Source: Oscillospiraceae bacterium (lineage in GTDB: Bacteria; Bacillota; Clostridia; Oscillospirales; Ruminococcaceae). From it: a stretch of 64,000 nucleotides of DNA. Of this stretch, positions 1 through 64,000 are shown in pieces. The position numbers were made by a program, and so were the translations under genes. The notes below the pieces were generated by a model. That model was not told the DNA's origin. It ran no database searches and saw only the letters and a list, made by a program, of their open reading frames with translations. The stretch lies in assembly GCA_017472965.1 (NCBI GenBank), contig JAFUNR010000009.1:1-64000 (forward strand). The letters run 5' to 3'. Numbering within the stretch: the first letter of the stretch is position 1; every line of letters begins with the position of its first letter.

Positions 1-20
1 AGGATCAAACTCTTTATAAA
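1..20 (-). rRNA. rrs: 16S rRNA gene, first ~20 nt only (runs off left edge)
   Basis: The complement of the first 13 bases reads AGAGTTTGATCCT, the universal 5' segment of 16S rRNA used by forward primers. The mature 5' end should lie a few bases further upstream, near position 20. The rest of the rRNA operon lies outside the window to the left. Confidence 0.85.
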
Positions 21-250
21 TGGTATTTTAAACCAGATATAAATCTGTTTTAAATCTTGTGCTCTTAAACGCTTTATCCATAAAACCGCAAAGCGATTTT
101 ACTTCAGCGTCCGTTGCATTACTTGTTTAGGAATTTTTTGAAGTGTTTCCTTCACTTCAAAGGGTTCCGTTTAAGCTTCTTCACTATTGTTTAATTTTCA
201 AGGTCCAACCGCTGTCCTCGTTCAGTTTGTTTCGCTCTGTCCGAGCCAGC
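21..250 (-). promoter_or_regulatory. rRNA operon leader (transcribed 5' spacer)
   Basis: This stretch lies between the rRNA promoter and the 16S 5' end and has no convincing gene. On the minus strand it contains a segment at about 181-207 (GACCTTGAAAATTAAACAA) that resembles the boxA/antitermination region of Firmicute rRNA leaders. It also has an 8-bp hairpin (arms 138-145 and 153-160). Short ORFs here are AT-rich and lack ribosome binding sites. The boxA assignment is by resemblance only. Confidence 0.6.
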
Positions 251-256
251 TTGTAT

Positions 257-285
257 ATTATATCAACCTCGAGCCGATTTGTCAA
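257..285 (-). promoter_or_regulatory. Strong sigma-A promoter of the rRNA operon
   Basis: On the minus strand TTGACA (285-280) and TATAAT (262-257) are both perfect consensus hexamers separated by exactly 17 bp. The promoter points toward the 16S gene about 240 bp downstream. Such near-ideal promoters are typical of rRNA operons. Further promoters may lie upstream (286-381), but no second one is clear. Confidence 0.85.
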
Positions 286-381
286 CAGCTTTTTTCATCT
301 TTTTTTCGACTTTTTCGAGGTTTCATTTATTGCCCAAAAGTTGCCAAGTATCCCAAATTACTTCCGGAAAAATTGCACAAA

Positions 382-855
382 TCAAGGGTCCCAATCCTTG
401 CACACATCCACCCAGCTCTGCGCCGCAGCATATTTTTCCAGCTCCGCGACGGTCAGTTGAATAGCGCTGTTGGAGCTGCCGCAGGCGGGATAAACAGTAT
501 CGAACCGACGGAGGGATTCATCCAGAAAAACCTTGACACCGTCATTCACACCAAAGGGACACACGCCGCCCACAGCGTGACCAATGCGTTCCTCCACCTG
601 ATCGCCGGGGATCATCTTCGCTTTGACGCCGAAGGTCTCCTTGAACTTGTGATTGTCCACACGGGCATCGCCTGCAGCCACCACCAGCACACTCTCCTCC
701 CCCACAAGGAAGGAGAGTGTTTTTGCGATGCGGGCTCCCTCACAGTGCAGTGCCTGCGCGGCAAGCTCCACCGTTGCGCTGGAGACCTCGAACTCCATGA
801 TCTTATCCTGCATGCCCCACCGGGCAAAATAGTCTTTCACCTTTTCGATCGCCAT
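382..855 (-). CDS. YbaK/EbsC-family aminoacyl-tRNA deacylase
   Basis: 157-residue protein of the YbaK/ProX editing family, which hydrolyses mischarged aminoacyl-tRNA (typically Cys- or Ala-tRNA(Pro)) in trans in the cytoplasm. Visible family features are the N-terminal motif around VELAAQALHCEGARIAKTL, the KFKETFGVKAKMI segment with the family's conserved lysines, the glycine-rich HAVGGVCPFGV loop and a late GSSNSAIQLT motif. The start is the ATG at 855, because a GAGG Shine-Dalgarno lies 7 nt upstream; an in-frame TTG twelve bases earlier lies on that site. The gene stands alone between the rRNA promoter and the GH43 gene. Exact tRNA specificity cannot be read from the sequence. Confidence 0.85.
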   Translation of the reverse strand: MAIEKVKDYFARWGMQDKIMEFEVSSATVELAAQALHCEGARIAKTLSFLVGEESVLVVAAGDARVDNHKFKETFGVKAKMIPGDQVEERIGHAVGGVCPFGVNDGVKVFLDESLRRFDTVYPACGSSNSAIQLTVAELEKYAAAQSWVDVCKDWDP

Positions 856-926
856 GATACGCCTCAATTTATTGTAAGTAATATATTTATATATAGATAC
901 AAATCACACTAAGCTTTCATTGCACT

Positions 927-2162
927 TCAACTGAACACAAAGCTGCGCAGCTCGACATCGCCGTTCAGGAATCGCACCCAGACACAATGCTCGCCGCTGA
1001 CAGCCACATCTGCACTGTAGGTGGTGAAATCATCCGAATCCACATCGATGCGGCACAGTTCGGCGCTGTTTTCCACCACAAAAAGCACGGTGCCATGGCC
1101 GCGGGCGGTAAGCTGCACGCTTTTTGCGCCGGCGCCGAAATCCAGAGAATCAAACTTTGCCCAGCGCCGCCAGGTGTGAACAGCTTCGGCAGGGATCAGC
1201 TTTTCCACGCCGCCGTCATCCGGTACGATGCAGCAGCCGGCCACGCGGCAGGCCATGCCGCCGTCGATAGGTTTATACGCGCTGACAGCACCCGCTGCGC
1301 CGCCTGTGGTCATGGGCGCCTCTTTGATCATGCCGTTTTCATCAAAGAAGATCTTCTCCGCACACATACGGCGGTTGCAGAGGGTATTCTGCGAGGAGCG
1401 GTGATAGAAAACATACCACTGGCCTTTGAAGCATTCCATCGAGCCGTGATCATTCCAGCTCTGGGGATCGCAGCCGGTGTTGTCCACGATGACGCCGCAT
1501 TTTTTGTAGGGACCGAGAGGGTTGTCGGACATGGCATAGGCAATGCAGCAGGCGGTGCCGCGCTCCACACTGGTATATGCCAGATAATATTTGCCGTTAT
1601 ACTTGCGCAGAGATGCACCCTCATGGAAGCCGTGCTCCTCTTCGGTGAGGATATCGGTATGCAGCGTGCTTTCATCGATAGAGGCCATATCCTCATTCAG
1701 CTTTGCGCCGCTCAGCGTAAACTGTCCCCACAGATAGTAGATGCTGCCGTCGTCATCGACAAACACAGCCGGATCGATGCCGCTGCCATCCACGCCTTTG
1801 ACCGGTCTGGGATCACCGAAGGGGCCCGCCGGAGAATCGGACACAGCCACGCCCTCCGCACCGGTGCTGGTGCAGTAATACAGATAATATTTGCCGTCTT
1901 TGTGCAGGGCATCCGGCGCATAGAGATGCGTTCCGGGGGCATACAGGTCACCGACAAATTCCGGCGTGGTGGCAAAGCTGATGCCGTGATCCACCCAGTT
2001 TTCCAGCTTGGGATCGTCAGTGGACACCACATGGTAATACTCTCCGCAATAGGTCTTGCTGCCGGAGATATCAATGGAGCCGTACACATAAAGACGGCCA
2101 TCGGGCATGACATGGGCTTCGCCATCGGGAACAAACAGTTTGCGGTCAAACAGCGGATTCAT
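927..2162 (-). CDS. Glycoside hydrolase family 43 (arabinosidase/xylosidase type), cytoplasmic
   Basis: 411-residue five-bladed beta-propeller glycosidase. The GH43 catalytic triad can be placed: general base Asp in VPDGEAHV (about D13), the pKa-modulating Asp in GIDPAVF (about D130) and the acid Glu in HEGASLRKYNG (about E181). WNDHGS supplies the metal-binding histidine common in the family. There is no signal peptide, so it probably acts on imported arabino- or xylo-oligosaccharides. The C-terminal 100 residues form a small extra beta-rich domain. ATG at 2162 is preceded by AGGAGG. It has its own promoter (2223-2251) and is divergent from valS. No sugar transporter or regulator lies next to it, so the substrate is inferred only at family level. 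Confidence 0.85.
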   Translation of the reverse strand: MNPLFDRKLFVPDGEAHVMPDGRLYVYGSIDISGSKTYCGEYYHVVSTDDPKLENWVDHGISFATTPEFVGDLYAPGTHLYAPDALHKDGKYYLYYCTSTGAEGVAVSDSPAGPFGDPRPVKGVDGSGIDPAVFVDDDGSIYYLWGQFTLSGAKLNEDMASIDESTLHTDILTEEEHGFHEGASLRKYNGKYYLAYTSVERGTACCIAYAMSDNPLGPYKKCGVIVDNTGCDPQSWNDHGSMECFKGQWYVFYHRSSQNTLCNRRMCAEKIFFDENGMIKEAPMTTGGAAGAVSAYKPIDGGMACRVAGCCIVPDDGGVEKLIPAEAVHTWRRWAKFDSLDFGAGAKSVQLTARGHGTVLFVVENSAELCRIDVDSDDFTTYSADVAVSGEHCVWVRFLNGDVELRSFVFS

Positions 2163-2222
2163 ACGGGTTCCTCCTGTAAATCGGCTCGCGGGGATCTCCG
2201 CGCATATTTGCTTAATATTAAC

Positions 2223-2251
2223 AGAATACTACAACAAAACGAATTTTGCAA
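2223..2251 (-). promoter_or_regulatory. Promoter of the GH43 gene
   Basis: TTGCAA (2251-2246) and TATTCT (2228-2223) on the minus strand, spaced by 17 bp. Downstream in the 5' UTR a short palindrome with CGCGG/CCGCG arms (2183-2198) could be an operator or RNA hairpin; this is speculative. Confidence 0.6.
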
Positions 2252-2290
2252 TGCTGTTTTTGTGCGTGTTGCCGTGTTTTTGAAAAACGC

Positions 2291-2320
2291 TTGACAAACC
2301 CGCGTTTTCTGCGCTAGAAT
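2291..2320 (+). promoter_or_regulatory. Promoter of the valS T-box transcript
   Basis: Perfect TTGACA (2291-2296) and TAGAAT (2315-2320) with an 18-bp spacer, about 7 bp upstream of the start of the T-box leader. It is divergent from the GH43 promoter. Confidence 0.8.
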
Positions 2321-2326
2321 GGGATA

Positions 2327-2595
2327 AACAACGATACAGGCTGGGATGAAGAGGGCTTTTGTGCAATGCTTTTGCCAGAGAGCTGCCGGTGGTGCAAGGC
2401 AGCGAAAAGCGCACAGGAGCTGTCGCTTCGGAGCCGGAACGGTGAAAGCTGCGGCGCTGCCGCGATAGCCGTTCCCGTCACTCCGCGTTACGGAGCAATC
2501 GAGCGGCACGCAGTTTTTTGCGTGCAATCTGGGTGGTACCGCGGTTTTTGAAAGAAGATCGTCCCTTGTGCAGCTTGCTGCACAGGGGATTTTTT
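2327..2595 (+). ncRNA. T-box riboswitch controlling valS
   Basis: The leader shows the T-box parts in order. The stem I distal loop motif (CAGAGAGC, then a GGTGGTGCAAGG-type segment) lies around 2378-2403. A specifier region, tGTCgCTTCGGAGC, at about 2421-2434 has GTC (2422-2424), a valine codon, in the expected place. The invariant T-box sequence TGGGTGGTACCGCGG is at 2530-2544. An intrinsic terminator follows (stem TCCCTTGTGCA/TGCACAGGGGA, 2562-2589, then a T-run). Uncharged tRNA(Val) is expected to pair with the T-box and the specifier, form the antiterminator and allow valS transcription. The specifier codon assignment is by pattern and by the downstream gene. Confidence 0.92.
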
Positions 2596-2647
2596 GTTGT
2601 TTGGAAGAAATCGAAAAAGCATTTTACGCAAGAGGAGGATTTTCCAC

Positions 2648-5347
2648 ATGAAAGAGCTGGATAAACAGTACAACCCGGCAAGCGTGGAAGACGGCATCTA
2701 CCAGTTCTGGCTGGATGGCGGTTATTTCCATACCAAGGCCGATCCGAAAAAGAAGCCCTACACCATCGTGATGCCGCCGCCCAACGTTACCGGTCAGCTG
2801 CACATGGGCCATGCCATGGATAACACCATGCAGGATATTCTGATCCGTTTCAAGCGGATGCAGGGCTTTGCTGCACTGTGGGTTCCCGGCACCGACCATG
2901 CTTCCATCGCCACTGAAGCCAAGGTGGTGGAGGCCATGCGTGCCGAAGGCCTGACCAAGGACATGCTGGGCCGCGATGGATTCCTGGAGCGTGCGTGGGA
3001 GTGGAAGAACACCTACGGCAACCGCATCACCAGCCAGCTGAAAAAGCTGGGCTCCAGCTGTGACTGGGAGCGTGAGCGCTTCACCATGGACGAGGGCTGC
3101 TCCGATGCCGTCAAGGAGGTCTTTGTCCGCCTGTACGACAAGAAGCTGATCTACCGCGGCAACCGTATGGTCAACTGGTGCCCCAAGTGCCGCACCTCCA
3201 TCTCTGACGCCGAGGTGGAATACGACGAAAAGGACGGCAATTTCTGGCATCTGCTGTACACCGTCAAGGAGACCGGTGAACAGCTGGAGCTGGCCACCAC
3301 CCGTCCCGAGACCATGCTTGGCGATACAGCCGTGGCCATCAACCCGGAGGATGAGCGCTACTCCCATCTGCACGGCTGCCATGTCATTCTGCCGCTGCTG
3401 AATAAAGAGATCCCCATCGTGTGCGACGAGCATGCCGATATGACCAAGGGCACCGGCGTGGTGAAGATCACCCCCGCCCACGACCCCAACGACTTTGAGG
3501 TAGGCAACCGTCACAACCTGCCCCGCGTGCGTGTCTTTACCTATGACGGTCTGATGACCGGTCCCGCCGACAAGGCCGCCGCCGATGAGCTGTTTGCCAG
3601 TGGCCGTGCTTCCGAAGGTGAGCCCGAGGTGCTGGATTGCGGCAAGTACGCCGGCATGACCACCAAAGAGGCCCGCAAGGCCATTCTGGTGGATCTGGAA
3701 GCCTACGGTGCACTGAAATCCACCGAGCCGCTGAAGCACGATGTAGGCACCTGCTACCGCTGCCACCAGACCATCGAGCCGATGATCAGCAAGCAGTGGT
3801 TCGTTCGCATGGAACCGCTGGCCAAGCCCGCCATCGAAGCTGTGGAGGACGGCACCATCCGCTACGTGCCCGAGCGCTTTACCAAGAACTATCTGAACTG
3901 GATGAACAACACCCGCGACTGGTGCATCAGCCGTCAGCTGTGGTGGGGTCACCAGATCCCCGCATGGTACTGCGCCGACTGCGGCGAGACGATCGTGGCC
4001 AAGGATGCGCCCGCCGTCTGCCCCAAGTGCGGCAGCACCCATCTGGAGCAGGATCCCGATACACTGGACACCTGGTTCTCCAGCGCTCTGTGGCCGTTCA
4101 GCACGCTGGGCTGGCCCAATGAGGACAGCGAGGATCTGAAGTATTTCTATCCCACCAACACGCTGGTCACCGGCTATGACATCATCGGCTTCTGGGTCAG
4201 CCGCATGATCTTCAGCGGTCTGGCTTACACCGGCAAGGCTCCCTTTGACACCGTATGCATCCATGGCATCGTGCGCGATGAGCAGGGCCGCAAGATGAGC
4301 AAGAGTCTGGGCAACGGCATTGATCCGCTGGTGGTCATTGAGGAATTCGGCGCCGATGCTCTGCGCTTTATGCTGGTGGACGGTTCCACCCCGGGCAACG
4401 ATATGCGTTACTCCGACAAGCGCGTGATGGCCGCCCGCAACTTTGCCAACAAGCTGTGGAATGCCACCCGTTTTGTGCTGATGAATCTGGATGACAGCTT
4501 TGTGCCCGGCCTGCCGGAGGAGCTGGATCTTTCCGACAAGTGGGTGCTTTCCACCCTGAACAATGTGGTGCGCGATGCCACCGAAAATCTGGAAAAATAC
4601 GAGATGGGTCTGGCTGCCGCCAAGGTGCAGAACTTTATCTGGGATGTGTACTGCGACTGGTTCATCGAGATCGCCAAGGTCCGCCTGAACAGCGGCGATG
4701 CCAGACAGGCCGACAACGCCCGCAAGGTGCTGGTCTATGTGCTGGATCAGGCTCTGAAGCTGCTGCATCCGTTCATGCCCTTCGTCACCGAAAAACTGTA
4801 TCAGGCTCTGCCCGGCAGCGCTGAAACCATCATGACACAGGATTGGCCCGTGTACACCGATGCTTTCAACTTCGAGAAGGAAGAGAGCGATTTCGAAAAG
4901 ATCGTTGCGCTCATCAAGGCCGTGCGTACCGTGCGCACCGACATGAACGTGCATCCCGCCAAACGCACCAGCTTTATCATCGAAACCGCCGCGCCCGATG
5001 CCTTCGCCAGCGGCATCTCCTTCCTGGAGAAGTTCGCCTTTGCCACCGAGATCACTCTGGTGGATAAATTTGAGGGCGACACCAACGGCATGGTGCAGGT
5101 GATCACCGAGACCGCCCGTGCTTTCATGCCCTTGATGGAGCTGATCGACCGCGATAAAGAGCTGGCCCGTCTGAACAAGGAGCTGGAGGCCTGCGAAAAG
5201 AACATCGCTTCCATCAGCGCCAAGGTGAACAACGAGAACTTTGTTTCCAAGGCGCCGGAAAAGGTGGTCAACGATATGCGCGAGAAGCTGGCCGCCGCCC
5301 TGCAGAAGAAGGCCGGCATCGAGGAGAGCATCGCTGCGCTGGGTTGA
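2648..5347 (+). CDS. valS: Valyl-tRNA synthetase
   Basis: 899-residue class Ia synthetase that charges tRNA(Val). The HIGH-type motif is in PPPNVTGQLHMGHAM (residues about 41-55) and KMSKS sits at about 548-552. Two zinc-finger-like CxxC pairs (NWCPKC and later WYCADC / VCPKC) are present. The editing domain lies between the HIGH and KMSKS halves, and a C-terminal tRNA-binding coiled coil covers the last ~70 residues. Length is normal for bacterial ValRS. The ATG at 2648 is chosen because AGGAGG lies just upstream; the longer in-frame extension starts inside the T-box terminator. Regulation is by the T-box leader. It is a monocistronic unit ending in a strong terminator. Confidence 0.97.
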   Translation: MKELDKQYNPASVEDGIYQFWLDGGYFHTKADPKKKPYTIVMPPPNVTGQLHMGHAMDNTMQDILIRFKRMQGFAALWVPGTDHASIATEAKVVEAMRAEGLTKDMLGRDGFLERAWEWKNTYGNRITSQLKKLGSSCDWERERFTMDEGCSDAVKEVFVRLYDKKLIYRGNRMVNWCPKCRTSISDAEVEYDEKDGNFWHLLYTVKETGEQLELATTRPETMLGDTAVAINPEDERYSHLHGCHVILPLLNKEIPIVCDEHADMTKGTGVVKITPAHDPNDFEVGNRHNLPRVRVFTYDGLMTGPADKAAADELFASGRASEGEPEVLDCGKYAGMTTKEARKAILVDLEAYGALKSTEPLKHDVGTCYRCHQTIEPMISKQWFVRMEPLAKPAIEAVEDGTIRYVPERFTKNYLNWMNNTRDWCISRQLWWGHQIPAWYCADCGETIVAKDAPAVCPKCGSTHLEQDPDTLDTWFSSALWPFSTLGWPNEDSEDLKYFYPTNTLVTGYDIIGFWVSRMIFSGLAYTGKAPFDTVCIHGIVRDEQGRKMSKSLGNGIDPLVVIEEFGADALRFMLVDGSTPGNDMRYSDKRVMAARNFANKLWNATRFVLMNLDDSFVPGLPEELDLSDKWVLSTLNNVVRDATENLEKYEMGLAAAKVQNFIWDVYCDWFIEIAKVRLNSGDARQADNARKVLVYVLDQALKLLHPFMPFVTEKLYQALPGSAETIMTQDWPVYTDAFNFEKEESDFEKIVALIKAVRTVRTDMNVHPAKRTSFIIETAAPDAFASGISFLEKFAFATEITLVDKFEGDTNGMVQVITETARAFMPLMELIDRDKELARLNKELEACEKNIASISAKVNNENFVSKAPEKVVNDMREKLAAALQKKAGIEESIAALG

Positions 5348-5390
5348 TGCTCCTTTAGTCCAATCACTGCACAACGGATTTGAATAGACA

Positions 5391-5430
5391 AAAAGTACGG
5401 CAGCCGTGATTCGGTTGCCGTACTTTTTTC
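5391..5430 (+). terminator. Intrinsic terminator after valS
   Basis: 13-bp stem (AAGTACGGCAGCC at 5393-5405 pairing with 5413-5425) followed by a run of Ts. The remaining intergenic DNA (5431-5580) shows no gene. Confidence 0.85.
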
Positions 5431-5580
5431 ACGCCGGAATACCATCGTCTTTTTTCAGCTAACTTGTCATTCCCGAAGCGTATCAAAAATGCAGGCGGTC
5501 ATTTTGTCATGCAGCAGATGCTTCACCGACGAAAACGGCAAGTTTTGCAGACTCTTCCTGCTTTCAGACTCATCTGCCTG

Positions 5581-5608
5581 TTGACAATGCGGCAATTCCG
5601 GTTATAAT
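5581..5608 (+). promoter_or_regulatory. Promoter of the nitroreductase gene
   Basis: Perfect TTGACA (5581-5586) and perfect TATAAT (5603-5608) with a 16-bp spacer, 54 bp upstream of the start codon. Confidence 0.8.
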
Positions 5609-5662
5609 CTAACTGAAAGCGACCGATCAGCACCGGCCAGACGATTCAGGAGGAAACCGTTG

Positions 5663-6499
5663 ATGAATAAAACCTCAACAATTTCGCTGCCGCACAGCAG
5701 TGATCTGATCCGTGCCAGAAGAAGCGTGCGCAGCTTTGAAAAGCGCACACCGGAGGCCGCCGTTGTTGAGCAGCTTCTGGACTACGGCAAAAGCATTAAA
5801 AACCCCTTTGGTATTCCGGTGGAATTCCGTGTACTGCACGCGGCACAGCACGGCCTGCTCTGCCCTGTCACCAACGGCACCGAGCTGTATGCAGGAAGCA
5901 AGATCGCGGTACAGCCCTTTGCCAACGCTGCCTTTGGCTACAGCTTTGAGGTGTTCCTTTTGTATGCACAATCGCTGGGGCTCGGCTCGGTGTGGCTGGG
6001 CGGCACCATGAACCGCTCTGCCTTTGAGCAGGCCATGGAACTGCGTGAAAACGAGATGATGCCCTGCGCCGCCCCTATCGGTTATCCCGCCAAAAGAATG
6101 ACTGTGCGCGAAACAGCAATGCGTAAAGCGATCAAGGCCGATGAGCGGCTGCCGTTTGAAGCGCTTTTCTTTGACAGCGGCTTTACCAAGCCGCTCACCC
6201 CCGAAAAAGCCGGTGTGCTGCGGCTGCCGCTGGAAGCAGTGCGGCTGGCCCCCTCTGCGGTAAACAAACAGCCCTGGCGGGTTGTGCTTGCCGACGGCTG
6301 TGCCTATTTTTACCTGCTGCGCAGCAAGGGTTTTGCCCGCAGCGGTGTTTTGGATATGCAGATGATCGACATGGGCATCGCGCTGTGCCATTTCGCACTG
6401 TGTGCCGCCGAATGCGGTCTTGCCTTGGAATTTGTGCAGCTTGATCCCGCTCCCGACAGCGAAGAAGTTGAATATGTTGGCTCCTACCGGATAAGCTGA
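5663..6499 (+). CDS. Nitroreductase-family protein (TM1586 type)
   Basis: 278-residue flavoprotein of the nitroreductase superfamily, in the two-halved TM1586-like group. The N-terminal half has the FMN-binding basic motif (RARRSVRSFEKR). The second half contains APSAVNKQPWRVV, the hallmark flavin/phosphate loop, and ends with the DMGIALCHF segment typical of the dimer interface. It likely reduces quinones, nitro compounds or another oxidised substrate with NAD(P)H; the natural substrate is unknown. The ATG at 5663 follows AGGAGG by 7 nt; a TTG directly in front is less likely. It has its own strong promoter and terminator. Confidence 0.85.
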   Translation: MNKTSTISLPHSSDLIRARRSVRSFEKRTPEAAVVEQLLDYGKSIKNPFGIPVEFRVLHAAQHGLLCPVTNGTELYAGSKIAVQPFANAAFGYSFEVFLLYAQSLGLGSVWLGGTMNRSAFEQAMELRENEMMPCAAPIGYPAKRMTVRETAMRKAIKADERLPFEALFFDSGFTKPLTPEKAGVLRLPLEAVRLAPSAVNKQPWRVVLADGCAYFYLLRSKGFARSGVLDMQMIDMGIALCHFALCAAECGLALEFVQLDPAPDSEEVEYVGSYRIS

Positions 6500-6536
6500 A
6501 AGGCTCTGCCTTTTCCTTCCGATTGAAACCAGACAC

Positions 6537-6575
6537 CAAAAGACGGACCTTCCGCAAATGGAAGGCCCGTCTTTT
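6537..6575. terminator. Bidirectional terminator between nitroreductase and sigE
   Basis: 13-bp inverted repeat (6541-6553 / 6560-6572, one mismatch) with a T-run on the plus strand and an A-run before the stem, so it can serve both convergent genes. Confidence 0.75.
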
Positions 6576-6595
6576 CTGTATGCTTTTTATACCGC

Positions 6596-7348
6596 TCAGC
6601 CGGCCTGCTCCATCTCCCTGCGCAGGCGCTGAATGATCCTTTTTTCCAGACGGGAAATGTAGCTCTGCGAAATACCGATATGATCTGCCACCTCTTTCTG
6701 TGTGCGTTCGATGCCATCCCGTAAGCCGAAACGAAGTTCCATGATCTGCCGTTCCCGTGCTCCCAGAGTGGCGATGGCCCGGTGCAGTGCGCGGTATTCA
6801 TCCGCTTCCTCAATGCGGGCGCTGACGGATTCATCGCTGCCCAGCACATCCGCCAGATGCAGTTCGTTGCCGTCACCATCGGTATTCAGCGGTTCTTCGA
6901 TACTGGATTCCTGCCGACGGTTGGAACTTTTGCGCAGATACATCAGGATCTCGTTTTCGATGCAGCGGGAGGCATATGTAGCGAGCTTTATTTTTTTGCT
7001 GGGCACAAAGGTATTCACCGCCTTGATCAGGCCTATGGTACCAATGGAGATGGCATCCTCCACCGTCAGGCTGGAGGTTGCGGCATTGGAATCAAAGCGC
7101 TTGGCGATGTACACCACCAGACGCAGATTGTGCACGATCAGCTTCTGCCGGCACTGCTCATCCCCTGCTTCCAACCCACGAAAAAGCTCCTCCTCCTGCA
7201 AAGGCGTCAATGGCGGAGGCAGCACCTCGGAGGAGTGAATGTAATACAGGCTGTGCGCCTGTCGGTATGCGGCAGCCCTTTGCAGCAGCGCTCTCAAACC
7301 ATTGGCGCACCGTCTCCATCCGACCCGGATTTTCATCATCGTTTTCAT
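6596..7348 (-). CDS. sigE: Sporulation sigma factor sigma-E
   Basis: 250-residue sigma-70-family factor that directs early mother-cell gene expression in sporulation. It has a short hydrophobic/basic N-terminal pro-sequence. Next comes the SigE-type junction ([14 protein letters not shown]), where SpoIIGA is expected to cleave. Region 2 ([50 protein letters not shown]) and region 4 ([21 protein letters not shown]) follow. The second of two adjacent ATGs is chosen because it lies 6 nt after AGGAGG; the first overlaps the spoIIGA stop as ATGA. The upstream spoIIGA gene confirms the identity. The sequence shows pro-processing capacity, not that the organism actually sporulates. Confidence 0.95.
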
Positions 7349-8235
7349 CATCTGCCTCCTAATCTCTCATAGCTCTGTGCACCGAACAAGCCCTGCACCT
7401 GCCCTGTGCGAAAGCGTTCCTTACAAAAAGCCAGCGTCACCCGCACTGAACAGCCGTTGATGACAGCCTGCACTGTAAGCGCCGGTGCAAGCAGCATGCC
7501 AGCCGCGGTACGCAGCGGCACCAGACGAAGCCCCGCAGGCAGCATCCGGGCAGCGACCGGTGCTGAAAACCATTCTTCCAGCTTTGTGCGCAACACATCC
7601 ATCTGCCGATTTTTCACGGAAACAGTTCTTTTTTGCAGCGTGTCCGGCCACGAAAGCAGCAAAAGCGGCTGTTCCAGCAGCGCATCCTGTGCGCTCATGC
7701 CGGAATCAATGAGCACCTCGGCATACAGCGTTTCCCCGTTCAGCAGGACCTCCGTCCGGACGATTTTATCTGACCGGGGCGCATCAAACAACACAAGTAC
7801 AAGCCGCAGCACAAAATACAGGACCAGGATACACCCCACCAGCAAAAGCGGCGGCACATCGTAGTAAAATGCCAGATTGTTACGCCGCACCGCATTAAAA
7901 GAAAGCCAGTATACCGCCGCAAGCACCAGCCCCGAATAACACAGATTGAGCAGAAAATACCAAAACCACAGCCGTGCAAAGCTGCGCAGCCGCCGCACCC
8001 GGAAAGCCGCCAGCAGCACTGCTGTTCCCGCTGCCAGCTGGTAGAGCAGCTGTACCCACAGCGGCAGCGGCGGTGCAAGAAATATCAGTGCACTGGCTCC
8101 GCCCAGTGCACCACCCAAAAGCAGCCGCCGCCATCCGGGCATACAGCCGGTGAGCACCGCTGTGCCGACGAGTAAAAAATAATCGACAATCCAGTTGATT
8201 GCCAACAGGATATCGATATAAATCACCGCATTCAT
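7348..8235 (-). CDS. spoIIGA: Sigma-E processing peptidase SpoIIGA
   Basis: 295-residue membrane-bound aspartic protease that matures pro-sigma-E in the mother cell after a forespore signal. It starts with [19 protein letters not shown], the family signature, and has about five membrane segments in the first 170 residues. A cytoplasmic protease domain with the catalytic LIDSG motif (Asp about 177) follows. The ATG at 8235 is preferred because AGGGTG precedes it by 6 nt; an ATG at 8241 sits on that ribosome binding site. It overlaps sigE, so the two are translationally coupled. The promoter immediately upstream carries a Spo0A box (see 8255-8288). Confidence 0.93.
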
Positions 8236-8254
8236 TTGCATCACCCTGCGTGAC

Positions 8255-8288
8255 AGTATAACACATAGCTCCGCAAAAGACTGTCGAA
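8255..8288 (-). promoter_or_regulatory. spoIIG promoter with overlapping Spo0A box
   Basis: On the minus strand TCGACA (8287-8282, five of six matches to the -35 consensus) and TATACT (8260-8255) are separated by 21 bp, longer than the usual 17. TGTCGAA, a perfect Spo0A box (TGNCGAA), occupies 8282-8288 and so overlaps the -35. The same architecture (over-long spacer plus 0A box at the -35) is the known basis of Spo0A-P activation of spoIIG in Bacillus subtilis. Confidence 0.75.
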
Positions 8289-8298
8289 GTATGCTGCA

Positions 8299-8343
8299 CA
8301 AAAAAGACCGCTGCGAAGCTGTTTTTTACTCCGCAGCGACCTT
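8299..8343 (-). terminator. Intrinsic terminator after the ComEA-like gene
   Basis: Imperfect GC-rich stem (8304-8318 with 8329-8343) followed on the minus strand by TTTTTT. It separates the lspA-to-ComEA operon from the spoIIGA promoter. Confidence 0.75.
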
Positions 8344-8351
8344 ATGATTTA

Positions 8352-8810
8352 TTATTCTGTTCCGATACAGATCCGATCCTTCAATCCGTCAAAGAGTTTT
8401 TCGCCGATCCCCTCCACCTGCAGCAGCTGCTCCGGCGAGGTAAATCCGCCGTTTGCCTGCCGCCATTCAAGGATCGCCTGCGCTTTGGCGGCGCCGATCC
8501 CCGGCAGTGTGCACAGCGCGGCAATATCTGCAGCATTCAGATCCAGCTTTTCCCCCTCGGCCATATCGGCAAAATACTCCGTCACCGGCATCTGCGGCCA
8601 TTCGCCCCACAGCGGGAACGCAGCTGCCAGCACAAGTAATACACCGGCGCACAGCAGGCAAACCCACAAAAACGGCCGACGGAAAAGAGTCTCCCCGGGA
8701 GCAAAGATTTCCCGCCGCTTTTCTGTCAGCGGCATTTCGGCAGCAGAGGATTTCGCTCCGTTTTCAGACACTTCCCGCTGCTCTGCTGCAGCTTTTTCTG
8801 TCTGTTCCAT
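8352..8810 (-). CDS. ComEA-like helix-hairpin-helix membrane protein
   Basis: 152-residue protein. It has a charged N-terminal tail of about 43 residues, one membrane helix (FLWVCLLCAGVLLVLAAAF) and a C-terminal pair of helix-hairpin-helix motifs (LNAADIAALCTLPGIGAAKAQAIL and QLLQVEGIGEKLFDGLK). This matches the DNA-binding end of ComEA, the double-stranded DNA receptor for transformation, but the SLBB domain found in many ComEA proteins is absent. The ATG overlaps the stop of the upstream HAD gene (TGATGG), so start and coupling are clear. Whether it serves DNA uptake is unproven; full-length ComEC and ComFA are not in the window. Confidence 0.8.
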   Translation of the reverse strand: MEQTEKAAAEQREVSENGAKSSAAEMPLTEKRREIFAPGETLFRRPFLWVCLLCAGVLLVLAAAFPLWGEWPQMPVTEYFADMAEGEKLDLNAADIAALCTLPGIGAAKAQAILEWRQANGGFTSPEQLLQVEGIGEKLFDGLKDRICIGTE

Positions 8811-9655
8811 CACAGCGCATACTCCATAAGCCGGTTGAGGAACTGAGCCACACCGCCCTCGCTGCAGCTTCCGGTGACAAGATCAGCCCAGCGCTGCACC
8901 CGCGCAGGCGCATTGGCCACTGCCACGGCAAAGCCCGCAGCCTTCAGCAATTCGATGTCGTTATCGTAATCGCCGATGGCGAAGGAGTTTTTCTGCTCCA
9001 CACCCAGAATGCGGCACAAACTGCGCAGTGCTGTGCCCTTGCTGATACCGGCGGGCAGCACCTCAAAATAAATCGGCGCGGTGCGCTGGAAAAGCAGTTC
9101 ACTCTCCTGTGAAAAATGCGCCGCACAATATTTTTCCGCAGCGATGCAAGCTGCGGCATCACCGGCACAAAGCACCTTGAACCAGCGTCCCGGCACCTTT
9201 TCAGCATCTGCCCAGATGGCCGCAAAGCGCTCATCCCGCAGATGTCGCTCACTGCCCGCACCGGCACGCACAATATAGGTCTGCAGGTTTTCTGTCATGA
9301 TCTCAAAGCTCATATCGGGGAATTCCCGCATCAGTTCCAGCAGTACAGGCAGCGCCTTTTCCCGGGAAATATAGTGGGCATTGAGCGAAAGCTCCCGTTC
9401 ATAATCGTAAATCAGGCCGCCATTGAGCAGAATTACCGGCGCATTGACGGGCAGCTGCTCCAGATATCGCCGTGCCGAAGGCACATTTCGCCCCGTGGCA
9501 AGAGTAAAGCTGCCGCCCAACATACAAAAGCGACGGATAGCCTCCAGATTTTCCGGCGGCAGACCGGTAGTGCCGGACAGCAGTGTATTATCCACATCGC
9601 TGACGACCAGCATACCCGCCATCGGTTTTTCTTTGCCGCATTCTGCTCTTTTCAT
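8810..9655 (-). CDS. HAD-superfamily phosphatase (Cof/YidA type)
   Basis: 281-residue haloacid-dehalogenase-type hydrolase. Motif I is VVSDVDNTLLSG near residue 15-25, motif II appears as TLATGR, and the C-terminal motifs III/IV are KGTALRSL and AIGDYDNDIELLKAAGFAVAVANA. A cap domain lies between, as in type IIB Cof proteins that dephosphorylate sugar phosphates, nucleotides or similar metabolites. The real start is ATG 9655, with AGGAGG upstream; the open frame continues 86 codons further but only through rluD. It overlaps rluD by 4 bp. The substrate cannot be assigned. Confidence 0.85.
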   Translation of the reverse strand: MKRAECGKEKPMAGMLVVSDVDNTLLSGTTGLPPENLEAIRRFCMLGGSFTLATGRNVPSARRYLEQLPVNAPVILLNGGLIYDYERELSLNAHYISREKALPVLLELMREFPDMSFEIMTENLQTYIVRAGAGSERHLRDERFAAIWADAEKVPGRWFKVLCAGDAAACIAAEKYCAAHFSQESELLFQRTAPIYFEVLPAGISKGTALRSLCRILGVEQKNSFAIGDYDNDIELLKAAGFAVAVANAPARVQRWADLVTGSCSEGGVAQFLNRLMEYAL

Positions 9656-10587
9656 TGGGCAGCCTCCTGCAAAAGCCCGCATTTGCGTACAAACGCGGTG
9701 AAATAATCCGGCAGCGGCGCATGAAAATTCATGTGCTGACCGGTGATCGGATGGGTAAAGGAAAGCTCGGCGGCGTGCAGACACTGACCGGCAAGCTCGG
9801 TGATGACGCGGCGCGGGCCATAAACCGAATCGCCGGCCAGCGGATGTCCGATCGAAGCCATATGCACGCGGATCTGATGGGTACGACCGGTTTCCAGCCG
9901 GCATTCGATCCACGAAAAGCCCCCGCTCTGTGAAAGAACGCGGTAATGCGTAACGGCATTTCGGCCGTCCTTCATACCGGCTTTCATCTTTTTACGGTCA
10001 GCGGGATCGCGGGCAATAGGCGAATCCACGGTGCCTTCCTCCACAGAAAAACCGCCGTAGCACACCGCATTGTAGACACGGGCAATGTGATGTCCTTCCA
10101 GCTGCGCCGCCAGGCCGGTATGGGCCTCGTTGGTTTTTGCCACCACCAGCAGGCCGCTGGTATCCTTATCGATGCGGTGAACGATACCGGGACGGATCTC
10201 GCCATTGATACCGGAAAGCTGTCCACGGCAATGCCAGAGCAGGGCATTGACCAGCGTTCCGTCCGGATTTCCCGGTGCGGGATGCACCACCATACCCTTG
10301 GGCTTATTGATAACCAGCAGAAAATCATCCTCATAGACCACATCCAGCGGAATATCCTGCGGGATCACGGCGATCTCCACCGGCTCGGGACGCTCCAATT
10401 CCACGGTATCCCCTGCGGCAACACGCAGACTTTTGGAAACCGTGCGTCCATTGCAGCGCACCGCTCCCTTTTCCATCAGCTGCTGCAGCGCACTGCGGGT
10501 CAGATCCGTCACACCCGCAAGCCACGCATCCAGACGGCTTCCGGCAGCCTCTGCCGGCACCACAAAGCGTTCTGCCTCATTCGGCAT
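9652..10587 (-). CDS. RluD-family 23S rRNA pseudouridine synthase
   Basis: 311-residue pseudouridine synthase with an N-terminal S4 RNA-binding domain (SRLDAWLAGVTDLTRSALQQL) and a catalytic domain. The invariant Asp is in RPGIVHRIDKDTSGLL, with downstream motifs ETGRTHQIRVHMASIGHPLAGD. It converts uridines in helix 69 or another 23S site to pseudouridine. The start is ATG 10587, preceded by AGGAGG and overlapping the 3' end of lspA by 11 bp. The lspA-rluD order is common in Firmicutes and supports assignment to this family; the exact modified positions are not visible. Confidence 0.9.
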   Translation of the reverse strand: MPNEAERFVVPAEAAGSRLDAWLAGVTDLTRSALQQLMEKGAVRCNGRTVSKSLRVAAGDTVELERPEPVEIAVIPQDIPLDVVYEDDFLLVINKPKGMVVHPAPGNPDGTLVNALLWHCRGQLSGINGEIRPGIVHRIDKDTSGLLVVAKTNEAHTGLAAQLEGHHIARVYNAVCYGGFSVEEGTVDSPIARDPADRKKMKAGMKDGRNAVTHYRVLSQSGGFSWIECRLETGRTHQIRVHMASIGHPLAGDSVYGPRRVITELAGQCLHAAELSFTHPITGQHMNFHAPLPDYFTAFVRKCGLLQEAAQ

Positions 10588-11122
10588 CGGGCATTTCCTC
10601 CGTATTTTCAGCGGACACGGCGTTTTTTTCGGCAGCGGGTACAACCGTGCCCTTCTTTTTCGCGCTGTATGCCTGGATCCTTTCGCTGAAAAGGATACCG
10701 ATGAAAAGCAGGATACAACCTACCACGACAAAGCAATCCGCCACATTGAATACGGCGAATTCCATAAAAAGCACTTCAAAATAATCCACCACCACACCGT
10801 TGAGCACGCGGTCGATCAGATTGCCGATACCACCGCCCACGATCATGGCAAGGCTCCAGTGAACAAGGCCGTTTTCCGCCTTGCCCAACAGCAGAATACC
10901 CAGCATGACCAGCATGGCTGCCACCGTCACGCCGATGAGCAGTCCCTGCCTGCCGGCAAGCATACTGAAAGCCGCTCCGTCATTGAGCACATAGCGCAGC
11001 TGCAGCACGCCGGGGATCAAAGGAATGCTGCCCACCGGCAGCAATTCTGCTGTTGCCCACCATTTGGAAAGCTGATCCAGCACTACCATTGCAATGATGC
11101 TGAAAGCCGTCAGCCACATCAT
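10577..11122 (-). CDS. lspA: Lipoprotein signal peptidase (signal peptidase II)
   Basis: 181-residue integral membrane aspartyl protease that removes the signal peptide from prolipoproteins such as the two lipobox-bearing binding proteins in this window. It has four membrane segments. The conserved catalytic motifs are RYVLNDGAAFS / GGGIGNLIDRV and FNVADCFV, where the second Asp of the dyad lies. The C-terminal tail is longer than usual, about 35 charged/Ala-rich residues. ATG 11122 is preferred to the upstream GTG because AAAGGTG then falls at normal spacing. First gene of the lspA-rluD-HAD-ComEA operon. Confidence 0.93.
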   Translation of the reverse strand: MMWLTAFSIIAMVVLDQLSKWWATAELLPVGSIPLIPGVLQLRYVLNDGAAFSMLAGRQGLLIGVTVAAMLVMLGILLLGKAENGLVHWSLAMIVGGGIGNLIDRVLNGVVVDYFEVLFMEFAVFNVADCFVVVGCILLFIGILFSERIQAYSAKKKGTVVPAAEKNAVSAENTEEMPDAE

Positions 11123-11169
11123 AAAGAAATCACACACCTTTCCCGCGCAGCACGCGAAAGATAATAAAG

Positions 11170-11225
11170 AAGGCGGCGCCCGGTCTGCCCCACTTATGCG
11201 GGAGCGGACACCGGACGCCGCTGAA
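11170..11225 (-). terminator. Terminator after divIVA
   Basis: Long GC-rich hairpin (arms about 11171-11188 and 11204-11222, with G-U pairs) followed on the minus strand by TTCTTTATT. It lies between divIVA and lspA and probably separates the division cluster from the lspA operon, perhaps incompletely. Confidence 0.65.
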
Positions 11226-11239
11226 ACATTCCGAACTGA

Positions 11240-11770
11240 TCAGGCCTCTGCACCGGCAGCGGCAAACAGATCCGCCTGAGGCTCTTCGGCAGGCGCGGCG
11301 GGCTCTTCCTGCACGGGAGGTGCGGGAGGCTCGGGCAGTGTGCTGAGGGATTCGATATGCTGACGGTACAGCGCAAGAATATTGTTCTTGAAGCGACCGA
11401 CCTCTTCCTGCAGACGGGCCAGCTCCAGCTTTTCCTCTTCCAGACGCTGGGTGGTCTGCTCACAGACAGCCTGTGCCTTGATATCCGCCTCACGCAGGAT
11501 CTGCGCGGCACGCTGGTTGGCCTCCTGAATCACATTCTCGCCCAGTCGCTGCGCGTTGAGCAAAGCTGCCTTCAGGTTGTTTTCATCCTTGCGGTATTCA
11601 GCCACCTTTTCGGCCAGCATATACAGCTTTTTCTCAATTTCCGCCTTCTCGCGCTCCATGGTCTCGACCTGATCGGCCACCTGTGCCAGAAAAGCGTCAA
11701 CATCCTCGGTGTTGTAGCCGCGCATACCCTTATCAAAGGTGACAACGCGGATATCCTGTGCTTTCAGCAT
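11240..11770 (-). CDS. divIVA: DivIVA-family cell division/polarity protein
   Basis: 176-residue coiled-coil protein. The N-terminal DivIVA membrane-binding domain shows FDKGMRGYNTEDVDAFLAQV, with the conserved glycine-tyrosine of the lipid-binding loop region. A long coiled coil covers residues about 30-130 and the tail is Pro/Ala/Glu-rich. DivIVA proteins bind negatively curved membrane at septa and poles and recruit other division or sporulation factors. It sits downstream of sepF and ylmH, the conserved Firmicute order. ATG at 11770, with an AAAGGAGAT site upstream. Confidence 0.92.
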   Translation of the reverse strand: MLKAQDIRVVTFDKGMRGYNTEDVDAFLAQVADQVETMEREKAEIEKKLYMLAEKVAEYRKDENNLKAALLNAQRLGENVIQEANQRAAQILREADIKAQAVCEQTTQRLEEEKLELARLQEEVGRFKNNILALYRQHIESLSTLPEPPAPPVQEEPAAPAEEPQADLFAAAGAEA

Positions 11771-11826
11771 ATCGAATCACATCTCCTTTTCCTTTATCTG
11801 CTTTATATCTGTTTGCTGTGTTTCGT

Positions 11827-12615
11827 TTAACCTGTAAATTTTTCCGCCGTCAGCCAGATGCGTCCTTTTTTGCTCAGGCCGCCGATCTCAAGGATGCGCC
11901 AACGGCCGTAGCCGCGCACCGAAAGGGTGTCCCCCTCCTCAAGGCCGGCGTGCTGCTGTGAAAGCGGCACATGGCACAGCGATACCGCACCCCGCACGAT
12001 CAAAGCCGCGGCATCGGCACGGGAAAGATGCAGCAGCGAAGCCAGCACCGCATCCGCCCGCAGCGAGGGCACATTGATGCGCACCTCTTCGGTCTTTTGC
12101 TTCCAGCCGGCGCATTCGGAAAGTTCCGCCTGCTCTACACGGACAGAGAATCTGCCCACACCGCTCAGCTCATCCCGCACCACGGGAAGCATTTTTTCTT
12201 CCAGAAAGCATACGGCGGAATCTCCATCGGTGATGATATCGCCGATACACTCGCGTTTGAGACCCAGCCCCAGCAGCGCACCCAGATAATCCCGATGGGT
12301 TGGCAGCTGCGCCGCAGGCACGGTATGCCCCGGCTGCCAACAGGTGATACGCACTGCGGCAAGCGGGAAATCCTCCGGCGCAGGCGCTTCATCACCGCCG
12401 ACGCCCAGATAACAGCGCTGGGCACCGTCAAAGCCGCCCCAGAAACAGGAGAACACATCCTCCTTGTTCAGCCGTGCTTCGGCCAGCACCCGGCCGCGCT
12501 CATCCAGAAACCCCAGAAAACGCCAGCCGCCGTAGCGGGCGTCTGCAGCCGCATCCTGTACCCGCCGGACCAGCAGCTGTTCCTCGGGGGTCTGCGGCGG
12601 AAGATAGCCCCGCAA
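11827..12615 (-). CDS. ylmH: YlmH-type S4-domain RNA-binding protein
   Basis: 262-residue homologue of YlmH, an RNA-binding protein linked to ribosome/tRNA rescue and encoded in division clusters. The N-terminal region is the YlmH-specific domain (FLGFLDERGRVLAEA, THRDYLGALLGLGLKRECIGDI). The C-terminal 75 residues are an S4 domain (LRADAVLASLLHLSRADAAALI ending GGLSKKGRI). The only in-frame start close to sepF is a TTG immediately after the sepF TAA (TAATTG), with no good Shine-Dalgarno, so translation is probably coupled to sepF. Nothing suggests a frameshift. Confidence 0.85.
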   Translation of the reverse strand: MRGYLPPQTPEEQLLVRRVQDAAADARYGGWRFLGFLDERGRVLAEARLNKEDVFSCFWGGFDGAQRCYLGVGGDEAPAPEDFPLAAVRITCWQPGHTVPAAQLPTHRDYLGALLGLGLKRECIGDIITDGDSAVCFLEEKMLPVVRDELSGVGRFSVRVEQAELSECAGWKQKTEEVRINVPSLRADAVLASLLHLSRADAAALIVRGAVSLCHVPLSQQHAGLEEGDTLSVRGYGRWRILEIGGLSKKGRIWLTAEKFTG

Positions 12616-13065
12616 TTACTGCAGGAAGGCGCCGCTGCTCTCCAGTTCATCCAGCAGGTCGCCCACGATATCCACATTGAAAGGAGTGATGATGTAGGTG
12701 GAATTGGCCACGCGCTTCATCTCGCCGTTATTGGCATAGGCAACGCCGGACAGAAAATCCACCAGACGGCGGGAAACCTCTTTGTTGGTGGATTCCAGAT
12801 TCAGCACAACCGTGCGCTTGGAATTCAGATGATCGGCAATGGTACTTGCATCGGCAAAGCGCTCCGGCTTGACCAGCACCACGCGCAGCTGGGTGGTGGT
12901 GTTGATATTCACGACCTTGTTTTTGCGGGAAGTGGTTTCCGGCTCAATGCGAACCCCCTGCTCCTCTTCGATATCATTGCGGCCGGCGATGTACTCTTCA
13001 TCGTTTTCGTACTCATCCTCGCTGCCGGCATAGAAAAAGCCTTTCAGTTTGTTGACGAAACCCAT
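12616..13065 (-). CDS. sepF: Cell division protein SepF
   Basis: 149-residue FtsZ-binding septum protein. It starts with the membrane-binding amphipathic helix (MGFVNKLKGFF). An acidic linker follows, then the conserved SepF core (VVLVKPERFADASTIADHL, KRTVVLNLE, RRLVDFLSGVAYANNG, STYIITPFNVDI). SepF polymerises on the inner face of the septal membrane and anchors FtsZ; here it may substitute for or assist FtsA. ATG 13065 has AGGAGG at ideal spacing; the longer frame would read into the promoter region. First gene of the sepF-ylmH-divIVA operon. Confidence 0.95.
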   Translation of the reverse strand: MGFVNKLKGFFYAGSEDEYENDEEYIAGRNDIEEEQGVRIEPETTSRKNKVVNINTTTQLRVVLVKPERFADASTIADHLNSKRTVVLNLESTNKEVSRRLVDFLSGVAYANNGEMKRVANSTYIITPFNVDIVGDLLDELESSGAFLQ

Positions 13066-13157
13066 CGTTGCTCCTCCTGTTTTATAACCCCTTTTGTCCG
13101 GGCCGCAGATCCGACCCGCCAAAACAGAGGCAATCGTCATTTTCGATATACATATTT

Positions 13158-13186
13158 ATTATTGCTTTTTTGCTGGAAAAAGTCAA
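13158..13186 (-). promoter_or_regulatory. Promoter of the sepF operon
   Basis: Minus strand TTGACT (13186-13181) and AATAAT (13163-13158), each five of six matches, with a 17-bp spacer, about 90 bp upstream of sepF. Confidence 0.6.
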
Positions 13187-13224
13187 GGTGTGCACCGTTA
13201 TTTCGGCAAAAAACCTGCGAAAAA

Positions 13225-14472
13225 TCACAGAAGCTTGCCGTCAAACAGGTCGGTACCCTCCACGATGATCTCGTCGAACAGTTTCACCTCGTTGGGGCCG
13301 AGATCTTTATACCGGTCATCATCCGCATTCAGCGGTACCAGAAGATAGCTCTCCGTTTCAAAAATGGGCGTGATCCGGCGAAAGCGCACCAGCGTGCCGA
13401 ATTTGATATATACCCCATGCTCGCCTTCGTCATTGATGTGCATGGCCGAGCGACTGATTCGAATGCCGTTGTAAGCGGCAAACTGTACCTCGGCTGCCTC
13501 AAAGCGCAGTGCAGAGAAGCTTTCCTCCATTTGTTCGCTGCGCAGCGTCACCACAACACGGCCATCACCATCCGGCTCACCCAGTGCATCCACCACCGCA
13601 GCAACGCCGGTAACACCCGCATCGGTAAAATTCAGCGTTACACTGCGTCCGACGGTAAAGCGGGCGGCATCCTGTGCCGAAACGGCACATATATAGTACC
13701 ATCGGTAGCTGCCCACCATTTTGCCCACGGCGGGGGTCGCATCCCGCTGCCAGGTCTGTTCCAGTACATCCAGCTGCTGCGGAGCAAGCGACTGCACATA
13801 TTCCGGCGTCAGGCCTTCACAGCCGTCCGCATCATAGAAAAAGTAGCCGGTGTGCGGCGCATAAACCGAGGCGATAGCCGCGCTTTGCGCTGCCTGTGCA
13901 TCGTACTCCGTCTGCAGCTCGGCGAGCAGCGCTTCGTAATCCTGTTCGCGGCCAACGGCGATTCCCAGTTTGTTCAGCGAATAGTTCAATGAGCTGTGCA
14001 CCGCATCAAGGCCTTCGAACCGACCGGTCTGCAGCACTTCGATATAATCATACAGATCATCGCTGACCTGTGTCAGGATCAGGTTGACATCAGTGCCGGC
14101 ATTGACACCGTCCGTCTGCGCCTGCCGCAGCAAAGCGATCTCCTGGGAAAGCTGTGCAGCTGCATCAAAACTGCGGGCGGCATAGGCAGAATCAAACAGG
14201 CGGGCCACCTCGGTACCGGAGGAGACACGCTGCACATCCTTCACCGTATAGCTGACCACACCGGCGGTATCCTGCGGGATGACAGTCTCCTGCCGTACCA
14301 CCACGCCGGAGGTGCTGATGCTGTCCGTCATGGTGACAGCACCCGCCGTCTGGGTACGGTAGGGCCGGTTGGAGAGATTCCACACCTGCACACCCAGATA
14401 AATAAGCGGCAGTATCACCAGCAGCCAGAGCCACGCTTTACTTTTTCTGCGTTTTGCTCCCTGTTCGTGCAT
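13225..14472 (-). CDS. HlyD-family membrane-fusion/adaptor-like protein
   Basis: 415-residue protein with one N-terminal membrane anchor (residues about 12-30, WLWLLVILPLIYLGVQVW) and a large extracytoplasmic part. The part starts with a biotinyl-lipoyl-like segment (GVVVRQETVIPQDTAGVVSYTVKDVQRVSSG), then an alpha-helical hairpin region (about 95-180), then a beta-barrel-rich C terminus. This layout is that of HlyD/RND adaptors. No ABC or MFS partner is encoded next to it; it lies between miaA and sepF. Its role may be in envelope assembly at division rather than export, but that is a guess from position. ATG 14472 follows AAAGGAGA. Confidence 0.65.
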   Translation of the reverse strand: MHEQGAKRRKSKAWLWLLVILPLIYLGVQVWNLSNRPYRTQTAGAVTMTDSISTSGVVVRQETVIPQDTAGVVSYTVKDVQRVSSGTEVARLFDSAYAARSFDAAAQLSQEIALLRQAQTDGVNAGTDVNLILTQVSDDLYDYIEVLQTGRFEGLDAVHSSLNYSLNKLGIAVGREQDYEALLAELQTEYDAQAAQSAAIASVYAPHTGYFFYDADGCEGLTPEYVQSLAPQQLDVLEQTWQRDATPAVGKMVGSYRWYYICAVSAQDAARFTVGRSVTLNFTDAGVTGVAAVVDALGEPDGDGRVVVTLRSEQMEESFSALRFEAAEVQFAAYNGIRISRSAMHINDEGEHGVYIKFGTLVRFRRITPIFETESYLLVPLNADDDRYKDLGPNEVKLFDEIIVEGTDLFDGKLL

Positions 14473-14494
14473 AAAGCGTTCTCCTTTCCTCATT

Positions 14495-15451
14495 TTACAC
14501 GGGATAACCCTTTTCGCGCAGCAGCTCACAGGCCCGCTGCAGCACATCGGCAGTCACATCCGGCTCGATCCACTGCACCTGCGGCATACGGCCAAACCAT
14601 GTCAGCTGCCGCTTGGCATACCGGCGCGATGCACGCTTGAGTTCCTCGACACACTGTGCAAGCGGCGCGCTTCCTTCAAAATACGGAAAAAATTCCTTAT
14701 AGCCGATGGCCTGTGCAGCAGTGGCATACTCGCCGCTGTTTCGCCAGACAGTTTCAGCTTCGGCAAGAATGCCCTGCGCCGCCATGTCATCCACCCGGTG
14801 ATCGATGCGGTCATACAGACGCTGACGGTCGGCAAAGCGCAGACCGAGCACCGCTGCATCGTAGGGCGGCTGTTCGGGACGGGAGGCCGCCACCTGCTGC
14901 GACATGGTGGATCCGGTCTGCTCAAAAATCTCCAGTGCACGCAGTACACGCTTGACATTATTGGGATGAATCCCTGCCGCAGCCTGCGGATCCAGTGCAT
15001 TCAGCCGTTCCCACATAGCCTGTGCGCCAAGGTTTGCGGCTTCCGTCTCCAACCGGGCGCGCAGCGCATCCACCGGGGGCTGATCCACAAAGCGTACACC
15101 GTCCAGCAGGCAGGAGATATAAAGCCCTGTGCCTCCCACGATCATGGGCACGCGCCCGCGGGCGGTGATCTCTTCGATCAGAATGCGGGCACGATCCACA
15201 AAATCCGCTACGCTGAAAAGCTGCGACGGCTCACAGATATCGATCAGGTGGTGCGGGATACCGGCAGTCTCCTGCGGAGTGACCTTGGCGGTGCCCACAT
15301 CCAGACCGCGGTAGATCTGCATGGAATCGGCGGAGATGATCTCGCCGTCCAACCGCTGCGCCAGCGCCACACCCAGTCCGGTCTTGCCGCTGGCGGTGGG
15401 CCCGCATACCACGATAAGCCGCGGCTTTTTTTCATTAACCAAGTCTGCCAA
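14495..15451 (-). CDS. miaA: tRNA dimethylallyltransferase
   Basis: 318-residue enzyme that transfers a dimethylallyl group to N6 of A37 in tRNAs reading UNN codons. The P-loop is GPTASGKTGLGVALA near the N terminus, followed by ADSMQIYRGLDVGTAK and PHHLIDI (dimethylallyl-PP/tRNA binding), GGTGLYISCL and the C-terminal RRYAKRQLTWFGR. The start appears to be TTG at 15451, inside the last codons of mutL, with GGAG 8 nt before it; the ATG a few bases on is in another frame. MiaB, which completes the ms2i6A modification, is encoded about 7 kb away on the same strand. Confidence 0.95.
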   Translation of the reverse strand: MADLVNEKKPRLIVVCGPTASGKTGLGVALAQRLDGEIISADSMQIYRGLDVGTAKVTPQETAGIPHHLIDICEPSQLFSVADFVDRARILIEEITARGRVPMIVGGTGLYISCLLDGVRFVDQPPVDALRARLETEAANLGAQAMWERLNALDPQAAAGIHPNNVKRVLRALEIFEQTGSTMSQQVAASRPEQPPYDAAVLGLRFADRQRLYDRIDHRVDDMAAQGILAEAETVWRNSGEYATAAQAIGYKEFFPYFEGSAPLAQCVEELKRASRRYAKRQLTWFGRMPQVQWIEPDVTADVLQRACELLREKGYPV

Positions 15452-17609
15452 ATTGTTTCTCCAGTTCCTTGCGCGTGATGCGAAGTATCACCGGTCGTCC
15501 GTGGGGACAGAACGGCGGCACGCTGCCATCCAGAATATCCCGTGCCAGACGCAGCATTTCGGGATAATGCGTGGTATCACCGCCCTTGATCGCGGCACGG
15601 CAGGCGATGGAATGCAGCACCCACGCGGTTTTTTCCGCCAAAGGCTCCTTTTGGCCGGCGGCAAGGCGGGCGGCGATCTCCTGTACCAGATCCTCCACGC
15701 TTTCCACGCGGATATCGGCGGGAACCTCCCGCACCAGCACGCTGCGGCCGCCGAAATCATCCAGCGACAAGCCAATATTTTCCAGATAGTCCTGCTGGGC
15801 CAGAAGAGCGGTTTTTTCCTCAGCGGAAAGCTCCACTGTCACCGGCATCAGCAGAAGCTGGCCCGCCACACTGCCGTAGCCGGCGGCAAGGCCCTCGTAA
15901 ATGATGCGCTCATGCGCGGCGTGCTTGTCGATGAAGCAAAGCTCCTCGCCGCGCTGCGCAAGAATATAGGTTTTGAACACTTCGCCCACAATGGTCAGAT
16001 CATCACCGGGCGGCACCGCCGCAGAAACGGACGACACATCAGCGGTGTGCTTCGTTTGCTGTACGAAAGACTCTTCCGGCGCAGTCTGCGGCAAAGCAGT
16101 CTCCGCTTCGGGGGATACATCCCGCGGCATCTGCGCACCGGTATCAGCCGACTGCTGAACCGCGGGGGTTTCCTTCTCTTCCTGCTTCACAGGGCGCACG
16201 GCGGGGACATCGTCCTCATCCACCGTGATATCCAGCCCCGCAAAGGGATTACGGGTAAAGCCGCGCGCCGGGGCAGACGGACGCAGAAGATCCTCGGCGC
16301 GGGCGGGCGGGGTATCGATGCCGCTGTCGGCAACTTCAAGAGCATCCGGCTCGGGCGGAGAAAAAACAGAATCGATGCTGCGGGACTTTACCGCGGCGGG
16401 ATGGGGCTGCGGCACGGTGATTGCCGGGGCCGCGGCCGGCTTCGGATCCGCAGCAGCCTTCACCGGCTGCTGCACCGCAGACTCCGGCCGCTTCGGCGCA
16501 GCAGACCGGTCATCCGTCTCCTGCAGCGGCAGCGTAGAAAAGCTTACCTGCACGCCCTGCGGCTGCTGTTTCTTTGCAGCGGCTTTTTCGCTGTCCAGCG
16601 AAAGGGAACCGGAAAGCCCGTCCGCCTTCATGACCGCATTCTTGACGCCGCGGTAAATCACATTGAAAACATCGCTTTCGCGGGCAAAACGCACCTCAGT
16701 CTTGGCAGGATGGACATTGACATCCACCGCTCCGGCCGGAAGCTCCAACATCAGTACACAGCCGGGGAAGCGCCCGCCCATCAGCAATCCGCGAAAAGCA
16801 TTTTCCAGCGCGGCGATCATGGTGCGGCTTTTCACATAACGGCCATTGACATAAAAATACTGCATACTCCGGCTGGCACGGGCAGCACGCGGCGGCGCGA
16901 CAAGGCCGCTGATGCGCATACCGCTTTCGCTGTACTCCACCGGCAGAAGCTCACGGGCATAATCCCGCGGGAAAAGTGCATGAGCGGCGCTGGCAAGCCT
17001 GCCGTCGCCTGGGGTGAAGAACTGCTCCTTGCCGTCCCTGACGAAACGGAAAGCGATTCCGGGATGAGAAAGCGCCAGATTCTCCACCACATCCTGCACA
17101 AAGGTTGCCTCGCTGGAATCCTTTTTCAGGAATTTCATGCGGGCGGGGGTATTGTAGAAAAGATCCCGCACCGTGATGGTGGTGCCGTCGGCCCGGGCAT
17201 CCTCCTGCAGCGAGAGCTCCTCACCGCCGTGGATGGTATAACGCCAGGCGGTCTCCTCCGCTGCAGGCTTGGAGAGCATACTCACCCGCGCCACACTGGC
17301 CACACTGGCCAGCGCTTCACCGCGGAAGCCCAGCGTATGGATGGCGGCAAGGTCATCCTCACACGCGATCTTGCTGGTGGCATGGCGCACAAAGGCATTG
17401 TGCATATATTCCGGTTCGATGCCGCATCCGTCATCGCGGATCTCGATAAGTGCGATACCGCCGCCGGCGATTTCTACCTCAACGGAGGAAGCACCGGCAT
17501 CGATGGCATTTTCCACAAGCTCCTTGACCACGGAAGCGGGGCGCTCCACCACCTCGCCCGCGGCGATCAGCTCTGCGGTATGTTTATCCAGAACACGGAT
17601 CTCTGCCAT
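15435..17609 (-). CDS. mutL: DNA mismatch repair protein MutL
   Basis: 724-residue GHKL ATPase/endonuclease. The N-terminal ATPase motifs are VKELVENAIDAG, IEIRDDGCGI and TLGFRGEALASV. A long Pro/Ala-rich linker (about residues 335-535) leads to the C-terminal dimerisation/endonuclease domain. That domain has DKHAAHERIIYE (the DQHA(X)2E(X)4E metal site with Q replaced by K) and CPHGRP near the end, so this MutL should nick DNA itself, as in most bacteria lacking MutH. ATG 17609 with AAGGAG. It overlaps miaA by 17 bp and follows mutS by 21 bp, forming one operon. Confidence 0.96.
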   Translation of the reverse strand: MAEIRVLDKHTAELIAAGEVVERPASVVKELVENAIDAGASSVEVEIAGGGIALIEIRDDGCGIEPEYMHNAFVRHATSKIACEDDLAAIHTLGFRGEALASVASVARVSMLSKPAAEETAWRYTIHGGEELSLQEDARADGTTITVRDLFYNTPARMKFLKKDSSEATFVQDVVENLALSHPGIAFRFVRDGKEQFFTPGDGRLASAAHALFPRDYARELLPVEYSESGMRISGLVAPPRAARASRSMQYFYVNGRYVKSRTMIAALENAFRGLLMGGRFPGCVLMLELPAGAVDVNVHPAKTEVRFARESDVFNVIYRGVKNAVMKADGLSGSLSLDSEKAAAKKQQPQGVQVSFSTLPLQETDDRSAAPKRPESAVQQPVKAAADPKPAAAPAITVPQPHPAAVKSRSIDSVFSPPEPDALEVADSGIDTPPARAEDLLRPSAPARGFTRNPFAGLDITVDEDDVPAVRPVKQEEKETPAVQQSADTGAQMPRDVSPEAETALPQTAPEESFVQQTKHTADVSSVSAAVPPGDDLTIVGEVFKTYILAQRGEELCFIDKHAAHERIIYEGLAAGYGSVAGQLLLMPVTVELSAEEKTALLAQQDYLENIGLSLDDFGGRSVLVREVPADIRVESVEDLVQEIAARLAAGQKEPLAEKTAWVLHSIACRAAIKGGDTTHYPEMLRLARDILDGSVPPFCPHGRPVILRITRKELEKQFGRLG

Positions 17610-17630
17610 AAAGGGATCTCCTTTTGCGGT

Positions 17631-20240
17631 TTATTTCAGGTTATTTTTCAGCTGGTAGAGGAAATTCAGCGCCTCCAGCGGGGTAAGGGTATCCACATCC
17701 AGTTCCCGCAGCTTACGGACGGTATCATCATCCGCCACAGCGGGCTGGAATTTTTCGTAATTGGTAAAATCCAGCTGACGGTTGGCCTCGGTCAGATCGG
17801 GCGCAGCGGCCACCAGCGCCTTGAGCACCTTTTTGGCGCGGTTGATGATGGGCTGGGGAATACCGGCCAACTTGGCGACCTCGATGCCATAGCTGTCATC
17901 CGCCGGACCGGGCACGATGCGTCGCAGGAAAGTGATATCATCCCCGCGTTTTTTGACGGCGATGTTGTAGTTGCGCACACCGTCCAGCTCTTCGGCCAGC
18001 GCGGTCAGTTCATGGTAATGGGTGGCAAACAGCGTTTTGCAGCCGATGCCGTTTTCCTTGTCCGCGATATGCTCCACCACGGCGCGGGCGATGCTCATGC
18101 CGTCAAAGGTGGAGGTGCCGCGGCCGATCTCATCCAGAATGACAAGACTGCGGGAAGTGGCATTTTCCAGGATCTCCGCCACCTCGGTCATCTCCACCAT
18201 GAAAGTGGACTGGCCGGCGGAAAGATCATCCGATGCACCCACGCGGGTGAAGATGCGGTCCACCACGCCCACGCGGCAGCTCTTTGCCGGCACAAAGCTG
18301 CCGATCTGCGCCATCAGTGCAAGAATGGCAGTCTGGCGCATATAGGTGGATTTGCCCGCCATATTCGGGCCGGTGATGATCAGCATACGGTCATCGCCGC
18401 AGTTGGCCAGCGTATCGTTGGGCACAAACCGGCTGCCGGTGAGCATTTTTTCCACCACAGGGTGGCGGCCCTCCACAATGTGCAGCACATCGCTGTCATC
18501 CACTGTCGGGCGGACATATTTATTCTTTACCGCCACCTGTGCAAGGCTGGCGATCACATCCAGACGGGCAACGCCGGCAGCGGTGCGCTGGATGCGGGCA
18601 AGCTCTGCACCCACGGATTCCTGCAGACGGGCAAAAAGCTCGTGCTCCAGCGTCAGCAGACGCTCGTTTGCACCAAGGATCCGGTGCTCCAGATCCTTGA
18701 GCTCCTCGGTGATAAAGCGCTCACCGCCGGTAAGAGTCTGCTTGCGGATAAAGGTATCCGGCACCATGTGCAGGAAGGAATTGGTCACCTCAATGTAATA
18801 GCCGAATACCTTGTTGTAGCCGGTACGCAGCTTGGGGATGCCGGTCTCCTCGCGCAGGCGGGCCTCCATGGCGGCAAGCACGCTGCGGGAATCCTTGACC
18901 AGTGCGCGCAGCTCGTCCGCCTCGGCATTGTAGCCGGCACGAATGACACCGCCCTCCTTGAGAGTGGCTGGAGCATCGGGGTCAATGGCAGCCTCAATCA
19001 GGGCACGCACATCCTCCAGCGGATCGATGGAGGCATACAGGGCGCGAAGCTCCTCCCCTTCAAAGCCGGCGAGCACCCCGCGCAGACCGGGCAGCTGTGC
19101 TGCCGCAGCAGCCAGCGAAAGCATATCCTTGGGGGTGGCGCTGCCGTAGATGACACGGGTCATCAGGCGTTCGATATCGTATACGCCGCGCAGTGCTTCG
19201 ATGATATCGGCGCGGGCAACATTATCCGCAGCCATATTCTGCACGCTTTCCAGACGGCGGTTGATCTCAGCCACATCGATGAGCGGCTGTTCCAGCGTGC
19301 GGCGCATCAGACGCTTGCCCATGGCGGTGGCAGTTTCATCCAGCACCCAGAGCAGCGTGCCCTTCTTTTCGCGGCCGCGCATGGTCTCGGTCAGTTCCAG
19401 ATTGGCACGCGCCACACCGGAAAGCTGCATATACTGATTCTGGCTGTAGTTTTCGATGGTCTTCAGCCGCTCCATGCCGTGCTTCTGGGTATCCTTTAAG
19501 TAAGCCAGCAGACCCGCGATGGCCCGCTGCACCGGCAGACAATCCGCCACGCCGGCATCCCGGAGAAGATCCTGACCAAACTGCGCCGCCATAACGGCAG
19601 CAACCTCCTGCGTGCCGTAAATCTCCTCCTCCAGCACCTCGGCAGAACAGCCCAGCTGGCGCTTCATGTATGCAGTGACGGCGCCGCAATCCAGCAGTGC
19701 CGGGTTGAAAATCACTTCGCTGGGCCAGAAGCGGCCAAGCTCGGCCAGCAGGACATTCTGGCGGTCCGCTTCGGGAATGACCGTGGTGCGGATGACGCCG
19801 GTGGAGACATCCGCAAAGCAGATGCCGCCCTCGCCCTCCTTTGGCAGCCAGATGCTGGCGATATAGTTGTTGCGGTCATCCCGCAGCATACAGCTTTCGA
19901 TGACGGTGCCCGGCGTGATGACCCGGATGACATCCCGCGTGACAAGCCCCTTGGCAAGGGCCGGATCCTCCATCTGCTCGCAGATAGCCACCTTGTAGCC
20001 CTTGGCGATCAGGCGCGCCACATAGCTTTCGTAGCTGTGGAACGGCACGCCGCACATGGGGGCGCGCTCTTCCAGACCGCAGTTGCGGCCGGTAAGGGTC
20101 AGTTCCAGCTCGCGCGATACCAGAATAGCATCGTCGAAGAACATTTCGTAAAAATCACCCAGCCGGAAAAACAGGATGTGATCCTTGTGCTGCTCTTTGA
20201 TTTTAAGATATTGCTCCATCATGGGGGAAAGATCCGCCAT
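17631..20240 (-). CDS. mutS: DNA mismatch repair protein MutS
   Basis: 869-residue mismatch-recognition ATPase. The mismatch-binding Phe-Tyr-Glu is at about residues 30-32 (RLGDFYEMFFDDA). Connector, lever and clamp domains follow. The C-terminal ATPase has Walker A GPNMAGKSTYMRQ at about 618-630, the DDLSAGQSTFMVEM signature and Walker B LVILDEIGRGTSTFDG. It acts with MutL encoded directly downstream. Start is ATG 20240; the upstream GGCGGTGAG gives only a modest ribosome binding site. First gene of mutS-mutL-miaA-HlyD, separated from the upstream gene by a terminator. Confidence 0.97.
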   Translation of the reverse strand: MADLSPMMEQYLKIKEQHKDHILFFRLGDFYEMFFDDAILVSRELELTLTGRNCGLEERAPMCGVPFHSYESYVARLIAKGYKVAICEQMEDPALAKGLVTRDVIRVITPGTVIESCMLRDDRNNYIASIWLPKEGEGGICFADVSTGVIRTTVIPEADRQNVLLAELGRFWPSEVIFNPALLDCGAVTAYMKRQLGCSAEVLEEEIYGTQEVAAVMAAQFGQDLLRDAGVADCLPVQRAIAGLLAYLKDTQKHGMERLKTIENYSQNQYMQLSGVARANLELTETMRGREKKGTLLWVLDETATAMGKRLMRRTLEQPLIDVAEINRRLESVQNMAADNVARADIIEALRGVYDIERLMTRVIYGSATPKDMLSLAAAAAQLPGLRGVLAGFEGEELRALYASIDPLEDVRALIEAAIDPDAPATLKEGGVIRAGYNAEADELRALVKDSRSVLAAMEARLREETGIPKLRTGYNKVFGYYIEVTNSFLHMVPDTFIRKQTLTGGERFITEELKDLEHRILGANERLLTLEHELFARLQESVGAELARIQRTAAGVARLDVIASLAQVAVKNKYVRPTVDDSDVLHIVEGRHPVVEKMLTGSRFVPNDTLANCGDDRMLIITGPNMAGKSTYMRQTAILALMAQIGSFVPAKSCRVGVVDRIFTRVGASDDLSAGQSTFMVEMTEVAEILENATSRSLVILDEIGRGTSTFDGMSIARAVVEHIADKENGIGCKTLFATHYHELTALAEELDGVRNYNIAVKKRGDDITFLRRIVPGPADDSYGIEVAKLAGIPQPIINRAKKVLKALVAAAPDLTEANRQLDFTNYEKFQPAVADDDTVRKLRELDVDTLTPLEALNFLYQLKNNLK

Positions 20241-20282
20241 GCCAGCTCACCGCCTTGCTAAAAAATTCGGGGATATAAAACC

Positions 20283-20325
20283 GGAAAAGGAGCTGCCGCA
20301 CTTTTGGATGCGGCAACTCCGGCTT
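20283..20325 (-). terminator. Terminator after the YlbF-family gene
   Basis: 12-bp stem (20289-20300 / 20309-20320, one mismatch) followed on the minus strand by CTTTTCC. It separates the YlbF-family gene from mutS. Confidence 0.7.
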
Positions 20326-20356
20326 CGGGTCGCTTCAGTATACGCAGAGCCGCCTT

Positions 20357-20764
20357 TTAATGGCAGCCGCCGCAGGTGGAGCAGCTGCCGGTGCAGCCGT
20401 GGGGTTCTTCCACCAGCATGGGATCCTCGCCATTGCAGGCAGCGGTGATGATGGCGTTGATGTAAGCCAGAACGGTATCCATACCGGTCTTGGCCTCATT
20501 GTAGTTGGCCATGCAGGGGTTCTCCATGATGGCGGTGTACATATCGCTCAGCTTGCGGTTGAGCGCCTCGGTCTTGGCGGGGTCGGCGTTCTCGTCGGCC
20601 ATGGCCTGCTGCAGCTCCAGCTTGACCAGATTGAATTCGCCGATGGCATCCTGCAGGGCCTGATCCTCGTCATTCTGCTGACGGGCATGGGCATAGTACA
20701 GGAAAGCTTCCTCCTTCTGCATCTGGGCGGCAGCCTCTTTAAACAGAGTGATTGCATCTTTCAT
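20357..20764 (-). CDS. YlbF-family protein with C-terminal cysteine cluster
   Basis: 135-residue helical protein of the YlbF/YmcA family (Com_YlbF). In Bacillus subtilis YlbF, YmcA and YaaT form a complex that controls RNase Y-dependent mRNA maturation and affects sporulation and competence. The body is nearly all alpha-helix (LFKEAAAQMQKEEAFLYYAHA...). The last residues contain a CX3CX2CX2C motif (HGCTGSCSTCGGCH), suited to bind an Fe-S cluster or zinc; Fe-S clusters are reported for the Bacillus complex. ATG 20764 with GGAGGAG; the six-codon longer frame starts over that site. Partners are not in the window. Confidence 0.75.
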   Translation of the reverse strand: MKDAITLFKEAAAQMQKEEAFLYYAHARQQNDEDQALQDAIGEFNLVKLELQQAMADENADPAKTEALNRKLSDMYTAIMENPCMANYNEAKTGMDTVLAYINAIITAACNGEDPMLVEEPHGCTGSCSTCGGCH

Positions 20765-20876
20765 ATTGGAAATCTCCTCCAAATTGTAAATTGTTATTTC
20801 ACAGCTGCCGCAGCAATGCGGCGGCTTGTTTTGCAGTATTGTTTTCCGTCATTTGTTCGGGCACGGCAGCACCCGT

Positions 20877-21944
20877 TTATGCCTCCCGTACCACGCGGTG
20901 TTCCTCGACCCCCATAATGACCGTAGATGCGGCAGCGGCGCCGCGCAGGATCAACCGTGCCTTCGGACGGGTGAAAACCAATCCGTTCACCACATTTCCG
21001 TTTCCTTCCAGTACGACATCGCCATCGGCAATGTTCCCCATCAGGATATTCTCGTCACCGCAAACGATCACGGACTCCCGGGATGAATTTTCAAACACAT
21101 TGTTCAGGATCCTGTTTTTCTTCCCGCTCAAATACAGTCCAACAGCAGAGCCACGAATGACCTGCCTCTCCGAATTGGAAACCGCGTCCGCACTGTAATA
21201 CCAGAAGGTACCCGGACAATCCACAAGATTACCACTGAAAAGAGACCTGTCGAAATTTTTCAGCAGTACCGCTGCCGGAATTTCGTCTTTGATGTGGTTA
21301 CATCCGCAGTTACGCACAAAATGCGTATCCGTAATACTTGCAGTATGCAGAAAAGCCCCTGTTCCCCAAAAGCCGTAGGAAGGATTATCTGCCACTATAC
21401 ATCTGTGAAACCGTGCGTAGTAAGATGCTCTTGGCGCAAAATAAATTCCGACGCAGCAGCCATCCACATTGATCTTGTTAAAATCGCAGGCATCGATCTC
21501 ACTTCGCTCTGCCATGGATACACCGACAGCCAGACCGCAGCAGGAGATTTTCCTGAAATCTCCCTGATCCACCCGTTCGCCGCCGAAATAGAGTCCCGCA
21601 GAAGCCCACGGCTGCACCGGATCAAACATTCCGCGCGTATCCATCCCCACAATATCGCCCTGAATCCCAATATCGTGAACCATACACCCTGCAGGAAGAC
21701 CGCGGGACCCGATCATGACCGCCGGATGTCCATGTCCCTTCAGGCGGAGCTTGGAGCCGAATCCCGTTTCAAAAACGCCGTTGGGATCCAGATTGTACGC
21801 CCACACCTCACCGGCAAGCCGGGTGGAAGGAACGTCGATCAAAACCGGAGCTTCCACTGTGTATTCACCGGCGGGAACAAACACGGCTCCGCCATGCTCG
21901 CTTTTTTTCTCAAGCTCGCAAGTGATGTCAGCTGCGTTTTTCAT
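20877..21944 (-). CDS. Right-handed beta-helix (pectate-lyase-like) protein
   Basis: 355-residue protein. It opens with the short helix and GGAVFVPAGEYTVEAPVLI pattern of pectate-lyase-superfamily beta-helices. It continues with repeated short strands rich in Asn, Gly and Asp (for example NNVFENSSRESVIVCGDENILMGNIADGDVVLEGNGNVVNGLVF). No signal peptide or lipobox is seen, so it is predicted cytoplasmic, unusual for this fold. Catalytic residues cannot be assigned. It is monocistronic with its own promoter and unrelated to neighbours miaB and YlbF. It may act on an oligosaccharide or be a phage-tailspike-derived fold; function unknown. Confidence 0.6.
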   Translation of the reverse strand: MKNAADITCELEKKSEHGGAVFVPAGEYTVEAPVLIDVPSTRLAGEVWAYNLDPNGVFETGFGSKLRLKGHGHPAVMIGSRGLPAGCMVHDIGIQGDIVGMDTRGMFDPVQPWASAGLYFGGERVDQGDFRKISCCGLAVGVSMAERSEIDACDFNKINVDGCCVGIYFAPRASYYARFHRCIVADNPSYGFWGTGAFLHTASITDTHFVRNCGCNHIKDEIPAAVLLKNFDRSLFSGNLVDCPGTFWYYSADAVSNSERQVIRGSAVGLYLSGKKNRILNNVFENSSRESVIVCGDENILMGNIADGDVVLEGNGNVVNGLVFTRPKARLILRGAAAASTVIMGVEEHRVVREA

Positions 21945-22011
21945 TCATTTTGTCCTCTGTAATTTTTACAGGATAACCGGTCTTTTTCGCCCGGTGCCGA
22001 ACAACAGCTTT

Positions 22012-22040
22012 ATTATACCACAAATCCATCAAAATGTGGA
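22012..22040 (-). promoter_or_regulatory. Promoter of the beta-helix gene
   Basis: Perfect TATAAT (minus strand 22017-22012) with TCCACA (22040-22035) 17 bp upstream. The 5' UTR is about 60 nt and contains a short GC-rich inverted repeat (about 21978-22000). Confidence 0.5.
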
Positions 22041-22075
22041 TCATTTCCGGATATTTTCTTACCGACCCCTCAAAT

Positions 22076-23485
22076 TTACGCCAGCTCGCCTGTCAGCATG
22101 GAAAGCCGTGCGCCGGTGATACGCACCGGGGTGAATGTCCCGGTCAGTGCGGCGGCTTCCACACCCTGCGGCAGCGCAAACTGTACCAGCGTATTGTCAT
22201 CCATACGGCCGGCAAGCGTACCGGCGGCGCGGCCCTCGCCCTCCACCAGAACGCGCTGCACGCTGCCCACACGGGCCTGCATCATCGGCTCCAGCAGCTC
22301 TTCCTGCTGCTTTTGGATGGCGGCAATGCGCTGCGCCTTTTCCTCATAGGGAGTGGGATCAGGCAGCTCTGCGGCTCTGGTGCCGCCGCGCTTTGAGTAG
22401 ATGAAGGTGAACAGCTGCATATACTTCACCTCGCGCAGCATCGAGAGGGTCTCTTCGAAATCCTGCTGCGTTTCGCCGGGGAAGCCCACGATGATATCGC
22501 TGGAAAAGGTGACCCCCGGCAGCTTTTCGCGGGCGTAACCGATCAGCTCCAGATACTGAGCGCGGGTATAGCGGCGGTTCATCTCCTTCAGAATGCGGTC
22601 GCTGCCGCTTTGCACCGGCAGATGCAGATGGGGCGCCAGATGCTCGGGATGCGCCGCAATGGTATCGATCAGCTTGCGGGTGGCATCCTTGGGGTGGCTG
22701 GTCATAAAGCGCAGGATGTAATCGCCGGGCACGGCGCAAAGCTGCTCCAGCAGATCGGAGAAATCCACGCTCTCCTCCAGCCCCTTGCCGTAGGAGTTGA
22801 CATTCTGTCCCAGCAGGGTGATCTCCTTATACCCCTGCTGCACCAGCGCGGTGAATTCCCGCAGTACATCCGCAGGGCGGCGGCTGCGTTCGCGGCCGCG
22901 CACATAGGGCACGATGCAGTAGCTGCAGAAATTATCGCAGCCGTACATGATGGGCAGGAACGCCTTGAAGCCGGAGTTGCGCTCGGCGGGCAGCTCCTCC
23001 ACGATATCGGTGCGCTCGTTGGGCGGGCACAGCAGCCGCTTGCCGCCGGAGAGCTTCTCATACAGCAGCTGCGGCACCAGATCGATGGAGTTGGGACCGA
23101 AGGTCATATCCACAAAGGGATAGCTGGCGCGGAATTTTTCCACCACATCCGCCTGCTGCACCATGCAGCCGCACACCGCGATGATCAGGCGGGGGTTCTT
23201 CTTTTTCAGCGCCTTGAGTGCGCCGATGTTGCCAAACACCCGCTGCTCGGCGTGCTCGCGCACGGCGCAGGTATTGAAGATGATGAGATCGGCATCCTCT
23301 GTGGTATCGGTGGAGGCAAAGCCCACCCCCGCCAGCACGCCGCGCAGCAGCTCGCCGTCATTCACATTCTGCTGGCAGCCGAAGCTGTGCAGATAAAGAC
23401 GGGGCGTGCCGGGATAAAATTCCAGAATGCGGCGCGCAAGCTCCACATCCGGATGATAATTCAGATATTGTACCTTGTTCTGCAC
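22076..23485 (-). CDS. miaB: tRNA-2-methylthio-N6-dimethylallyladenosine synthase
   Basis: 469-residue radical-SAM methylthiotransferase that adds the methylthio group to i6A37 of tRNA. The N-terminal MTTase domain has the three cluster-binding Cys (FGCQQNVNDGE, FNTCAVREHAE, AVCGCM). The radical-SAM motif is YGCDNFCSYC (about residues 180-190) and a C-terminal TRAM domain ends the protein. The start is GTG at 23485 with AGAGGAAAA upstream. The first 47 codons and the promoter recur at 29645-29936 in the same orientation. MiaA, the enzyme of the preceding step, is encoded nearby. Confidence 0.95.
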   Translation of the reverse strand: MQNKVQYLNYHPDVELARRILEFYPGTPRLYLHSFGCQQNVNDGELLRGVLAGVGFASTDTTEDADLIIFNTCAVREHAEQRVFGNIGALKALKKKNPRLIIAVCGCMVQQADVVEKFRASYPFVDMTFGPNSIDLVPQLLYEKLSGGKRLLCPPNERTDIVEELPAERNSGFKAFLPIMYGCDNFCSYCIVPYVRGRERSRRPADVLREFTALVQQGYKEITLLGQNVNSYGKGLEESVDFSDLLEQLCAVPGDYILRFMTSHPKDATRKLIDTIAAHPEHLAPHLHLPVQSGSDRILKEMNRRYTRAQYLELIGYAREKLPGVTFSSDIIVGFPGETQQDFEETLSMLREVKYMQLFTFIYSKRGGTRAAELPDPTPYEEKAQRIAAIQKQQEELLEPMMQARVGSVQRVLVEGEGRAAGTLAGRMDDNTLVQFALPQGVEAAALTGTFTPVRITGARLSMLTGELA

Positions 23486-23516
23486 GGATATTTTCCTCTG
23501 ATTCCTGTATAGTATT
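23344..23516 (-). repeat. Direct repeat copy A (5' end of miaB)
   Basis: 173 bp that match 29645-29817 with four differences. It covers the first 47 codons of intact miaB, its GTG start and its ribosome binding site. Together with copy B it brackets a 6.1-kb sugar cassette. Confidence 0.9.
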
Positions 23517-23637
23517 CCGGCATCATCTGCGTGCCGTCTCCGCCGTGGCCCTGTGCCGGCAGCGTTTCAAAGATATTGCTGACGGTTTCCGGCACCTCCG
23601 GATGCAGGCCCTTTTCCTCCGCCGCTGCGGAAGTCAT
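23461..23637 (-). CDS. Possible small ORF upstream of and overlapping miaB
   Basis: 58-codon frame that begins about 16 nt after the -10 of the miaB promoter and ends 25 nt inside miaB in a different frame. Codons are GC-rich at third positions like the neighbouring genes. There is no Shine-Dalgarno, so it would have to be nearly leaderless. The product (starting MTSAAAEEKGLHPEVPETV) matches nothing I recognise. The corresponding stretch is replaced by unrelated sequence in the second miaB leader, so it is not essential to that arrangement. It could be a coupled leader peptide or chance. Confidence 0.35.
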   Translation of the reverse strand: MTSAAAEEKGLHPEVPETVSNIFETLPAQGHGGDGTQMMPEYYTGIRGKYPCRTRYNI

Positions 23638-23652
23638 TTGTCTAAGCAATTC

Positions 23653-23681
23653 AGTATACCATATTTTGCGCCTGCGGTAAA
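23653..23681 (-). promoter_or_regulatory. miaB promoter (copy A)
   Basis: Minus strand TTTACC (23681-23676) and TATACT (23658-23653) with a 17-bp spacer. The same promoter, with only small changes, recurs at 29908-29936. Confidence 0.65.
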
Positions 23682-23723
23682 CCTTTTGGCGTGAAATTCC
23701 TTTCTTTCCCGGCAGAAAAGCTC

Positions 23724-24530
23724 TCAGTATATCCGGCGGAAGCGTCCCGGCGTCATGCCGGTGACGGTGCGAAAATACCGGACAAAATAGTTGGCATCGG
23801 AAAAGCCCGTGCGCAGGGCGGTCTCCTCCACCGAAAAGCCCAGCAGCAAAAGCTCTCTGGCTTTTTCCACCCGGAACCGCAGCAGATACGCCAGCGGCGG
23901 CTGCTCATACACCCCCGCAAAGGCACGGCGGAAAGCCGATACGCTCATGCCGCACGCCTGCGCCAGCTGCTCCAGTGTGATCTTTTCCGGATAGCGGTTT
24001 TCGATTATCCGCAGCGCAGGCAACGTGCGGCTGTAGGCGGCGGGATCCGCTGCGCTGACGGCGCCCTCCGCCAGAATATCTGCCAGCAGCGCCAGCAGCC
24101 GGGCACGGGTCTGCATCTGAAACCCCGGACGGCGGCGGCTCCACACCCCCACCAATTCCTCCAGCCTTGCCGTGCACAGGGCAAAATTCCGTGGCCGGAT
24201 CACCCATATCCCCTTTTCCGTCACCCATGGCGGCAGCGTTTTCTCATCGCCCAGAAAATTTACCGTATAGTGCTCAAAGCGTTCATCCCCCTGCCAGTAC
24301 AGCGTATACGCCGCAGCCGCGGGGATCACCGCGGCATCGCCCGCCCGCAGCAGGATGCGTCTGCCGTCGGCAAAGCAATACTCGGCCATTCCGCTCAGCA
24401 CGCACACCAATCCGTGCATCCGCCGGCCGCACCGGTAAATATCCACCCGCCGCTGCTCCAGAGCATAGCGGTGTGCCAGCACAACTTCTGTCACAGAAAC
24501 ATCAAAATCCCGTACTGCCGAAAGCTCCAT
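23724..24530 (-). CDS. AraC-family transcriptional regulator
   Basis: 268-residue regulator with an N-terminal cupin-like sensor (residues about 20-100) and a C-terminal AraC DNA-binding domain of two helix-turn-helix units (ITLEQLAQACGMSVSAFRRAF and VEETALRTGFSDANYFVRYFRTVTGMTPGRFR). It is transcribed divergently from the isomerase/glycosidase pair with 126 bp between start codons. It is therefore most likely their local activator, responding to a sugar; ligand unknown. The ATG at 24530 lies within a typical spacing from AGAGGAGA. Confidence 0.88.
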   Translation of the reverse strand: MELSAVRDFDVSVTEVVLAHRYALEQRRVDIYRCGRRMHGLVCVLSGMAEYCFADGRRILLRAGDAAVIPAAAAYTLYWQGDERFEHYTVNFLGDEKTLPPWVTEKGIWVIRPRNFALCTARLEELVGVWSRRRPGFQMQTRARLLALLADILAEGAVSAADPAAYSRTLPALRIIENRYPEKITLEQLAQACGMSVSAFRRAFAGVYEQPPLAYLLRFRVEKARELLLLGFSVEETALRTGFSDANYFVRYFRTVTGMTPGRFRRIY

Positions 24531-24595
24531 ATCCCGGTCTCCTCTGCTTAAAATCTTCTGATCATTTTATGCTATTTTTGCACATTTCCTTTCTT

Positions 24596-24622
24596 TTGTC
24601 AATTCTGTATTTCTGGTATAGT
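24596..24622 (+). promoter_or_regulatory. Likely promoter of the isomerase-glycosidase operon
   Basis: TTGTCA (24596-24601) and TATAGT (24617-24622) with a short 15-bp spacer. The suboptimal spacing and -10 fit a promoter that needs the divergent AraC-type activator. The assignment is tentative. Confidence 0.45.
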
Positions 24623-24656
24623 GAAGTTGTAAAAATCACCGCAAGGAGGTTCCGCC

Positions 24657-26084
24657 ATGAATTACTGTCCGACTGTCGCCATCGTCCCATTGGGACACTA
24701 CGTATACTTCCAGCAATTTGAAGGGCTTTATCAAGAGCTTTCCCAAAAAGCTGCCGCTTTCGCCGAGCACTTTGATGCATCCACCAACGTCATTGTCACC
24801 GATTACGTGGATACGGTGGATGCCGCCATCGCCACGGCCCGCGATCTGAAAGCCAAAGATGTGGACGGCATTTTTATGCTGCTGACCACCTATCTTCCCT
24901 CCGCGCTGGCCGCCCCCTTTGCCCGGTACCTGGATGTACCGCAGATCCTCGTCGCCGTGCAGCCGCTGGCACATCTGGATTACAAACACTGCACCACCTA
25001 TATGCAGCTCGCCAATGACGATGTCTGTGCCATGCCGGAGATCAGCGGCGTATACGCCCGGCTGGACCGCACCGTGCCGCCCTGCATCGTCGCCGCCGAC
25101 TGCCAGCAGGATTCCCTGCGCCGCGAGGTGTGCAGCTGGCAGCACGCCATCGCCGCCAAAGCCGCCTTCAAATACCAGAAATTCGGCTATCTGGGCCACA
25201 CCTACGAAGGTATGTACGATATGCACACCGACCCCACCGCCTTTTATGCCACCTTCGGCGCCCATGTACAGATGCTGGAGATGTGTGAACTGGCCGCACT
25301 GACAGAGGCAGTTGCTCCGGCAGCTCTTGCGGAAAAAACGCAGTGCATCCTTGACACCTTCTCCATTCAGGATCCCTCCGTCGATCCGCTGACCGACCAT
25401 GTGCAGCCGGAGGATCTGGCGTGGTCGGCCCGTATCGCCTGTGCGCTGGACGCCCTGATCGAAAAACACGGTCTGCGAGCACTGGCTTATTATTATAAAG
25501 GCGAAGCCGGCAACCTGTACGAGCGCATCGGTGCCGCCATGATCGTCGGCAATACCCTGCTGACCAGCAGCGGTACACCGCTCGCCGGTGAGGCGGATCT
25601 GAAGACGGCCGCCGCCATGCTGATCCTTCACGCCCTGGGCGGCGGCGGCAGCTTTGCCGAGATCCATCCTTTTGACGTGACGGAGGATTGCGTTCTCGTC
25701 GGGCATGACGGTCCTCACAATATCGCCATCAGCCACGGCAAGCCCGTGCTGCGCAAGCTGAAAAAGTACCACGGCAAGGCCGGCAGCGGCATCGGTGTGG
25801 AATTCAGTCTGCGCACCGGCCCCGTAACGCTGCTGAGCATCACCTACCTCGGCAACGGTCGCTTCAAGATGGTGGCGGCCAGCGGCATTTCCGTGCCGGG
25901 GGATATTCCGCAGACCGGCAATACCAATACCCGTGTGCAGTTCCCCATGCCCGTCACCGAATTCCTGCGCCGCTGGTGCGAAGCAGGCCCCACCCATCAC
26001 TTTGCGCTGGGCACCGGGGATCTGACGCCCGAACTGCGCAAGCTGGCGCGCATCATGGATATCGATCTTGAGGTGATCGGGTGA
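24657..26084 (+). CDS. L-arabinose/L-fucose isomerase-superfamily protein
   Basis: 475-residue protein of the sugar-isomerase superfamily that interconverts aldoses and ketoses with a divalent metal. The N-terminal part has the Rossmann-like FucI/AraA N1 fold. The C-terminal part carries candidate metal ligands: Glu in GEADLKTAAAMLI, a second acid in SFAEIHPFDV, His in VGHDGPHN and a late His in AGPTHHFALGTG. These correspond in order to the Glu-Glu-His-His set of AraA. Identity to true AraA appears low, so the substrate (arabinose, fucose, rhamnose or an uncommon sugar) is open. Start ATG 24657 with AAGGAGG. It pairs with the downstream glycosidase. Confidence 0.75.
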   Translation: MNYCPTVAIVPLGHYVYFQQFEGLYQELSQKAAAFAEHFDASTNVIVTDYVDTVDAAIATARDLKAKDVDGIFMLLTTYLPSALAAPFARYLDVPQILVAVQPLAHLDYKHCTTYMQLANDDVCAMPEISGVYARLDRTVPPCIVAADCQQDSLRREVCSWQHAIAAKAAFKYQKFGYLGHTYEGMYDMHTDPTAFYATFGAHVQMLEMCELAALTEAVAPAALAEKTQCILDTFSIQDPSVDPLTDHVQPEDLAWSARIACALDALIEKHGLRALAYYYKGEAGNLYERIGAAMIVGNTLLTSSGTPLAGEADLKTAAAMLILHALGGGGSFAEIHPFDVTEDCVLVGHDGPHNIAISHGKPVLRKLKKYHGKAGSGIGVEFSLRTGPVTLLSITYLGNGRFKMVAASGISVPGDIPQTGNTNTRVQFPMPVTEFLRRWCEAGPTHHFALGTGDLTPELRKLARIMDIDLEVIG

Positions 26085-26132
26085 TCCCCACACCGCTTTT
26101 CTCTCAAATAAACCGGAAAGGATGACCGTATT

Positions 26133-29132
26133 ATGCTGGATCAAGAATTTCTCACCCCCGCAGACTGGTGCCGCGGCACGGACTTCTGGATGCTCAACGA
26201 CAAACTGGATGAGGATGAGCTGCGCCGTCAGCTGCGGGATATGCGCGCACAGGGCGTGGGCTGCGTCATCGTGCGCACCTATATCGGTCTGCGCTCGGAT
26301 TACCCCGGCAAAGACTGGATGGAAAAGATGCACGCGGTGGTGGACGAGGCCCGTGCCGTCGGCATGAAGCTTTTTATGCAAGCCGGTTACATGCCGGAGG
26401 CCGTCATCGGTCTGCCGGAAAAATTCTCGCTGGGCGATATCCGCTGCTATCCCGCCGGATGCGGCGAAGGCCGGGTGCTGGATACCCACAACGGCGTGGA
26501 TTACTGCCTGGTCTCCTCCCGCACGATCCTGGATATGCTCTCGCCGGAGGCTTGCGCCTTTTATGTGCAGCAAAGCTACGAAAACATGTGGCGGGATTTC
26601 AAGGATGAATTCGGCAAGACCATCATCTCCCTGTGGGTGGATGAGCCCAGCTTTGCCAAAACCTCGCTGCCGTGGACGGAGGGACTGCCCGCCGCCTACC
26701 GTGAGCTGTGGGACGAGGACCTCCCCATGGAAAAGCTTCACCTGCTTTTCATCGACGGCGAGGGTGACCGTCTGCTGCGCCTGCGCTACTGGCGCACGGT
26801 GCTGCACCTTTTGAAAAATGCCTATTTCCGTTCGGTGCAGCAGTGGGGCAAAGAAAACAACATCCTGTTCAGCGGGCATCTGATGCAGGAAGATTACATG
26901 GACACGCAGATCTTCTCCACCGCCTTTACCATGCCCCTTTACAAATACTTCGATATCCCCGGCATCGATTTTCTCACCGCCGAAATGAACTGGCGGCACG
27001 GGCGCATCAACCCGGAGAAACGCTTTTTCTATCAGTGGTCACACCATGGCTCTTACGTGACGCCGCTGCAGTGCACCTCTGCGGCGCATCAGGCGGGGCA
27101 GAATGTGATCCTTGCCGAGATGTACGGCGTCAGCACCGAAAATCTGGGTCTGCGTGACCAGAAAGCCATGTTTGACCACTTCGCCTCCCTCGGCATCAAC
27201 CACCGCAGTGTTCACGGCATCTTTTACTCCCTGCGGGGCCGCGGCAAGCGCGCCTTCCCGCCGCACGTCAACAGCTACCAGCCCTACTGGCCCAAATACC
27301 GGATGCTGACGGATACTGTCGCCCGGGAAAGCGCCTTCCTGCGGGCGGGTAAACCGGTAAAGGATATCCTGCTGCTGCACCCCATCGAAACCGGCTTCTC
27401 TCTTTTCCACGGGCAGACGCGGGACGGCGTCCGCCACAACGAAACGCTGCGCCGCTATGATACCGGCTTCTGCCAGACGGTGCGCGCCATGGTGGGGATG
27501 CAATTCAATTTCGAGCTGGGTGACGAGGACACCATCGCCCTGATGGGGCGTATTGAAAACGGACAGTTCCACGTGGGCGAAATGGCCTATTCCACCGTCG
27601 TGCTGCCGGATATGCACTATCTGCGTGCCTCCACCCTGGCCCTGCTGCAGCAATTCATCACCGCCGGCGGCAATGTGGTCATACTGGGCGGTGCGCCGCA
27701 CACACTGGATACCGGCTGTTCCTGCGGTGCGGATGCGCTGGCGGGTGCGCAGTTCGTCCGCAGCATCAGCGCCCTGAAAAACGCCCTTACCGCCGCCCCC
27801 CGACGCTATTGGTTTGAAAAAAGAGATGACGACACCGGCGTGCAGATCCTATGCCGTCAGGACGCCGGCGACCTCCTCTTCTTCCTCGCCAACGGTGACT
27901 ACAGCCGCGGCGCCGCCGGCAAACTGACGGTTCCCGGCAGTTGGGAGGCACAGCTCTTTGAGCCGCTACACGGCAGCATCACCGCCGCCCCCGCCGTACA
28001 GGAAAACGGCGTCACCCGTGTGCCGGTGGAGCTGACCGAGGGTGGCAGCCGTATGCTGCGTCTGCGCCCGGGCAAGGCCGCCGCCCCTGTGCCTGCGGCG
28101 GCAGCCGTTCGTCTGGCCATGCCCGACGGCTGGCGCTTTGCCCGTGAAAACGAAAATGCGATGGTGCTGGAAATGTTCCGCTTTGCCCGTGACGGCGAGG
28201 AGCTGAGCGAACTCACCTTCCCCGTGCTGAGCATTCAGGAACAGCTTTTGCAGGAAGGGTATCATGGCGATCTTGTGCTGGAGACCCGGTTCCGTCTGGA
28301 AAAGGAGCTGAGCGGCCTGCAGCTCGTGACAGAGCGTCCCGAGCAGCAGACTCTGCTGCTGGACGGGCAGCCGCTGGACAACACCCCGAACGGCAGCTAC
28401 CGCTGCTTCGCTTTTGAAACCCTTCCGCTGCCCGCCCTTGCCGCCGGGGAACACACCCTGACCGTCCGCCGGCATTTCGAGCCGATGCGCAAGCCGACCT
28501 CCTCCGTGACATCGCTGTTTGAGGATTTGGGCGGCGTGATGCTGGAAGCCATGATGCTGATCGGCGATTTTGCGGTGCACGCCGCACCGGAACCGGCGAT
28601 CGAAGGCTGTATCCGTCTGAATGACGATATGATTCTGGGCGATGAGGACACCGTCTGCGGTGATGAGCTTGTCTGCCGCGGTTATCCCTTCTACGCCGGC
28701 ACCATGCTGCTGGAAACCACCGTCACCCTGCCGGAACATGTGAAAAACGCAAGATTCTGTCTGGAAGGTCTGCACGCTGCGGCGGCGGAAGTGTTCCTGA
28801 ACGGAGAGAGCTGCGGCATGCTGGCGTGGGCCCCCTACAGTGCGGCACTGAAAAACGCCAAACCCGGAAAGAACACGCTGAGCATCCGTCTGTACGGTAC
28901 GCTGCGCAACCTGCTGGGCCCGTGGCATCGGCCGGTGGGCGAAATCGGTGCCTGCTGGGGCGGTTACGATGTACCGGATCAGCCGTGGCTGGGCAGTCTG
29001 GCACATGAAAATGACCAGCGCTACCCCGACTGGCACCTTGACCGCACACCGGATCGTCCCGGCTGGACGGAGAGTTATCTGCTGGTGCCCTTCGGCGTGG
29101 TAAAGCCCACACTGGAATGGGATCCGGAATAA
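26133..29132 (+). CDS. Large glycoside hydrolase, GH106-like (putative alpha-L-rhamnosidase type)
   Basis: 999-residue cytoplasmic protein. Residues about 10-420 look like a TIM-barrel with the GH106-style opening (TDFWMLNDKLDEDELRRQL) and a candidate acid in SLWVDEPSF. A Rossmann/GATase-like segment follows (about 480-560, VVLPDMHYLR...NVVILGG), as in GH106 and related families. The last 350 residues hold beta-sandwich, carbohydrate-binding-like domains (FCLEGLHAAAAEVFLNGESCG). No signal peptide. GH106 members release L-rhamnose from pectic oligosaccharides; the family call here rests on overall layout, not on a search. A following terminator ends the operon with the isomerase gene. ATG 26133 follows AAAGGATG. 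Confidence 0.6.
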   Translation: MLDQEFLTPADWCRGTDFWMLNDKLDEDELRRQLRDMRAQGVGCVIVRTYIGLRSDYPGKDWMEKMHAVVDEARAVGMKLFMQAGYMPEAVIGLPEKFSLGDIRCYPAGCGEGRVLDTHNGVDYCLVSSRTILDMLSPEACAFYVQQSYENMWRDFKDEFGKTIISLWVDEPSFAKTSLPWTEGLPAAYRELWDEDLPMEKLHLLFIDGEGDRLLRLRYWRTVLHLLKNAYFRSVQQWGKENNILFSGHLMQEDYMDTQIFSTAFTMPLYKYFDIPGIDFLTAEMNWRHGRINPEKRFFYQWSHHGSYVTPLQCTSAAHQAGQNVILAEMYGVSTENLGLRDQKAMFDHFASLGINHRSVHGIFYSLRGRGKRAFPPHVNSYQPYWPKYRMLTDTVARESAFLRAGKPVKDILLLHPIETGFSLFHGQTRDGVRHNETLRRYDTGFCQTVRAMVGMQFNFELGDEDTIALMGRIENGQFHVGEMAYSTVVLPDMHYLRASTLALLQQFITAGGNVVILGGAPHTLDTGCSCGADALAGAQFVRSISALKNALTAAPRRYWFEKRDDDTGVQILCRQDAGDLLFFLANGDYSRGAAGKLTVPGSWEAQLFEPLHGSITAAPAVQENGVTRVPVELTEGGSRMLRLRPGKAAAPVPAAAAVRLAMPDGWRFARENENAMVLEMFRFARDGEELSELTFPVLSIQEQLLQEGYHGDLVLETRFRLEKELSGLQLVTERPEQQTLLLDGQPLDNTPNGSYRCFAFETLPLPALAAGEHTLTVRRHFEPMRKPTSSVTSLFEDLGGVMLEAMMLIGDFAVHAAPEPAIEGCIRLNDDMILGDEDTVCGDELVCRGYPFYAGTMLLETTVTLPEHVKNARFCLEGLHAAAAEVFLNGESCGMLAWAPYSAALKNAKPGKNTLSIRLYGTLRNLLGPWHRPVGEIGACWGGYDVPDQPWLGSLAHENDQRYPDWHLDRTPDRPGWTESYLLVPFGVVKPTLEWDPE

Positions 29133-29207
29133 TCCGCCGGTTTCGGACAAAATGCAAACCCGGTTTCCCAAAAACGCCCTGCTCCCGTTGAGCAGGCAAT
29201 CATAAAA

Positions 29208-29246
29208 CAAAAAATCTCCGCAGGACCATCACCTGCGGAGATTTTT
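29208..29246. terminator. Terminator after the large glycosidase (bidirectional)
   Basis: Perfect 15-bp stem (AAAAATCTCCGCAGG, 7-nt loop, complement) with A- and T-runs on both sides. A smaller hairpin (29178-29196) precedes it. It lies inside the open frame that extends from the DUF4097 remnant, showing that the frame's 3' end is not natural coding sequence. Confidence 0.85.
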
Positions 29247-29279
29247 CTTTGCTGCGCACGCACAGCCGGGCTTATCCCA

Positions 29280-29643
29280 TACAGCGGCGCACATTTTACA
29301 AAATTATTCAATTCGATATCGCCGGTATCCGTAATGATCTCGCATCTGCCGCCGTCCACGGTTTCGGGCACATCCACATCGCCGGTATTCGTATCGATGA
29401 CGAACATCTTATTGGAAAGCAGACTTCCGGTGACATCTCCCGTATCTGTTTTCACGCTGATCGCGGCGGCATCACAGCCGTCGAATGTGACATCACCCGT
29501 GCTTCTTTCAATGAAAAAGCTTTCTTCTGCAACGACGTTACCCAGAGAGATATCGCCTGTATTTCCGTCTGAAACAACACGCCCGCACACAACATCTCTC
29601 AGATGCACTTCGCCTGTCGATACCCCAACGGCAAGATCACCCG
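29280..29643 (-). pseudogene. 5'-truncated DUF4097-type beta-strand repeat protein
   Basis: The minus-strand frame encodes about 115 residues of repeats with the period seen in DUF4097/LiaG-like proteins: VSTGEVHLRDV, GNTGDISLGNV, RSTGDVTFDG, KTDTGDVTG, DTNTGDVDVPE, TDTGDIELN. These form a beta-helix-like solenoid. The N-terminal half of the gene, including any membrane anchor, is missing. At about 29643 the repeat sequence gives way without gap to the miaB fragment, so its only ATG is inside that fragment in another frame. Downstream the frame runs on into a terminator, so the natural stop has also been lost or frameshifted. It is probably non-functional. Confidence 0.75.
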
Positions 29644-29644
29644 T

Positions 29645-29817
29645 GCAGCAGCTCGCCGTCATTCACATTCTGCTGGCAGCCGAAGCTGTGCAGGTAAAGA
29701 CGGGGCGTGCCGGGATAAAATTCCAGAATGCGGCGCGCAAGCTCCACATCGGGGTGATAATTCAGATATTGTACCTTGTTCTGCACGGATATTTTCCTCT
29801 GATTCCTGTATCGTATT
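29645..29817 (-). pseudogene. miaB 5' fragment (direct repeat copy B)
   Basis: 173 bp match 23344-23516 at 169 positions. They carry the ribosome binding site, GTG start and first 47 codons of miaB, then the frame meets foreign sequence and stops two codons later. All three differences within the coding part are synonymous (Tyr, His and Pro codons), so the encoded peptide is identical to that of intact miaB. This favours origin from a functional allele, not long decay as a pseudogene. Confidence 0.9.
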
Positions 29818-29829
29818 TCAAACTTTTTC

Positions 29830-29879
29830 AGGATAACGCACCGCGGCTTCGCCAAAGGGCCTGCCGCGGCGTGTTACCT
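29830..29879 (-). other. GC-rich hairpin in the leader of the miaB fragment
   Basis: Inverted repeat with arms 29830-29847 and 29863-29879 (CCGCGGC/GCCGCGG core). It occupies the place where the intact miaB leader has the small ORF 23461-23637, and has no counterpart there. It could be an RNA hairpin or a small inserted element. Confidence 0.5.
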
Positions 29880-29907
29880 TTTGCGGACTTTTGTTTCTGA
29901 ATAATTT

Positions 29908-29936
29908 AGTATACCATATTTTACGGCTGCGGTAAA
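29908..29936 (-). promoter_or_regulatory. miaB promoter (copy B)
   Basis: TTTACC (29936-29931) and TATACT (29913-29908) with 17 bp between, same hexamers as at 23653-23681 and a closely similar spacer. It should still drive transcription of the miaB fragment and DUF4097 remnant. Confidence 0.6.
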
Positions 29937-30078
29937 CCTTCCGAAGCAAAATTCATCAATATATTTGCAAAAGGAACAATTTGCAAAACAACCACACTTC
30001 TTTTCTGTGAGATGGCGCACACATCAAAAAATATGTGGTTTTGTTTCCTGCAGAACACCAAAAAGAACTGAAAGCCAG

Positions 30079-30107
30079 TTTTCATTTGTGCGGTTTGCTG
30101 TTATAAT
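30079..30107 (+). promoter_or_regulatory. Promoter of the UroD-like / AraC-corrinoid operon
   Basis: Perfect TATAAT (30102-30107) in an extended TGtTATAAT context, with TTTTCA (30079-30084) 17 bp upstream. The flanking DNA is AT-rich. No cobalamin riboswitch was recognised between promoter and gene. Confidence 0.6.
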
Positions 30108-30157
30108 GGGGATAACAGATCTTTTCCTTCCCATTCAATTTAAAAAGGAGAACCGCC

Positions 30158-31126
30158 ATGAACAGCACCGAACGCGTACGCAATGTCATTCTCGGCAAGC
30201 CCGTTGACCGTCAGCCCATCTACGGCTGGGTCGCCGCCAATCTGGAAAAGCCCATCAGGGAAAAATGGGGCTCTGTCGAAGCCTTTGAGGATCTTTACGA
30301 ATTTGATATCGCCCACATCTTCGGCGGGCCGCACCCCTATGACGAGGAGCTTCTGGACCGTCTGCGCAACGACGAGGAGGAGATGACCCCCGAGCTGCTG
30401 CTGGATGTGGATTTCTTCACCGATCCCGACAACATTGCAGCCTATCAGAATATTGAGGATGCCGTCAAATTTCACAAGGAGCGCGGCCGCTTCTGCTATG
30501 TGCAGACCCCCGGCTTCTTCGAGCCGTTCAACGGCGTATTCGGCATCGAAAACCATCTGCTGTATCTGGCCATGTACCCCGATGAGCTCAACGAGCTTTA
30601 CCGCCGTCAGGCTGAATGGACGCTGCGCTTTATCGACCACTGTGTGGAGCGCGGTGTGGACATGATCCACTTTTCCGACGACTGGGGCAGCCAGAACAGC
30701 CTGCTCTTCAACCCGAAGCTGTGGTGGGAGATCGTCTTCCCCCACATGAAGAAGGTGGTGGACTATGCCCACAGCAAGGGCGTGTTCGCCAGCCTGCATT
30801 CCGACGGCTGCGTGGCCAGCGTAGCGGACGGTATCGCCGAGATCGGCTTTGATGTGGTACATCCCTGGCAGGAAAATGCCGGCATGGGCCACGACCTGTA
30901 TCTGGAAAAATACGCGGATAAATTCGCCATTCTGGGCGGCATCTGCGTGCAGTCCGCCATCGGTCTGCTGCCGCAGGAGCAGCTGGGCGAGGAGATCCGC
31001 CGCGTTTTCAACAATCTGCGCGGCAAGCGCTGGATCTGCTGCACCTCACACTTTGTGCAGGATCACTGCAGCATCGAGGATCTGACCTTCGCTTACGACC
31101 TGATCTACAAGCTGGCACGGGAATAA
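30158..31126 (+). CDS. UroD-family protein, probable corrinoid methyltransferase
   Basis: 322-residue TIM-barrel protein of the uroporphyrinogen decarboxylase superfamily (MtaA/CmuA-like branch). It shows the family opening (TERVRNVILGKPVDRQPI), a central VDMIHFSDDWGSQ strand-loop and FASLHSDGCV. The His (and possibly Cys) of that last motif sits where MtaA-type enzymes hold zinc for methyl transfer. GGICVQSAIG follows. The Arg pattern expected of true heme-pathway HemE is not evident and no heme genes are near. Members of this branch move methyl groups between a substrate or coenzyme and a corrinoid protein. The next gene, 24 bp on, encodes a corrinoid-binding domain, which fits that role. 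The substrate is unknown. ATG 30158 with AAGGAGA. Confidence 0.75.
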   Translation: MNSTERVRNVILGKPVDRQPIYGWVAANLEKPIREKWGSVEAFEDLYEFDIAHIFGGPHPYDEELLDRLRNDEEEMTPELLLDVDFFTDPDNIAAYQNIEDAVKFHKERGRFCYVQTPGFFEPFNGVFGIENHLLYLAMYPDELNELYRRQAEWTLRFIDHCVERGVDMIHFSDDWGSQNSLLFNPKLWWEIVFPHMKKVVDYAHSKGVFASLHSDGCVASVADGIAEIGFDVVHPWQENAGMGHDLYLEKYADKFAILGGICVQSAIGLLPQEQLGEEIRRVFNNLRGKRWICCTSHFVQDHCSIEDLTFAYDLIYKLARE

Positions 31127-31150
31127 GCCCGCTGGGAAAGGACACACGGC

Positions 31151-32713
31151 ATGAACACCTCCGGCCTTCCGGTCCGCTCAGCCAAAGAGAACTTTTTCAA
31201 GGATACGCCTTTATTCCAGAATGCCGTCACCTGCCGGCAGCTCTACACGGACGAGATCGGACTGTCCGATCTGCATTTTCACGATTTTATCGAGGTGAGC
31301 ATCGTCACGGAGGGCGCCGGGATCCACCGGATCTTCAACAGTGAGCTGGAATGCGCCAAGGGAGATATCTATATCCTGAACACCGGTGTACCGCACGGCT
31401 ATTTTGCCCGCAGTGAAAATGAGTGCCCGACCGTCTGCAATCTGCTGTTCGATGCCGGCAGCTGGTTTCATCATGCGGAGGCCCGCCCGGATGACCCGCA
31501 CTTCTGCTACGGCATTTTCCAAAGCAACCCGCCGTTTTCCTATGCGGTGCTGACCCCTGATGTGCTGGATGATGTGATGCATCTGTATCACTCCATCGAG
31601 CAGGAGACCGATGCCCGACGCGCGGACTGGCTCGATGCGGTGCGCTCCTACCTGACGCTGCTGCTGGTCACAGTAGGCAGATATGTCAACCGCGCCGAGC
31701 AGACGGCTGCGCTGCACAGGAACTGGTTTCTTGTGTCTGCAGCCATCCGGATGGCTGCGGAGCACATCGGCGAGCCGGATGTGACGCTTGGCGATATCGC
31801 CGCATCGCTTCACATCAGCAAATCCTATCTGAGCCGGCTTTTTCACCGGATCACCGGCACGGCGTTTTCCGAATATATGCTGCATTCCCGCCTGCAGCGT
31901 GCGCAGCGGCTTCTGCGGGAAACGCAGCTTTCCAACGCGGAGGTCGCCGCTGCCTGCGGCATGCGGGACATTCAGGGCTTTTACCGGCTTTTTAAAAGCG
32001 AGACCGGCATGACACCGCACAGCTTCCGCCGCATGCATACCGAAAACGCATCTGCTGCCGCCGCGGCTCATACCGCGATGCTGCTGGAAAAGCTCTGTGC
32101 CGCAGTGCAGCACGGCCGCATTCAGGAGATGGACGATGCCCTGCGGCAGGCGCTGCAGCAGCCACTCTCCGCCGAAGAGATCCTGCGCGGCGGTCTGCTG
32201 CCGGGCATGAGCATCATCGGGCGGCGCTTTCGCAGCAATGAGGTTTATATCCCCGAGGTGCTGCTTGCCTCCCGCGCCATGAATCATGCGCTGCAGCAGC
32301 TGCAGCCGCTGCTGATCGGCTCGCCGCAAAAGCGCAGCGACCGCATTTGTATCGGCACGGTGCAGAGCGATCTGCATGACATCGGAAAAAACCTTGCCCG
32401 CATCATGCTGGAAAGCAAGGGCTTTGATGTGATCGATCTGGGCGTGGATGTTGCACCGGAGGTTTTCATTCGCACGGCACTGGAACAAAACTGCCGGCTG
32501 ATCTGCTGCTCTGTGCTGCTGACCACCTCCATGAATTCCATGGCCGCGCTGGTACAGCTGGCCGACCGGATGCAGGTTCGCGACCGCTTCAAAATACTGG
32601 TGGGCGGTGCCCCCGTCACCGAGGATTTCTGCCGCCGGATCGGCGCGGATCTGTACGCCGCCGACGCCACCACCACCGCCGAGCTGGCCGAGGCCTTTTT
32701 CGACGGGGAATGA
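31151..32713 (+). CDS. AraC-type regulator fused to a corrinoid (B12)-binding module
   Basis: 520-residue fusion. Residues about 38-90 form a cupin sensor (LHFHDFIEVSIV ... YILNTGVPHGYF). Residues about 192-296 form an AraC DNA-binding domain with two HTH units (LGDIAASLHISKSYLSRLF; AEVAAACGMRDIQGFYRLF). After an Ala-rich linker, 308-388 match the helical cap of methyltransferase corrinoid proteins (GMSIIGRRFRSNEVYIPEVLLASRAM). Residues 395-520 are a B12-binding Rossmann domain with all hallmarks: D407-x-H409-x-x-G412, S454-V-L456 and G485-G486. H409 would be the lower cobalt ligand. The cap lacks the Trp...Glu-His arrangement of the CarH photoreceptor, pointing to a methyl-carrier type of corrinoid. 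It is cotranscribed with the UroD-like gene. No frameshift or internal ribosome binding site suggests two separate genes. Confidence 0.88.
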   Translation: MNTSGLPVRSAKENFFKDTPLFQNAVTCRQLYTDEIGLSDLHFHDFIEVSIVTEGAGIHRIFNSELECAKGDIYILNTGVPHGYFARSENECPTVCNLLFDAGSWFHHAEARPDDPHFCYGIFQSNPPFSYAVLTPDVLDDVMHLYHSIEQETDARRADWLDAVRSYLTLLLVTVGRYVNRAEQTAALHRNWFLVSAAIRMAAEHIGEPDVTLGDIAASLHISKSYLSRLFHRITGTAFSEYMLHSRLQRAQRLLRETQLSNAEVAAACGMRDIQGFYRLFKSETGMTPHSFRRMHTENASAAAAAHTAMLLEKLCAAVQHGRIQEMDDALRQALQQPLSAEEILRGGLLPGMSIIGRRFRSNEVYIPEVLLASRAMNHALQQLQPLLIGSPQKRSDRICIGTVQSDLHDIGKNLARIMLESKGFDVIDLGVDVAPEVFIRTALEQNCRLICCSVLLTTSMNSMAALVQLADRMQVRDRFKILVGGAPVTEDFCRRIGADLYAADATTTAELAEAFFDGE

Positions 32714-32758
32714 GCGCAGGATGCCGGTAAATGCACCAAAGCAGTGAATAATCTGAAG

Positions 32759-32804
32759 CAGTACAAAAACAGCAGGCCTTGGTTGGCTTGCTGTTTTTGT
32801 ACTG
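32759..32804. terminator. Long inverted repeat, bidirectional terminator
   Basis: 19-bp arms (32759-32777 / 32786-32804) with one mismatch, containing A5 and T5 tracts and an 8-nt loop. It ends the UroD/AraC-corrinoid operon. The right arm also carries the -35 element of the next promoter. Confidence 0.75.
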
Positions 32805-32816
32805 CTATGATAGAAT
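32788..32816 (+). promoter_or_regulatory. Promoter overlapping the terminator stem
   Basis: TTGCTG (32788-32793), 17-bp spacer and an extended -10 TGaTAGAAT (hexamer 32811-32816). The -35 lies within the hairpin's right arm. It would drive the small membrane protein gene at 32860. Confidence 0.5.
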
Positions 32817-32859
32817 GAAAGCGGTAAATCCGAATTCAACTAACCGACGAGGTGATATA

Positions 32860-32970
32860 ATGCTACAAATTGCTGACAATTTATCCAAGCAACCTGCTGT
32901 GTGCATTATTCTTTCAGTTATTATTTTTCTGTTCAGCTTTCTATTGAACTACTTTTTGCAAGACCTATAG
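32860..32970 (+). CDS. Small single-pass membrane protein (36 aa)
   Basis: 36-codon ORF, ATG preceded by GAGGTG at good spacing. The product has a short polar start (MLQIADNLSKQP), one clear membrane helix (AVCIILSVIIFLFSFLLNYF) and ends QDL. It has its own promoter. The composition is AT-richer than the neighbours. No family is recognised; similar short hydrophobic peptides include toxins and stress-linked small proteins, but nothing here decides between them. Confidence 0.5.
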   Translation: MLQIADNLSKQPAVCIILSVIIFLFSFLLNYFLQDL

Positions 32971-33223
32971 TATTCGGATGCTTTAAAGAATTTAGTTTTG
33001 AGAAGTACCACAATACCGAAAACCATGATAGTCTCCTTTAACAAAATGAGAATAACCAATCCCAATTTAACGAGCAGCCGAAAATCATCTTTTCCATCAT
33101 TTGTAAAAGGCGCAATTATGCGCACCATTACGGTACATTACATCCCGTCGGTTCGCAGATTGAGCATTCAAGCCTGCCGAGCCGTAAACAAACAGGCATC
33201 CGAACGCCGAATGTGTTTCCACC
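32971..33223. other. AT-rich intergenic stretch
   Basis: No convincing gene. Open frames here are short, lack ribosome binding sites and have codon usage unlike the flanking genes. The base composition is noticeably AT-richer than the surrounding DNA, so it may be a remnant of transferred DNA. Confidence 0.4.
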
Positions 33224-33271
33224 GGTAAAAAGCTGCCGGTATCCGAAAAGTCTACGGATACCGGCAGCTTT
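33224..33271 (-). terminator. Terminator of the uvrB-uvrA operon
   Basis: Perfect 17-bp stem (33229-33245 / 33255-33271) with a 9-nt loop and TTTTT on the minus strand, just after the last gene. Confidence 0.85.
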
Positions 33272-33274
33272 CGT

Positions 33275-33694
33275 TTATCTTTGATTTTGCACTTCGCTCT
33301 CCAGCGCTGAAAGATCCTCAAAGAAGTCACCGAAAAAGCTTTGATCTGTATCAAAGGAAAAAACCAAAGCGCCGTCCCGGTTTTCAAAACGCCCTGAGAT
33401 CCGGGCATGACCGCCCTTTTCCATCGTAAGAGAAAAGTACAGATCCTCTACTTCGTCCGGCCGGTATTCCGCTGTACCTTTCAGCTGTTCCGCGCATTTT
33501 TTCACATCGGCTGCAAAACAATGAAGAGCATCCATCGATACGATGTATTCTGCACATCTGACAGAAAAACAACCGGCATCAATATACAGCGCAGCCGACA
33601 CCGCTTTGTCTATAGGGTCCCAGACATACCGAAGCTGCCCGCCAAAATCAAAACTCAGCCTGTTCCCATCGCAGCCGCACAGTGATACTTTCAT
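33275..33694 (-). CDS. Small protein, WapI/DUF6228-type immunity-like fold (uncertain)
   Basis: 139-residue acidic, beta-strand-rich protein with no signal peptide or membrane segment. The late region ([23 protein letters not shown] ... [17 protein letters not shown]) resembles the pattern of small WapI-associated immunity proteins (GHa.i.G.f ... DQs.l..f), a resemblance from memory, not a search. Its ATG overlaps the uvrA TGA (ATGA), so it is translationally coupled as last gene of the uvrBA operon. No polymorphic toxin gene lies near. It may be an orphan immunity protein or something unrelated linked to repair. Confidence 0.45.
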
Positions 33695-36516
33695 TTTCCC
33701 AGCACCTTTTTCAGATATTGGCCGGTGTAGCTGGCGGGGATCTCCGCCACCTGTTCGGGGGTACCTTCGGCGACGATGGTGCCTCCGGCATCGCCGCCCT
33801 CGGGGCCGATATCGATGATATGGTCGGCGCGCTTGATCAGATCCAGATTGTGCTCGATGACCACGATGGTATTGCCGGCATCCACCAGCTTTTCCAGTAC
33901 GTGCACCAGCTTGTGCACATCGGCGGTGTGCAGGCCGGTGGTGGGCTCATCCAGCACATACAGCGTGCGGCCGGTGGATACACGGGCCAGCTCCAGCGCC
34001 AGCTTGACGCGCTGCGCCTCGCCGCCGGAAAGGGTGGTGGCGGGCTGGCCAAGCTTGATGTAGCCAAGGCCCACATCCGCCAGTGTCTTGATCTTACGTT
34101 TGATTTTCGGCACATTCTCAAAGAATACCAGCGCTTCGTCCACCGTCATTTCCAGCACATCATAGATGGATTTGCCCTTGTAGTGCACCTCCAGCGTTTC
34201 GCGGTTGTAGCGTGCGCCCTTACACACCTCGCAGGGGACATAAACATCCGGCAGGAAATGCATCTCGATGGTGATGATACCGTCGCCCTCACAAGCCTCG
34301 CACCGGCCGCCCTTGACATTGAAGGAGAAGCGCCCGGGGCCGTAGCCGCGCATTTTGGCATCCTGTGTCTGGCTGAACAGGGTGCGGATATCATTGAAAA
34401 CGCCGGTGTAGGTGGCGGGGTTGGAGCGGGGCGTGCGTCCGATGGGCGACTGATCGATACCGATGATCTTGTCCAGATGCTCCACACCGTCGATGCGGTC
34501 ATGGAAGCCGGCGCGGGCCTTGGCGCCGTTCAGATCGTGGGCCAGCTGCTTATAGAGGATCTCGTTGACAAGACTGGATTTGCCGCTACCGGAGATACCG
34601 GTGACACAGATGAATTTGCCCAGCGGAAAATCCACCGTAATATGCTTGAGGTTATTCTGGGTGGCATTGACCACCGTCAACTTTTCGCCGCTGCCGGCAC
34701 GGCGCACCGCAGGCACGCCGATTTTTTTTGCACCGGAGAGATACTGACCGGTGATGCTCTCCGGCTCGGCCATGATCTGCTCCGGAGTGCCGCAGGCAAC
34801 CACGCGGCCGCCGTGCACGCCTGCACCGGGGCCGATATCCACCACATAATCTGCGCTGCGGATGGTATCCTCATCGTGCTCCACCACAATGACGGTGTTG
34901 CCCAGATCCCGCAGCCGGCACAGTGTGGCGATCAGCTTATCGTTATCCCGCTGATGCAGACCGATGCTGGGCTCGTCCAGAATATACAGCACGCCCATCA
35001 GTGCGCTGCCGATCTGGGTGGCCAGACGGATGCGCTGGCTTTCACCGCCGGAAAGTGTGGCGGAGGCACGGGAGAGAGACAGATAGTCAAGACCCACATT
35101 TTTCAAAAAGGTCAGTCTGCTTTTGATCTCCTTCAAAATCAGCTCGCCGATCTGCAGCTCGCGCGGGGTCAGAGGGATATCCTCCAGAAACACCAGCGCA
35201 TCGCGGATGCTCATATCCGAAAATTCGGCGATATTTTTGCCCGCCACCGTAACGGCCAGCGAGGTGGCCTTCAGCCGGTGACCGTGGCAATCGGGACACT
35301 CCATGCCGGACATGACCAGCGAGATCTCATCCTTCATCCAGTTGGAGGTGGTCTCGCGGAAGCGGCGCTCCAGATTGTTTACGATACCTTCAAATTCCAC
35401 CCGGTACTGGGAGCTGCCGAATTCTTTTTCGCGGTGCACCTCAATGCGCTTGCCGCCGGTACCGTACAGCAGCGCATCCATGCCTGCCCTGGGGATATCC
35501 TTCAGCGGAGTATCCAGCGTAAAGCCGTACTCGGCGCCCAGCGCTTCGTAATACATTTCACTGGTGGCGCCCTCTACATAGTACCAGCCGCTGGCCTTGA
35601 TGCCTTTCTGCCGGATGGAAAGCTCCTTGTTGGGCATGATGAGGTCGGGATCCACCTTCATAAAGACGCCCAGACCGGTGCAGGTCTCGCAGGCGCCGAA
35701 GGGGTTGTTGAAGGAGAACATCCGCGGCGACAGCGCATCCATGCTGATGCCGTGCTCGGGGCAGGCGTAATTCTGGCTGAGTTCCAGCATTTCGCCGCCG
35801 ATGACATCCACACGGACAAGGCCATCCGCCAGACCGAGCGCCGTTTCCAGACTGTCGGCCAGACGGCTGCGCACATCGTCATTGAGAATCAGACGGTCCA
35901 CCACGATCTCGATATTATGCTTGATATTCTTTTCCAGCTTGATCTCCTCGTCCAGCTCGTAGACATTGCCGTCGATACGCGCACGGACAAAGCCGGAGCG
36001 GCGGGCGCTTTCCAGCTCTTTCTGATGAGTGCCCTTTTTGCCGCGCACAATGGGCGCAAGGATCTGAAAGCGGGTGCGCTCGGGCAAAGTGAGCACGGCA
36101 TCCACCATTTCGTCCACGCTCTGCTGACGGATCTCGCGGCCGCAGACCGGGCAATGCGGGATGCCGATGCGGGCATACAGCAGACGCAGATAATCGTAGA
36201 TCTCCGTCACCGTGCCCACCGTGGAGCGCGGGTTCTTGGAGGTGGTTTTCTGGTCGATGGAAATGGCGGGAGAAAGGCCGTCAATGCTGTCCACATCAGG
36301 CTTATCCATCTGTCCGAGGAACATCCGCGCATAGCTGGACAGGCTTTCCACATAGCGGCGGCGTCCGTCGGCATAGATGGTATCGAACGCCAGACTGGAT
36401 TTGCCCGAGCCGGAAAGTCCGGTGAACACCACCAGCTTATCGCGGGGCAGCTCCACATCAATATTTTTCAGGTTGTGTTCCCGCGCACCCTTCACAATGA
36501 TTTTTTCCAGTGCCAA
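33691..36516 (-). CDS. uvrA: Excinuclease ABC subunit A
   Basis: 941-residue damage-recognition ATPase of nucleotide excision repair. Two ABC modules are visible: first Walker [20 protein letters not shown] near residue 30, second [16 protein letters not shown] near 640. Both have the LSGGE signatures ([26 protein letters not shown]). The second zinc finger (CEACEGDG ... CEVCKGARY) is present, and an FPVCG-like Cys pair (CPVCGREI) marks the start of the first. Start is TTG at 36516 with AAAGGAAA upstream; no ATG lies nearby in frame. It follows uvrB by 71 bp. Confidence 0.97.
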
Positions 36517-36587
36517 AAGAGTTGTTTCCTTTCCATGGTATTGCAGCCGTCAGCCCCATAAAAACGGCGGACGGCGAGGTATTCTTT

Positions 36588-38552
36588 TTATTCTTTGCCG
36601 GCGCGCAGCGCTTCGATGCGGTCGCGCAGAAAGGCTGCGTGCTCGAAATCCAGCAGGCGGGCGGCATCCTTCATCTCGCGGGTCAGCTTGTCGATCAGCT
36701 GGTCGCGCTCTGTTTTGGAGAGCTTGCGCCGCTTCTTCTTATCCTCCTCCGGTTTGGAGGAAATCTCCAGTGAATCGTGTACCTGCTTGATGATGGTTTT
36801 CGGCACGATGCCGTGGGCTTCGTTGTAGGCCTGCTGAATGGAGCGGCGGCGCTCGGTCTCAAACAGAGCGGCCTCCATACTGGGGGTGACCTCATCTGCA
36901 TACATGATGACCATGCCCTGTGCATTACGGGCAGCGCGGCCGATGGTCTGCACCAGACTGGTCTCGCTGCGCAAAAAGCCCTCCTTATCCGCATCCAGGA
37001 TCGCCACCAGCGAAACCTCCGGCAAATCAAGGCCCTCCCGCAGCAGATTGATGCCCACAATAACATCGATCTCGCCGGTGCGCAGGCTTTTGATCAGCTC
37101 AATGCGCTCAAAGGTATCGATCTCGTGGTGCATATATCTGACCTTGACACCATGCTCGTGGAGGTAATCCGTAAGATCTTCTGCCATTTTTTTGGTCAGC
37201 GTGGTCACCAGCACACGTTCACCGCGGGCGGCACGCTCATTGATCTCGCTGAGCAGATCCTCGATCTGTCCCTCCACCGGGCGAACCTGCACAACAGGAT
37301 CCAGCAGACCGGTGGGACGGATGACCTGCTCCACGATGCGGGTGGAGCTGTTTTTCTCAAACTGACCCGGCGTTGCCGAAACAAACACCGTCTGGTTCAG
37401 CTTGCCCGCAAATTCCTCGAACCGCAGCGGGCGGTTATCAAAGGCGGAGGGCAGCCGGAAGCCGTAATCCACCAGATTCTTTTTTCGGGCGTAATCGCCG
37501 CCGTACATACCGTGCAGCTGCGGCAGCATGACATGGCTTTCGTCCACAAACAGAATAAAATCTTCGGGGAAATAATCCAGCAGCGTGGTGGGCATGCTGC
37601 CCGGCGGATTGCCCGCCAGCACGCGGGAATAGTTTTCGATGCCTTTGCACATACCCACCTCGGTGAGCATTTCCATATCGTAAGCGGTGCGCTGTGCAAT
37701 ACGCTGCGCTTCGATCAGCTTGCCCTCGGCAGTAAATTCCCGCACCCGTTCATCGCATTCCTGATTGATCCGGGCAATGCCTTCGGCCAGCTTTTCCGGC
37801 GGGATGATGTAGTGAGAGGCCGGATAGATGGCGGCATGGTTGAGTACCCGCAGCTTTTCACCGGTGAGCGGCACGAATTCACACAGGCGATCCACCTCGT
37901 CACCGAAAAACTCCACGCGGATGGCGGTCTCATTCTGGTAGGCGGGGTATATTTCCACCACATCACCCTTGACACGGAATTTGTTTCGCACAAAGTTCAG
38001 GTCATTGCGTTCGTACTGCAGATCCACCAGCCAGTTCAGCAGCCGGTCACGGCTCATCTGCTGGCCGGGACGCAGCGAAATAACCATTTTGCGGTAATCA
38101 ACCGGATTGCCCAGCGTGTAAATGCAGGACACACTGGCCACGATGATGACATCCCGCCGCTCGGAGAGAGCGCAGGTGGCAGAATGACGCAGACGGTCGA
38201 TCTCATCGTTGATGGCGCTGTCTTTTTCGATATAGGTGTCGGAGGACGGAATATACGCCTCCGGCTGATAATAATCATAGTAGGATACGAAGTATTCCAC
38301 TGCATTGTTGGGAAAAAATTCGCGGAACTCGCTGCACAGCTGTGCCGCCAGCGTTTTGTTGTGCGCCAGCACCAGCGTGGGCCGGTTGAGCTGCGCAATG
38401 ACATTGGCCATGGTGAAGGTCTTGCCGGAGCCGGTAACGCCCAGCAATGTCTGACAGCGGTCACCGTTTTTCAGACCCCGCACCAGCTGCTCGATGGCCT
38501 GCGGCTGGTCGCCGGTTGGCTTGTAATCCGAATGCAGTTCAAAGGTATCCAT
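36588..38552 (-). CDS. uvrB: Excinuclease ABC subunit B
   Basis: 654-residue helicase-like damage-verification subunit. Walker A is [15 protein letters not shown]. The beta-hairpin that clamps DNA is [21 protein letters not shown], preceded by EYFVS. The helicase motifs include [13 protein letters not shown] and QTIGRAARN, and the C-terminal UVR motif that binds UvrC is [20 protein letters not shown]. Start ATG 38552 with AGGTGAG. It works with uvrA downstream; uvrC is not in the window. A small hairpin (about 38607-38631) lies upstream. Confidence 0.97.
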
Positions 38553-38653
38553 ACGCCGCTCACCTGCCTTTCTTTCAAGTTACTTCACATGCCGATTCTG
38601 CAGCAAAGCGGATATTTCCGCTTTTGCATTTACCGGTCGGCAAAACAGCGCTG

Positions 38654-39583
38654 TCACAGCGCGGAATCCAGAAACGCACCGATTTTATCCAGCAGGACCT
38701 CATCCAGATACCCTGACGCCCGCATGATATTGTGCCCGCAGTTCTCTTTGTAAACAAAGGTGAAGCGGGGATCGTTACCGTATTTTGCATAAAATTTGTG
38801 ATAGCCGATGGCCGGCGGCACCGTGGTATCCTTGCCGCCGTGCACGATCATGACCGGTGCATCACTTTTACGGAAGCCGCTCATGGCGCTGACCGCCGCA
38901 TATTTGCCGAACAGAAGCCGCTCGTACACCTCTGCGCAGGGGCGCAGCAGCTTTGCCGCCCAGCCGTACCGGCCCAGCTGACCGCTGAATTCCGTCACGC
39001 ACAGTTCGGCGGAATCGTCAAAGCCGGCCAGAATGACCGCTCCCTGCACATCCGGCTGAAAGTTCAGCACATTTCCCACGGAATATGCACCCCAGCTGTA
39101 ACCCATCAGGAACATCGGCAGACCGGCGTACTCCGGCTGCTGCTTCGCGTATTGAATGGCATGATCCAGATCTGCCACGCCCTGCGGCAGACCGCCGACG
39201 GAATCGCCCTCGCTCTTATCGTTGGCGGTGGCATCGTAGGCAAAAACCGCATATCCCTGCTGCATCAGCCGGTGGAAAAAATCCATGTAGCCCCTTTGCC
39301 CGCCGGCGCCGAAGCCGTGGGCAAACACCACCACACCCTTCGGCTGCAGCCCCTCGATGCTGTATTTTACACCGGCCAGCATCTGGCCTTTATCGGAGGA
39401 AAAGGAGCATTCCTCCAGCTGAATGCCGTCAAAAGCATAGACCGACCATGCATCCGAGCTGCTGGTGGTGATATGCCCCGAAAAGCGGGTCTCAAAAACA
39501 GTTTTTGTCGCTACGACCCCCGCAGCAAAGAGCACAGAAAGCCCTGCGCCGGCGGCAAGTGCGATCTTCCAGCCTTTTTTCAA
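38654..39583 (-). CDS. Membrane-anchored alpha/beta hydrolase
   Basis: 309-residue protein with an N-terminal signal anchor (KKGWKIALAAGAGLSVLFAAGVVATK) and an alpha/beta-hydrolase domain outside the membrane. The oxyanion region is VVVFAHGFGAGG, the nucleophile elbow GYSWGAY, the acid VHGGKDTTVP and the catalytic His CGHNIM. It is related to YqkD/FrsA-like serine hydrolases of unknown substrate. It lies 70 bp after its operon neighbour, the uvrB gene being downstream and the PHP gene upstream, all in the same direction. No lipobox is present, so it is probably anchored by an uncleaved helix. Confidence 0.82.
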   Translation of the reverse strand: MKKGWKIALAAGAGLSVLFAAGVVATKTVFETRFSGHITTSSSDAWSVYAFDGIQLEECSFSSDKGQMLAGVKYSIEGLQPKGVVVFAHGFGAGGQRGYMDFFHRLMQQGYAVFAYDATANDKSEGDSVGGLPQGVADLDHAIQYAKQQPEYAGLPMFLMGYSWGAYSVGNVLNFQPDVQGAVILAGFDDSAELCVTEFSGQLGRYGWAAKLLRPCAEVYERLLFGKYAAVSAMSGFRKSDAPVMIVHGGKDTTVPPAIGYHKFYAKYGNDPRFTFVYKENCGHNIMRASGYLDEVLLDKIGAFLDSAL

Positions 39584-39601
39584 TGCTCCTCCCTCTCTTT
39601 C

Positions 39602-40957
39602 TTACGTCTGAAAATATTTCTTATGCATGGCCTGTGCACGGGCAGAGATGAGCGTCAGCTCCTCCTTTGTGGCGTTGCCGTTGACATACTGGAACATCAG
39701 CTCGCCGTCCATGGCAGCCTGCCGGTCATGCACGGGAAAATAATTCTCCATCAGGAAAGCCGCATACTTCTGCAGACGGAATTCGCCCACCAGACGGTAC
39801 TCTTTGGAGATGGTATCCACTGCCACCGAGTATCTGCCGCGGATGGCATCCAGAATGGCGGTGCGTTCGTTGGCTTCGGCAAAAACGATGGTGGAGCAGA
39901 TATCCGCATTGCGGTTGTGCTCGGTGGAACCGTGGCTGTCTGTGGAGCCGACAATGGGATGCACGCGGCCCTTGCGGTATTCATCGTAATAAAGCGCCGT
40001 CTGGAAGCCGTTGTGCTCGTAATAGTTTTCGCCGCCCAGCACCTCAAATGCATCAAAGGGATGCTTTTCCATCATGTAGAACAGGAAGGGCTCGGGCACA
40101 TGCCACATATCATTGATCCAGTAGGGATGGGCAAAGATGCCCACACCGCCGGCTTCGCGGATCTTGTCAAACGCCCACATGCACACGGCAAAGGAGCGGC
40201 GATCCACATTCTCGGGACAATCGGTCAGGGTCCCGGCGATGGCATCCACCTGTGCGGCGAACTCCTCCGGATCGATGGTCCCGGGCGGGGTGACACTCTC
40301 ATCAAAGCGGCGCTTATCCAGTGCGCCGTTGGTCTCGGTATAATTTTCCTTGCAGGTGAGGATGCCGTTAACAGAGAACAGGCCGCCCGCATTGACGATG
40401 TGCACATTGGTCATGGGCAGATGGACCTCTTCGCCCGGCAGGATATTCAGCGCAGCGCCGCTGTCCTTATAGACCTCAATAGCCTCCAGCGAGGGATAAT
40501 AGCGGTGATGGTCGGTGACCACAATAAAATCGTAGCCGATCTTACGGTAATTGGCGCAGACAATGGCCGGCGCTTCGCGGCCGTCAGAGCGGCAGGTATG
40601 CATATGCAGATCGCCCCGCAGCGGGATGCGGCAGGCCAGATCTTCATCCAGTGCATAGACGGAAAGCTGCGCCAGACGGCGGCCATCCTTGCAGATGCGG
40701 ATAAAATGCTCGCATTCCTCTGCCGCAGTGTACTCAAAGCGCAGACATCCATCCGCATCGGGGCACAGCGTATACTCGGTTTTGTTCCATGCGGTGAATT
40801 CCTCACTCAGTCCGCCGGCATTCAGACGGTGAACAGAAACCTGATATTCACCCGAAAATGCCACATGGGCACCCAGCGGCTTAACGGTGAGAATGACAGC
40901 CCTGCCCACCGGAAATGTCATTGGAAAAACATCATAATCATACAGCACCTGTTTCAT
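39602..40957 (-). CDS. PHP-domain metal-dependent phosphoesterase-like protein
   Basis: 451-residue protein. Residues 1-105 form a beta-sandwich-like N-terminal domain. The PHP domain follows, with metal-binding motifs GDLHMHTCRSDG (about 115-126), VVTDHHRYYP, GEEVHLPMTNVHIV, IFAHPYW and GSTDSHG. These are the expected His/Asp/Glu positions for a trinuclear site. PHP proteins hydrolyse phosphoesters; here the substrate is unknown. The C-terminal 100 residues are helical. ATG 40957 with GGAGGAA; the longer frame is not supported. First gene of a run that includes the hydrolase, uvrB and uvrA, and its promoter carries a palindrome (41026-41042). Confidence 0.78.
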   Translation of the reverse strand: MKQVLYDYDVFPMTFPVGRAVILTVKPLGAHVAFSGEYQVSVHRLNAGGLSEEFTAWNKTEYTLCPDADGCLRFEYTAAEECEHFIRICKDGRRLAQLSVYALDEDLACRIPLRGDLHMHTCRSDGREAPAIVCANYRKIGYDFIVVTDHHRYYPSLEAIEVYKDSGAALNILPGEEVHLPMTNVHIVNAGGLFSVNGILTCKENYTETNGALDKRRFDESVTPPGTIDPEEFAAQVDAIAGTLTDCPENVDRRSFAVCMWAFDKIREAGGVGIFAHPYWINDMWHVPEPFLFYMMEKHPFDAFEVLGGENYYEHNGFQTALYYDEYRKGRVHPIVGSTDSHGSTEHNRNADICSTIVFAEANERTAILDAIRGRYSVAVDTISKEYRLVGEFRLQKYAAFLMENYFPVHDRQAAMDGELMFQYVNGNATKEELTLISARAQAMHKKYFQT

Positions 40958-41021
40958 CGCTATTTCCTCCTGCATTCTGACACGCATCTCTTTTTATATC
41001 AAAAGAGCTTGATCCACAGTC

Positions 41022-41050
41022 AGTATACACCAATATGGTGTAGATTGCAA
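41022..41050 (-). promoter_or_regulatory. Promoter with operator-like palindrome upstream of the PHP gene
   Basis: Minus strand TTGCAA (41050-41045) and TATACT (41027-41022), 17-bp spacer. The spacer is filled by a perfect 17-bp palindrome, TACACCAATATGGTGTA (41026-41042). A dimeric repressor bound there would block RNA polymerase. Which protein binds is unknown. Confidence 0.65.
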
Positions 41051-41085
41051 TGGGTATTGCCAGATTTTACACCGCGATTTTTTTA

Positions 41086-41114
41086 TAGACAATCCCCGGT
41101 CATCCCTGTATAAT
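41086..41114 (+). promoter_or_regulatory. ftsK promoter P1
   Basis: TAGACA (41086-41091) and perfect TATAAT (41109-41114), 17-bp spacer, divergent from the PHP-gene promoter. Confidence 0.7.
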
Positions 41115-41141
41115 AGTATTATAAGTTTTCACCTCCCCCCC

Positions 41142-41170
41142 TTTACTTTTACAACTTTCCTTATTATACT
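41142..41170 (+). promoter_or_regulatory. ftsK promoter P2
   Basis: TTTACT (41142-41147) and TATACT (41165-41170), 17-bp spacer, 37 bp before the ftsK start. Tandem with P1. Confidence 0.5.
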
Positions 41171-41207
41171 GTATACATAAAGTAACCGAAGAAAGACGAG
41201 GCAAAGC

Positions 41208-44117
41208 ATGGCAGCAAAAAAATCTCCGCACTCCGGCACGAAAAAGAACACAAAAAGTTCCACCGGAAAACCTGCATCCGCACCGAAAAAAAGCACAGCC
41301 CAAAAAACGAAAAAGGCAGTCTCCACACCGTCCAACGGCCGTCTGTGGAGCATTCTTGTCTTTGCGCTGGCGATGCTGCTGGCTGCGATGACATGGATCC
41401 CCGGCGAAGCAGTCTGGGCTGCGATACGGGAGTTTTTCTTCGGCTTATTCGGCTGGGTGCTGTATCTTGTGACCCCCGCCATGGTGTATATCGCCGTACT
41501 GGTCGCTGCAGGAAAGCCGTGGAAACTGAAGCTGACCGTCAGCGTGCTGGTGGTGCTGCTGCTTTGCGCCGTGGCACTGGTCTTTACCAAATACACCCCC
41601 GGTGACAACAGCTTCGGCACGATGATCAAGGAGGTTTACGCTCTTGGCGCACAGCACAAAGGCGGCGGCTTTTTCGCCATCCCGCTGGGCCTTTCGCTGC
41701 TGGTATGGACGGGGCGGCCCGCGGCAAACATTCTTCTGATCATTCTGCTGATCGTGTTTCTGATGGTGCTCACCGATGTCACCCCCGCCGATATCTGGTA
41801 TTTTCTGCGCCGTAAGGCCGGCAGCGCAAAGCGCAGCGCCGAGTTGGCGCTCTCCGAACGGGAACAGCGCCGTGCCGAACGCCTGGCAGAGGCTGAACGC
41901 CTTGCCGCCGAAGCCGCAGAAGATGATACTTTTGCAGGCAAAGAAAGATCCCGTCCCAAAGTGGATCCGCAGCTGCCGCAGGAAACACTCGACCGCCCCC
42001 GTGACCGCTGGAACATTGATGTGAATGTGGCCGAGGATGTACAGGTAACACCCGCAAAAGCGGAAGCGCCCGCTCCCGCCGCAAAGCTGGAGACCGCAAA
42101 AGGACAGGCCTTTGATCCTGCCGACCACCGTGAGCTGGCCGGTGTACTGAATCATGACATGCTGGCTGCTGCAGGCCGCCAGGCTTTGCAGCCCAAACCC
42201 AAAAAACAGGCAGACGGTCATCCCTTTGTCACCGAAATGGAGCCCTGCCCCGCCGCGCTTGCCCCGGTACAGGAGCAGCACAAGCCCCTTTTCGATCAGG
42301 AGGAAAGCAGCCGACCTCTGCCCGGCGGCGGTGTATTCATGCGTGCCAACGAGCCGGATGAGATCTATGAGGGCACCGTCAAGCCTTTGATGGCAGACAA
42401 CACCATCTTTCTGGATGAAAGTGTATCTGCCGCCGAGCCGGCCGCGAAGCCTGATACAGAGGCCGCCGTACAATCTGCCGCCCCCACCGGGGAGCCGGCA
42501 AATGCTTCCGGCGAGATCGATGACCTGATCCGCCGTGCACTGGACGGACGCCCGCCGGAGGATGACGGCACCGCGCCGGACACCGCAGCGCAGCCGGCTG
42601 CCGTACAGCCTGAGCCCGAACCCGAGCCTGCCATCCCTGCCCCGCCGCCCTATCACCTGCCCTCGCCCGAGCTGCTGGATCGGCAGTCCGGTGCAGATCA
42701 GGGCAATGTCAATAACGAAATGCGTCAGAATGCACAGATCCTTGTCAACACGCTGGAAAGCTTCGGTGTCAAGACCCGCGTGCTGGATATCTGCCGCGGC
42801 CCCAGTGTCACCCGCTACGAGCTGCAGCCGCTTGCCGGTGTCAAGATCAGCCGTATCACCAATCTGGCGGATGATATCGCTCTGAACCTGGCCAGCGCCG
42901 GCGTGCGTATTGAAGCGCCCATTCCCGGTAAGCCCGCCGTAGGCATCGAAGTGCCCAACAAAGCCCGCACTACAGTGGCGCTGCGCAGCCTGATCCAATC
43001 CGAGGAATTCAGTCAGAGCGTCTCACCGCTGACCATGTGTCTGGGCCGCGATATCGCCGGCAGCGTCAAGCTGGCAGACCTGACCAAAATGCCGCATCTG
43101 CTCATCGCCGGCAGCACCGGCAGCGGCAAATCCGTGTGCGTGAACAGCGTCATTATGAGCTTTTTGTACAAGAGCACACCGGACGAGCTGCGGCTGATTT
43201 TGATCGATCCCAAGGTGGTGGAACTGGCCGAATACACCGGCATTCCCCATCTGCTGATGCCCGTGGTGACCGAGCCGAAAAAAGCTGCCGGCGCGCTGGG
43301 CTGCGCCGTGGCCGAGATGGAGCGCCGCTACCAGCTTTTTGCCGCCAACAATGTGCGTGATATCAAGAGCTTCAACCGTCTGGCCGAAAGCCGCGAGGGT
43401 CTGGAGAAGATCCCCTACATCGCCATCATTATCGACGAGCTGGCAGACCTGATGATGGTCGCCGGCAAGCAGGTGGAGGATTATATCTGCCGCATCGCCC
43501 AGAAGGCCCGTGCCGCCGGCATGCATCTGATCGTTGCAACCCAGCGGCCCAGCGTGGATGTTATCACAGGTCTGATCAAAGCCAACATCCCCAGCCGCAT
43601 TGCATTTGCCGTTTCCAGTCAGATCGACAGCCGCACCATTCTGGACGGCGCAGGTGCCGAAAAGCTGCTGGGTGCGGGCGATATGCTGTTCCTGCCGGTG
43701 GGCGCCGCCAAGCCGGTGCGCATTCAGGGTACCTTTGTCAAGGACAGCGAGATCGAACGCGTTCTGAATGAGATCAAATCCTATGCCGATGCCCGCTACG
43801 ATGAACAGATGATCGCCGAAACAGACCGCCGCGCCGCTGCCGCCGAAAGTGGCGGCAAGGAGGGTGCTGAAGGCGGCGACGAGGATGCACAGGATCCTAT
43901 GCTGCGCTCCGCCATCGAAACAGTGGTGGAGGCAGGGCTGGCTTCCACCAGTCTGCTGCAGCGCAAGCTGAAGCTGGGCTACGCCCGCGCCGCCCGCATC
44001 ATGGATGAAATGGAAGCCCTGCATGTCATCGGCCCATACGAGGGCAGCAAACCCCGTCAGGTACTCATCACCCGCGATCAGTTTCTGGAGATGACCATGA
44101 ACGGTCGCAGCGAATAA
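41208..44117 (+). CDS. ftsK: FtsK/SpoIIIE DNA translocase
   Basis: 969-residue septal DNA pump. The N-terminal part (about residues 45-200) has four to five membrane segments. A Pro/Ala/Glu-rich linker of some 280 residues follows. The RecA-like motor has Walker [15 protein letters not shown] (about 631-644), Walker [15 protein letters not shown] and [22 protein letters not shown]. The gamma winged-helix domain at the end ([27 protein letters not shown]) reads KOPS/SRS-type sequences. It clears chromosome from division or sporulation septa; FtsK and SpoIIIE roles cannot be separated from sequence. ATG 41208 with GACGAGG. Confidence 0.95.
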
Positions 44118-44177
44118 GTAACTTCCTCTTTTACCGGTATCTCTGCCAAAAAACATTTATCTCAAAGGAATGCAAGC

Positions 44178-46172
44178 ATGAACAATACGCCCGCCCTTTA
44201 TGAAGAATACCTTCCGCTGAACCGCACCGAGGCCGCCGCACGCGGCTGGGAGCAGTTGGATTTTGTGGTGGTCACCGGCGATGCCTATGTGGATCACCCC
44301 AGCTTCGGCACCACCATCATCGCCCGCCTTGTGGAAAGCATGGGCTTTTCGGTGGGTATTCTGTCGCAGCCGGATTTCACGAGCTGCGACAGCTTCCGCG
44401 AATATGGCCGGCCCCGGTATGCTTTTCTGATCGGCAGCGGCAATGTGGACAGTATGGTCGCACATTACACCGTAGCCAAGCAGCGCCGCACCATGGATGA
44501 ATACACTCCCGGCGGCGTGATCGGCAAAAGGCCCGACCGTGCGGCCACCGTCTATGCGCAGCTTGCACGGCAGGCCTATCCGGATGTGCCGGTTATTCTT
44601 GGCGGTCTGGAGGCCTCTCTGCGCCGGTTTGCTCATTACGATTACTGGACAGACACCGTTTTCCCTGGTATTCTGCAGGATTCGGGTGCCGATCTAGTGA
44701 TTTTCGGCATGGGTGAGCGACAGACCCATGCGATCTGTACCCGTCTTGCCGCCGGCGAACCTGTGAGTGCTCTGCGGGATATTCCCGGCACCTGCTGGAT
44801 GGCAGGTTCCACTGCCGAACTGCCGGAGGGTTATGTGGAATGTGCCGGATTCGCCCGCGTCAGCGAGGATAAAACCGCCTACGCCAAAGCCTGCAGGATC
44901 CAGATGGACAATCAGGATCCTGTCACCGCAAAACCGGTGGTGCAGAAGCACCCCGCCGGTTATGTGGTGCAGAACCCGCCTGCAAAGCCCCTGAACCGCA
45001 CCGAACTGGACAAAGTCTATGCACTGCCCTTTACCCGCCGCCCCCATCCCTCTTACGAAGCGCTGGGCGGTGTACCGGGCATTGAGGAGGTACAGTTCTC
45101 CATTACACACAACCGCGGCTGCTTCGGCGGCTGCAACTTCTGTGCCATCACCATGCATCAGGGGCGGCGCGTCACCAGCCGAAGCAAGGAAAGCGTGGTG
45201 GAGGAGGCTCGCGCCATCACAAAGGATCCCGATTTCAAGGGCTATATCCACGATATCGGCGGCCCCAGTGCCAATTTCCGTATGCCCAGCTGCGCCAAGC
45301 AGATGACGGAGGGTATGTGCAGCGACCGCAAATGTCTTGCCCCTACCCCCTGCCCCAATCTGCTGGTGGATCACAGAGAATATCTGGATATCCTGCGCAC
45401 CGTACGGGAACTGCCCGGAGTAAAAAAGGTTTTTATCCGCAGCGGCATCCGTTACGACTATCTGCTGCGCGACCCCGACGAGAGCTTTTTCCGTGATCTG
45501 GTGGAACATCATGTAAGTGGCCAGCTGAAGGTCGCGCCGGAGCACTGTGCCGCCGATACGCTGCGTGCCATGGGCAAGCCCGGCATTGATGTATACGACC
45601 GCTTCTGCAAGCGTTTTTACGAATTGACCCGCGAAGCAGATAAAAAGCAGTATCTTGTGCCCTATCTGATCAGCAGCCACCCCGGCAGTACGCTGAAGGA
45701 TGCCGTGGCGCTGGCAGAGTATCTGTGCCGCAACCGTATCCATCCCGAGCAGGTGCAGGATTTCTATCCCACGCCGGGTACGGTTTCCACCTGTATGTAC
45801 TACACAGGTCTTGACCCCGCCACCATGAAACCGGTATATGTGGCGCGCACCAGAGAGGAAAAAGCCGCCCAGCGTGCACTGCTGCAATATTATCTGCCCG
45901 CCAACCGCGAAAAGGTATTGGCCGCACTGGAAAAGACCGGACGGACGGATCTGGCCGCTCTGCTGCTGCCCGGCGGCGCACCGCGATCCATGCGTCCGCA
46001 GACTTCGGCACGCCCCGCCAATGACCGCGGTCAAAAGAAAAATGCCCGCAGCAAGGCTTCCGCTGCGGGCCCGCAGTGGAAAACCATTACCCCGGGTGCC
46101 GTGCCTGCCGGTGATACAAAGAGCAGCAGCCACGGTAAGTCCGCCGCCAAAAAGGGAGGCAGCCGCCGATGA
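44178..46172 (+). CDS. YgiQ-family radical SAM protein
   Basis: 664-residue member of the YgiQ family. The N-terminal B12-binding-like domain has the family opening (DFVVVTGDAYVDHPSFGTTIIARLVESMG). The radical-SAM core carries CFGGCNFCAI (CxxxCxxC, about residues 315-325). A characteristic YgiQ C-terminal part (DFYPTPGTVSTCMYYTGLDP) is followed by a lysine/serine-rich tail. The family is widespread but its reaction is undetermined. ATG 44178 with AAAGGAATG. Its stop overlaps the start of the MBL gene. Confidence 0.92.
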   Translation: MNNTPALYEEYLPLNRTEAAARGWEQLDFVVVTGDAYVDHPSFGTTIIARLVESMGFSVGILSQPDFTSCDSFREYGRPRYAFLIGSGNVDSMVAHYTVAKQRRTMDEYTPGGVIGKRPDRAATVYAQLARQAYPDVPVILGGLEASLRRFAHYDYWTDTVFPGILQDSGADLVIFGMGERQTHAICTRLAAGEPVSALRDIPGTCWMAGSTAELPEGYVECAGFARVSEDKTAYAKACRIQMDNQDPVTAKPVVQKHPAGYVVQNPPAKPLNRTELDKVYALPFTRRPHPSYEALGGVPGIEEVQFSITHNRGCFGGCNFCAITMHQGRRVTSRSKESVVEEARAITKDPDFKGYIHDIGGPSANFRMPSCAKQMTEGMCSDRKCLAPTPCPNLLVDHREYLDILRTVRELPGVKKVFIRSGIRYDYLLRDPDESFFRDLVEHHVSGQLKVAPEHCAADTLRAMGKPGIDVYDRFCKRFYELTREADKKQYLVPYLISSHPGSTLKDAVALAEYLCRNRIHPEQVQDFYPTPGTVSTCMYYTGLDPATMKPVYVARTREEKAAQRALLQYYLPANREKVLAALEKTGRTDLAALLLPGGAPRSMRPQTSARPANDRGQKKNARSKASAAGPQWKTITPGAVPAGDTKSSSHGKSAAKKGGSRR

Positions 46173-47125
46173 TGTCCCGCTTTCCCCGCGGCAAACACAG
46201 ACTGCTGCTGATCGCGGCCTGGGTTCTTCTGCCGGCTGCCGCTGCAGCGGTATGCTATTTCTTTCTGCACGGCGGAACCGGTACTTCCGTTGTTTTGAAG
46301 GGAACACCCTCCGGTGAATTTTCAGGCCAAAGTGCTGCTGTCCATGTGATCGATGTGGGACAGGCCGATGCCGTGCTGCTGGAGCAGGATGGCCGCTACG
46401 CACTGGTCGACACAGGTACACCCGCCGCAGCCGATACGATCACTTTTTATCTGGACGCACACGGCGTGCGCACGCTGGACTACCTGGTTCTGACACATTT
46501 TCACTCCGACCACATTGGCAGTGCAGTGGAGATCCTGCGGAATTTCAAGGTAAAAAATGTACTGCTGCCGGATCTTTCCCTCGCTCCCGCTCCCACCAGC
46601 GCCACAGCTCTGGATCTGCTGGAGGAGCTCGCCGAACGGGCAGATGCCGGCAAGCTGGAGACCGCTGTACCCGCAGTCGGCAGTGAATTCCCTCTTGGCA
46701 ATGCGGTACTGACCGTTATCGGCGGCGGTATCCCCTGTCCCGAAGATGCCAACAACACCTCGCTGATGCTGCTTTTCCGCTTTGACAATTTCACCTATTT
46801 CTGCGCAGGTGATGCCGAAGATGAGGCTGAAGCAGAGCTTCTCTCACGGCTCGGCGGCGATTTGCGCGCTGATTTGTATAAGGTTTCCCACCATGGCAGT
46901 GCCACCAGCTCATCGCAGCCGCTTATCGATGCACTGCAGCCGGTAATGGCTGCAGTCAGCTGCGGAGCCGACAATGACTACGGGCATCCCCACTGGGCGG
47001 TTCTGCAGCGGCTGCAGAATGCCGGAGTTCAGGTATTCCGCACCGATGAAAGCGGCAGTCTGCTGTTTACTGTCAAAAACGGTGTACTCACCGCACGCAC
47101 CGAGAAAAGAGGGCTGATACCGTGA
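46169..47125 (+). CDS. ComEC/Rec2-like metallo-beta-lactamase-fold protein
   Basis: 318-residue protein with an N-terminal membrane anchor (residues about 12-32) and one MBL-fold domain. Metal-binding motifs are LVLTHFHSDHIGS (HxHxDH), FCAGDAEDEAEAEL and VSHHGSATSS, exactly the set seen in the C-terminal domain of ComEC. The competence membrane domain of ComEC is absent, so this is a stand-alone exported hydrolase or nuclease. ATG overlaps the YgiQ stop (ATGA). It is followed by a DUF3006 gene, a pairing often seen with this family. Confidence 0.85.
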   Translation: MMSRFPRGKHRLLLIAAWVLLPAAAAAVCYFFLHGGTGTSVVLKGTPSGEFSGQSAAVHVIDVGQADAVLLEQDGRYALVDTGTPAAADTITFYLDAHGVRTLDYLVLTHFHSDHIGSAVEILRNFKVKNVLLPDLSLAPAPTSATALDLLEELAERADAGKLETAVPAVGSEFPLGNAVLTVIGGGIPCPEDANNTSLMLLFRFDNFTYFCAGDAEDEAEAELLSRLGGDLRADLYKVSHHGSATSSSQPLIDALQPVMAAVSCGADNDYGHPHWAVLQRLQNAGVQVFRTDESGSLLFTVKNGVLTARTEKRGLIP

Positions 47126-47343
47126 AATACAGCGTTGAAGACATTTGCGGCGGCATTGCGGCACTATCCGGCGACGACGGCAGTCTGCTGTATCTGTGTG
47201 CCGATCAGCTGCCCGCAGATACCGTCGCGGGCGACATCCTGGAACAGCAGCCCGACAGCAGCTTCCGTACACTGCCGCAGCTGTCCCGCAGCCGCGCCGA
47301 CCGCGCTATGGCATTATTCCGTAAGCTCGCGCGCCGGGAATAA
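47122..47343 (+). CDS. DUF3006-like small protein
   Basis: 73-residue protein, GTG start overlapping the MBL stop (GTGA). The sequence (IAALSGDDGSLLYLCADQLPADTVAGDILE) fits the short beta-barrel pattern of DUF3006 proteins (AVLE-DG-- ... LP-GA-EGDVL). These are commonly encoded beside ComEC-like MBL proteins, in some species fused. Likely a partner of the preceding protein; function unknown. Confidence 0.65.
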   Translation: MKYSVEDICGGIAALSGDDGSLLYLCADQLPADTVAGDILEQQPDSSFRTLPQLSRSRADRAMALFRKLARRE

Positions 47344-47384
47344 CCCCGCGCCCTGCACATAAATCCAAAGGAGAGGAACATATC

Positions 47385-47849
47385 ATGAAACGTTTTTCCA
47401 GTGAATTCAAAAAATTTCTGACCCGCGGCAATGTGATCGATATGGCTGTTGGTGTCATCGTCGGCGGCGCGTTCACCGCCATCGTCAACAGTCTGGTAGG
47501 CGATATCTTCACCCCGCTGGTCAATATTCTGACCGGCAAGCTGAATTTCAGCGAGTGGGTCGTGCCCGTGGGCACCAGCCAGCTGCTGATCGGCAACTTT
47601 GTACAGGCGATCATCAACTTCCTGCTCACCGCGCTGATCCTTTTCATCATCATGCACACCGCCACCCGTATGCGTGAGCGCCGCGACAAGATCATCGCTG
47701 AACTGAAGGCCAAAGAAGAAGCCGAAAAGGCCGCCGAAGAACCTGTCGCCGAGCCCGAGCCTCCCGCTGAGCCCGAGCCCACCAAAGAAGAGCTTCTGCT
47801 GACCGAGATCCGCGATCTGCTGGCCGCACAGGCCAAGGCCGACAAATGA
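47385..47849 (+). CDS. mscL: Large-conductance mechanosensitive channel
   Basis: 154-residue MscL that opens under membrane tension to release solutes. TM1 holds the gate (RGNVIDMAVGVIVGGAFTAIVNSLV), a short periplasmic loop follows, then TM2 (FVQAIINFLLTALILFIIMHTATR). The Lys/Glu and Pro-rich linker is longer than in Escherichia coli and leads to the helical C-terminal bundle (ELLLTEIRDLLAAQ). ATG 47385 with AGGAGAGG upstream. Confidence 0.95.
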   Translation: MKRFSSEFKKFLTRGNVIDMAVGVIVGGAFTAIVNSLVGDIFTPLVNILTGKLNFSEWVVPVGTSQLLIGNFVQAIINFLLTALILFIIMHTATRMRERRDKIIAELKAKEEAEKAAEEPVAEPEPPAEPEPTKEELLLTEIRDLLAAQAKADK

Positions 47850-49168
47850 TCCAGCTGCCGGTATGGGCTGTCTGGACAGCTCTGGGACTTATGTCATCGC
47901 TTTGCACCGCAAGCGTCATTCTGCTCATTCTACTGTATGGAAAAAGCGTGAGCAAGGGGCAGCTTTCCAAGCAGACACAGGCACTGACCAATGAGATCCG
48001 CACCACCCGCGCCGAAATTGCCGCCGACCAGCAGCAGGCACTGCGCACCGCCGCCGAGCATCTGCTGCAGCTGCAGCAGCAAACTGCAGCTGTACAGGAT
48101 CAGCGGCTGCGCGGAATGCAGACCACATTGAGCGAACAGTTTGGTCTGATTGAAAGCCGACTGGACAGTGCCAATCGTCTGAATGAGCAAAAGCTGGAAA
48201 ATATCCGTCAGAGCGTGGAAACGCGCCTTGGTGCTATCCAGACCGAAAACACCCGTGCACTGGAGCAGATGCGCCAGACAGTGGACGAAAAGCTGCAAAA
48301 AACACTGGAAGAAAAGCTGCAGCGCTCCTTTGCCGCTGTAAGCACACAGCTGGAACAGGTCTATCGGGGACTGGGCGAGATGCAGAACCTTGCCACCGGC
48401 GTCGGCGATCTGAAAAAGGTATTGAGCAATGTCAAGACCCGGGGCATTCTGGGGGAAATTCAACTTGGCAGCATTCTCGAGGAGATCATGACACCGGAGC
48501 AGTTCGATCGCAATGTGGTCACACGCCCGGGCCGGCGCGATCCGGTGGAGTTCGCTATACGGCTGCCCGGCAGCGGCGATGCTCCTGTGTATCTGCCCAT
48601 CGATGCCAAGTTTCCGCTGGATCTGTACGCAAGGCTGTGCGATGCTTATGACAGCGGTGACACCGATGCCATCGAGCTTGCCGGCCGCGAGCTGGAACAG
48701 CGTATCCGCAGCTGCGCAAAGGATATCCACGAAAAATATGTAGAGCCGCCGCACACCACCGAATTTGCCATTCTTTTCCTGCCCACCGAGGGACTGTATG
48801 CCGAGGTGATGCGCCGCGGCATGGTGGAACGGCTGCAGCGGGATTACAAAATCAATGTGGCCGGGCCCTCCACCATGGCAGCTATGCTCAACAGTCTGCA
48901 GATGGGCTTTCAGACACTTGCCATCCAGAAGCGCTCCAGCGAGGTCTGGCAGGTGCTGGCCTCTGTCAAGACCGAATTTGCCACTTTTACGCAGGCGCTT
49001 GTCCACGCACAAAGCCGCATCCGTCAGGCAGATTCCGAACTTGAAACACTGCTTGGCGTACGCACCAGACAGATGCAGCGCAAACTGCGCAGCGTGCAAT
49101 CGCCGGAAACAAACGAAACAGCCGCACTGCCTGCTTTTGATGAGGAAAACCCATTTTTGCCGCAATAA
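47846..49168 (+). CDS. rmuC: DNA recombination protein RmuC
   Basis: 440-residue protein with an N-terminal membrane helix (residues about 3-30). A long coiled coil follows (about 35-185). The RmuC nuclease-like domain is marked by RGILGEIQLGSILEEIMTPEQF, LPIDAKFPLDLYARL, FAILFLPTEGLYAEVM and VAGPSTMAAMLNSLQMGFQTLAIQ. RmuC limits DNA inversion at short repeats. The ATG overlaps the mscL stop (ATGA), so the two are coupled. A terminator follows. Confidence 0.93.
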   Translation: MIQLPVWAVWTALGLMSSLCTASVILLILLYGKSVSKGQLSKQTQALTNEIRTTRAEIAADQQQALRTAAEHLLQLQQQTAAVQDQRLRGMQTTLSEQFGLIESRLDSANRLNEQKLENIRQSVETRLGAIQTENTRALEQMRQTVDEKLQKTLEEKLQRSFAAVSTQLEQVYRGLGEMQNLATGVGDLKKVLSNVKTRGILGEIQLGSILEEIMTPEQFDRNVVTRPGRRDPVEFAIRLPGSGDAPVYLPIDAKFPLDLYARLCDAYDSGDTDAIELAGRELEQRIRSCAKDIHEKYVEPPHTTEFAILFLPTEGLYAEVMRRGMVERLQRDYKINVAGPSTMAAMLNSLQMGFQTLAIQKRSSEVWQVLASVKTEFATFTQALVHAQSRIRQADSELETLLGVRTRQMQRKLRSVQSPETNETAALPAFDEENPFLPQ

Positions 49169-49169
49169 A

Positions 49170-49201
49170 AAGAAGCCGCTGCACAAGCGGCTTCCTTTTT
49201 T
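49170..49201 (+). terminator. Terminator after rmuC
   Basis: 9-bp GC-rich stem (49172-49180 / 49186-49194) followed by TTTTT. An A-rich run on the other side suggests that it also serves the convergent gene. Confidence 0.8.
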
Positions 49202-49907
49202 AGTGGATCATTTCAAATCCGAAGCTATCTTCGATCGCATCTCGTCCAAAGGAGGCCACACCCAGCTCATACAAACGCCGACCTGTCAAATGACACAGTT
49301 CAATATTCGTACGCAGCCACTGCGCAGCACAGCAAAAGCCCTGCGGCGTATAGAACAGCCGGTTTTGCATAAACGCTTCCCGCTTCTCTAATGAATCCAG
49401 AATCGCATCCAGTGCAGTCTTCCATTCCTGATCCGGCAAAGCATCCTCCGGCAGCTGCCAGCGGCGCAGGCTTTGCCGTACCGCTGCAAGAAAATACCGC
49501 AGTCCTTCCCGCCCGCTGGCGGGCTGCCATGCGGGATGCGGCTCTCCCTCCATGTAATCATAGTCCATATCCGGAAAGCTGCGGCAGCATCTTTCCAGCA
49601 AAGCAGTGCTCTCCCGCAGCAGACGCAGCAGCTGCTGCAGTTCCTCCGGCGTTTTCTCCAAATCGTACGCAAACAGCGTGCTGCTGTGCTGCGGATCCGC
49701 CCCCGGCTGACTGAAAGTGCGTTCCGAAACGGTAAAAACAACCGCCGGTTCTTTTGGAAGCCACCGGTAACAGCGTGTGATACGGTGCAGTTCCTGCTGC
49801 AGCAGCCATGCAGCTGGAACATTTTCTTCACAGCAAGCCACAGCACCCGGAAAGATACAGCTGCGCAGCAGTTTTGTACCCTTATAACTTTCCACCGCCG
49901 CTTTCAT
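49200..49907 (-). CDS. Hypothetical protein
   Basis: 235-residue protein not recognised. It is cysteine-containing (8-9 Cys), largely alpha-helical in the C-terminal two thirds, with an acidic PDMDYDYMEGEPHPAW segment in the middle. It has no signal peptide, membrane helix or known catalytic motif. ATG 49907 has AGGAGGG at good spacing and codon usage matches the neighbours, so the gene itself is well supported. It is divergent from the Spo0A-like gene (130 bp between starts). Confidence 0.6.
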   Translation of the reverse strand: MKAAVESYKGTKLLRSCIFPGAVACCEENVPAAWLLQQELHRITRCYRWLPKEPAVVFTVSERTFSQPGADPQHSSTLFAYDLEKTPEELQQLLRLLRESTALLERCCRSFPDMDYDYMEGEPHPAWQPASGREGLRYFLAAVRQSLRRWQLPEDALPDQEWKTALDAILDSLEKREAFMQNRLFYTPQGFCCAAQWLRTNIELCHLTGRRLYELGVASFGRDAIEDSFGFEMIH

Positions 49908-50036
49908 TGTATCCCTCCTGTTTCACACTTTTATCACACAATTCGACATTATTCTTCAATCGGTCCTCAGGCATTGATTTCCTGCCGCATACAGTTTAAA
50001 ATATAGTATATAAAGCATCAATGGAGGATGTCCCTC

Positions 50037-50825
50037 ATGAAAGGCTCGGTCTTACAGGTACTTATGACGAAAAGCGATGCAGCGCAGGATCTGGCGCTCC
50101 ATCTGCTGCTCCGGCAATACGGCATTGAGCTGACATTTTACGATTCCGTGCGCAGCATTCCTGCGCTCCGGCATAACGGTCAATTCGATGCCGTTGTTGT
50201 TCGCTGCCGCAGCAGCGAACTGGGCAGTGCCGCGCTGATGGCGCGATATCACAGTCATCTGCAGCGCTCGTCTGCCGACCCCATTCTTCCCCAGCTTCCG
50301 GTTCCGTTCATCGCCATTCTTTTCAGCATGGATGCGGCCGCCGCTCAAATGCTGCGCGATGCCGGTTACTGTGCTGTTCTGCAGCAGCCTTTCAGCGAAT
50401 ATGCGCTCGCCTCTGCCATTCTGCAGCATGTCACTGCACAGCGCACGCTTTATGCCAACAAATTGCAGGAACTGGAGAATTTTTACAGGGAACATCTGAT
50501 TGAAATGGGATGCCCTGTTCATTTGGCCGGCTTCCGTTACCTGCTGCACAGCCTGTTGTATCTGTCTGTTCACCCCGACGCCCTGCACCAGATGACCAAG
50601 GTGCTGTACCCCTATGTTGCTCAGTTGGAAAACACCTCTGCCGGCTGCGTCGAGCGCTCGATGCGCACCGCACTGGAACGGCTGTGGGAAAACGGGAATC
50701 GGGAAAAGCTTGCCGCCCTGATGCCGGCTCATTTTACCCCCAATGCCATTGCACGCCGTGCCAGCATCGGCGAGTTTCTGGCCGCGGTGATCACGCAAAC
50801 GACTCTTGTCCGCCACAGCGGCTGA
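50037..50825 (+). CDS. Spo0A-like response regulator with degenerate receiver
   Basis: 262-residue protein. The last ~110 residues match the Spo0A DNA-binding domain: EMGCPVHLAGFRYLLHSLLYL, then MTKVLYPYVAQLENTSAG, CVERSMRTALERLWENGN, ending IGEFLAAVI. The N-terminal ~130 residues keep a receiver-like beta/alpha pattern but lack its chemistry. The phosphoacceptor Asp after beta-3 is replaced (FDAVVVRC, Arg56/Cys57), the acidic pair near the start is absent (LMTKSDA) and the beta-5 Lys is Gln (LQQPF). It therefore probably is not switched by phosphorylation. Start chosen at ATG 50037, 9 nt after GGAGG; ATG 50028 is too close to that site. It could be a Spo0A paralogue or this lineage's divergent Spo0A. 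Confidence 0.82.
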   Translation: MKGSVLQVLMTKSDAAQDLALHLLLRQYGIELTFYDSVRSIPALRHNGQFDAVVVRCRSSELGSAALMARYHSHLQRSSADPILPQLPVPFIAILFSMDAAAAQMLRDAGYCAVLQQPFSEYALASAILQHVTAQRTLYANKLQELENFYREHLIEMGCPVHLAGFRYLLHSLLYLSVHPDALHQMTKVLYPYVAQLENTSAGCVERSMRTALERLWENGNREKLAALMPAHFTPNAIARRASIGEFLAAVITQTTLVRHSG

Positions 50826-50829
50826 AGTC

Positions 50830-51600
50830 TCACGGTTTTCTCAATGTTTCCAGCCTGGGCAGTACCTTCAAACCGCAGCGATCCGCCAACGCAAGAGCCT
50901 CCTGTTCCACATCCGGCCGGTTCAGTGCAACCGGCTCATGGGCATCGCAGCCAAGGATGACATCGCAGCCGCATTCCCCCGCCAGCTGCCAGAAACGCTC
51001 GCAAGGATAAAACCGGTGCTCATACATTCCCAGCAGATTGATCTCCAGCGGGATCCCCATCGCTTTGGTTTCTTTACATAAGCGGCGCATCTGGCGGTCA
51101 TATGCAGCCGTCTCGCCCTGCCAGGCGGGCAGATCCGGATGCGCGAGATAGGTATATGCACCGGTGGCCAGGCCCTCGCACACCTGATCTACATACTGTG
51201 CCAGCCGCGCTTCATCATCGGTGGCACTGCCGCTGTAAATACGCTCGATTTCATTTTGCAGAAAATGCTGCCCCATAATAAGATAATCGCAGTCAAAAGA
51301 GCGCACAAATTCCCGCATCTCTCCAAAGAAGCGCGGATAATACTCCGCCTCAAAACCAATACGGATCGCGATCCGGTCCGCATATTCCTCTTTCAGCGCC
51401 CGCAATGTTTCAAAATAGCCTGCGGTTTGTTCCAGTGTCATGCGGAAGTTGGATTCGTATCCGGGCTCAAAAGGATAGGGCGAATGGTCGGAAAACCCCA
51501 GCTCGCGGATCCCCGCTTTGATCGCATTTTCAATATACTCCCGTTCTTCGCCAGCCGCATGGCGGCAGCGCCATGTGTGGGTATGGTAATTTGCCTGCAT
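50830..51600 (-). CDS. HisK/HisJ-type PHP histidinol-phosphatase family protein
   Basis: 256-residue PHP phosphatase. Metal motifs are ANYHTHTWRCRHA at the N terminus, GFSDHSPYP, GFEAEYYP, YLIMGQHFL, YLAHPDLP and LGCDAHEP, matching the histidinol-phosphate phosphatase branch. In histidine biosynthesis it would convert histidinol phosphate to histidinol, but no other his gene is nearby, so a different phosphoester is possible. ATG 51600 with GGAG. Its 3' end converges with the Spo0A-like gene, leaving 4 bp between. Confidence 0.82.
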   Translation of the reverse strand: MQANYHTHTWRCRHAAGEEREYIENAIKAGIRELGFSDHSPYPFEPGYESNFRMTLEQTAGYFETLRALKEEYADRIAIRIGFEAEYYPRFFGEMREFVRSFDCDYLIMGQHFLQNEIERIYSGSATDDEARLAQYVDQVCEGLATGAYTYLAHPDLPAWQGETAAYDRQMRRLCKETKAMGIPLEINLLGMYEHRFYPCERFWQLAGECGCDVILGCDAHEPVALNRPDVEQEALALADRCGLKVLPRLETLRKP

Positions 51601-51640
51601 ATTCTGTCTCCATCAGCTATGGTCAATTCAATCGCATCAG

Positions 51641-51674
51641 AAAAGGTCGCCCGTCTTTCCGACAGGCGACCTCA
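51641..51674 (-). terminator. Terminator after the TrpXYZ-type ABC genes
   Basis: Stem 51644-51655 / 51661-51672 (one mismatch) with the loop TTTCC region; TTTT follows on the minus strand. It lies 3 bp after the ATPase stop, upstream of the HisK-like gene start. Confidence 0.7.
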
Positions 51675-51677
51675 TTT

Positions 51678-52472
51678 TTACGAAAGAAGCATACGGTCAT
51701 TGGCAAAATTGCCGTTGCTCGCCTGTGCAAATTTCTCCAACAGATCGGAGACCTCCAGTTTTTTCTTTTCCTCGCCGGAGACCTCATAAATGATATGGCC
51801 TTCATGCATCATGATCAGACGGTTGCCAAGACGGATGGCATCCTTCATATTGTGGGTGATCATGATGGTGGTCAGATTATCCTTTTCCACCAGCTCCTGC
51901 GTCAGGGAAAGCACCTTGTCCGCCGTTTTGGGATCCAGCGCAGCGGTATGCTCGTCCAGCAGCAGCAGTCTGGGTTTCTGCAGCGTGGCCATCAACAAGG
52001 TGACCGCCTGACGCTGGCCACCGGAAAGCAGGCCGACCTTGCTGGTCATACGCGTCTCAAGGCCCAGATCCAGACGAGCCAGACGCTCACGGTACTCGGC
52101 ACGCTCCGCTTTTGTGATGCTGGAGCGCAGCGTGCGGCCCTTGCCGCGGCGCAGCGCCAATGCAAGATTTTCTTCGATCTGCATGGTTGCGGCAGTACCC
52201 ATCATAGGATCCTGAAATACGCGGCCGATGTATTTCGCACGCTTATATTCCGGCAGATGGGTAACATCGATGCCATCAATGACAATGGCGCCGCTGTCCA
52301 CATCATAAGCACCGGCCACCGCGTTGAGCATAGTGCTCTTACCGGCGCCATTGCCACCGATAACGGTAACGAAATCACCGTCATTCAGGGTCAGATTCAG
52401 GCCGGACAGCGCCACTTTTTCATTGACGGTACCGGCATTGAAGGTCTTGTACACATTTTTGATTTCAAGCAT
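51678..52472 (-). CDS. ABC transporter ATP-binding protein (TrpZ-like)
   Basis: 264-residue ATPase. Walker A is GGNGAGKSTMLNAV, the Q-loop region GRVFQDPMMG, the signature LLSGGQRQAV and Walker B PRLLLLDEHTAALDPKT; the H-loop is MITHNM. The DEHTAALDP and FQDPMMGT forms are typical of the ATPases paired with ABC_sub_bind binding proteins (TrpXYZ systems). Its start lies within the permease 3' end (8-bp overlap) behind AGGAGG. Last gene of a three-gene import system. Confidence 0.88.
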   Translation of the reverse strand: MLEIKNVYKTFNAGTVNEKVALSGLNLTLNDGDFVTVIGGNGAGKSTMLNAVAGAYDVDSGAIVIDGIDVTHLPEYKRAKYIGRVFQDPMMGTAATMQIEENLALALRRGKGRTLRSSITKAERAEYRERLARLDLGLETRMTSKVGLLSGGQRQAVTLLMATLQKPRLLLLDEHTAALDPKTADKVLSLTQELVEKDNLTTIMITHNMKDAIRLGNRLIMMHEGHIIYEVSGEEKKKLEVSDLLEKFAQASNGNFANDRMLLS

Positions 52473-53418
52473 CGCCGCCCACCTCCTTTGCAGTCTTCAC
52501 TTTCTTTTTGCTGTGGAAGTACTTGTTTTTCCAGTACGGGACAGTCAGGAACAGCGCCACGATCAGCGCAGAGATCAGCTTAAGATAGTTGGTATCGATC
52601 TTCAACAGGCTGACCACTGCCTGAATGACCACATAATACAAAATGGCGCCGAAGGAGACCGCCATCAACCGCAGGCCGAAATTGACGAACAGCTTGCCGA
52701 AAACGACCTCACCGATGATGATGGAGGCCAGACCGATGACGATGGCACCGCGGCCCATGTTGATATCCGCAAAGCTCTGATACTGCGCCAGCAGGGAGCC
52801 TGACAGTGCTACCAGACCGTTGGAGATCATCAGACCGAGAACCTTGTTGCGGTCGGTGTTGATGCCCTGTGCGCGGGCCATATTGCCGTTGGCACCGGTA
52901 GCACGGATGGATGCACCCAGCTCAGTGCCGAAGAACCAGTACAGCACTACGATCAGCGCAGCGGTGAACACCCCCACCGCAAAGATGGGATGCTGCCAGA
53001 ACGGACGGGTACCCTTGCCCACATCCTGCAGATAACGCAGGGAAACGAGCAGCTTATGATTGTTGACATTCAGGCCCTGATTGGCTTTCATACCCATGAT
53101 GGCCAGATTGATACTCCACAAGCCAAGCTGCGTAAGAATGCCGGACAGGATCGCCGGGATACCGCAGAGAGTATGAAAAATACCGGTGACAAAGCCGGCC
53201 AGCACACCGGCGCAGAAGCCGCACAGCATAGCGATCCAGACATTGTAGCCGGCGGTCAGCATCATGACGCAAACCGCGCCGCCGGTGCAGAAAGATCCGT
53301 CAACCGTCAGATCGGAGATCTCCAGCAGCTTAAATGTGATATACAGGCCGATGGCCATAATGCCCCACACAAGACCTTGGGAAACGGCACCCGGCAGGGC
53401 ATTGATAAAGTTGATCAT
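52465..53418 (-). CDS. ABC transporter permease (TrpY-like)
   Basis: 317-residue inner-membrane permease with 8-9 hydrophobic segments, of the BPD_transp_2 (LivH/M-like) fold. The family-specific motif near the N terminus is LLEISDLTVDGSF, and the coupling region is GASIRATGANGNMARAQGI, for contact with the ATPase. This matches permeases of TrpXYZ-type systems. ATG 53418 with GAGGAG. It lies between its binding protein (upstream) and ATPase (downstream). Confidence 0.85.
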   Translation of the reverse strand: MINFINALPGAVSQGLVWGIMAIGLYITFKLLEISDLTVDGSFCTGGAVCVMMLTAGYNVWIAMLCGFCAGVLAGFVTGIFHTLCGIPAILSGILTQLGLWSINLAIMGMKANQGLNVNNHKLLVSLRYLQDVGKGTRPFWQHPIFAVGVFTAALIVVLYWFFGTELGASIRATGANGNMARAQGINTDRNKVLGLMISNGLVALSGSLLAQYQSFADINMGRGAIVIGLASIIIGEVVFGKLFVNFGLRLMAVSFGAILYYVVIQAVVSLLKIDTNYLKLISALIVALFLTVPYWKNKYFHSKKKVKTAKEVGGDA

Positions 53419-53553
53419 ATCCTAAACTCCTCGTAAATATGGTGATCCGCCCCATACGCTTGTGATCATATGGAAAACAGATTCTGGAACACAGTACACC
53501 CGGCAGATTTTCCACACCGAAAACAGTGTGCGCTCCTGCAGCGGATAACCGTT

Positions 53554-53595
53554 CAAAAGGACGAGAAGGACTCTTTGCGCCCTCCTCGTCCTTTC
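53554..53595 (-). terminator. Intercistronic hairpin after the binding-protein gene
   Basis: 9-bp stem (AAGGACGAG / CTCGTCCTT, 53558-53566 and 53586-53594) with TTTT on the minus strand, in the 209-bp gap between binding protein and permease. Probably partly terminates or stabilises mRNA, giving more binding protein than membrane parts. Confidence 0.6.
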
Positions 53596-53627
53596 AAGGA
53601 CCTTTCTTATGGCGGTTTCAGCCGTTA

Positions 53628-54581
53628 TCAGCCGATGGCGGTATAGCCGTCCGGAACAGCGATGCCCAGTTCGGTACAGATGGTTTCGTTGTACTTCTTG
53701 GTGAAGTTTGCGGCATACTGAACAGCCATGGTGGAGATATCGGCCTCGCCGGACAGGATCTTGGCGGCCATCTTGCCGGTGGTAACGCCCAGATCGTAGT
53801 AGCTGATGGACAGGGTGGCCACGCCGCAGCCGGCGCAGATGCCCTCCTCACCGGCGAACACAGGTACGCCGGCGGGGCGGCAGATACCATCCACGATACC
53901 GGTGTTGGAAGCCACGGTATTATCGGTGGGCACATAGATCACATCACTGTTGTCAACAGCTGTCTGCGTCACAGCGGCAACATCGTTGGAATCGGTGAAG
54001 GGGTACTGGGTGCAGGTATAGCCCAGACCTTCCAGATAACCCTGAACGGTATCGACCTGATACTGGGAGTTGGCCTCGGCGGAGCAATACAGCAGGCCGA
54101 CGGTCTTGGCATCGGGGCACCATTCCTTGATCATGGCAGCCTGCTCATCCAGCGGGGCCAGATCGGAAGTACCGGAGATGTTGCCGCCCACAGTGTCGAT
54201 GAAGTTCTCGATCTGCAGCGCAACACCGTACTCGGTGACCGAGGTACCCAGAATGGGGATATCGGCGGTAGCGGCCTGTGCAGCCTGCAGTGCGGGCGTT
54301 GCATTGGCAAGGATCAGATCCACGCCGGAGGCAACAAAACCGTTGGCAATGGTGGAGCAGGTGTTGGAATCACCGGCGGCATTCTGCAGGTCGAAGACGA
54401 CATTCTCCTCACCCAGAGCCTCGGTCACGGCATCCATAAAACCCTGAGTGGCAGCATCCAGAGCGTCATGGGTGACCAGCTGGCAGATGCCGATGGTGTA
54501 GCCGTCGGAACTGCCGGTACCACAGGCGACCAGAGACAGCGCCAAAACCAGTGTGCAGATCAGTGCGATAACCTTTTTCAT
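53628..54581 (-). CDS. ABC transporter substrate-binding lipoprotein (TrpX-like)
   Basis: 317-residue lipoprotein. The signal peptide ends in the lipobox LVAC (cleavage before Cys20). The mature protein fits the ABC_sub_bind family (YTIGICQLVTHDALDAATQGFMDAV, LANATPALQAAQAATADIPILGTSV, VGLLYCSAEANSQYQVD). In characterised relatives the ligand is tryptophan, tyrosine or another aromatic compound; here it is unassigned because no T-box or trp gene accompanies it. ATG 54581 with AGGAGGG. First gene of the unit. Confidence 0.85.
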   Translation of the reverse strand: MKKVIALICTLVLALSLVACGTGSSDGYTIGICQLVTHDALDAATQGFMDAVTEALGEENVVFDLQNAAGDSNTCSTIANGFVASGVDLILANATPALQAAQAATADIPILGTSVTEYGVALQIENFIDTVGGNISGTSDLAPLDEQAAMIKEWCPDAKTVGLLYCSAEANSQYQVDTVQGYLEGLGYTCTQYPFTDSNDVAAVTQTAVDNSDVIYVPTDNTVASNTGIVDGICRPAGVPVFAGEEGICAGCGVATLSISYYDLGVTTGKMAAKILSGEADISTMAVQYAANFTKKYNETICTELGIAVPDGYTAIG

Positions 54582-54632
54582 ACTTTCTTTCCCTCCTGTA
54601 ACCGCTCCCTCCGGGGAGCTTGAATGTATCCT

Positions 54633-54660
54633 ATTTTACACCATTTTTTAAGTTTGTCAA
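54633..54660 (-). promoter_or_regulatory. Promoter of the TrpXYZ-type operon
   Basis: Minus strand TTGACA (54660-54655, perfect) and TAAAAT (54638-54633), 16-bp spacer. The 5' UTR of about 45 nt holds a short hairpin (GCTCCC/GGGAGC, about 54604-54619) just before the ribosome binding site. Confidence 0.75.
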
Positions 54661-54863
54661 TACAAAAAATCGATTCTTGTAGTTTTTTCACCTAAAAATA
54701 TAAACTAAATTTCATTTTCCTTAATTTTATAAACTTGTGTGCGCGAATGGCGCACAGTTTGTCCGCGGTGAAAAAATTTCTTTTAAAAAGGTCTTTCTTT
54801 ATTCACAATTCTGGCCTATAATAAATACAGATACTACTAATGATCAATGTTAAGAGGGTTTGT
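54661..54863. other. AT-rich spacer with plsY -10 element
   Basis: Divergent regulatory region. A TATAAT at 54817-54822 is the likely -10 for plsY; its -35 is weak. No gene is seen in the rest. Confidence 0.45.
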
Positions 54864-55478
54864 ATGCTAAAGTATATTTTAATTGTTGCAGCCGGGTATC
54901 TGCTGGGTTCCATCAGTTCCGCCGTGCTGCTTTCAAAGAATCTATATAAGACAGATGTACGCACGCACGGCAGCGGAAACGCCGGTGCTACCAATGCTGC
55001 CCGCGTGTTTGGTATGGGTATGGGGCTTGCCACGCTGGGCTGCGATGCACTGAAAACCGTCGCAGCCATGCTGCTGGGGCAGTGGCTGTGCGGCGAGATC
55101 GGCTTTGCACTTGCAGGCGCCGCCTGTGTGATCGGGCACTGCTGGCCAGTTTTCTTCCATTTCCGCGGCGGAAAAGGGGTCTCTGTGGGTGCCGTGATCG
55201 CCCTGCTTATCGACTGGCGGGTATTCGTCGGATTGTTCATCGTTTTCTTTGCGGTGTTCGCGCTTTCCCGCACGGTATCACTGTGCTCTGTTTCCGTGGC
55301 GATCCTGCTGCCTGTGCTGTGTCTTGTTTTCAATGCCATCTGGCACGACATCAGCCTGCCCCGCTGCCTGCTGGCGGTCTTTACCGGCGTACTGGTGTTC
55401 TGGCAGCATCGCAGCAATCTGAAACGGCTTATCCGCGGCGAGGAAGCCCGTTTCACCCCCGGCAGGCACAAAAAATAA
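54864..55478 (+). CDS. plsY: Glycerol-3-phosphate acyltransferase PlsY
   Basis: 204-residue membrane enzyme that transfers acyl groups from acyl-phosphate to glycerol-3-phosphate, the first step of phospholipid synthesis in Gram-positives. It has five membrane segments. The three conserved motifs are GSISSAVLLSK / HGSGNAGATNAAR, HCWPVFFHFRGGKGVSVG and the C-terminal WQHRSNLKRLIRGEE. ATG 54864 follows GAGGG; the longer frame starts in the promoter. Monocistronic. Confidence 0.95.
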   Translation: MLKYILIVAAGYLLGSISSAVLLSKNLYKTDVRTHGSGNAGATNAARVFGMGMGLATLGCDALKTVAAMLLGQWLCGEIGFALAGAACVIGHCWPVFFHFRGGKGVSVGAVIALLIDWRVFVGLFIVFFAVFALSRTVSLCSVSVAILLPVLCLVFNAIWHDISLPRCLLAVFTGVLVFWQHRSNLKRLIRGEEARFTPGRHKK

Positions 55479-55499
55479 AGAACGGCTTCATAAAAGTAA

Positions 55500-55539
55500 C
55501 CGGAGTTTCCGCATACTGCGGAAAACTCCGGTCTTTTTG
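55500..55539. terminator. Terminator between plsY and livF
   Basis: 14-bp stem (55501-55514 / 55518-55532, one bulge) followed by TCTTTTT on the plus strand. It serves plsY and perhaps the convergent liv operon. Confidence 0.8.
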
Positions 55540-55545
55540 ATGCAA

Positions 55546-56256
55546 TCAGCCGCCCAGATAAGCTTTTTTCACCTGCTCACTGCTCATCAGCTCGGCACCG
55601 GTACCTGCCAGCGTGATGCGGCCGGTTTCCAGCACATAAGCACGATCGGCAAGCGCCAGAGCTTTGCTGGCGTTCTGTTCCACCAGCAGCACGGTGGTGC
55701 CGGCGGCGTGCAGCTCCCGCACAATATCAAAAATCTGATCCACCAGAATGGGGGCAAGACCCATGGAGGGCTCGTCAAGCATGACGATCCTGGGATGGGA
55801 CATCATGGCGCGGCCCATGGCAAGCATCTGCTGCTCACCGCCGGACAGCGTACCTGCGATCTGTTTGCGGCGCTCCTTCAAGCGGGGAAAGTGCTTGTAA
55901 ACATTCTCCAGATCCTCATCGGATATCTTCTTCTGGATGTATGCACCCATCTCCAGATTTTCCTGCACGGTCATCTGCAGAAAGACCCGGCGACCTTCCG
56001 GCACATGAGCAAGACCCTTGGGCAGAAGACGATAGGACTCGGTATGTGTGATATCCTCGCCCATAAAATGGATGCTGCCCGACTTCGGATGCATCATGCC
56101 GGAAACAGTTTTCAGCGTGGTGGATTTGCCGGCGCCGTTGGCGCCGATGAGCGCGACGATCTCACCGGTGTTGACCTCAAAGGAAACATCCTTCAGGGCA
56201 TGGATCTTACCGTAATAGACATTGATGCCCTCTACCTTCAGCATAGTTTCAGCCAT
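55546..56256 (-). CDS. livF: Branched-chain amino-acid ABC transporter ATPase LivF
   Basis: 236-residue ATPase. Walker A is GANGAGKSTTLKTV, signature LSGGEQQMLAMGRA and Walker B IVMLDEPSMGLAPI. The form MGLAPI after Walker B is the LivF hallmark. With LivG it energises uptake of Leu, Ile and Val. ATG 56256 with GGGAGG, 4 bp after the livG stop. Last gene of the livKHMGF operon. Confidence 0.95.
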   Translation of the reverse strand: MAETMLKVEGINVYYGKIHALKDVSFEVNTGEIVALIGANGAGKSTTLKTVSGMMHPKSGSIHFMGEDITHTESYRLLPKGLAHVPEGRRVFLQMTVQENLEMGAYIQKKISDEDLENVYKHFPRLKERRKQIAGTLSGGEQQMLAMGRAMMSHPRIVMLDEPSMGLAPILVDQIFDIVRELHAAGTTVLLVEQNASKALALADRAYVLETGRITLAGTGAELMSSEQVKKAYLGG

Positions 56257-56260
56257 TGGA

Positions 56261-57109
56261 TCAACCTCCCTGTTTGCCCAGATAAGCCTCGATAACCACC
56301 GGATTGGATTTGATATCCTCCGGCGAGCCCTTTGCGATGATGCGGCCGTAGTTCAGCACACAGATGCCCTCGCAGATGCCCATGACAAGGCTCATATCAT
56401 GCTCAATGAGCATGATTGCGATATGGAAAGTATCGCGGATACGGCGGATATTTTCCATCAGCTCGTGGGTTTCCGAGGGATTCATGCCTGCGGCGGGCTC
56501 GTCCAGCAGCAGCAGCCGCGGCTGGGAAGCCAGAGCGCGCACGATCTCCAGACGACGCTGTGCACCATAGGGCAGACTGCCGGCGGGCGCCTTGGCCAGA
56601 TCGGCCAGATGGAAGAAATCCAGCAGCTCCATCGCGCTGTCAGCCGCTGCCTTCTCCGCTTTTCCGTAACCGAATCCATGGAATGCGGCAGCCAGCAGAT
56701 TTTCGTTGATATGGTTGTGCATACCCACCTTGACATTATCCAGCACCGACATATTGGAGAACAGACGGATATTCTGGAAGGTACGGGCAATGCCCATTTT
56801 ACTCACCTGATGGGTGGATTTGCCTGCGGTGGAATAGCCGTTGAGCATGATGTTGCCGCGGGTGGGCTGATATACATTGGTCAGCAGATTGAAAACTGTG
56901 GTCTTGCCGGCACCGTTGGGGCCGATCAGACCGGCGATCTCGGTGGCGCCGACGGTGACAGAGAAATCGTCCACCGCAGTCAGACCGCCGAAATCGATAC
57001 CAAGATGGCGGGCCTCCAGCACAGGCATGGCGTGCAGATCACGCTCCGGCACCAGTGCTCCGCTGGGATACGGCACCAGACGGGAGGATGCTTTATCATA
57101 CTGATTCAT
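56261..57109 (-). CDS. livG: Branched-chain amino-acid ABC transporter ATPase LivG
   Basis: 282-residue ATPase. Walker A is GPNGAGKTTVFNLL and Walker B LLLLDEPAAGMNPSET; GMNPSET is the LivG signature. It is slightly longer than LivF, with an extra N-terminal 25 residues. The signature sequence is SLPYGAQRRLEIVRAL. Its ATG overlaps the livM stop (TAATG). Confidence 0.95.
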   Translation of the reverse strand: MNQYDKASSRLVPYPSGALVPERDLHAMPVLEARHLGIDFGGLTAVDDFSVTVGATEIAGLIGPNGAGKTTVFNLLTNVYQPTRGNIMLNGYSTAGKSTHQVSKMGIARTFQNIRLFSNMSVLDNVKVGMHNHINENLLAAAFHGFGYGKAEKAAADSAMELLDFFHLADLAKAPAGSLPYGAQRRLEIVRALASQPRLLLLDEPAAGMNPSETHELMENIRRIRDTFHIAIMLIEHDMSLVMGICEGICVLNYGRIIAKGSPEDIKSNPVVIEAYLGKQGG

Positions 57110-58173
57110 TATTTTTCACCTCCCGCAGTTACTTCGACGGTCTCTTCCACCGGGGTCTTTTTCTTTTTCAGCACAGCAATGATATTTTTGACAGTCAGAC
57201 GGCCGCGCAGTTCATTGAAGCGCGGAGAAGCATTGAGCAGCATGATGGCGATCAGCACAATGGAGTACACCAGCATACGGTAATCGGAGAACTCGCGCAG
57301 CATCTCGGGCAGTGCACGCAGCACGATAGCGGCGATAATGGAGCCGCGCACCGAGCCCATGCCGCCCAGCACAACGATGACCAGGATCTCGATGGACATA
57401 TTGTAGTCAAAGGTGGTGGCCTTGATGTTGGCAAAGTTATGTCCGTACAGCGCACCTGCCGCACCGGCAAAGAAAGCTGCGATCATAAACACGACCAGCT
57501 TGAAATAGGTGACATTGACACCGCAGCTTTCGGCTGCGATGCGGTTATCGCGCACAGCCATGATGGCGCGGCCGTAACGGGATTTCTTCAGGTTCATCAT
57601 CAGCAGCATGGTCAGAAATACCAGCACGATGGCATAGGGCAGCAGGGTTTTGGTGTTGGAGTAAATCGGGCCGGTCGAAAGACCAAGTGCACCGCCGAAG
57701 ATCTTCAGATTGGTGATGATGCTCTTGATGATCTCGCCGCAGGCAAGGGTCACGATGGCCAGATAGTCGCCTTTCAGGCGCAGTGCAGGCAAGCCCACAA
57801 CAAAGCCCACTGCAGCGGCCATGATGCCGCCGAACAGCATGGCAAGCGGAAGCCGTACCCAGAACGGCATGCCGGGAATCGCATTATGAAGCGTAAGCGC
57901 CAGCTGGCAGCCGGTGAACAGGCCGACCGACATAAAGCTGGCATGACCCAGCGAAAGCTCGCCCAGCAGACCGACCACCAGATTCAGCGAAACAGCCAGA
58001 ACGATATAGCAGGAAACGGAGATCAGCATATTGGAAAGCTGACGGCTGGCGCTTCCGGAGTAAACGAGATAGGCGATCACCGCGTACAGCACGGCGACCA
58101 TAGCAACGGTGAGCGGGTTCTTTTTTGTAGTCAGACGCTTGAGCGCCGTCTTGAATGTATTTTTCTTTTCCAT
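57109..58173 (-). CDS. livM: Branched-chain amino-acid ABC transporter permease LivM
   Basis: 354-residue permease with about nine hydrophobic segments. LivM-type motifs are NLVVGLLGELSLGHASFMSVG in the first half and RYGRAIMAVRDNRIAAESCGVN (contact loop for the ATPase) in the second, then VVLGGMGSVRGSIIAA. It lies 4 bp after livH. The C-terminal tail is lysine-rich and cytoplasmic. Confidence 0.94.
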   Translation of the reverse strand: MEKKNTFKTALKRLTTKKNPLTVAMVAVLYAVIAYLVYSGSASRQLSNMLISVSCYIVLAVSLNLVVGLLGELSLGHASFMSVGLFTGCQLALTLHNAIPGMPFWVRLPLAMLFGGIMAAAVGFVVGLPALRLKGDYLAIVTLACGEIIKSIITNLKIFGGALGLSTGPIYSNTKTLLPYAIVLVFLTMLLMMNLKKSRYGRAIMAVRDNRIAAESCGVNVTYFKLVVFMIAAFFAGAAGALYGHNFANIKATTFDYNMSIEILVIVVLGGMGSVRGSIIAAIVLRALPEMLREFSDYRMLVYSIVLIAIMLLNASPRFNELRGRLTVKNIIAVLKKKKTPVEETVEVTAGGEK

Positions 58174-58177
58174 ATGC

Positions 58178-59056
58178 TCACACCTTCTCGCTGATCTTTT
58201 TGCCCAGCAGACCGGTGGGCTTCACAATAAGCACCACGACCAGCACGCCGAACACGATGGCATCCGACCACAGGGTGGAAATGTATGCCTTGGCAAACTG
58301 TTCGATGACACCCAGCAGGATACCGCCCAGCATTGCGCCCGGAATAGATCCGATACCGCCGAATACAGCCGCGGTAAAGGCCTTGATGCCGGGCATGGCG
58401 CCGGTGGTGGGACGGATGTACACATACGCCGAGCCGTAGAAAATACTGGCGATGGCAGCAAGAGCGCTGCCGATGGCAAAGGTGATGGTGATGGTCTTGT
58501 TGACGCTGATGCCCATCAGCTCCGCAGCGCCCTTATCCTCGGAAACGGCACGCATAGCCTTGCCCATCTTGGTCTTGTTGATGAACAGGGTCAGCCCCAG
58601 CATGATGATACAGGTGACGGCCAGCGTACCCCAGGTGATGCCGTCGATCTGCACACCACCGATGACCAGCGCAGGCAGCTTCATGATAACGGGAGAAGCC
58701 ATCTGCTCACTGCCGAAGATCAGCAGCGCAATATTCTGCAGGAAATAGCTGACGCCGATGGCGGTGATCAGTACCGTCAGCGGCGGAGACTGGCGCAGCG
58801 GCTTGTAGGCAAGAAACTCCACAGTGACGCCCAGTACAGTACAGACAAGGACCGCCGCCAGCACAGCCACAAGGCCGGGCAGCTTCATCTGAAATACCGC
58901 TACAATGGCGGCGTACGCACCCACCATGATGATATCGCCATGGGCGAAGTTCAGCATCTTGGCAATTCCGTAAACCATGGTGTAACCCAGAGCGATGAGC
59001 GCATAAATGCTGCCCAGACTCAGGCCGCTTATCAGCGTTTGTAAAAAGTGAATCAT
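58178..59056 (-). CDS. livH: Branched-chain amino-acid ABC transporter permease LivH
   Basis: 292-residue permease with eight hydrophobic segments. LivH-type motifs are SGLSLGSIYALIALGYTMVYG at the start, MLNFAHGDIIMVGAY, the loop TKMGKAMRAVSEDKGAAELMG and AAVFGGIGSIPGAMLGG. ATG 59056 is preceded by AAAGGA; the longer in-frame extension crosses the hairpin at 59125-59177. It is separated from livK by that hairpin. Confidence 0.94.
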   Translation of the reverse strand: MIHFLQTLISGLSLGSIYALIALGYTMVYGIAKMLNFAHGDIIMVGAYAAIVAVFQMKLPGLVAVLAAVLVCTVLGVTVEFLAYKPLRQSPPLTVLITAIGVSYFLQNIALLIFGSEQMASPVIMKLPALVIGGVQIDGITWGTLAVTCIIMLGLTLFINKTKMGKAMRAVSEDKGAAELMGISVNKTITITFAIGSALAAIASIFYGSAYVYIRPTTGAMPGIKAFTAAVFGGIGSIPGAMLGGILLGVIEQFAKAYISTLWSDAIVFGVLVVVLIVKPTGLLGKKISEKV

Positions 59057-59124
59057 AACAAAAGTCCTTTTCTCTGCTGCGCCGGGCGGCGCATAAGTAA
59101 TTGAAAAAACAACCGGGTACAAAA

Positions 59125-59177
59125 CAAAGATTCCTTCCGGGCGGCAGGATCCGCCCGGAAGGATGGCCGATCTTTGG
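59125..59177 (-). terminator. Strong intercistronic hairpin between livK and livH
   Basis: Core of 13 perfect GC-rich pairs (59132-59144 / 59151-59163) extended by an outer CAAAGAT/ATCTTTG pairing, followed by TTTTG on the minus strand. It likely gives partial termination or protects livK mRNA, so the binding protein is made in excess. Confidence 0.7.
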
Positions 59178-59258
59178 GACCATCTGTTATTATAGCAGAT
59201 GATGCATGGAATGGAAAGCTTATTTTACACGATTGCCGAAAAAACCGGAAAAAGGTTA

Positions 59259-60416
59259 TCAGCCGGCAGTGTACAGAACGGCAACGCCGTCATGGATGAT
59301 CATAGCCTTGGCGGCCTTGGTGGTCTCGCCGTCCTCGCCCCAGGTCATGGTACCGGTCACACCGTCCACCTCGATGGCAGTCATAGCGGCAACGACCTTG
59401 GCATCGAAATCGGCGTCGGCGGTGGTCACGCCGGCCTTCTCAACAGCAGCCTTGATGACATAGATGGCATCGTAGCCGGAGGCAGCGAACTGATCGGGAG
59501 CAGCGCCGTTGTCAGCCTTGTACTCGGTAACAAACGCCTGAACCTGAGCATCGGGATCGTCAGCGGCAAACGGGGTCAGCATAACAACATTCTCGGCAAC
59601 GGCGGGATCGGAAACCTTGCCCAGAATACCGTCCAGACCGTCGCAGCCAAAGAAGATCTTGCCATCCAGCTTGCCCTGAGCCTGCGTCAGGAAGGTGGAA
59701 GCTTCGGCAGCGTAGATGGGGATAAATACCAGACTGACACCGGAATCGGCAATGGCGTTGATCTGGGTGGAGAAGTCGGTGGCAGTGTCGGCGGTGAAGG
59801 TCTGGACCTCAACGATCTCAATGCCGCGCTCGGCACACTGAGTCTCGAAGTTGGTGTACAGACCGACAGAGTAGTCGATATCGCTCTGGTAGAAAACAGC
59901 GACCTTGTCAGCCATCTTGTTATCGGCGATATAGTTGGCGGAAGCCAGACCCTGAGAAGAGTCGGTGAAGCAGATACGGAAGGTATTGGGATTGCCGACA
60001 ATGGCGGCATCGGCGGTAGCGGTGGGGGTCACGATGGGCACACCGTCTTCGTTGGCGGCAGCCACAGCGGAAGCGGTCTCACCGGAGAGCACGCCGCCGG
60101 TAAAGACATTCATGCCGTTATCCATCAGCTTGCCGTAAGCGGCAACAGCAGAATCGGGGTCAGCGGCAGAATCCTGGAAATCCAGCACGACTTCCATGCC
60201 GTTGATACCGCCGGCAGCGTTGATCTCTTCGACAGCCTGTACCATACCGTTACGGACAGAGGTACCGTAGTTGGCATAGTCACCGGTCAGGGGGCCGACA
60301 CCGCCGATGATGATGGAAGAACCATCAGAAACATTGGAAGCAGCAGGTGCGCCGCAGGCGGTCATGCAGGCCAGACACATAACGGCGGCCAGCATCATTG
60401 CAACAAACTTTTTCAT
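59259..60416 (-). CDS. livK: Branched-chain amino-acid-binding lipoprotein LivK/LivJ
   Basis: 385-residue periplasmic-binding-type lipoprotein. The lipobox is MTAC (Cys21). The mature part has the type-I binding-protein pattern: IIIGGVGPLTGDYANYGTSV, INAAGGINGMEVVLDF, QSDIDYSVGLYTNFE and FAASGYDAIYVIKAA. It binds Leu/Ile/Val or related amino acids outside the membrane and delivers them to LivHM. ATG 60416 with AAGGAGA. First structural gene of the liv operon; upstream lie a terminator and a small V/L/I-rich ORF. Confidence 0.94.
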   Translation of the reverse strand: MKKFVAMMLAAVMCLACMTACGAPAASNVSDGSSIIIGGVGPLTGDYANYGTSVRNGMVQAVEEINAAGGINGMEVVLDFQDSAADPDSAVAAYGKLMDNGMNVFTGGVLSGETASAVAAANEDGVPIVTPTATADAAIVGNPNTFRICFTDSSQGLASANYIADNKMADKVAVFYQSDIDYSVGLYTNFETQCAERGIEIVEVQTFTADTATDFSTQINAIADSGVSLVFIPIYAAEASTFLTQAQGKLDGKIFFGCDGLDGILGKVSDPAVAENVVMLTPFAADDPDAQVQAFVTEYKADNGAAPDQFAASGYDAIYVIKAAVEKAGVTTADADFDAKVVAAMTAIEVDGVTGTMTWGEDGETTKAAKAMIIHDGVAVLYTAG

Positions 60417-60542
60417 GGTTGATCTCCTTATCTATTGATCTATGATCTCTTTCCCGGCAGCAGGCTGCAAGCACCCGCTGTCAAATCCCTCCCCGCACTC
60501 TGCCTATGCCGGCCGGACATGAGCACCGCACGGGATTTATAC

Positions 60543-60581
60543 AAAAAACCGGCTCTGCCCGATACAGCAGCGCCGGTTTTC
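60543..60581 (-). terminator. Terminator or attenuator in the liv leader
   Basis: Stem AAAACCGGC/GCCGGTTTT (60545-60553 / 60572-60580) continued by CTGC/GCAG, then TTTTTT on the minus strand. It lies 31 nt after the small ORF and 127 nt before livK. No clear promoter is found between this hairpin and livK. Confidence 0.75.
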
Positions 60582-60611
60582 AGTATCCATATACCGAAAC
60601 ACCTAACACAT

Positions 60612-60815
60612 TCAACTGCACTTCGGGCACAAAACTGCAGGCTTGCTAATTCGCAGCAAAACACACAGTCGCAGGGATAGCGCAACAAAAATGGACACTG
60701 CCGCAGCAGTGCCCACAACGCAGAACTTCCCGGCAGAAGAGCAGACGGAAGCAGACCGGGACATACAGGACATACCGGCAGTATGCTGTTCACAGGTACT
60801 TGTCACGGCTGCCAT
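60612..60815 (-). CDS. Small ORF upstream of liv operon (possible leader peptide or membrane protein)
   Basis: 67 codons, ATG 60815 behind a strong GGAGGA site and about 25 nt after a predicted transcription start. The product has Cys/Ser-rich ends (MAAVTSTCEQHTAGMSCM; CPKCS). Its middle is dense in Val, Ile, Leu and Ala (CVVGTAAAVSIFVALSLRL), which could be a membrane helix or a run of regulatory codons. It is followed by a terminator and then livKHMGF. It may be a leader peptide for attenuation by branched-chain amino acids or an independent small membrane protein. Confidence 0.55.
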   Translation of the reverse strand: MAAVTSTCEQHTAGMSCMSRSASVCSSAGKFCVVGTAAAVSIFVALSLRLCVLLRISKPAVLCPKCS

Positions 60816-60847
60816 CGTCTGCTTCCTCCTTGTTTCATTATGGTGCA

Positions 60848-60876
60848 ATTTTACCACTTTTGACTTTTGTGTGCAA
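60848..60876 (-). promoter_or_regulatory. Promoter of the liv leader transcript
   Basis: Minus strand TTGCAC (60876-60871) and TAAAAT (60853-60848), 17-bp spacer. It is the only good promoter found upstream of livK. The DNA between it and the next terminator (60877-60994) is AT-rich without a gene. Confidence 0.65.
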
Positions 60877-60994
60877 TATGCAAACTGTCACAAGCTTATT
60901 AGACATTTCTTTCTTTTTTTGATATTTTGCACAGACTTCTTTATTTTCAGCAGTCAAAAAGATGTTTTTCTTGGTTTTTCAAGAGAAAAACTAA

Positions 60995-61031
60995 CAAAAA
61001 GAAGCTGCCGCTTTCATAGGCGACAGCTTCT
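60995..61031 (-). terminator. Terminator after the Na/Pi cotransporter gene
   Basis: 11-12-bp stem (61001-61011 / 61019-61030, with G-U pair) followed by TTTTT on the minus strand. Confidence 0.75.
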
Positions 61032-61051
61032 CTCTATGTATATTTATTCTT

Positions 61052-62812
61052 TTACAGTGCAAAACGGACGGCAAATTCGTCATAAACCTCGTTGAATTCT
61101 TCGCTGTTGTGCTTGATCTCATTGAGGTACTGGTGAGTATCAAAGGTATTGTGCACGACCTCGATGATGGCAACGGCGATATTGGAGCAGTGGTCAGAGA
61201 TACGCTCGTAGTTGTTGAGGGTATCGGAGAGGATGAAGCCCATCTCGATGGTGCAGCTGCCCTCCTGCAGACGGGCGATGTGGTTATCACGGATCTTGGA
61301 GCCCAGACCGTCAATGACCTGCTCCAGCGGCTCGACACGGCCGGCGATCACCACATCGTTGTTGGTGTAAGCGGTGTTGGTCATATCAAGGATCTCCCGG
61401 ATGGCACCGCTCAGGATCTTCAGCTCACGGGTACCCTGCTCGGAGAAGGTAATATTCTTGGCGTGCATCTCCTGCGCGGTCTTGAGCAGGTTGACAGCGT
61501 GATCACCCAGACGCTCGAAATCGCCGATGGTATGCAGCATCTTGGAAATACGCTGGCTGTCCTCACGGGAGAGAGCCTGTCCAGACAGCTTGACCAGATA
61601 GGTGCCCAGATTATCCTCGTAGCGGTCCAGCTTATCCTCGTTACTCAGGATGAGCTCCACCTTTTTCTCATCATAATTCGTCAGCATATCCATGGCCAGA
61701 TCAAGAGTCTTGTGGGCCAGCGTGCACATTTCCACGGTGTAGTTATCACATTCGTTGATAGCGATGGAGGGAGAACGCAGCAGACGGTCATCCAGCTGAA
61801 CGATGGGCTGTTCGACAACGGATTTCTTGTCATCCGGTACAAGCACGGTTACCAGCTTGAGGATCCACTTGCCGAAAGGCATCAGCAGTACAGTGATGGC
61901 GACATTGAAAATGGTATGGACAACGGCGATACCAAAGGCATCGATGGCCATATCGCCCAAAGCAAAATCGAATACGGCACGCGCACCGGAGTACAGCGAC
62001 AGCAGCACAACGGTACCAATGACATTCAGCGAAAGGTGGATGGCCGCCACACGCTTGGCGTTGGCATTGGCGCCCACACCGGAGATCATGGCAGTGACAC
62101 AGGTACCGATATTCTGGCCCATGATAATGGGAATAGCCACATTGTAGTTGACCAGACCGGTCAGTGCCAGCGCCTGCAGCACACCGACAGAGGCAGCGGA
62201 GCTCTGGATCAGTGCGGTGAACAGGGTACCCACCAGCACACCCAGCAGAGGATTCTGGAATTTCAGCATCAGCTCGCCGAATTCCGGCACATCGGCCAGA
62301 CCGCGCACGGAGCCGCTCATGAATTCCATGCCGTACATCAGCACGGCAAAGCCCACCATGATGGTACCGATGCTTTTTTTCTTATCGGTCTTTCCGGCCA
62401 TCAGCAGGATCACACCGATGAGCGCCACAATGGGGGAGAAATTCTTGGGCTTGAGCATCATCACAAAGAAATTATCGCTGCTCAGGCTGGACAGGGACAG
62501 GATCCAGGAGGTCAGGGTTGTGCCGATATTGGAGCCGAAAATGATGTGCAGCGTCTGGGAGAACTGCATAATGCCGGAGTTGACCAGACCCACCAGCATA
62601 ACGGTGGTGGCAGAGGAAGACTGCACCGCAATGGTGATCGCCGCACCCAGCATCAGGCTGACGAAGGGATTGGAGGTCATTTTTTTCAGCATATACTCCA
62701 GCTTACCGCCGGCCATCTTTTCCAGATTGGAAGACATGACATGCATGCCGAACAGGAAGAATGCCAGACCGAGGATCAGCTCGAGAACTTTGATCTGAGA
62801 AAGAATACTCAT
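61052..62812 (-). CDS. Na/Pi cotransporter family protein with PhoU-like domain
   Basis: 586-residue protein. Two internal repeats of the Na_Pi_cotrans domain occupy residues 1-320, with the QSSSAT motif in the first (AVQSSSATTVMLVGLVNSG) and QSSAASVGVLQAL in the second. A PhoU-like helical domain occupies about 350-570. It likely imports or exports phosphate with sodium, and the PhoU-like tail may sense phosphate status. The downstream end of a PhoR-like kinase gene lies just upstream, which fits phosphate control. ATG 62812 with AAGGAGCG. Confidence 0.92.
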   Translation of the reverse strand: MSILSQIKVLELILGLAFFLFGMHVMSSNLEKMAGGKLEYMLKKMTSNPFVSLMLGAAITIAVQSSSATTVMLVGLVNSGIMQFSQTLHIIFGSNIGTTLTSWILSLSSLSSDNFFVMMLKPKNFSPIVALIGVILLMAGKTDKKKSIGTIMVGFAVLMYGMEFMSGSVRGLADVPEFGELMLKFQNPLLGVLVGTLFTALIQSSAASVGVLQALALTGLVNYNVAIPIIMGQNIGTCVTAMISGVGANANAKRVAAIHLSLNVIGTVVLLSLYSGARAVFDFALGDMAIDAFGIAVVHTIFNVAITVLLMPFGKWILKLVTVLVPDDKKSVVEQPIVQLDDRLLRSPSIAINECDNYTVEMCTLAHKTLDLAMDMLTNYDEKKVELILSNEDKLDRYEDNLGTYLVKLSGQALSREDSQRISKMLHTIGDFERLGDHAVNLLKTAQEMHAKNITFSEQGTRELKILSGAIREILDMTNTAYTNNDVVIAGRVEPLEQVIDGLGSKIRDNHIARLQEGSCTIEMGFILSDTLNNYERISDHCSNIAVAIIEVVHNTFDTHQYLNEIKHNSEEFNEVYDEFAVRFAL

Positions 62813-62875
62813 AACACATCGCTCCTTGCAAATTGATTTTTGTGTTTCGAGAAAGAATTTTTTTCAGACACAGTC

Positions 62876-62884
62876 AGTATAACA
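62876..62884 (-). promoter_or_regulatory. Extended -10 promoter of the Na/Pi cotransporter gene
   Basis: TGtTATACT on the minus strand (hexamer 62881-62876), an extended -10. The -35 region is poor, so an activator such as a PhoB/PhoP-type regulator is possible; no Pho box is clearly seen. Confidence 0.45.
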
Positions 62885-62985
62885 CAGTTTTTACAAAAAA
62901 TCGACTTCTTTTTTACAAAAAAGGAAATTCAGTCAAATGCACACATTCAAATTTAACATTTCCGGATGAAAAGTAATATTTCGCA

Positions 62986-63022
62986 CAAAAAAACCGCCGC
63001 ATTCTGTGTATGCGGCGGTTTC
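62986..63022 (-). terminator. Terminator after the histidine kinase gene
   Basis: Perfect 11-bp stem (62991-63001 / 63011-63021) followed by TTTTTTT on the minus strand. Confidence 0.85.
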
Positions 63023-63030
63023 TTTTTCGT

Positions 63031-64000
63031 TCATTCGGCGGTAAAGCAGACCCTTATCGAAGTACCTTTGTCCGGCTCGCTTTGCAGCAAGATCCTGCCG
63101 CCGTGCATCAGCGCGGCGTGCTTGACGATGGAAAGCCCCAGACCGGTACCGCCGATGCGGCGGGAGTGACTTTTATCCACCCGGTAAAAGCGCTCGAACA
63201 CACGGGACTGGTGCTCCTTCGGGATGCCGATGCCGGTATCCGTTACCTCGACAAACGGGATCTCCCGTCCGCTGTCGTTCTGCACCCCCACACGCACGCA
63301 GACACTGCCGCCCGGACGATTGTATTTGATGGCATTGTCGCACAAATTGGCGATCAGCTCGTGCAGAATGGCAGGAACACCCTGCAGCTCGGCTCTTTCC
63401 CCCTGCAGTGTCAGCGTCACCTGTGCACGCGCCGCGGCATCCGCCAGCTCATCCGTCACCTGCTTTGCCGCAGCCAGCAGATCCACCGATTCCTTTTTCA
63501 TGGCGATGCCGCCGGCATCCAGCTGGGAAAGCCGCAGAATATCCTCCACCAGCCGGATCATCCGGCCGGACTGTGCGTAAATATCCTGTGCAAAGCCGGG
63601 GATATCCTCCGGCTTCACGATACCGCCGGCCAGCAGCTCGGCTGAACCGTGGATCGCCGTCAGCGGCGTCTTAAGCTCATGGGATACATTGGCGGTGAAC
63701 TCCCGACGCAGTCTTTCCCTTTCGGCACGCTCGGTGATATCCACCATCAGCAGAACGGCGCCGGTCAGCCGGCCGGTATCGTCCGGCTTCTCCGCCCCTC
63801 CCCGCTCCTGTTCCGTCCCGCCGAACACAGGGTCCGCAAGCAGCTCGAACAGCCGTCCATTCACCGTCAGCTGTACGCTGCTGCGCTGCCCTTTGAGCGC
63901 ATCGCCGACCACCCGACAGAAATCACGGCTGCGGTTGAGCAGCAGCACATTGTGCCCCACCGCACCGCCGGGCCGCTGAAAAAATGCCGCCATGCTGGCA
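63031..64000 (-). CDS. Sensor histidine kinase, PhoR-like (5' end beyond right edge)
   Basis: At least 322 codons, open to the end of the window, so the N-terminal membrane/sensor part is missing. Visible are a PAS-like segment (about 60-90 residues at the start), then the H-box FTANVSHELKTPLTAI with the phosphorylated His, the N-box LIANLCDNAIKYNRPGG, G1 VTDTGIGIP, F-box FERFYRVDKSHSR and G2 GGTGLGLSIVKHAALMHGG. This arrangement is that of PhoR/WalK-type kinases. Its neighbour, the Na/Pi cotransporter, supports a phosphate-sensing role. The response regulator is presumably just upstream, outside the window. Confidence 0.88.
   Translation of the reverse strand, partial: ASMAAFFQRPGGAVGHNVLLLNRSRDFCRVVGDALKGQRSSVQLTVNGRLFELLADPVFGGTEQERGGAEKPDDTGRLTGAVLLMVDITERAERERLRREFTANVSHELKTPLTAIHGSAELLAGGIVKPEDIPGFAQDIYAQSGRMIRLVEDILRLSQLDAGGIAMKKESVDLLAAAKQVTDELADAAARAQVTLTLQGERAELQGVPAILHELIANLCDNAIKYNRPGGSVCVRVGVQNDSGREIPFVEVTDTGIGIPKEHQSRVFERFYRVDKSHSRRIGGTGLGLSIVKHAALMHGGRILLQSEPDKGTSIRVCFTAE

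Follow-up and report, generated by a model that had tools for sequence, protein, structure and literature searches.

We found that an AraC-type regulator encoded in the window, a 64,000-nucleotide stretch of an Oscillospiraceae genome, is fused in one open reading frame to a corrinoid carrier module, and that this fusion is real: the same one-frame architecture occurs in at least 27 relatives from at least 26 other genomes. In most fusion genes, a start signal at the junction could allow the corrinoid half to be translated alone, and we consider it probable that the fusion is a regulator whose sensor is a copy of the methyl carrier of its own pathway, one gene giving two products in 22 of 28 cases. 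We give roughly even chances to the more specific proposal that the signal is the methyl group on the cobalt, that the carrier is encoded once and translated twice, and that a freely evolving sensor results where the two jobs are split. The earlier note on this DNA had supposed such a fusion to be undescribed, and no description of it was found among the matches listed in our targeted literature searches.

The regulator lies 24 bases behind a UroD-type gene on the same strand (Table 1). As proposed earlier, it is a single frame, matched by the Pfam models AraC_binding, HTH_18, B12-binding_2, and B12-binding as well as by two HTH_AraC stretches, and its double helix-turn-helix (HTH) makes it a member of the AraC/XylS family. 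The earlier placement of a cupin and an HTH at residues ~38-296 was right as to the presence of both domains, but the cupin match is confined to the start of this region and residues 121-208 match no Pfam family at an E value of 0.001. No solved relative of the UroD-type protein (referred to as URO_win here) was found at an E value of 0.01. The promoter in front of the unit is a consensus match only, since the scanned 3.9 kb holds six promoter-like sites against 2.7 expected by shuffling, and the operator search upstream of the two genes returned weak repeats only. The inverted repeat behind the unit is absent from the output of the scan that gave the promoter.

Table 1. Features of the two-gene unit and its surroundings (positions in the window)
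Feature	Position	Strand	Basis
Sigma-70-like promoter, TTTTCA-17-TATAAT, TG before second hexamer	30079..30107	+	10/12 consensus
UroD-superfamily protein URO_win, 322 aa, presumed corrinoid-dependent methyltransferase	30158..31126	+	URO-D 2.9e-15
AraC-corrinoid fusion regulator, 520 aa	31151..32713	+	ORF, Pfam and NCBIfam scans
Cupin/AraC_binding domain, residues 41-120	31271..31510	+	Pfam 1.2e-9
AraC helix-turn-helix pair HTH_18, residues 216-294	31796..32032	+	Pfam 6.3e-21
ATG, residue 310, at the internal-start place of relatives; no Shine-Dalgarno here	32078..32080	+	
B12-binding_2 helical cap, residues 311-384	32081..32302	+	Pfam 3e-19
B12-binding Rossmann domain, residues 399-509	32345..32677	+	Pfam 1.8e-21
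His409 codon within D-x-H-x-x-G	32375..32377	+	Translation
Inverted repeat with a T run at its end, possible terminator for the two genes	32764..32798	+	By eye

The corrinoid half is of the methyl-carrier type. Pfam and the translation agree with the earlier reading of a helical cap followed by a Rossmann domain with D407-x-H409-x-x-G412, S454-x-L456, and G485-G486, and the D-x-H-x-x-G motif is kept in all 27 complete fusions. We take His409 to be the lower axial ligand of the cobalt, a role known from the MetH family. The closest solved structures are 1y80 (5.5e-40), 4jgi, 7xcn chain M, and 3ezx, and sequence similarity to these solved carriers is enough to fix the fold of this half. The top NCBIfam models are MtgC (174.8 bits), pyl_corrinoid (145.4), and MtbC (138.5), all under their own curated cut-offs (370 for the best). 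Given that none of the named carrier families (MtgC, MtbC, MtaC, or pyl_corrinoid) is reached by cut-off, the window protein is a relative rather than a named member. Alternatively, this half could be a sensor of cobalamin supply or light like that of CarH/LitR, with AraC replacing MerR. Light-responsive fusions of an HTH to a cobalamin domain are known, and one published account gives W...EH as the light signature of such photoreceptors (PMC11796333); the CarH model does match the window protein, at 45.4 bits. However, this is far under the carrier scores, W...EH is absent from 27/27 complete fusions and the corrinoid part is without any Trp, Pfam shows an AraC-type HTH only and none of the MerR type, and the identified neighbors are methyltransferase-type genes. 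This upholds the earlier view of a carrier-type rather than a CarH-type cap. CarH-like light sensing was ruled out on motif and family scores, and the reading as a whole is very unlikely.

Many of the genomes here are drafts, which could favor an assembly or frameshift artifact, but the recurrence of the architecture, in relatives 37 to 47% identical to the window protein across the aligned part, rules this out for practical purposes. Counting the window gene, at least 28 fusion loci were found, spread over at least 27 genomes; six families of the class are represented, four of which belong to a single order. This count is a lower bound, as thresholds of 1e-60, 1e-72, and 1e-78 were used in successive searches and, except in one search, at most a few candidates were scored per genome. 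One fusion cut by a contig end (L071) is included in the junction counts, and is left out of the rate trees and the counts of complete motifs. No internal stop occurs among the listed rows that span the cupin to the corrinoid part, and the linker between the AraC and corrinoid parts is otherwise unalike among fusions. "Split" loci were rejected as an unfused form, since the stop-containing rows (L007-L009, L042, L043, L065-L067, L101, L102, L117, L118, and G280/L062) align only from query residue 192 or beyond. AraC genes were inspected at L057, L059, L062, L072, and L073, of which the two scanned (L062 and L072) are of the PocR type; a profile scan of the genome contigs gave a single weak AraC match (L003). 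The idea that the fusions form a single clade of the B12 tree was likewise dropped, as stand-alone copies fall inside it, with 8 label changes.

The link to UroD-type genes also recurs, in line with the earlier description of the partner: 23 of the 27 relatives have a firm UroD-type gene that adjoins the fusion and reads in the same direction. In L070, the UroD part lies inside the same 895-aa frame as the fusion (36.7 bits to URO_win), and for the three remaining relatives the link is weak or unclear, namely, L071 (URO-D at 3e-4, under the cut-off) and L108 and L112, whose neighbors have no URO-D match; other UroD-type genes lie near L071 and L108. Within 10 kb on the same strand, a RACE-type activator is found in 16/27 relatives and a DUF2284 gene in 15/27. 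Together with its URO-D match, the corrinoid, RACE, and MtaA-like genes around the relatives place the partner in a corrinoid-methyltransferase context. Homologs of URO_win scoring more than 500 bits lie near 5 of the 27 other fusions. Several fusion loci also have sugar genes close by, and two URO_win loci have altronate-type genes in their vicinity, the second of these identified by inspection. One genome holds 26 UroD-family matches.

At the junction, 22 of the 28 fusion genes carry an in-frame Shine-Dalgarno sequence and start codon, coinciding with the place where stand-alone corrinoid genes begin and resembling the ribosome sites of those genes. The duplex energy of the junction NTG is −7.3 or lower in these 22 genes (range, −7.3 to −9.5), a level reached elsewhere in frame by 45 of 842 NTG codons or, among ATG codons alone, by 11 of 430. 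Spacing from core to start is 8 to 9 nt in 19/22, and the core lies in phase 0 in 16 genes and phase 2 in 5 (one is unclear); this persistence in different codon phases argues that what is conserved is an RNA signal. The junction Gly codon is GGA in 15/15 (log10 p of −9.9 against each gene's own usage, a guide only since the rows are related). The junction site is the best among its own gene's in-frame NTG codons in just 12 of the 22, and in L054 as many as 7 of 30 others are as good. These 22 genes could yield a free carrier, a putative product, from inside the fusion gene. That the gene appears able to make the carrier alone in most relatives suggests that the switch reads the carrier's state. 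The earlier proposal of a regulator that is itself the methyl carrier fits the carrier-type module and the UroD link but is too simple, given the possible free carrier. The signal is missing from the window gene, L048, L050, L070, L104, and L113. The window's junction ATG has a duplex energy of −1.1, and no internal start is predicted there; L104 possibly retains a weak TTG start (−5.8).

These six lineages form a natural experiment, as each has another source of carrier. A separate carrier-type gene was found in 5/6 genomes without the junction signal versus 1/22 with it (Fisher p = 3.5e-4), and the sixth (G895) has a second fusion, with signal, in its genome. Reassigning L104 to the signal group weakens the association (p = 0.0034), as does also leaving out the window (p = 0.013); in L116/G1057, an internal start coexists with a separate carrier gene. 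Separate carriers may be missed, because many genomes are incomplete and the search threshold was 1e-25. MetH-sized frames (780 to 884 aa) were excluded by eye, as was G636 C514, a frame with corrinoid and UroD parts at the end of a contig, from the count of separate carriers. The record for the separate carrier gene of L050 has a frameshift that breaks the gene. The six also differ in rate: their median B12 tip branch is 0.68 versus 0.093 in the others (p = 1.4e-5; 6e-5 minus the window), whereas the AraC tips are similar (0.545 versus 0.463, p = 0.29). Mapped onto the AraC tree, the six cases require six changes, of which well-supported branches force five, and fused copies have longer branches than their stand-alone sisters (0.35 versus 0.069 in L048, 0.99 versus 0.14 in L113). 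L107, with signal, has a B12 tip of 0.356, longer than those of the signal-less L048 and L050. The faster B12 evolution where the signal is missing is possibly decay. Among 22 motif columns that are invariant, all six keep 20 to 22; of the other invariant columns, 53 in number, L048, L050, and L104 keep 51, the window 38, L070 43, and L113 44, which limits clear drift to the window, L070, and L113.

Two further readings have to be weighed against these data. The full-length fusion could be a working methyl carrier that gained a DNA-binding half, shuttling methyl groups while regulating, much as the trigger enzyme PutA offers a comparison. The earlier note had allowed for this, and the kept cobalamin motifs, the absence of another corrinoid gene beside the window's UroD gene, and the one relative with its UroD part in the same frame, which favors methyl transfer in cis, would agree with it. 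We nevertheless regard it as rather unlikely, as 22/28 genes keep a start for a free carrier while the other six have another source, and as the median B12 tip of those six is about seven times longer but the AraC tip is not. The second reading, in which only the AraC half matters, a cupin-AraC sugar regulator lying in frame before a carrier gene with the window's B12 part decaying, seems improbable to us. An AraC protein alone can serve, since in G120 a URO_win-type gene directly precedes an AraC-only gene of the same subfamily with no corrinoid domain, and no other fusion has a B12 part as diverged as that of the window protein. Yet no stop has entered the listed cupin-to-corrinoid rows despite the unalike linker, and the genes without an internal start keep their motif columns.

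Returning to the regulator with a carrier-derived sensor, the full-length AraC-corrinoid protein and a free corrinoid protein would arise from one frame through internal initiation. The free form, expected at about 23 kDa, would pass methyl groups from one of the operon's UroD-type methyltransferases to another. The full-length form, expected at about 58 kDa, would take up the same corrinoid, which the same enzymes would methylate or demethylate. Because the same corrinoid and enzymes would serve both forms, the regulator's cobalt would report the methylation or redox state of the carrier pool, hence substrate flux and cofactor supply, and together with the cupin domain would set how AraC binds the promoter of the operon. 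The window gene, lacking an internal start, is expected to give the fused form alone, and its corrinoid domain is therefore more probably a sensor than the working carrier. With cobalamin motifs kept and drift elsewhere, it looks like a dedicated sensor, predicted still to bind cobalamin and presumably controlling the UroD gene in front, and would be the most diverged case of a freely evolving sensor. The domain could still be a carrier there, given that neither a profile search nor a protein search run without a positive control detected RACE in the genome that the window comes from, which is 85% complete, and that this genome's other corrinoid gene, which sits among hydrolase genes, has no UroD match within 20 kb.

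To our knowledge, little has been reported on what turns corrinoid methyltransferase systems on. A genome may hold some two dozen UroD-family genes without assigned substrate, and a regulator with the carrier built in would couple an operon to the chemistry that it carries out and would make substrates easier to find. The mlp gene clusters combine UroD-type methyltransferases with a corrinoid protein and a RACE activator (Kountz and Balskus, PMC10418091); the word AraC is absent from the main text on these clusters, and a regulator-carrier fusion is not among the parts described in the accessible portion of that article. Stand-alone carriers (MtgC, MttC/MtbC/MtmC, 1y80, and 4jgi) match nearly the entire C-terminal half, including D-x-H-x-x-G, S-x-L, and GG, but have no regulator in front. 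The PocR-type regulators at L062 and L072 also adjoin a corrinoid carrier gene, as separate genes and with a PocR sensor instead of a cupin. CarH/LitR, the MerR-type B12-dependent photoreceptor repressors, share the arrangement of a DNA-binding domain, cap, and Rossmann cobalamin module; the fusion differs in its AraC domain, added cupin, carrier-type cap, and methyltransferase-type neighbors, and would, as far as we know, be the first B12 regulator reading catalytic state rather than light or vitamin supply. Ada is an AraC-type regulator switched by a methyl group accepted on Cys, and a methyl group transferred onto the regulator is also the signal proposed here. The Pfam scan of the window protein found neither the methyl-accepting Cys domain nor the DNA-methyltransferase domain of Ada; in the fusion, the methyl group would instead sit, reversibly, on the corrinoid cobalt, which would make the fusion an organometallic counterpart of Ada.

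The two-gene unit claimed in the earlier note was borne out, with a UroD-type frame lying 24 bases from the frame of the AraC-corrinoid fusion. Domain scanning likewise recovered the claimed architecture in a single frame, namely a cupin/AraC_binding domain, an AraC HTH, a B12-binding_2 cap, and a B12-binding Rossmann domain. The corrinoid module is of the methyl-carrier rather than the CarH type, as had been proposed: the nearest NCBIfam models of this half are methyl carriers, with MtgC at 174.8 bits (below the MtgC cutoff), whereas the CarH model reached only 45.4 bits, far behind the carriers. Its top solved-structure matches were 1y80, 4jgi, 7xcn-M, and 3ezx. The genes with weak GH106 and isomerase-like matches adjoin a divergent AraC gene and lie some 1 kb upstream of the two-gene unit.

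Features of the window and of related loci, with coordinates in the window or in the locus named
Locus	Positions	Strand	Feature
Window	2334-2569	+	T-box leader (Rfam RF00230, 104 bits)
Window	24657-26084		475-aa arabinose/sulfoquinovose-isomerase-like protein
Window	26133-29132		999-aa protein, weak GH106 match under Pfam cutoff
Window	30079-30107		Promoter-like site (sequence scan)
Window	30158-31126	+	UroD-type gene
Window	31151-32713	+	AraC-corrinoid fusion, 520 aa
L053	13794-15020		~410-aa operon protein, no Pfam match at 1e-5 (one member scanned)
L061 (window genome, contig C5)	9420-10088	-	Second corrinoid gene
L070 (G895)	7686-10373	-	AraC-corrinoid-UroD, 895 aa, single frame, no internal start
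L108	10870-11916, 11926-12969		Fusion neighbors weakly similar to UroD-like protein of L071, no URO-D match
L112	10998-11957		Fusion neighbor weakly similar to UroD-like protein of L071, no URO-D match
L149 (G120)	8165-10121	-	AraC of the same subfamily but with no corrinoid domain, immediately following a gene of the window's UroD subfamily
L151 (G636, contig C514)	1728-3137	-	Corrinoid and MtaA-like UroD domains in one frame running to contig end

A census of the fusion with its genomic neighbors, as the earlier note had suggested, showed that it recurs in 27 relatives, 37 to 47% identical to the window protein over the aligned stretch. The resulting 28 loci in 27 genomes are a lower bound, given overlapping draws, strict thresholds, and the few candidates scored per genome. 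With the window protein as the query, the family draw (197 genomes) yielded full-length fusions in the window's own genome and two others. The order draw (394 genomes) added 8 full-length fusions, the class draw (391 genomes) 3 loci in 2 genomes, one of them truncated by a contig end, and a second-family draw (196 genomes) 14 fusions besides 2 already known; all 5 fusions from a third-family search (20 genomes) were known. In a phylum-wide draw of 398 genomes, the fusion was found only in the window's own genome, and two other rows, whose alignments begin at residue 210, contain an internal stop.

In 23 of the 27 relatives, the fusion has a firm UroD-type gene as its immediate same-strand neighbor. 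In L070 the UroD part follows within the same frame, the URO-D match of the adjacent gene falls below the cutoff in L071, and the adjoining genes of L108 and L112, which lack such a match, are perhaps a different type of partner; other UroD-type genes lie near the fusion in L071 and L108. Within 10 kb on the same strand, a distance that contig ends cut short in some cases, we found the MtaA-like UroD type URO_SFP in 20 relatives, a further UroD type (URO_MTN) in 18, a RACE-type activator in 16 (RACo domains in the one member scanned), and DUF2284 in 15. The best solved match of one URO_SFP member was 4ay7, a methylcobalamin:coenzyme M methyltransferase, and homologs of the window's UroD gene above 500 bits occur near five relatives. 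These neighborhoods resemble corrinoid methyltransferase operons, with the fusion occupying the position of the carrier gene.

The L070 polypeptide unites regulator, carrier, and methyltransferase-like part, and the L151 frame may be the remainder of the truncated fusion L071, in which case there would be two triple fusions. The L149 unit corresponds to the window unit without its B12 module. Starts similar to that of the ~410-aa L053 protein were recognized by eye in L054, L105, L106, L108, L109, L115, and L116.

The linker between the two halves is unalike across the 28 fusions, except for one element, a Shine-Dalgarno sequence followed by a start codon in frame; past this, the sequence resembles the M-S-I-L-x-E-I-S-E-N beginning of stand-alone corrinoid proteins. 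This signal is present in 22 fusions (21 ATG, 1 GTG) at a duplex energy of -7.3 or lower to what we take to be the 16S tail; the same threshold is passed by 45 of 842 other in-frame NTG codons (11 of 430 for ATG alone), and the junction site scores best in its own gene in 12 of the 22. All 15 genes with Gly-Glu at the junction use GGA for the glycine, a codon that makes up 3 to 50% of their glycine codons elsewhere. For 16 genes the Shine-Dalgarno core falls in codon phase 0, for 5 in phase 2 (where it encodes K-E, K-K-E, or T-E-E; L115 is unclear), and its distance from the start is 8 to 9 nt in 19 of 22, which indicates that the signal is conserved as nucleotides while the encoded peptide varies. 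Among the matches listed that span both the cupin and the corrinoid part, none has an internal stop, and thus joint and free products both seem to be retained. Both this internal start and the association with UroD-type genes remain strong.

Six fusions lack the signal: the window copy, whose junction has an ATG and no Shine-Dalgarno sequence, L048, L050, L070, L104 (with a possible weak TTG start), and L113. We searched the 27 genomes for separate carrier-type domains at 1e-25, setting aside MetH-sized frames by eye. In these incomplete genomes, a separate carrier-type gene accompanies five of the six, adjoining the fusion in G404, G327 (where a frameshift interrupts it in its record), and G1056 and lying on another contig in G1075 and the window genome; the sixth, G895, has a second fusion with the signal. 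Among the 22 signal-bearing fusions, only L116 (G1057) has one (Fisher P = 3.5e-4; leaving out the window gives 0.0014, moving L104 0.0034, and both changes together 0.013).

Separate trees were built for the AraC and B12 halves (27 rows). Placing these six genes on the AraC tree takes six changes, and well-supported branches force five of these. The median B12 tip of the six is 0.68 versus 0.093 in the others (P = 1.4e-5; dropping the window gives 6e-5, moving L104 1.5e-4), although the groups overlap, L107 (GTG start) at 0.356 exceeding L048 and L050. Their AraC tips show no such lengthening (0.545 versus 0.463; P = 0.29). In one sister pair the fused copy measures 0.35 versus 0.069 for the stand-alone protein (support 100/95), and in a second pair, which lacks firm support, 0.99 versus 0.14 (88/77). 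The window has the longest B12 tip among the fusions, 2.35, a value to be read with its unusual composition and the dependence of tip lengths on sampling. Of the 22 motif columns that do not vary among the other 21 fusions, the six retain 20 to 22. A further 53 invariant columns lie outside the motifs; the window retains 38 of them, L070 43, L113 44, and the remaining three 51 each. Cobalamin binding seems to be retained, with drift at other positions that is greatest in the window. This would be expected if another gene had taken over the carrier job, leaving the fused copy as a sensor.

The window genome (2.9 Mb, 85% complete) contains one cobalamin riboswitch, two carrier-type corrinoid proteins with B12-binding_2 domains, and 26 URO-D family matches, a large set of methyltransferase-like genes with no assigned substrates. 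Around the second corrinoid gene lie GH43 and arabinofuranosidase-type genes, and none of the 78 frames in that 20-kb stretch matches UroD. RACo_C_ter had no match in this genome (the positive control matched in Methanosarcina), nor did a RACE protein used as the query, in a search run without a positive control; this absence is either a point against a standard system here or an assembly gap.

Sugar genes surround several of the loci. L050 has altronate-dehydratase-type and mannitol-dehydrogenase-family genes, L052 a rhamnose isomerase and a class II aldolase, and L054 a rhamnosidase; GH43, GH2, and GH3 occur in L106, L108, and L114, respectively. L149 has, by reading of the sequence, a similar pair (altronate-dehydratase- and tagaturonate-reductase-like). 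Purely as a guess, the substrates might be O-methyl sugars, e.g., methylated hexuronates.

In the literature searched, which lacks most subscription journals, none of the papers listed, among them PMC10418091, PMC11796333, PMC8407422, and PMC3306737, describes an AraC-corrinoid or similar fusion. In the mechanism that we propose, the full-length protein and the carrier would bind one and the same corrinoid, and the carrier's enzymes would also methylate, demethylate, and reduce the full-length protein. The cobalt state would then govern AraC binding at the operon promoter, with a second ligand possibly contributed via the cupin; the target in the window would be located close to the promoter-like site. 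The nearest idea to this proposal is Ada, an AraC-type regulator that is switched by the methyl group it receives.
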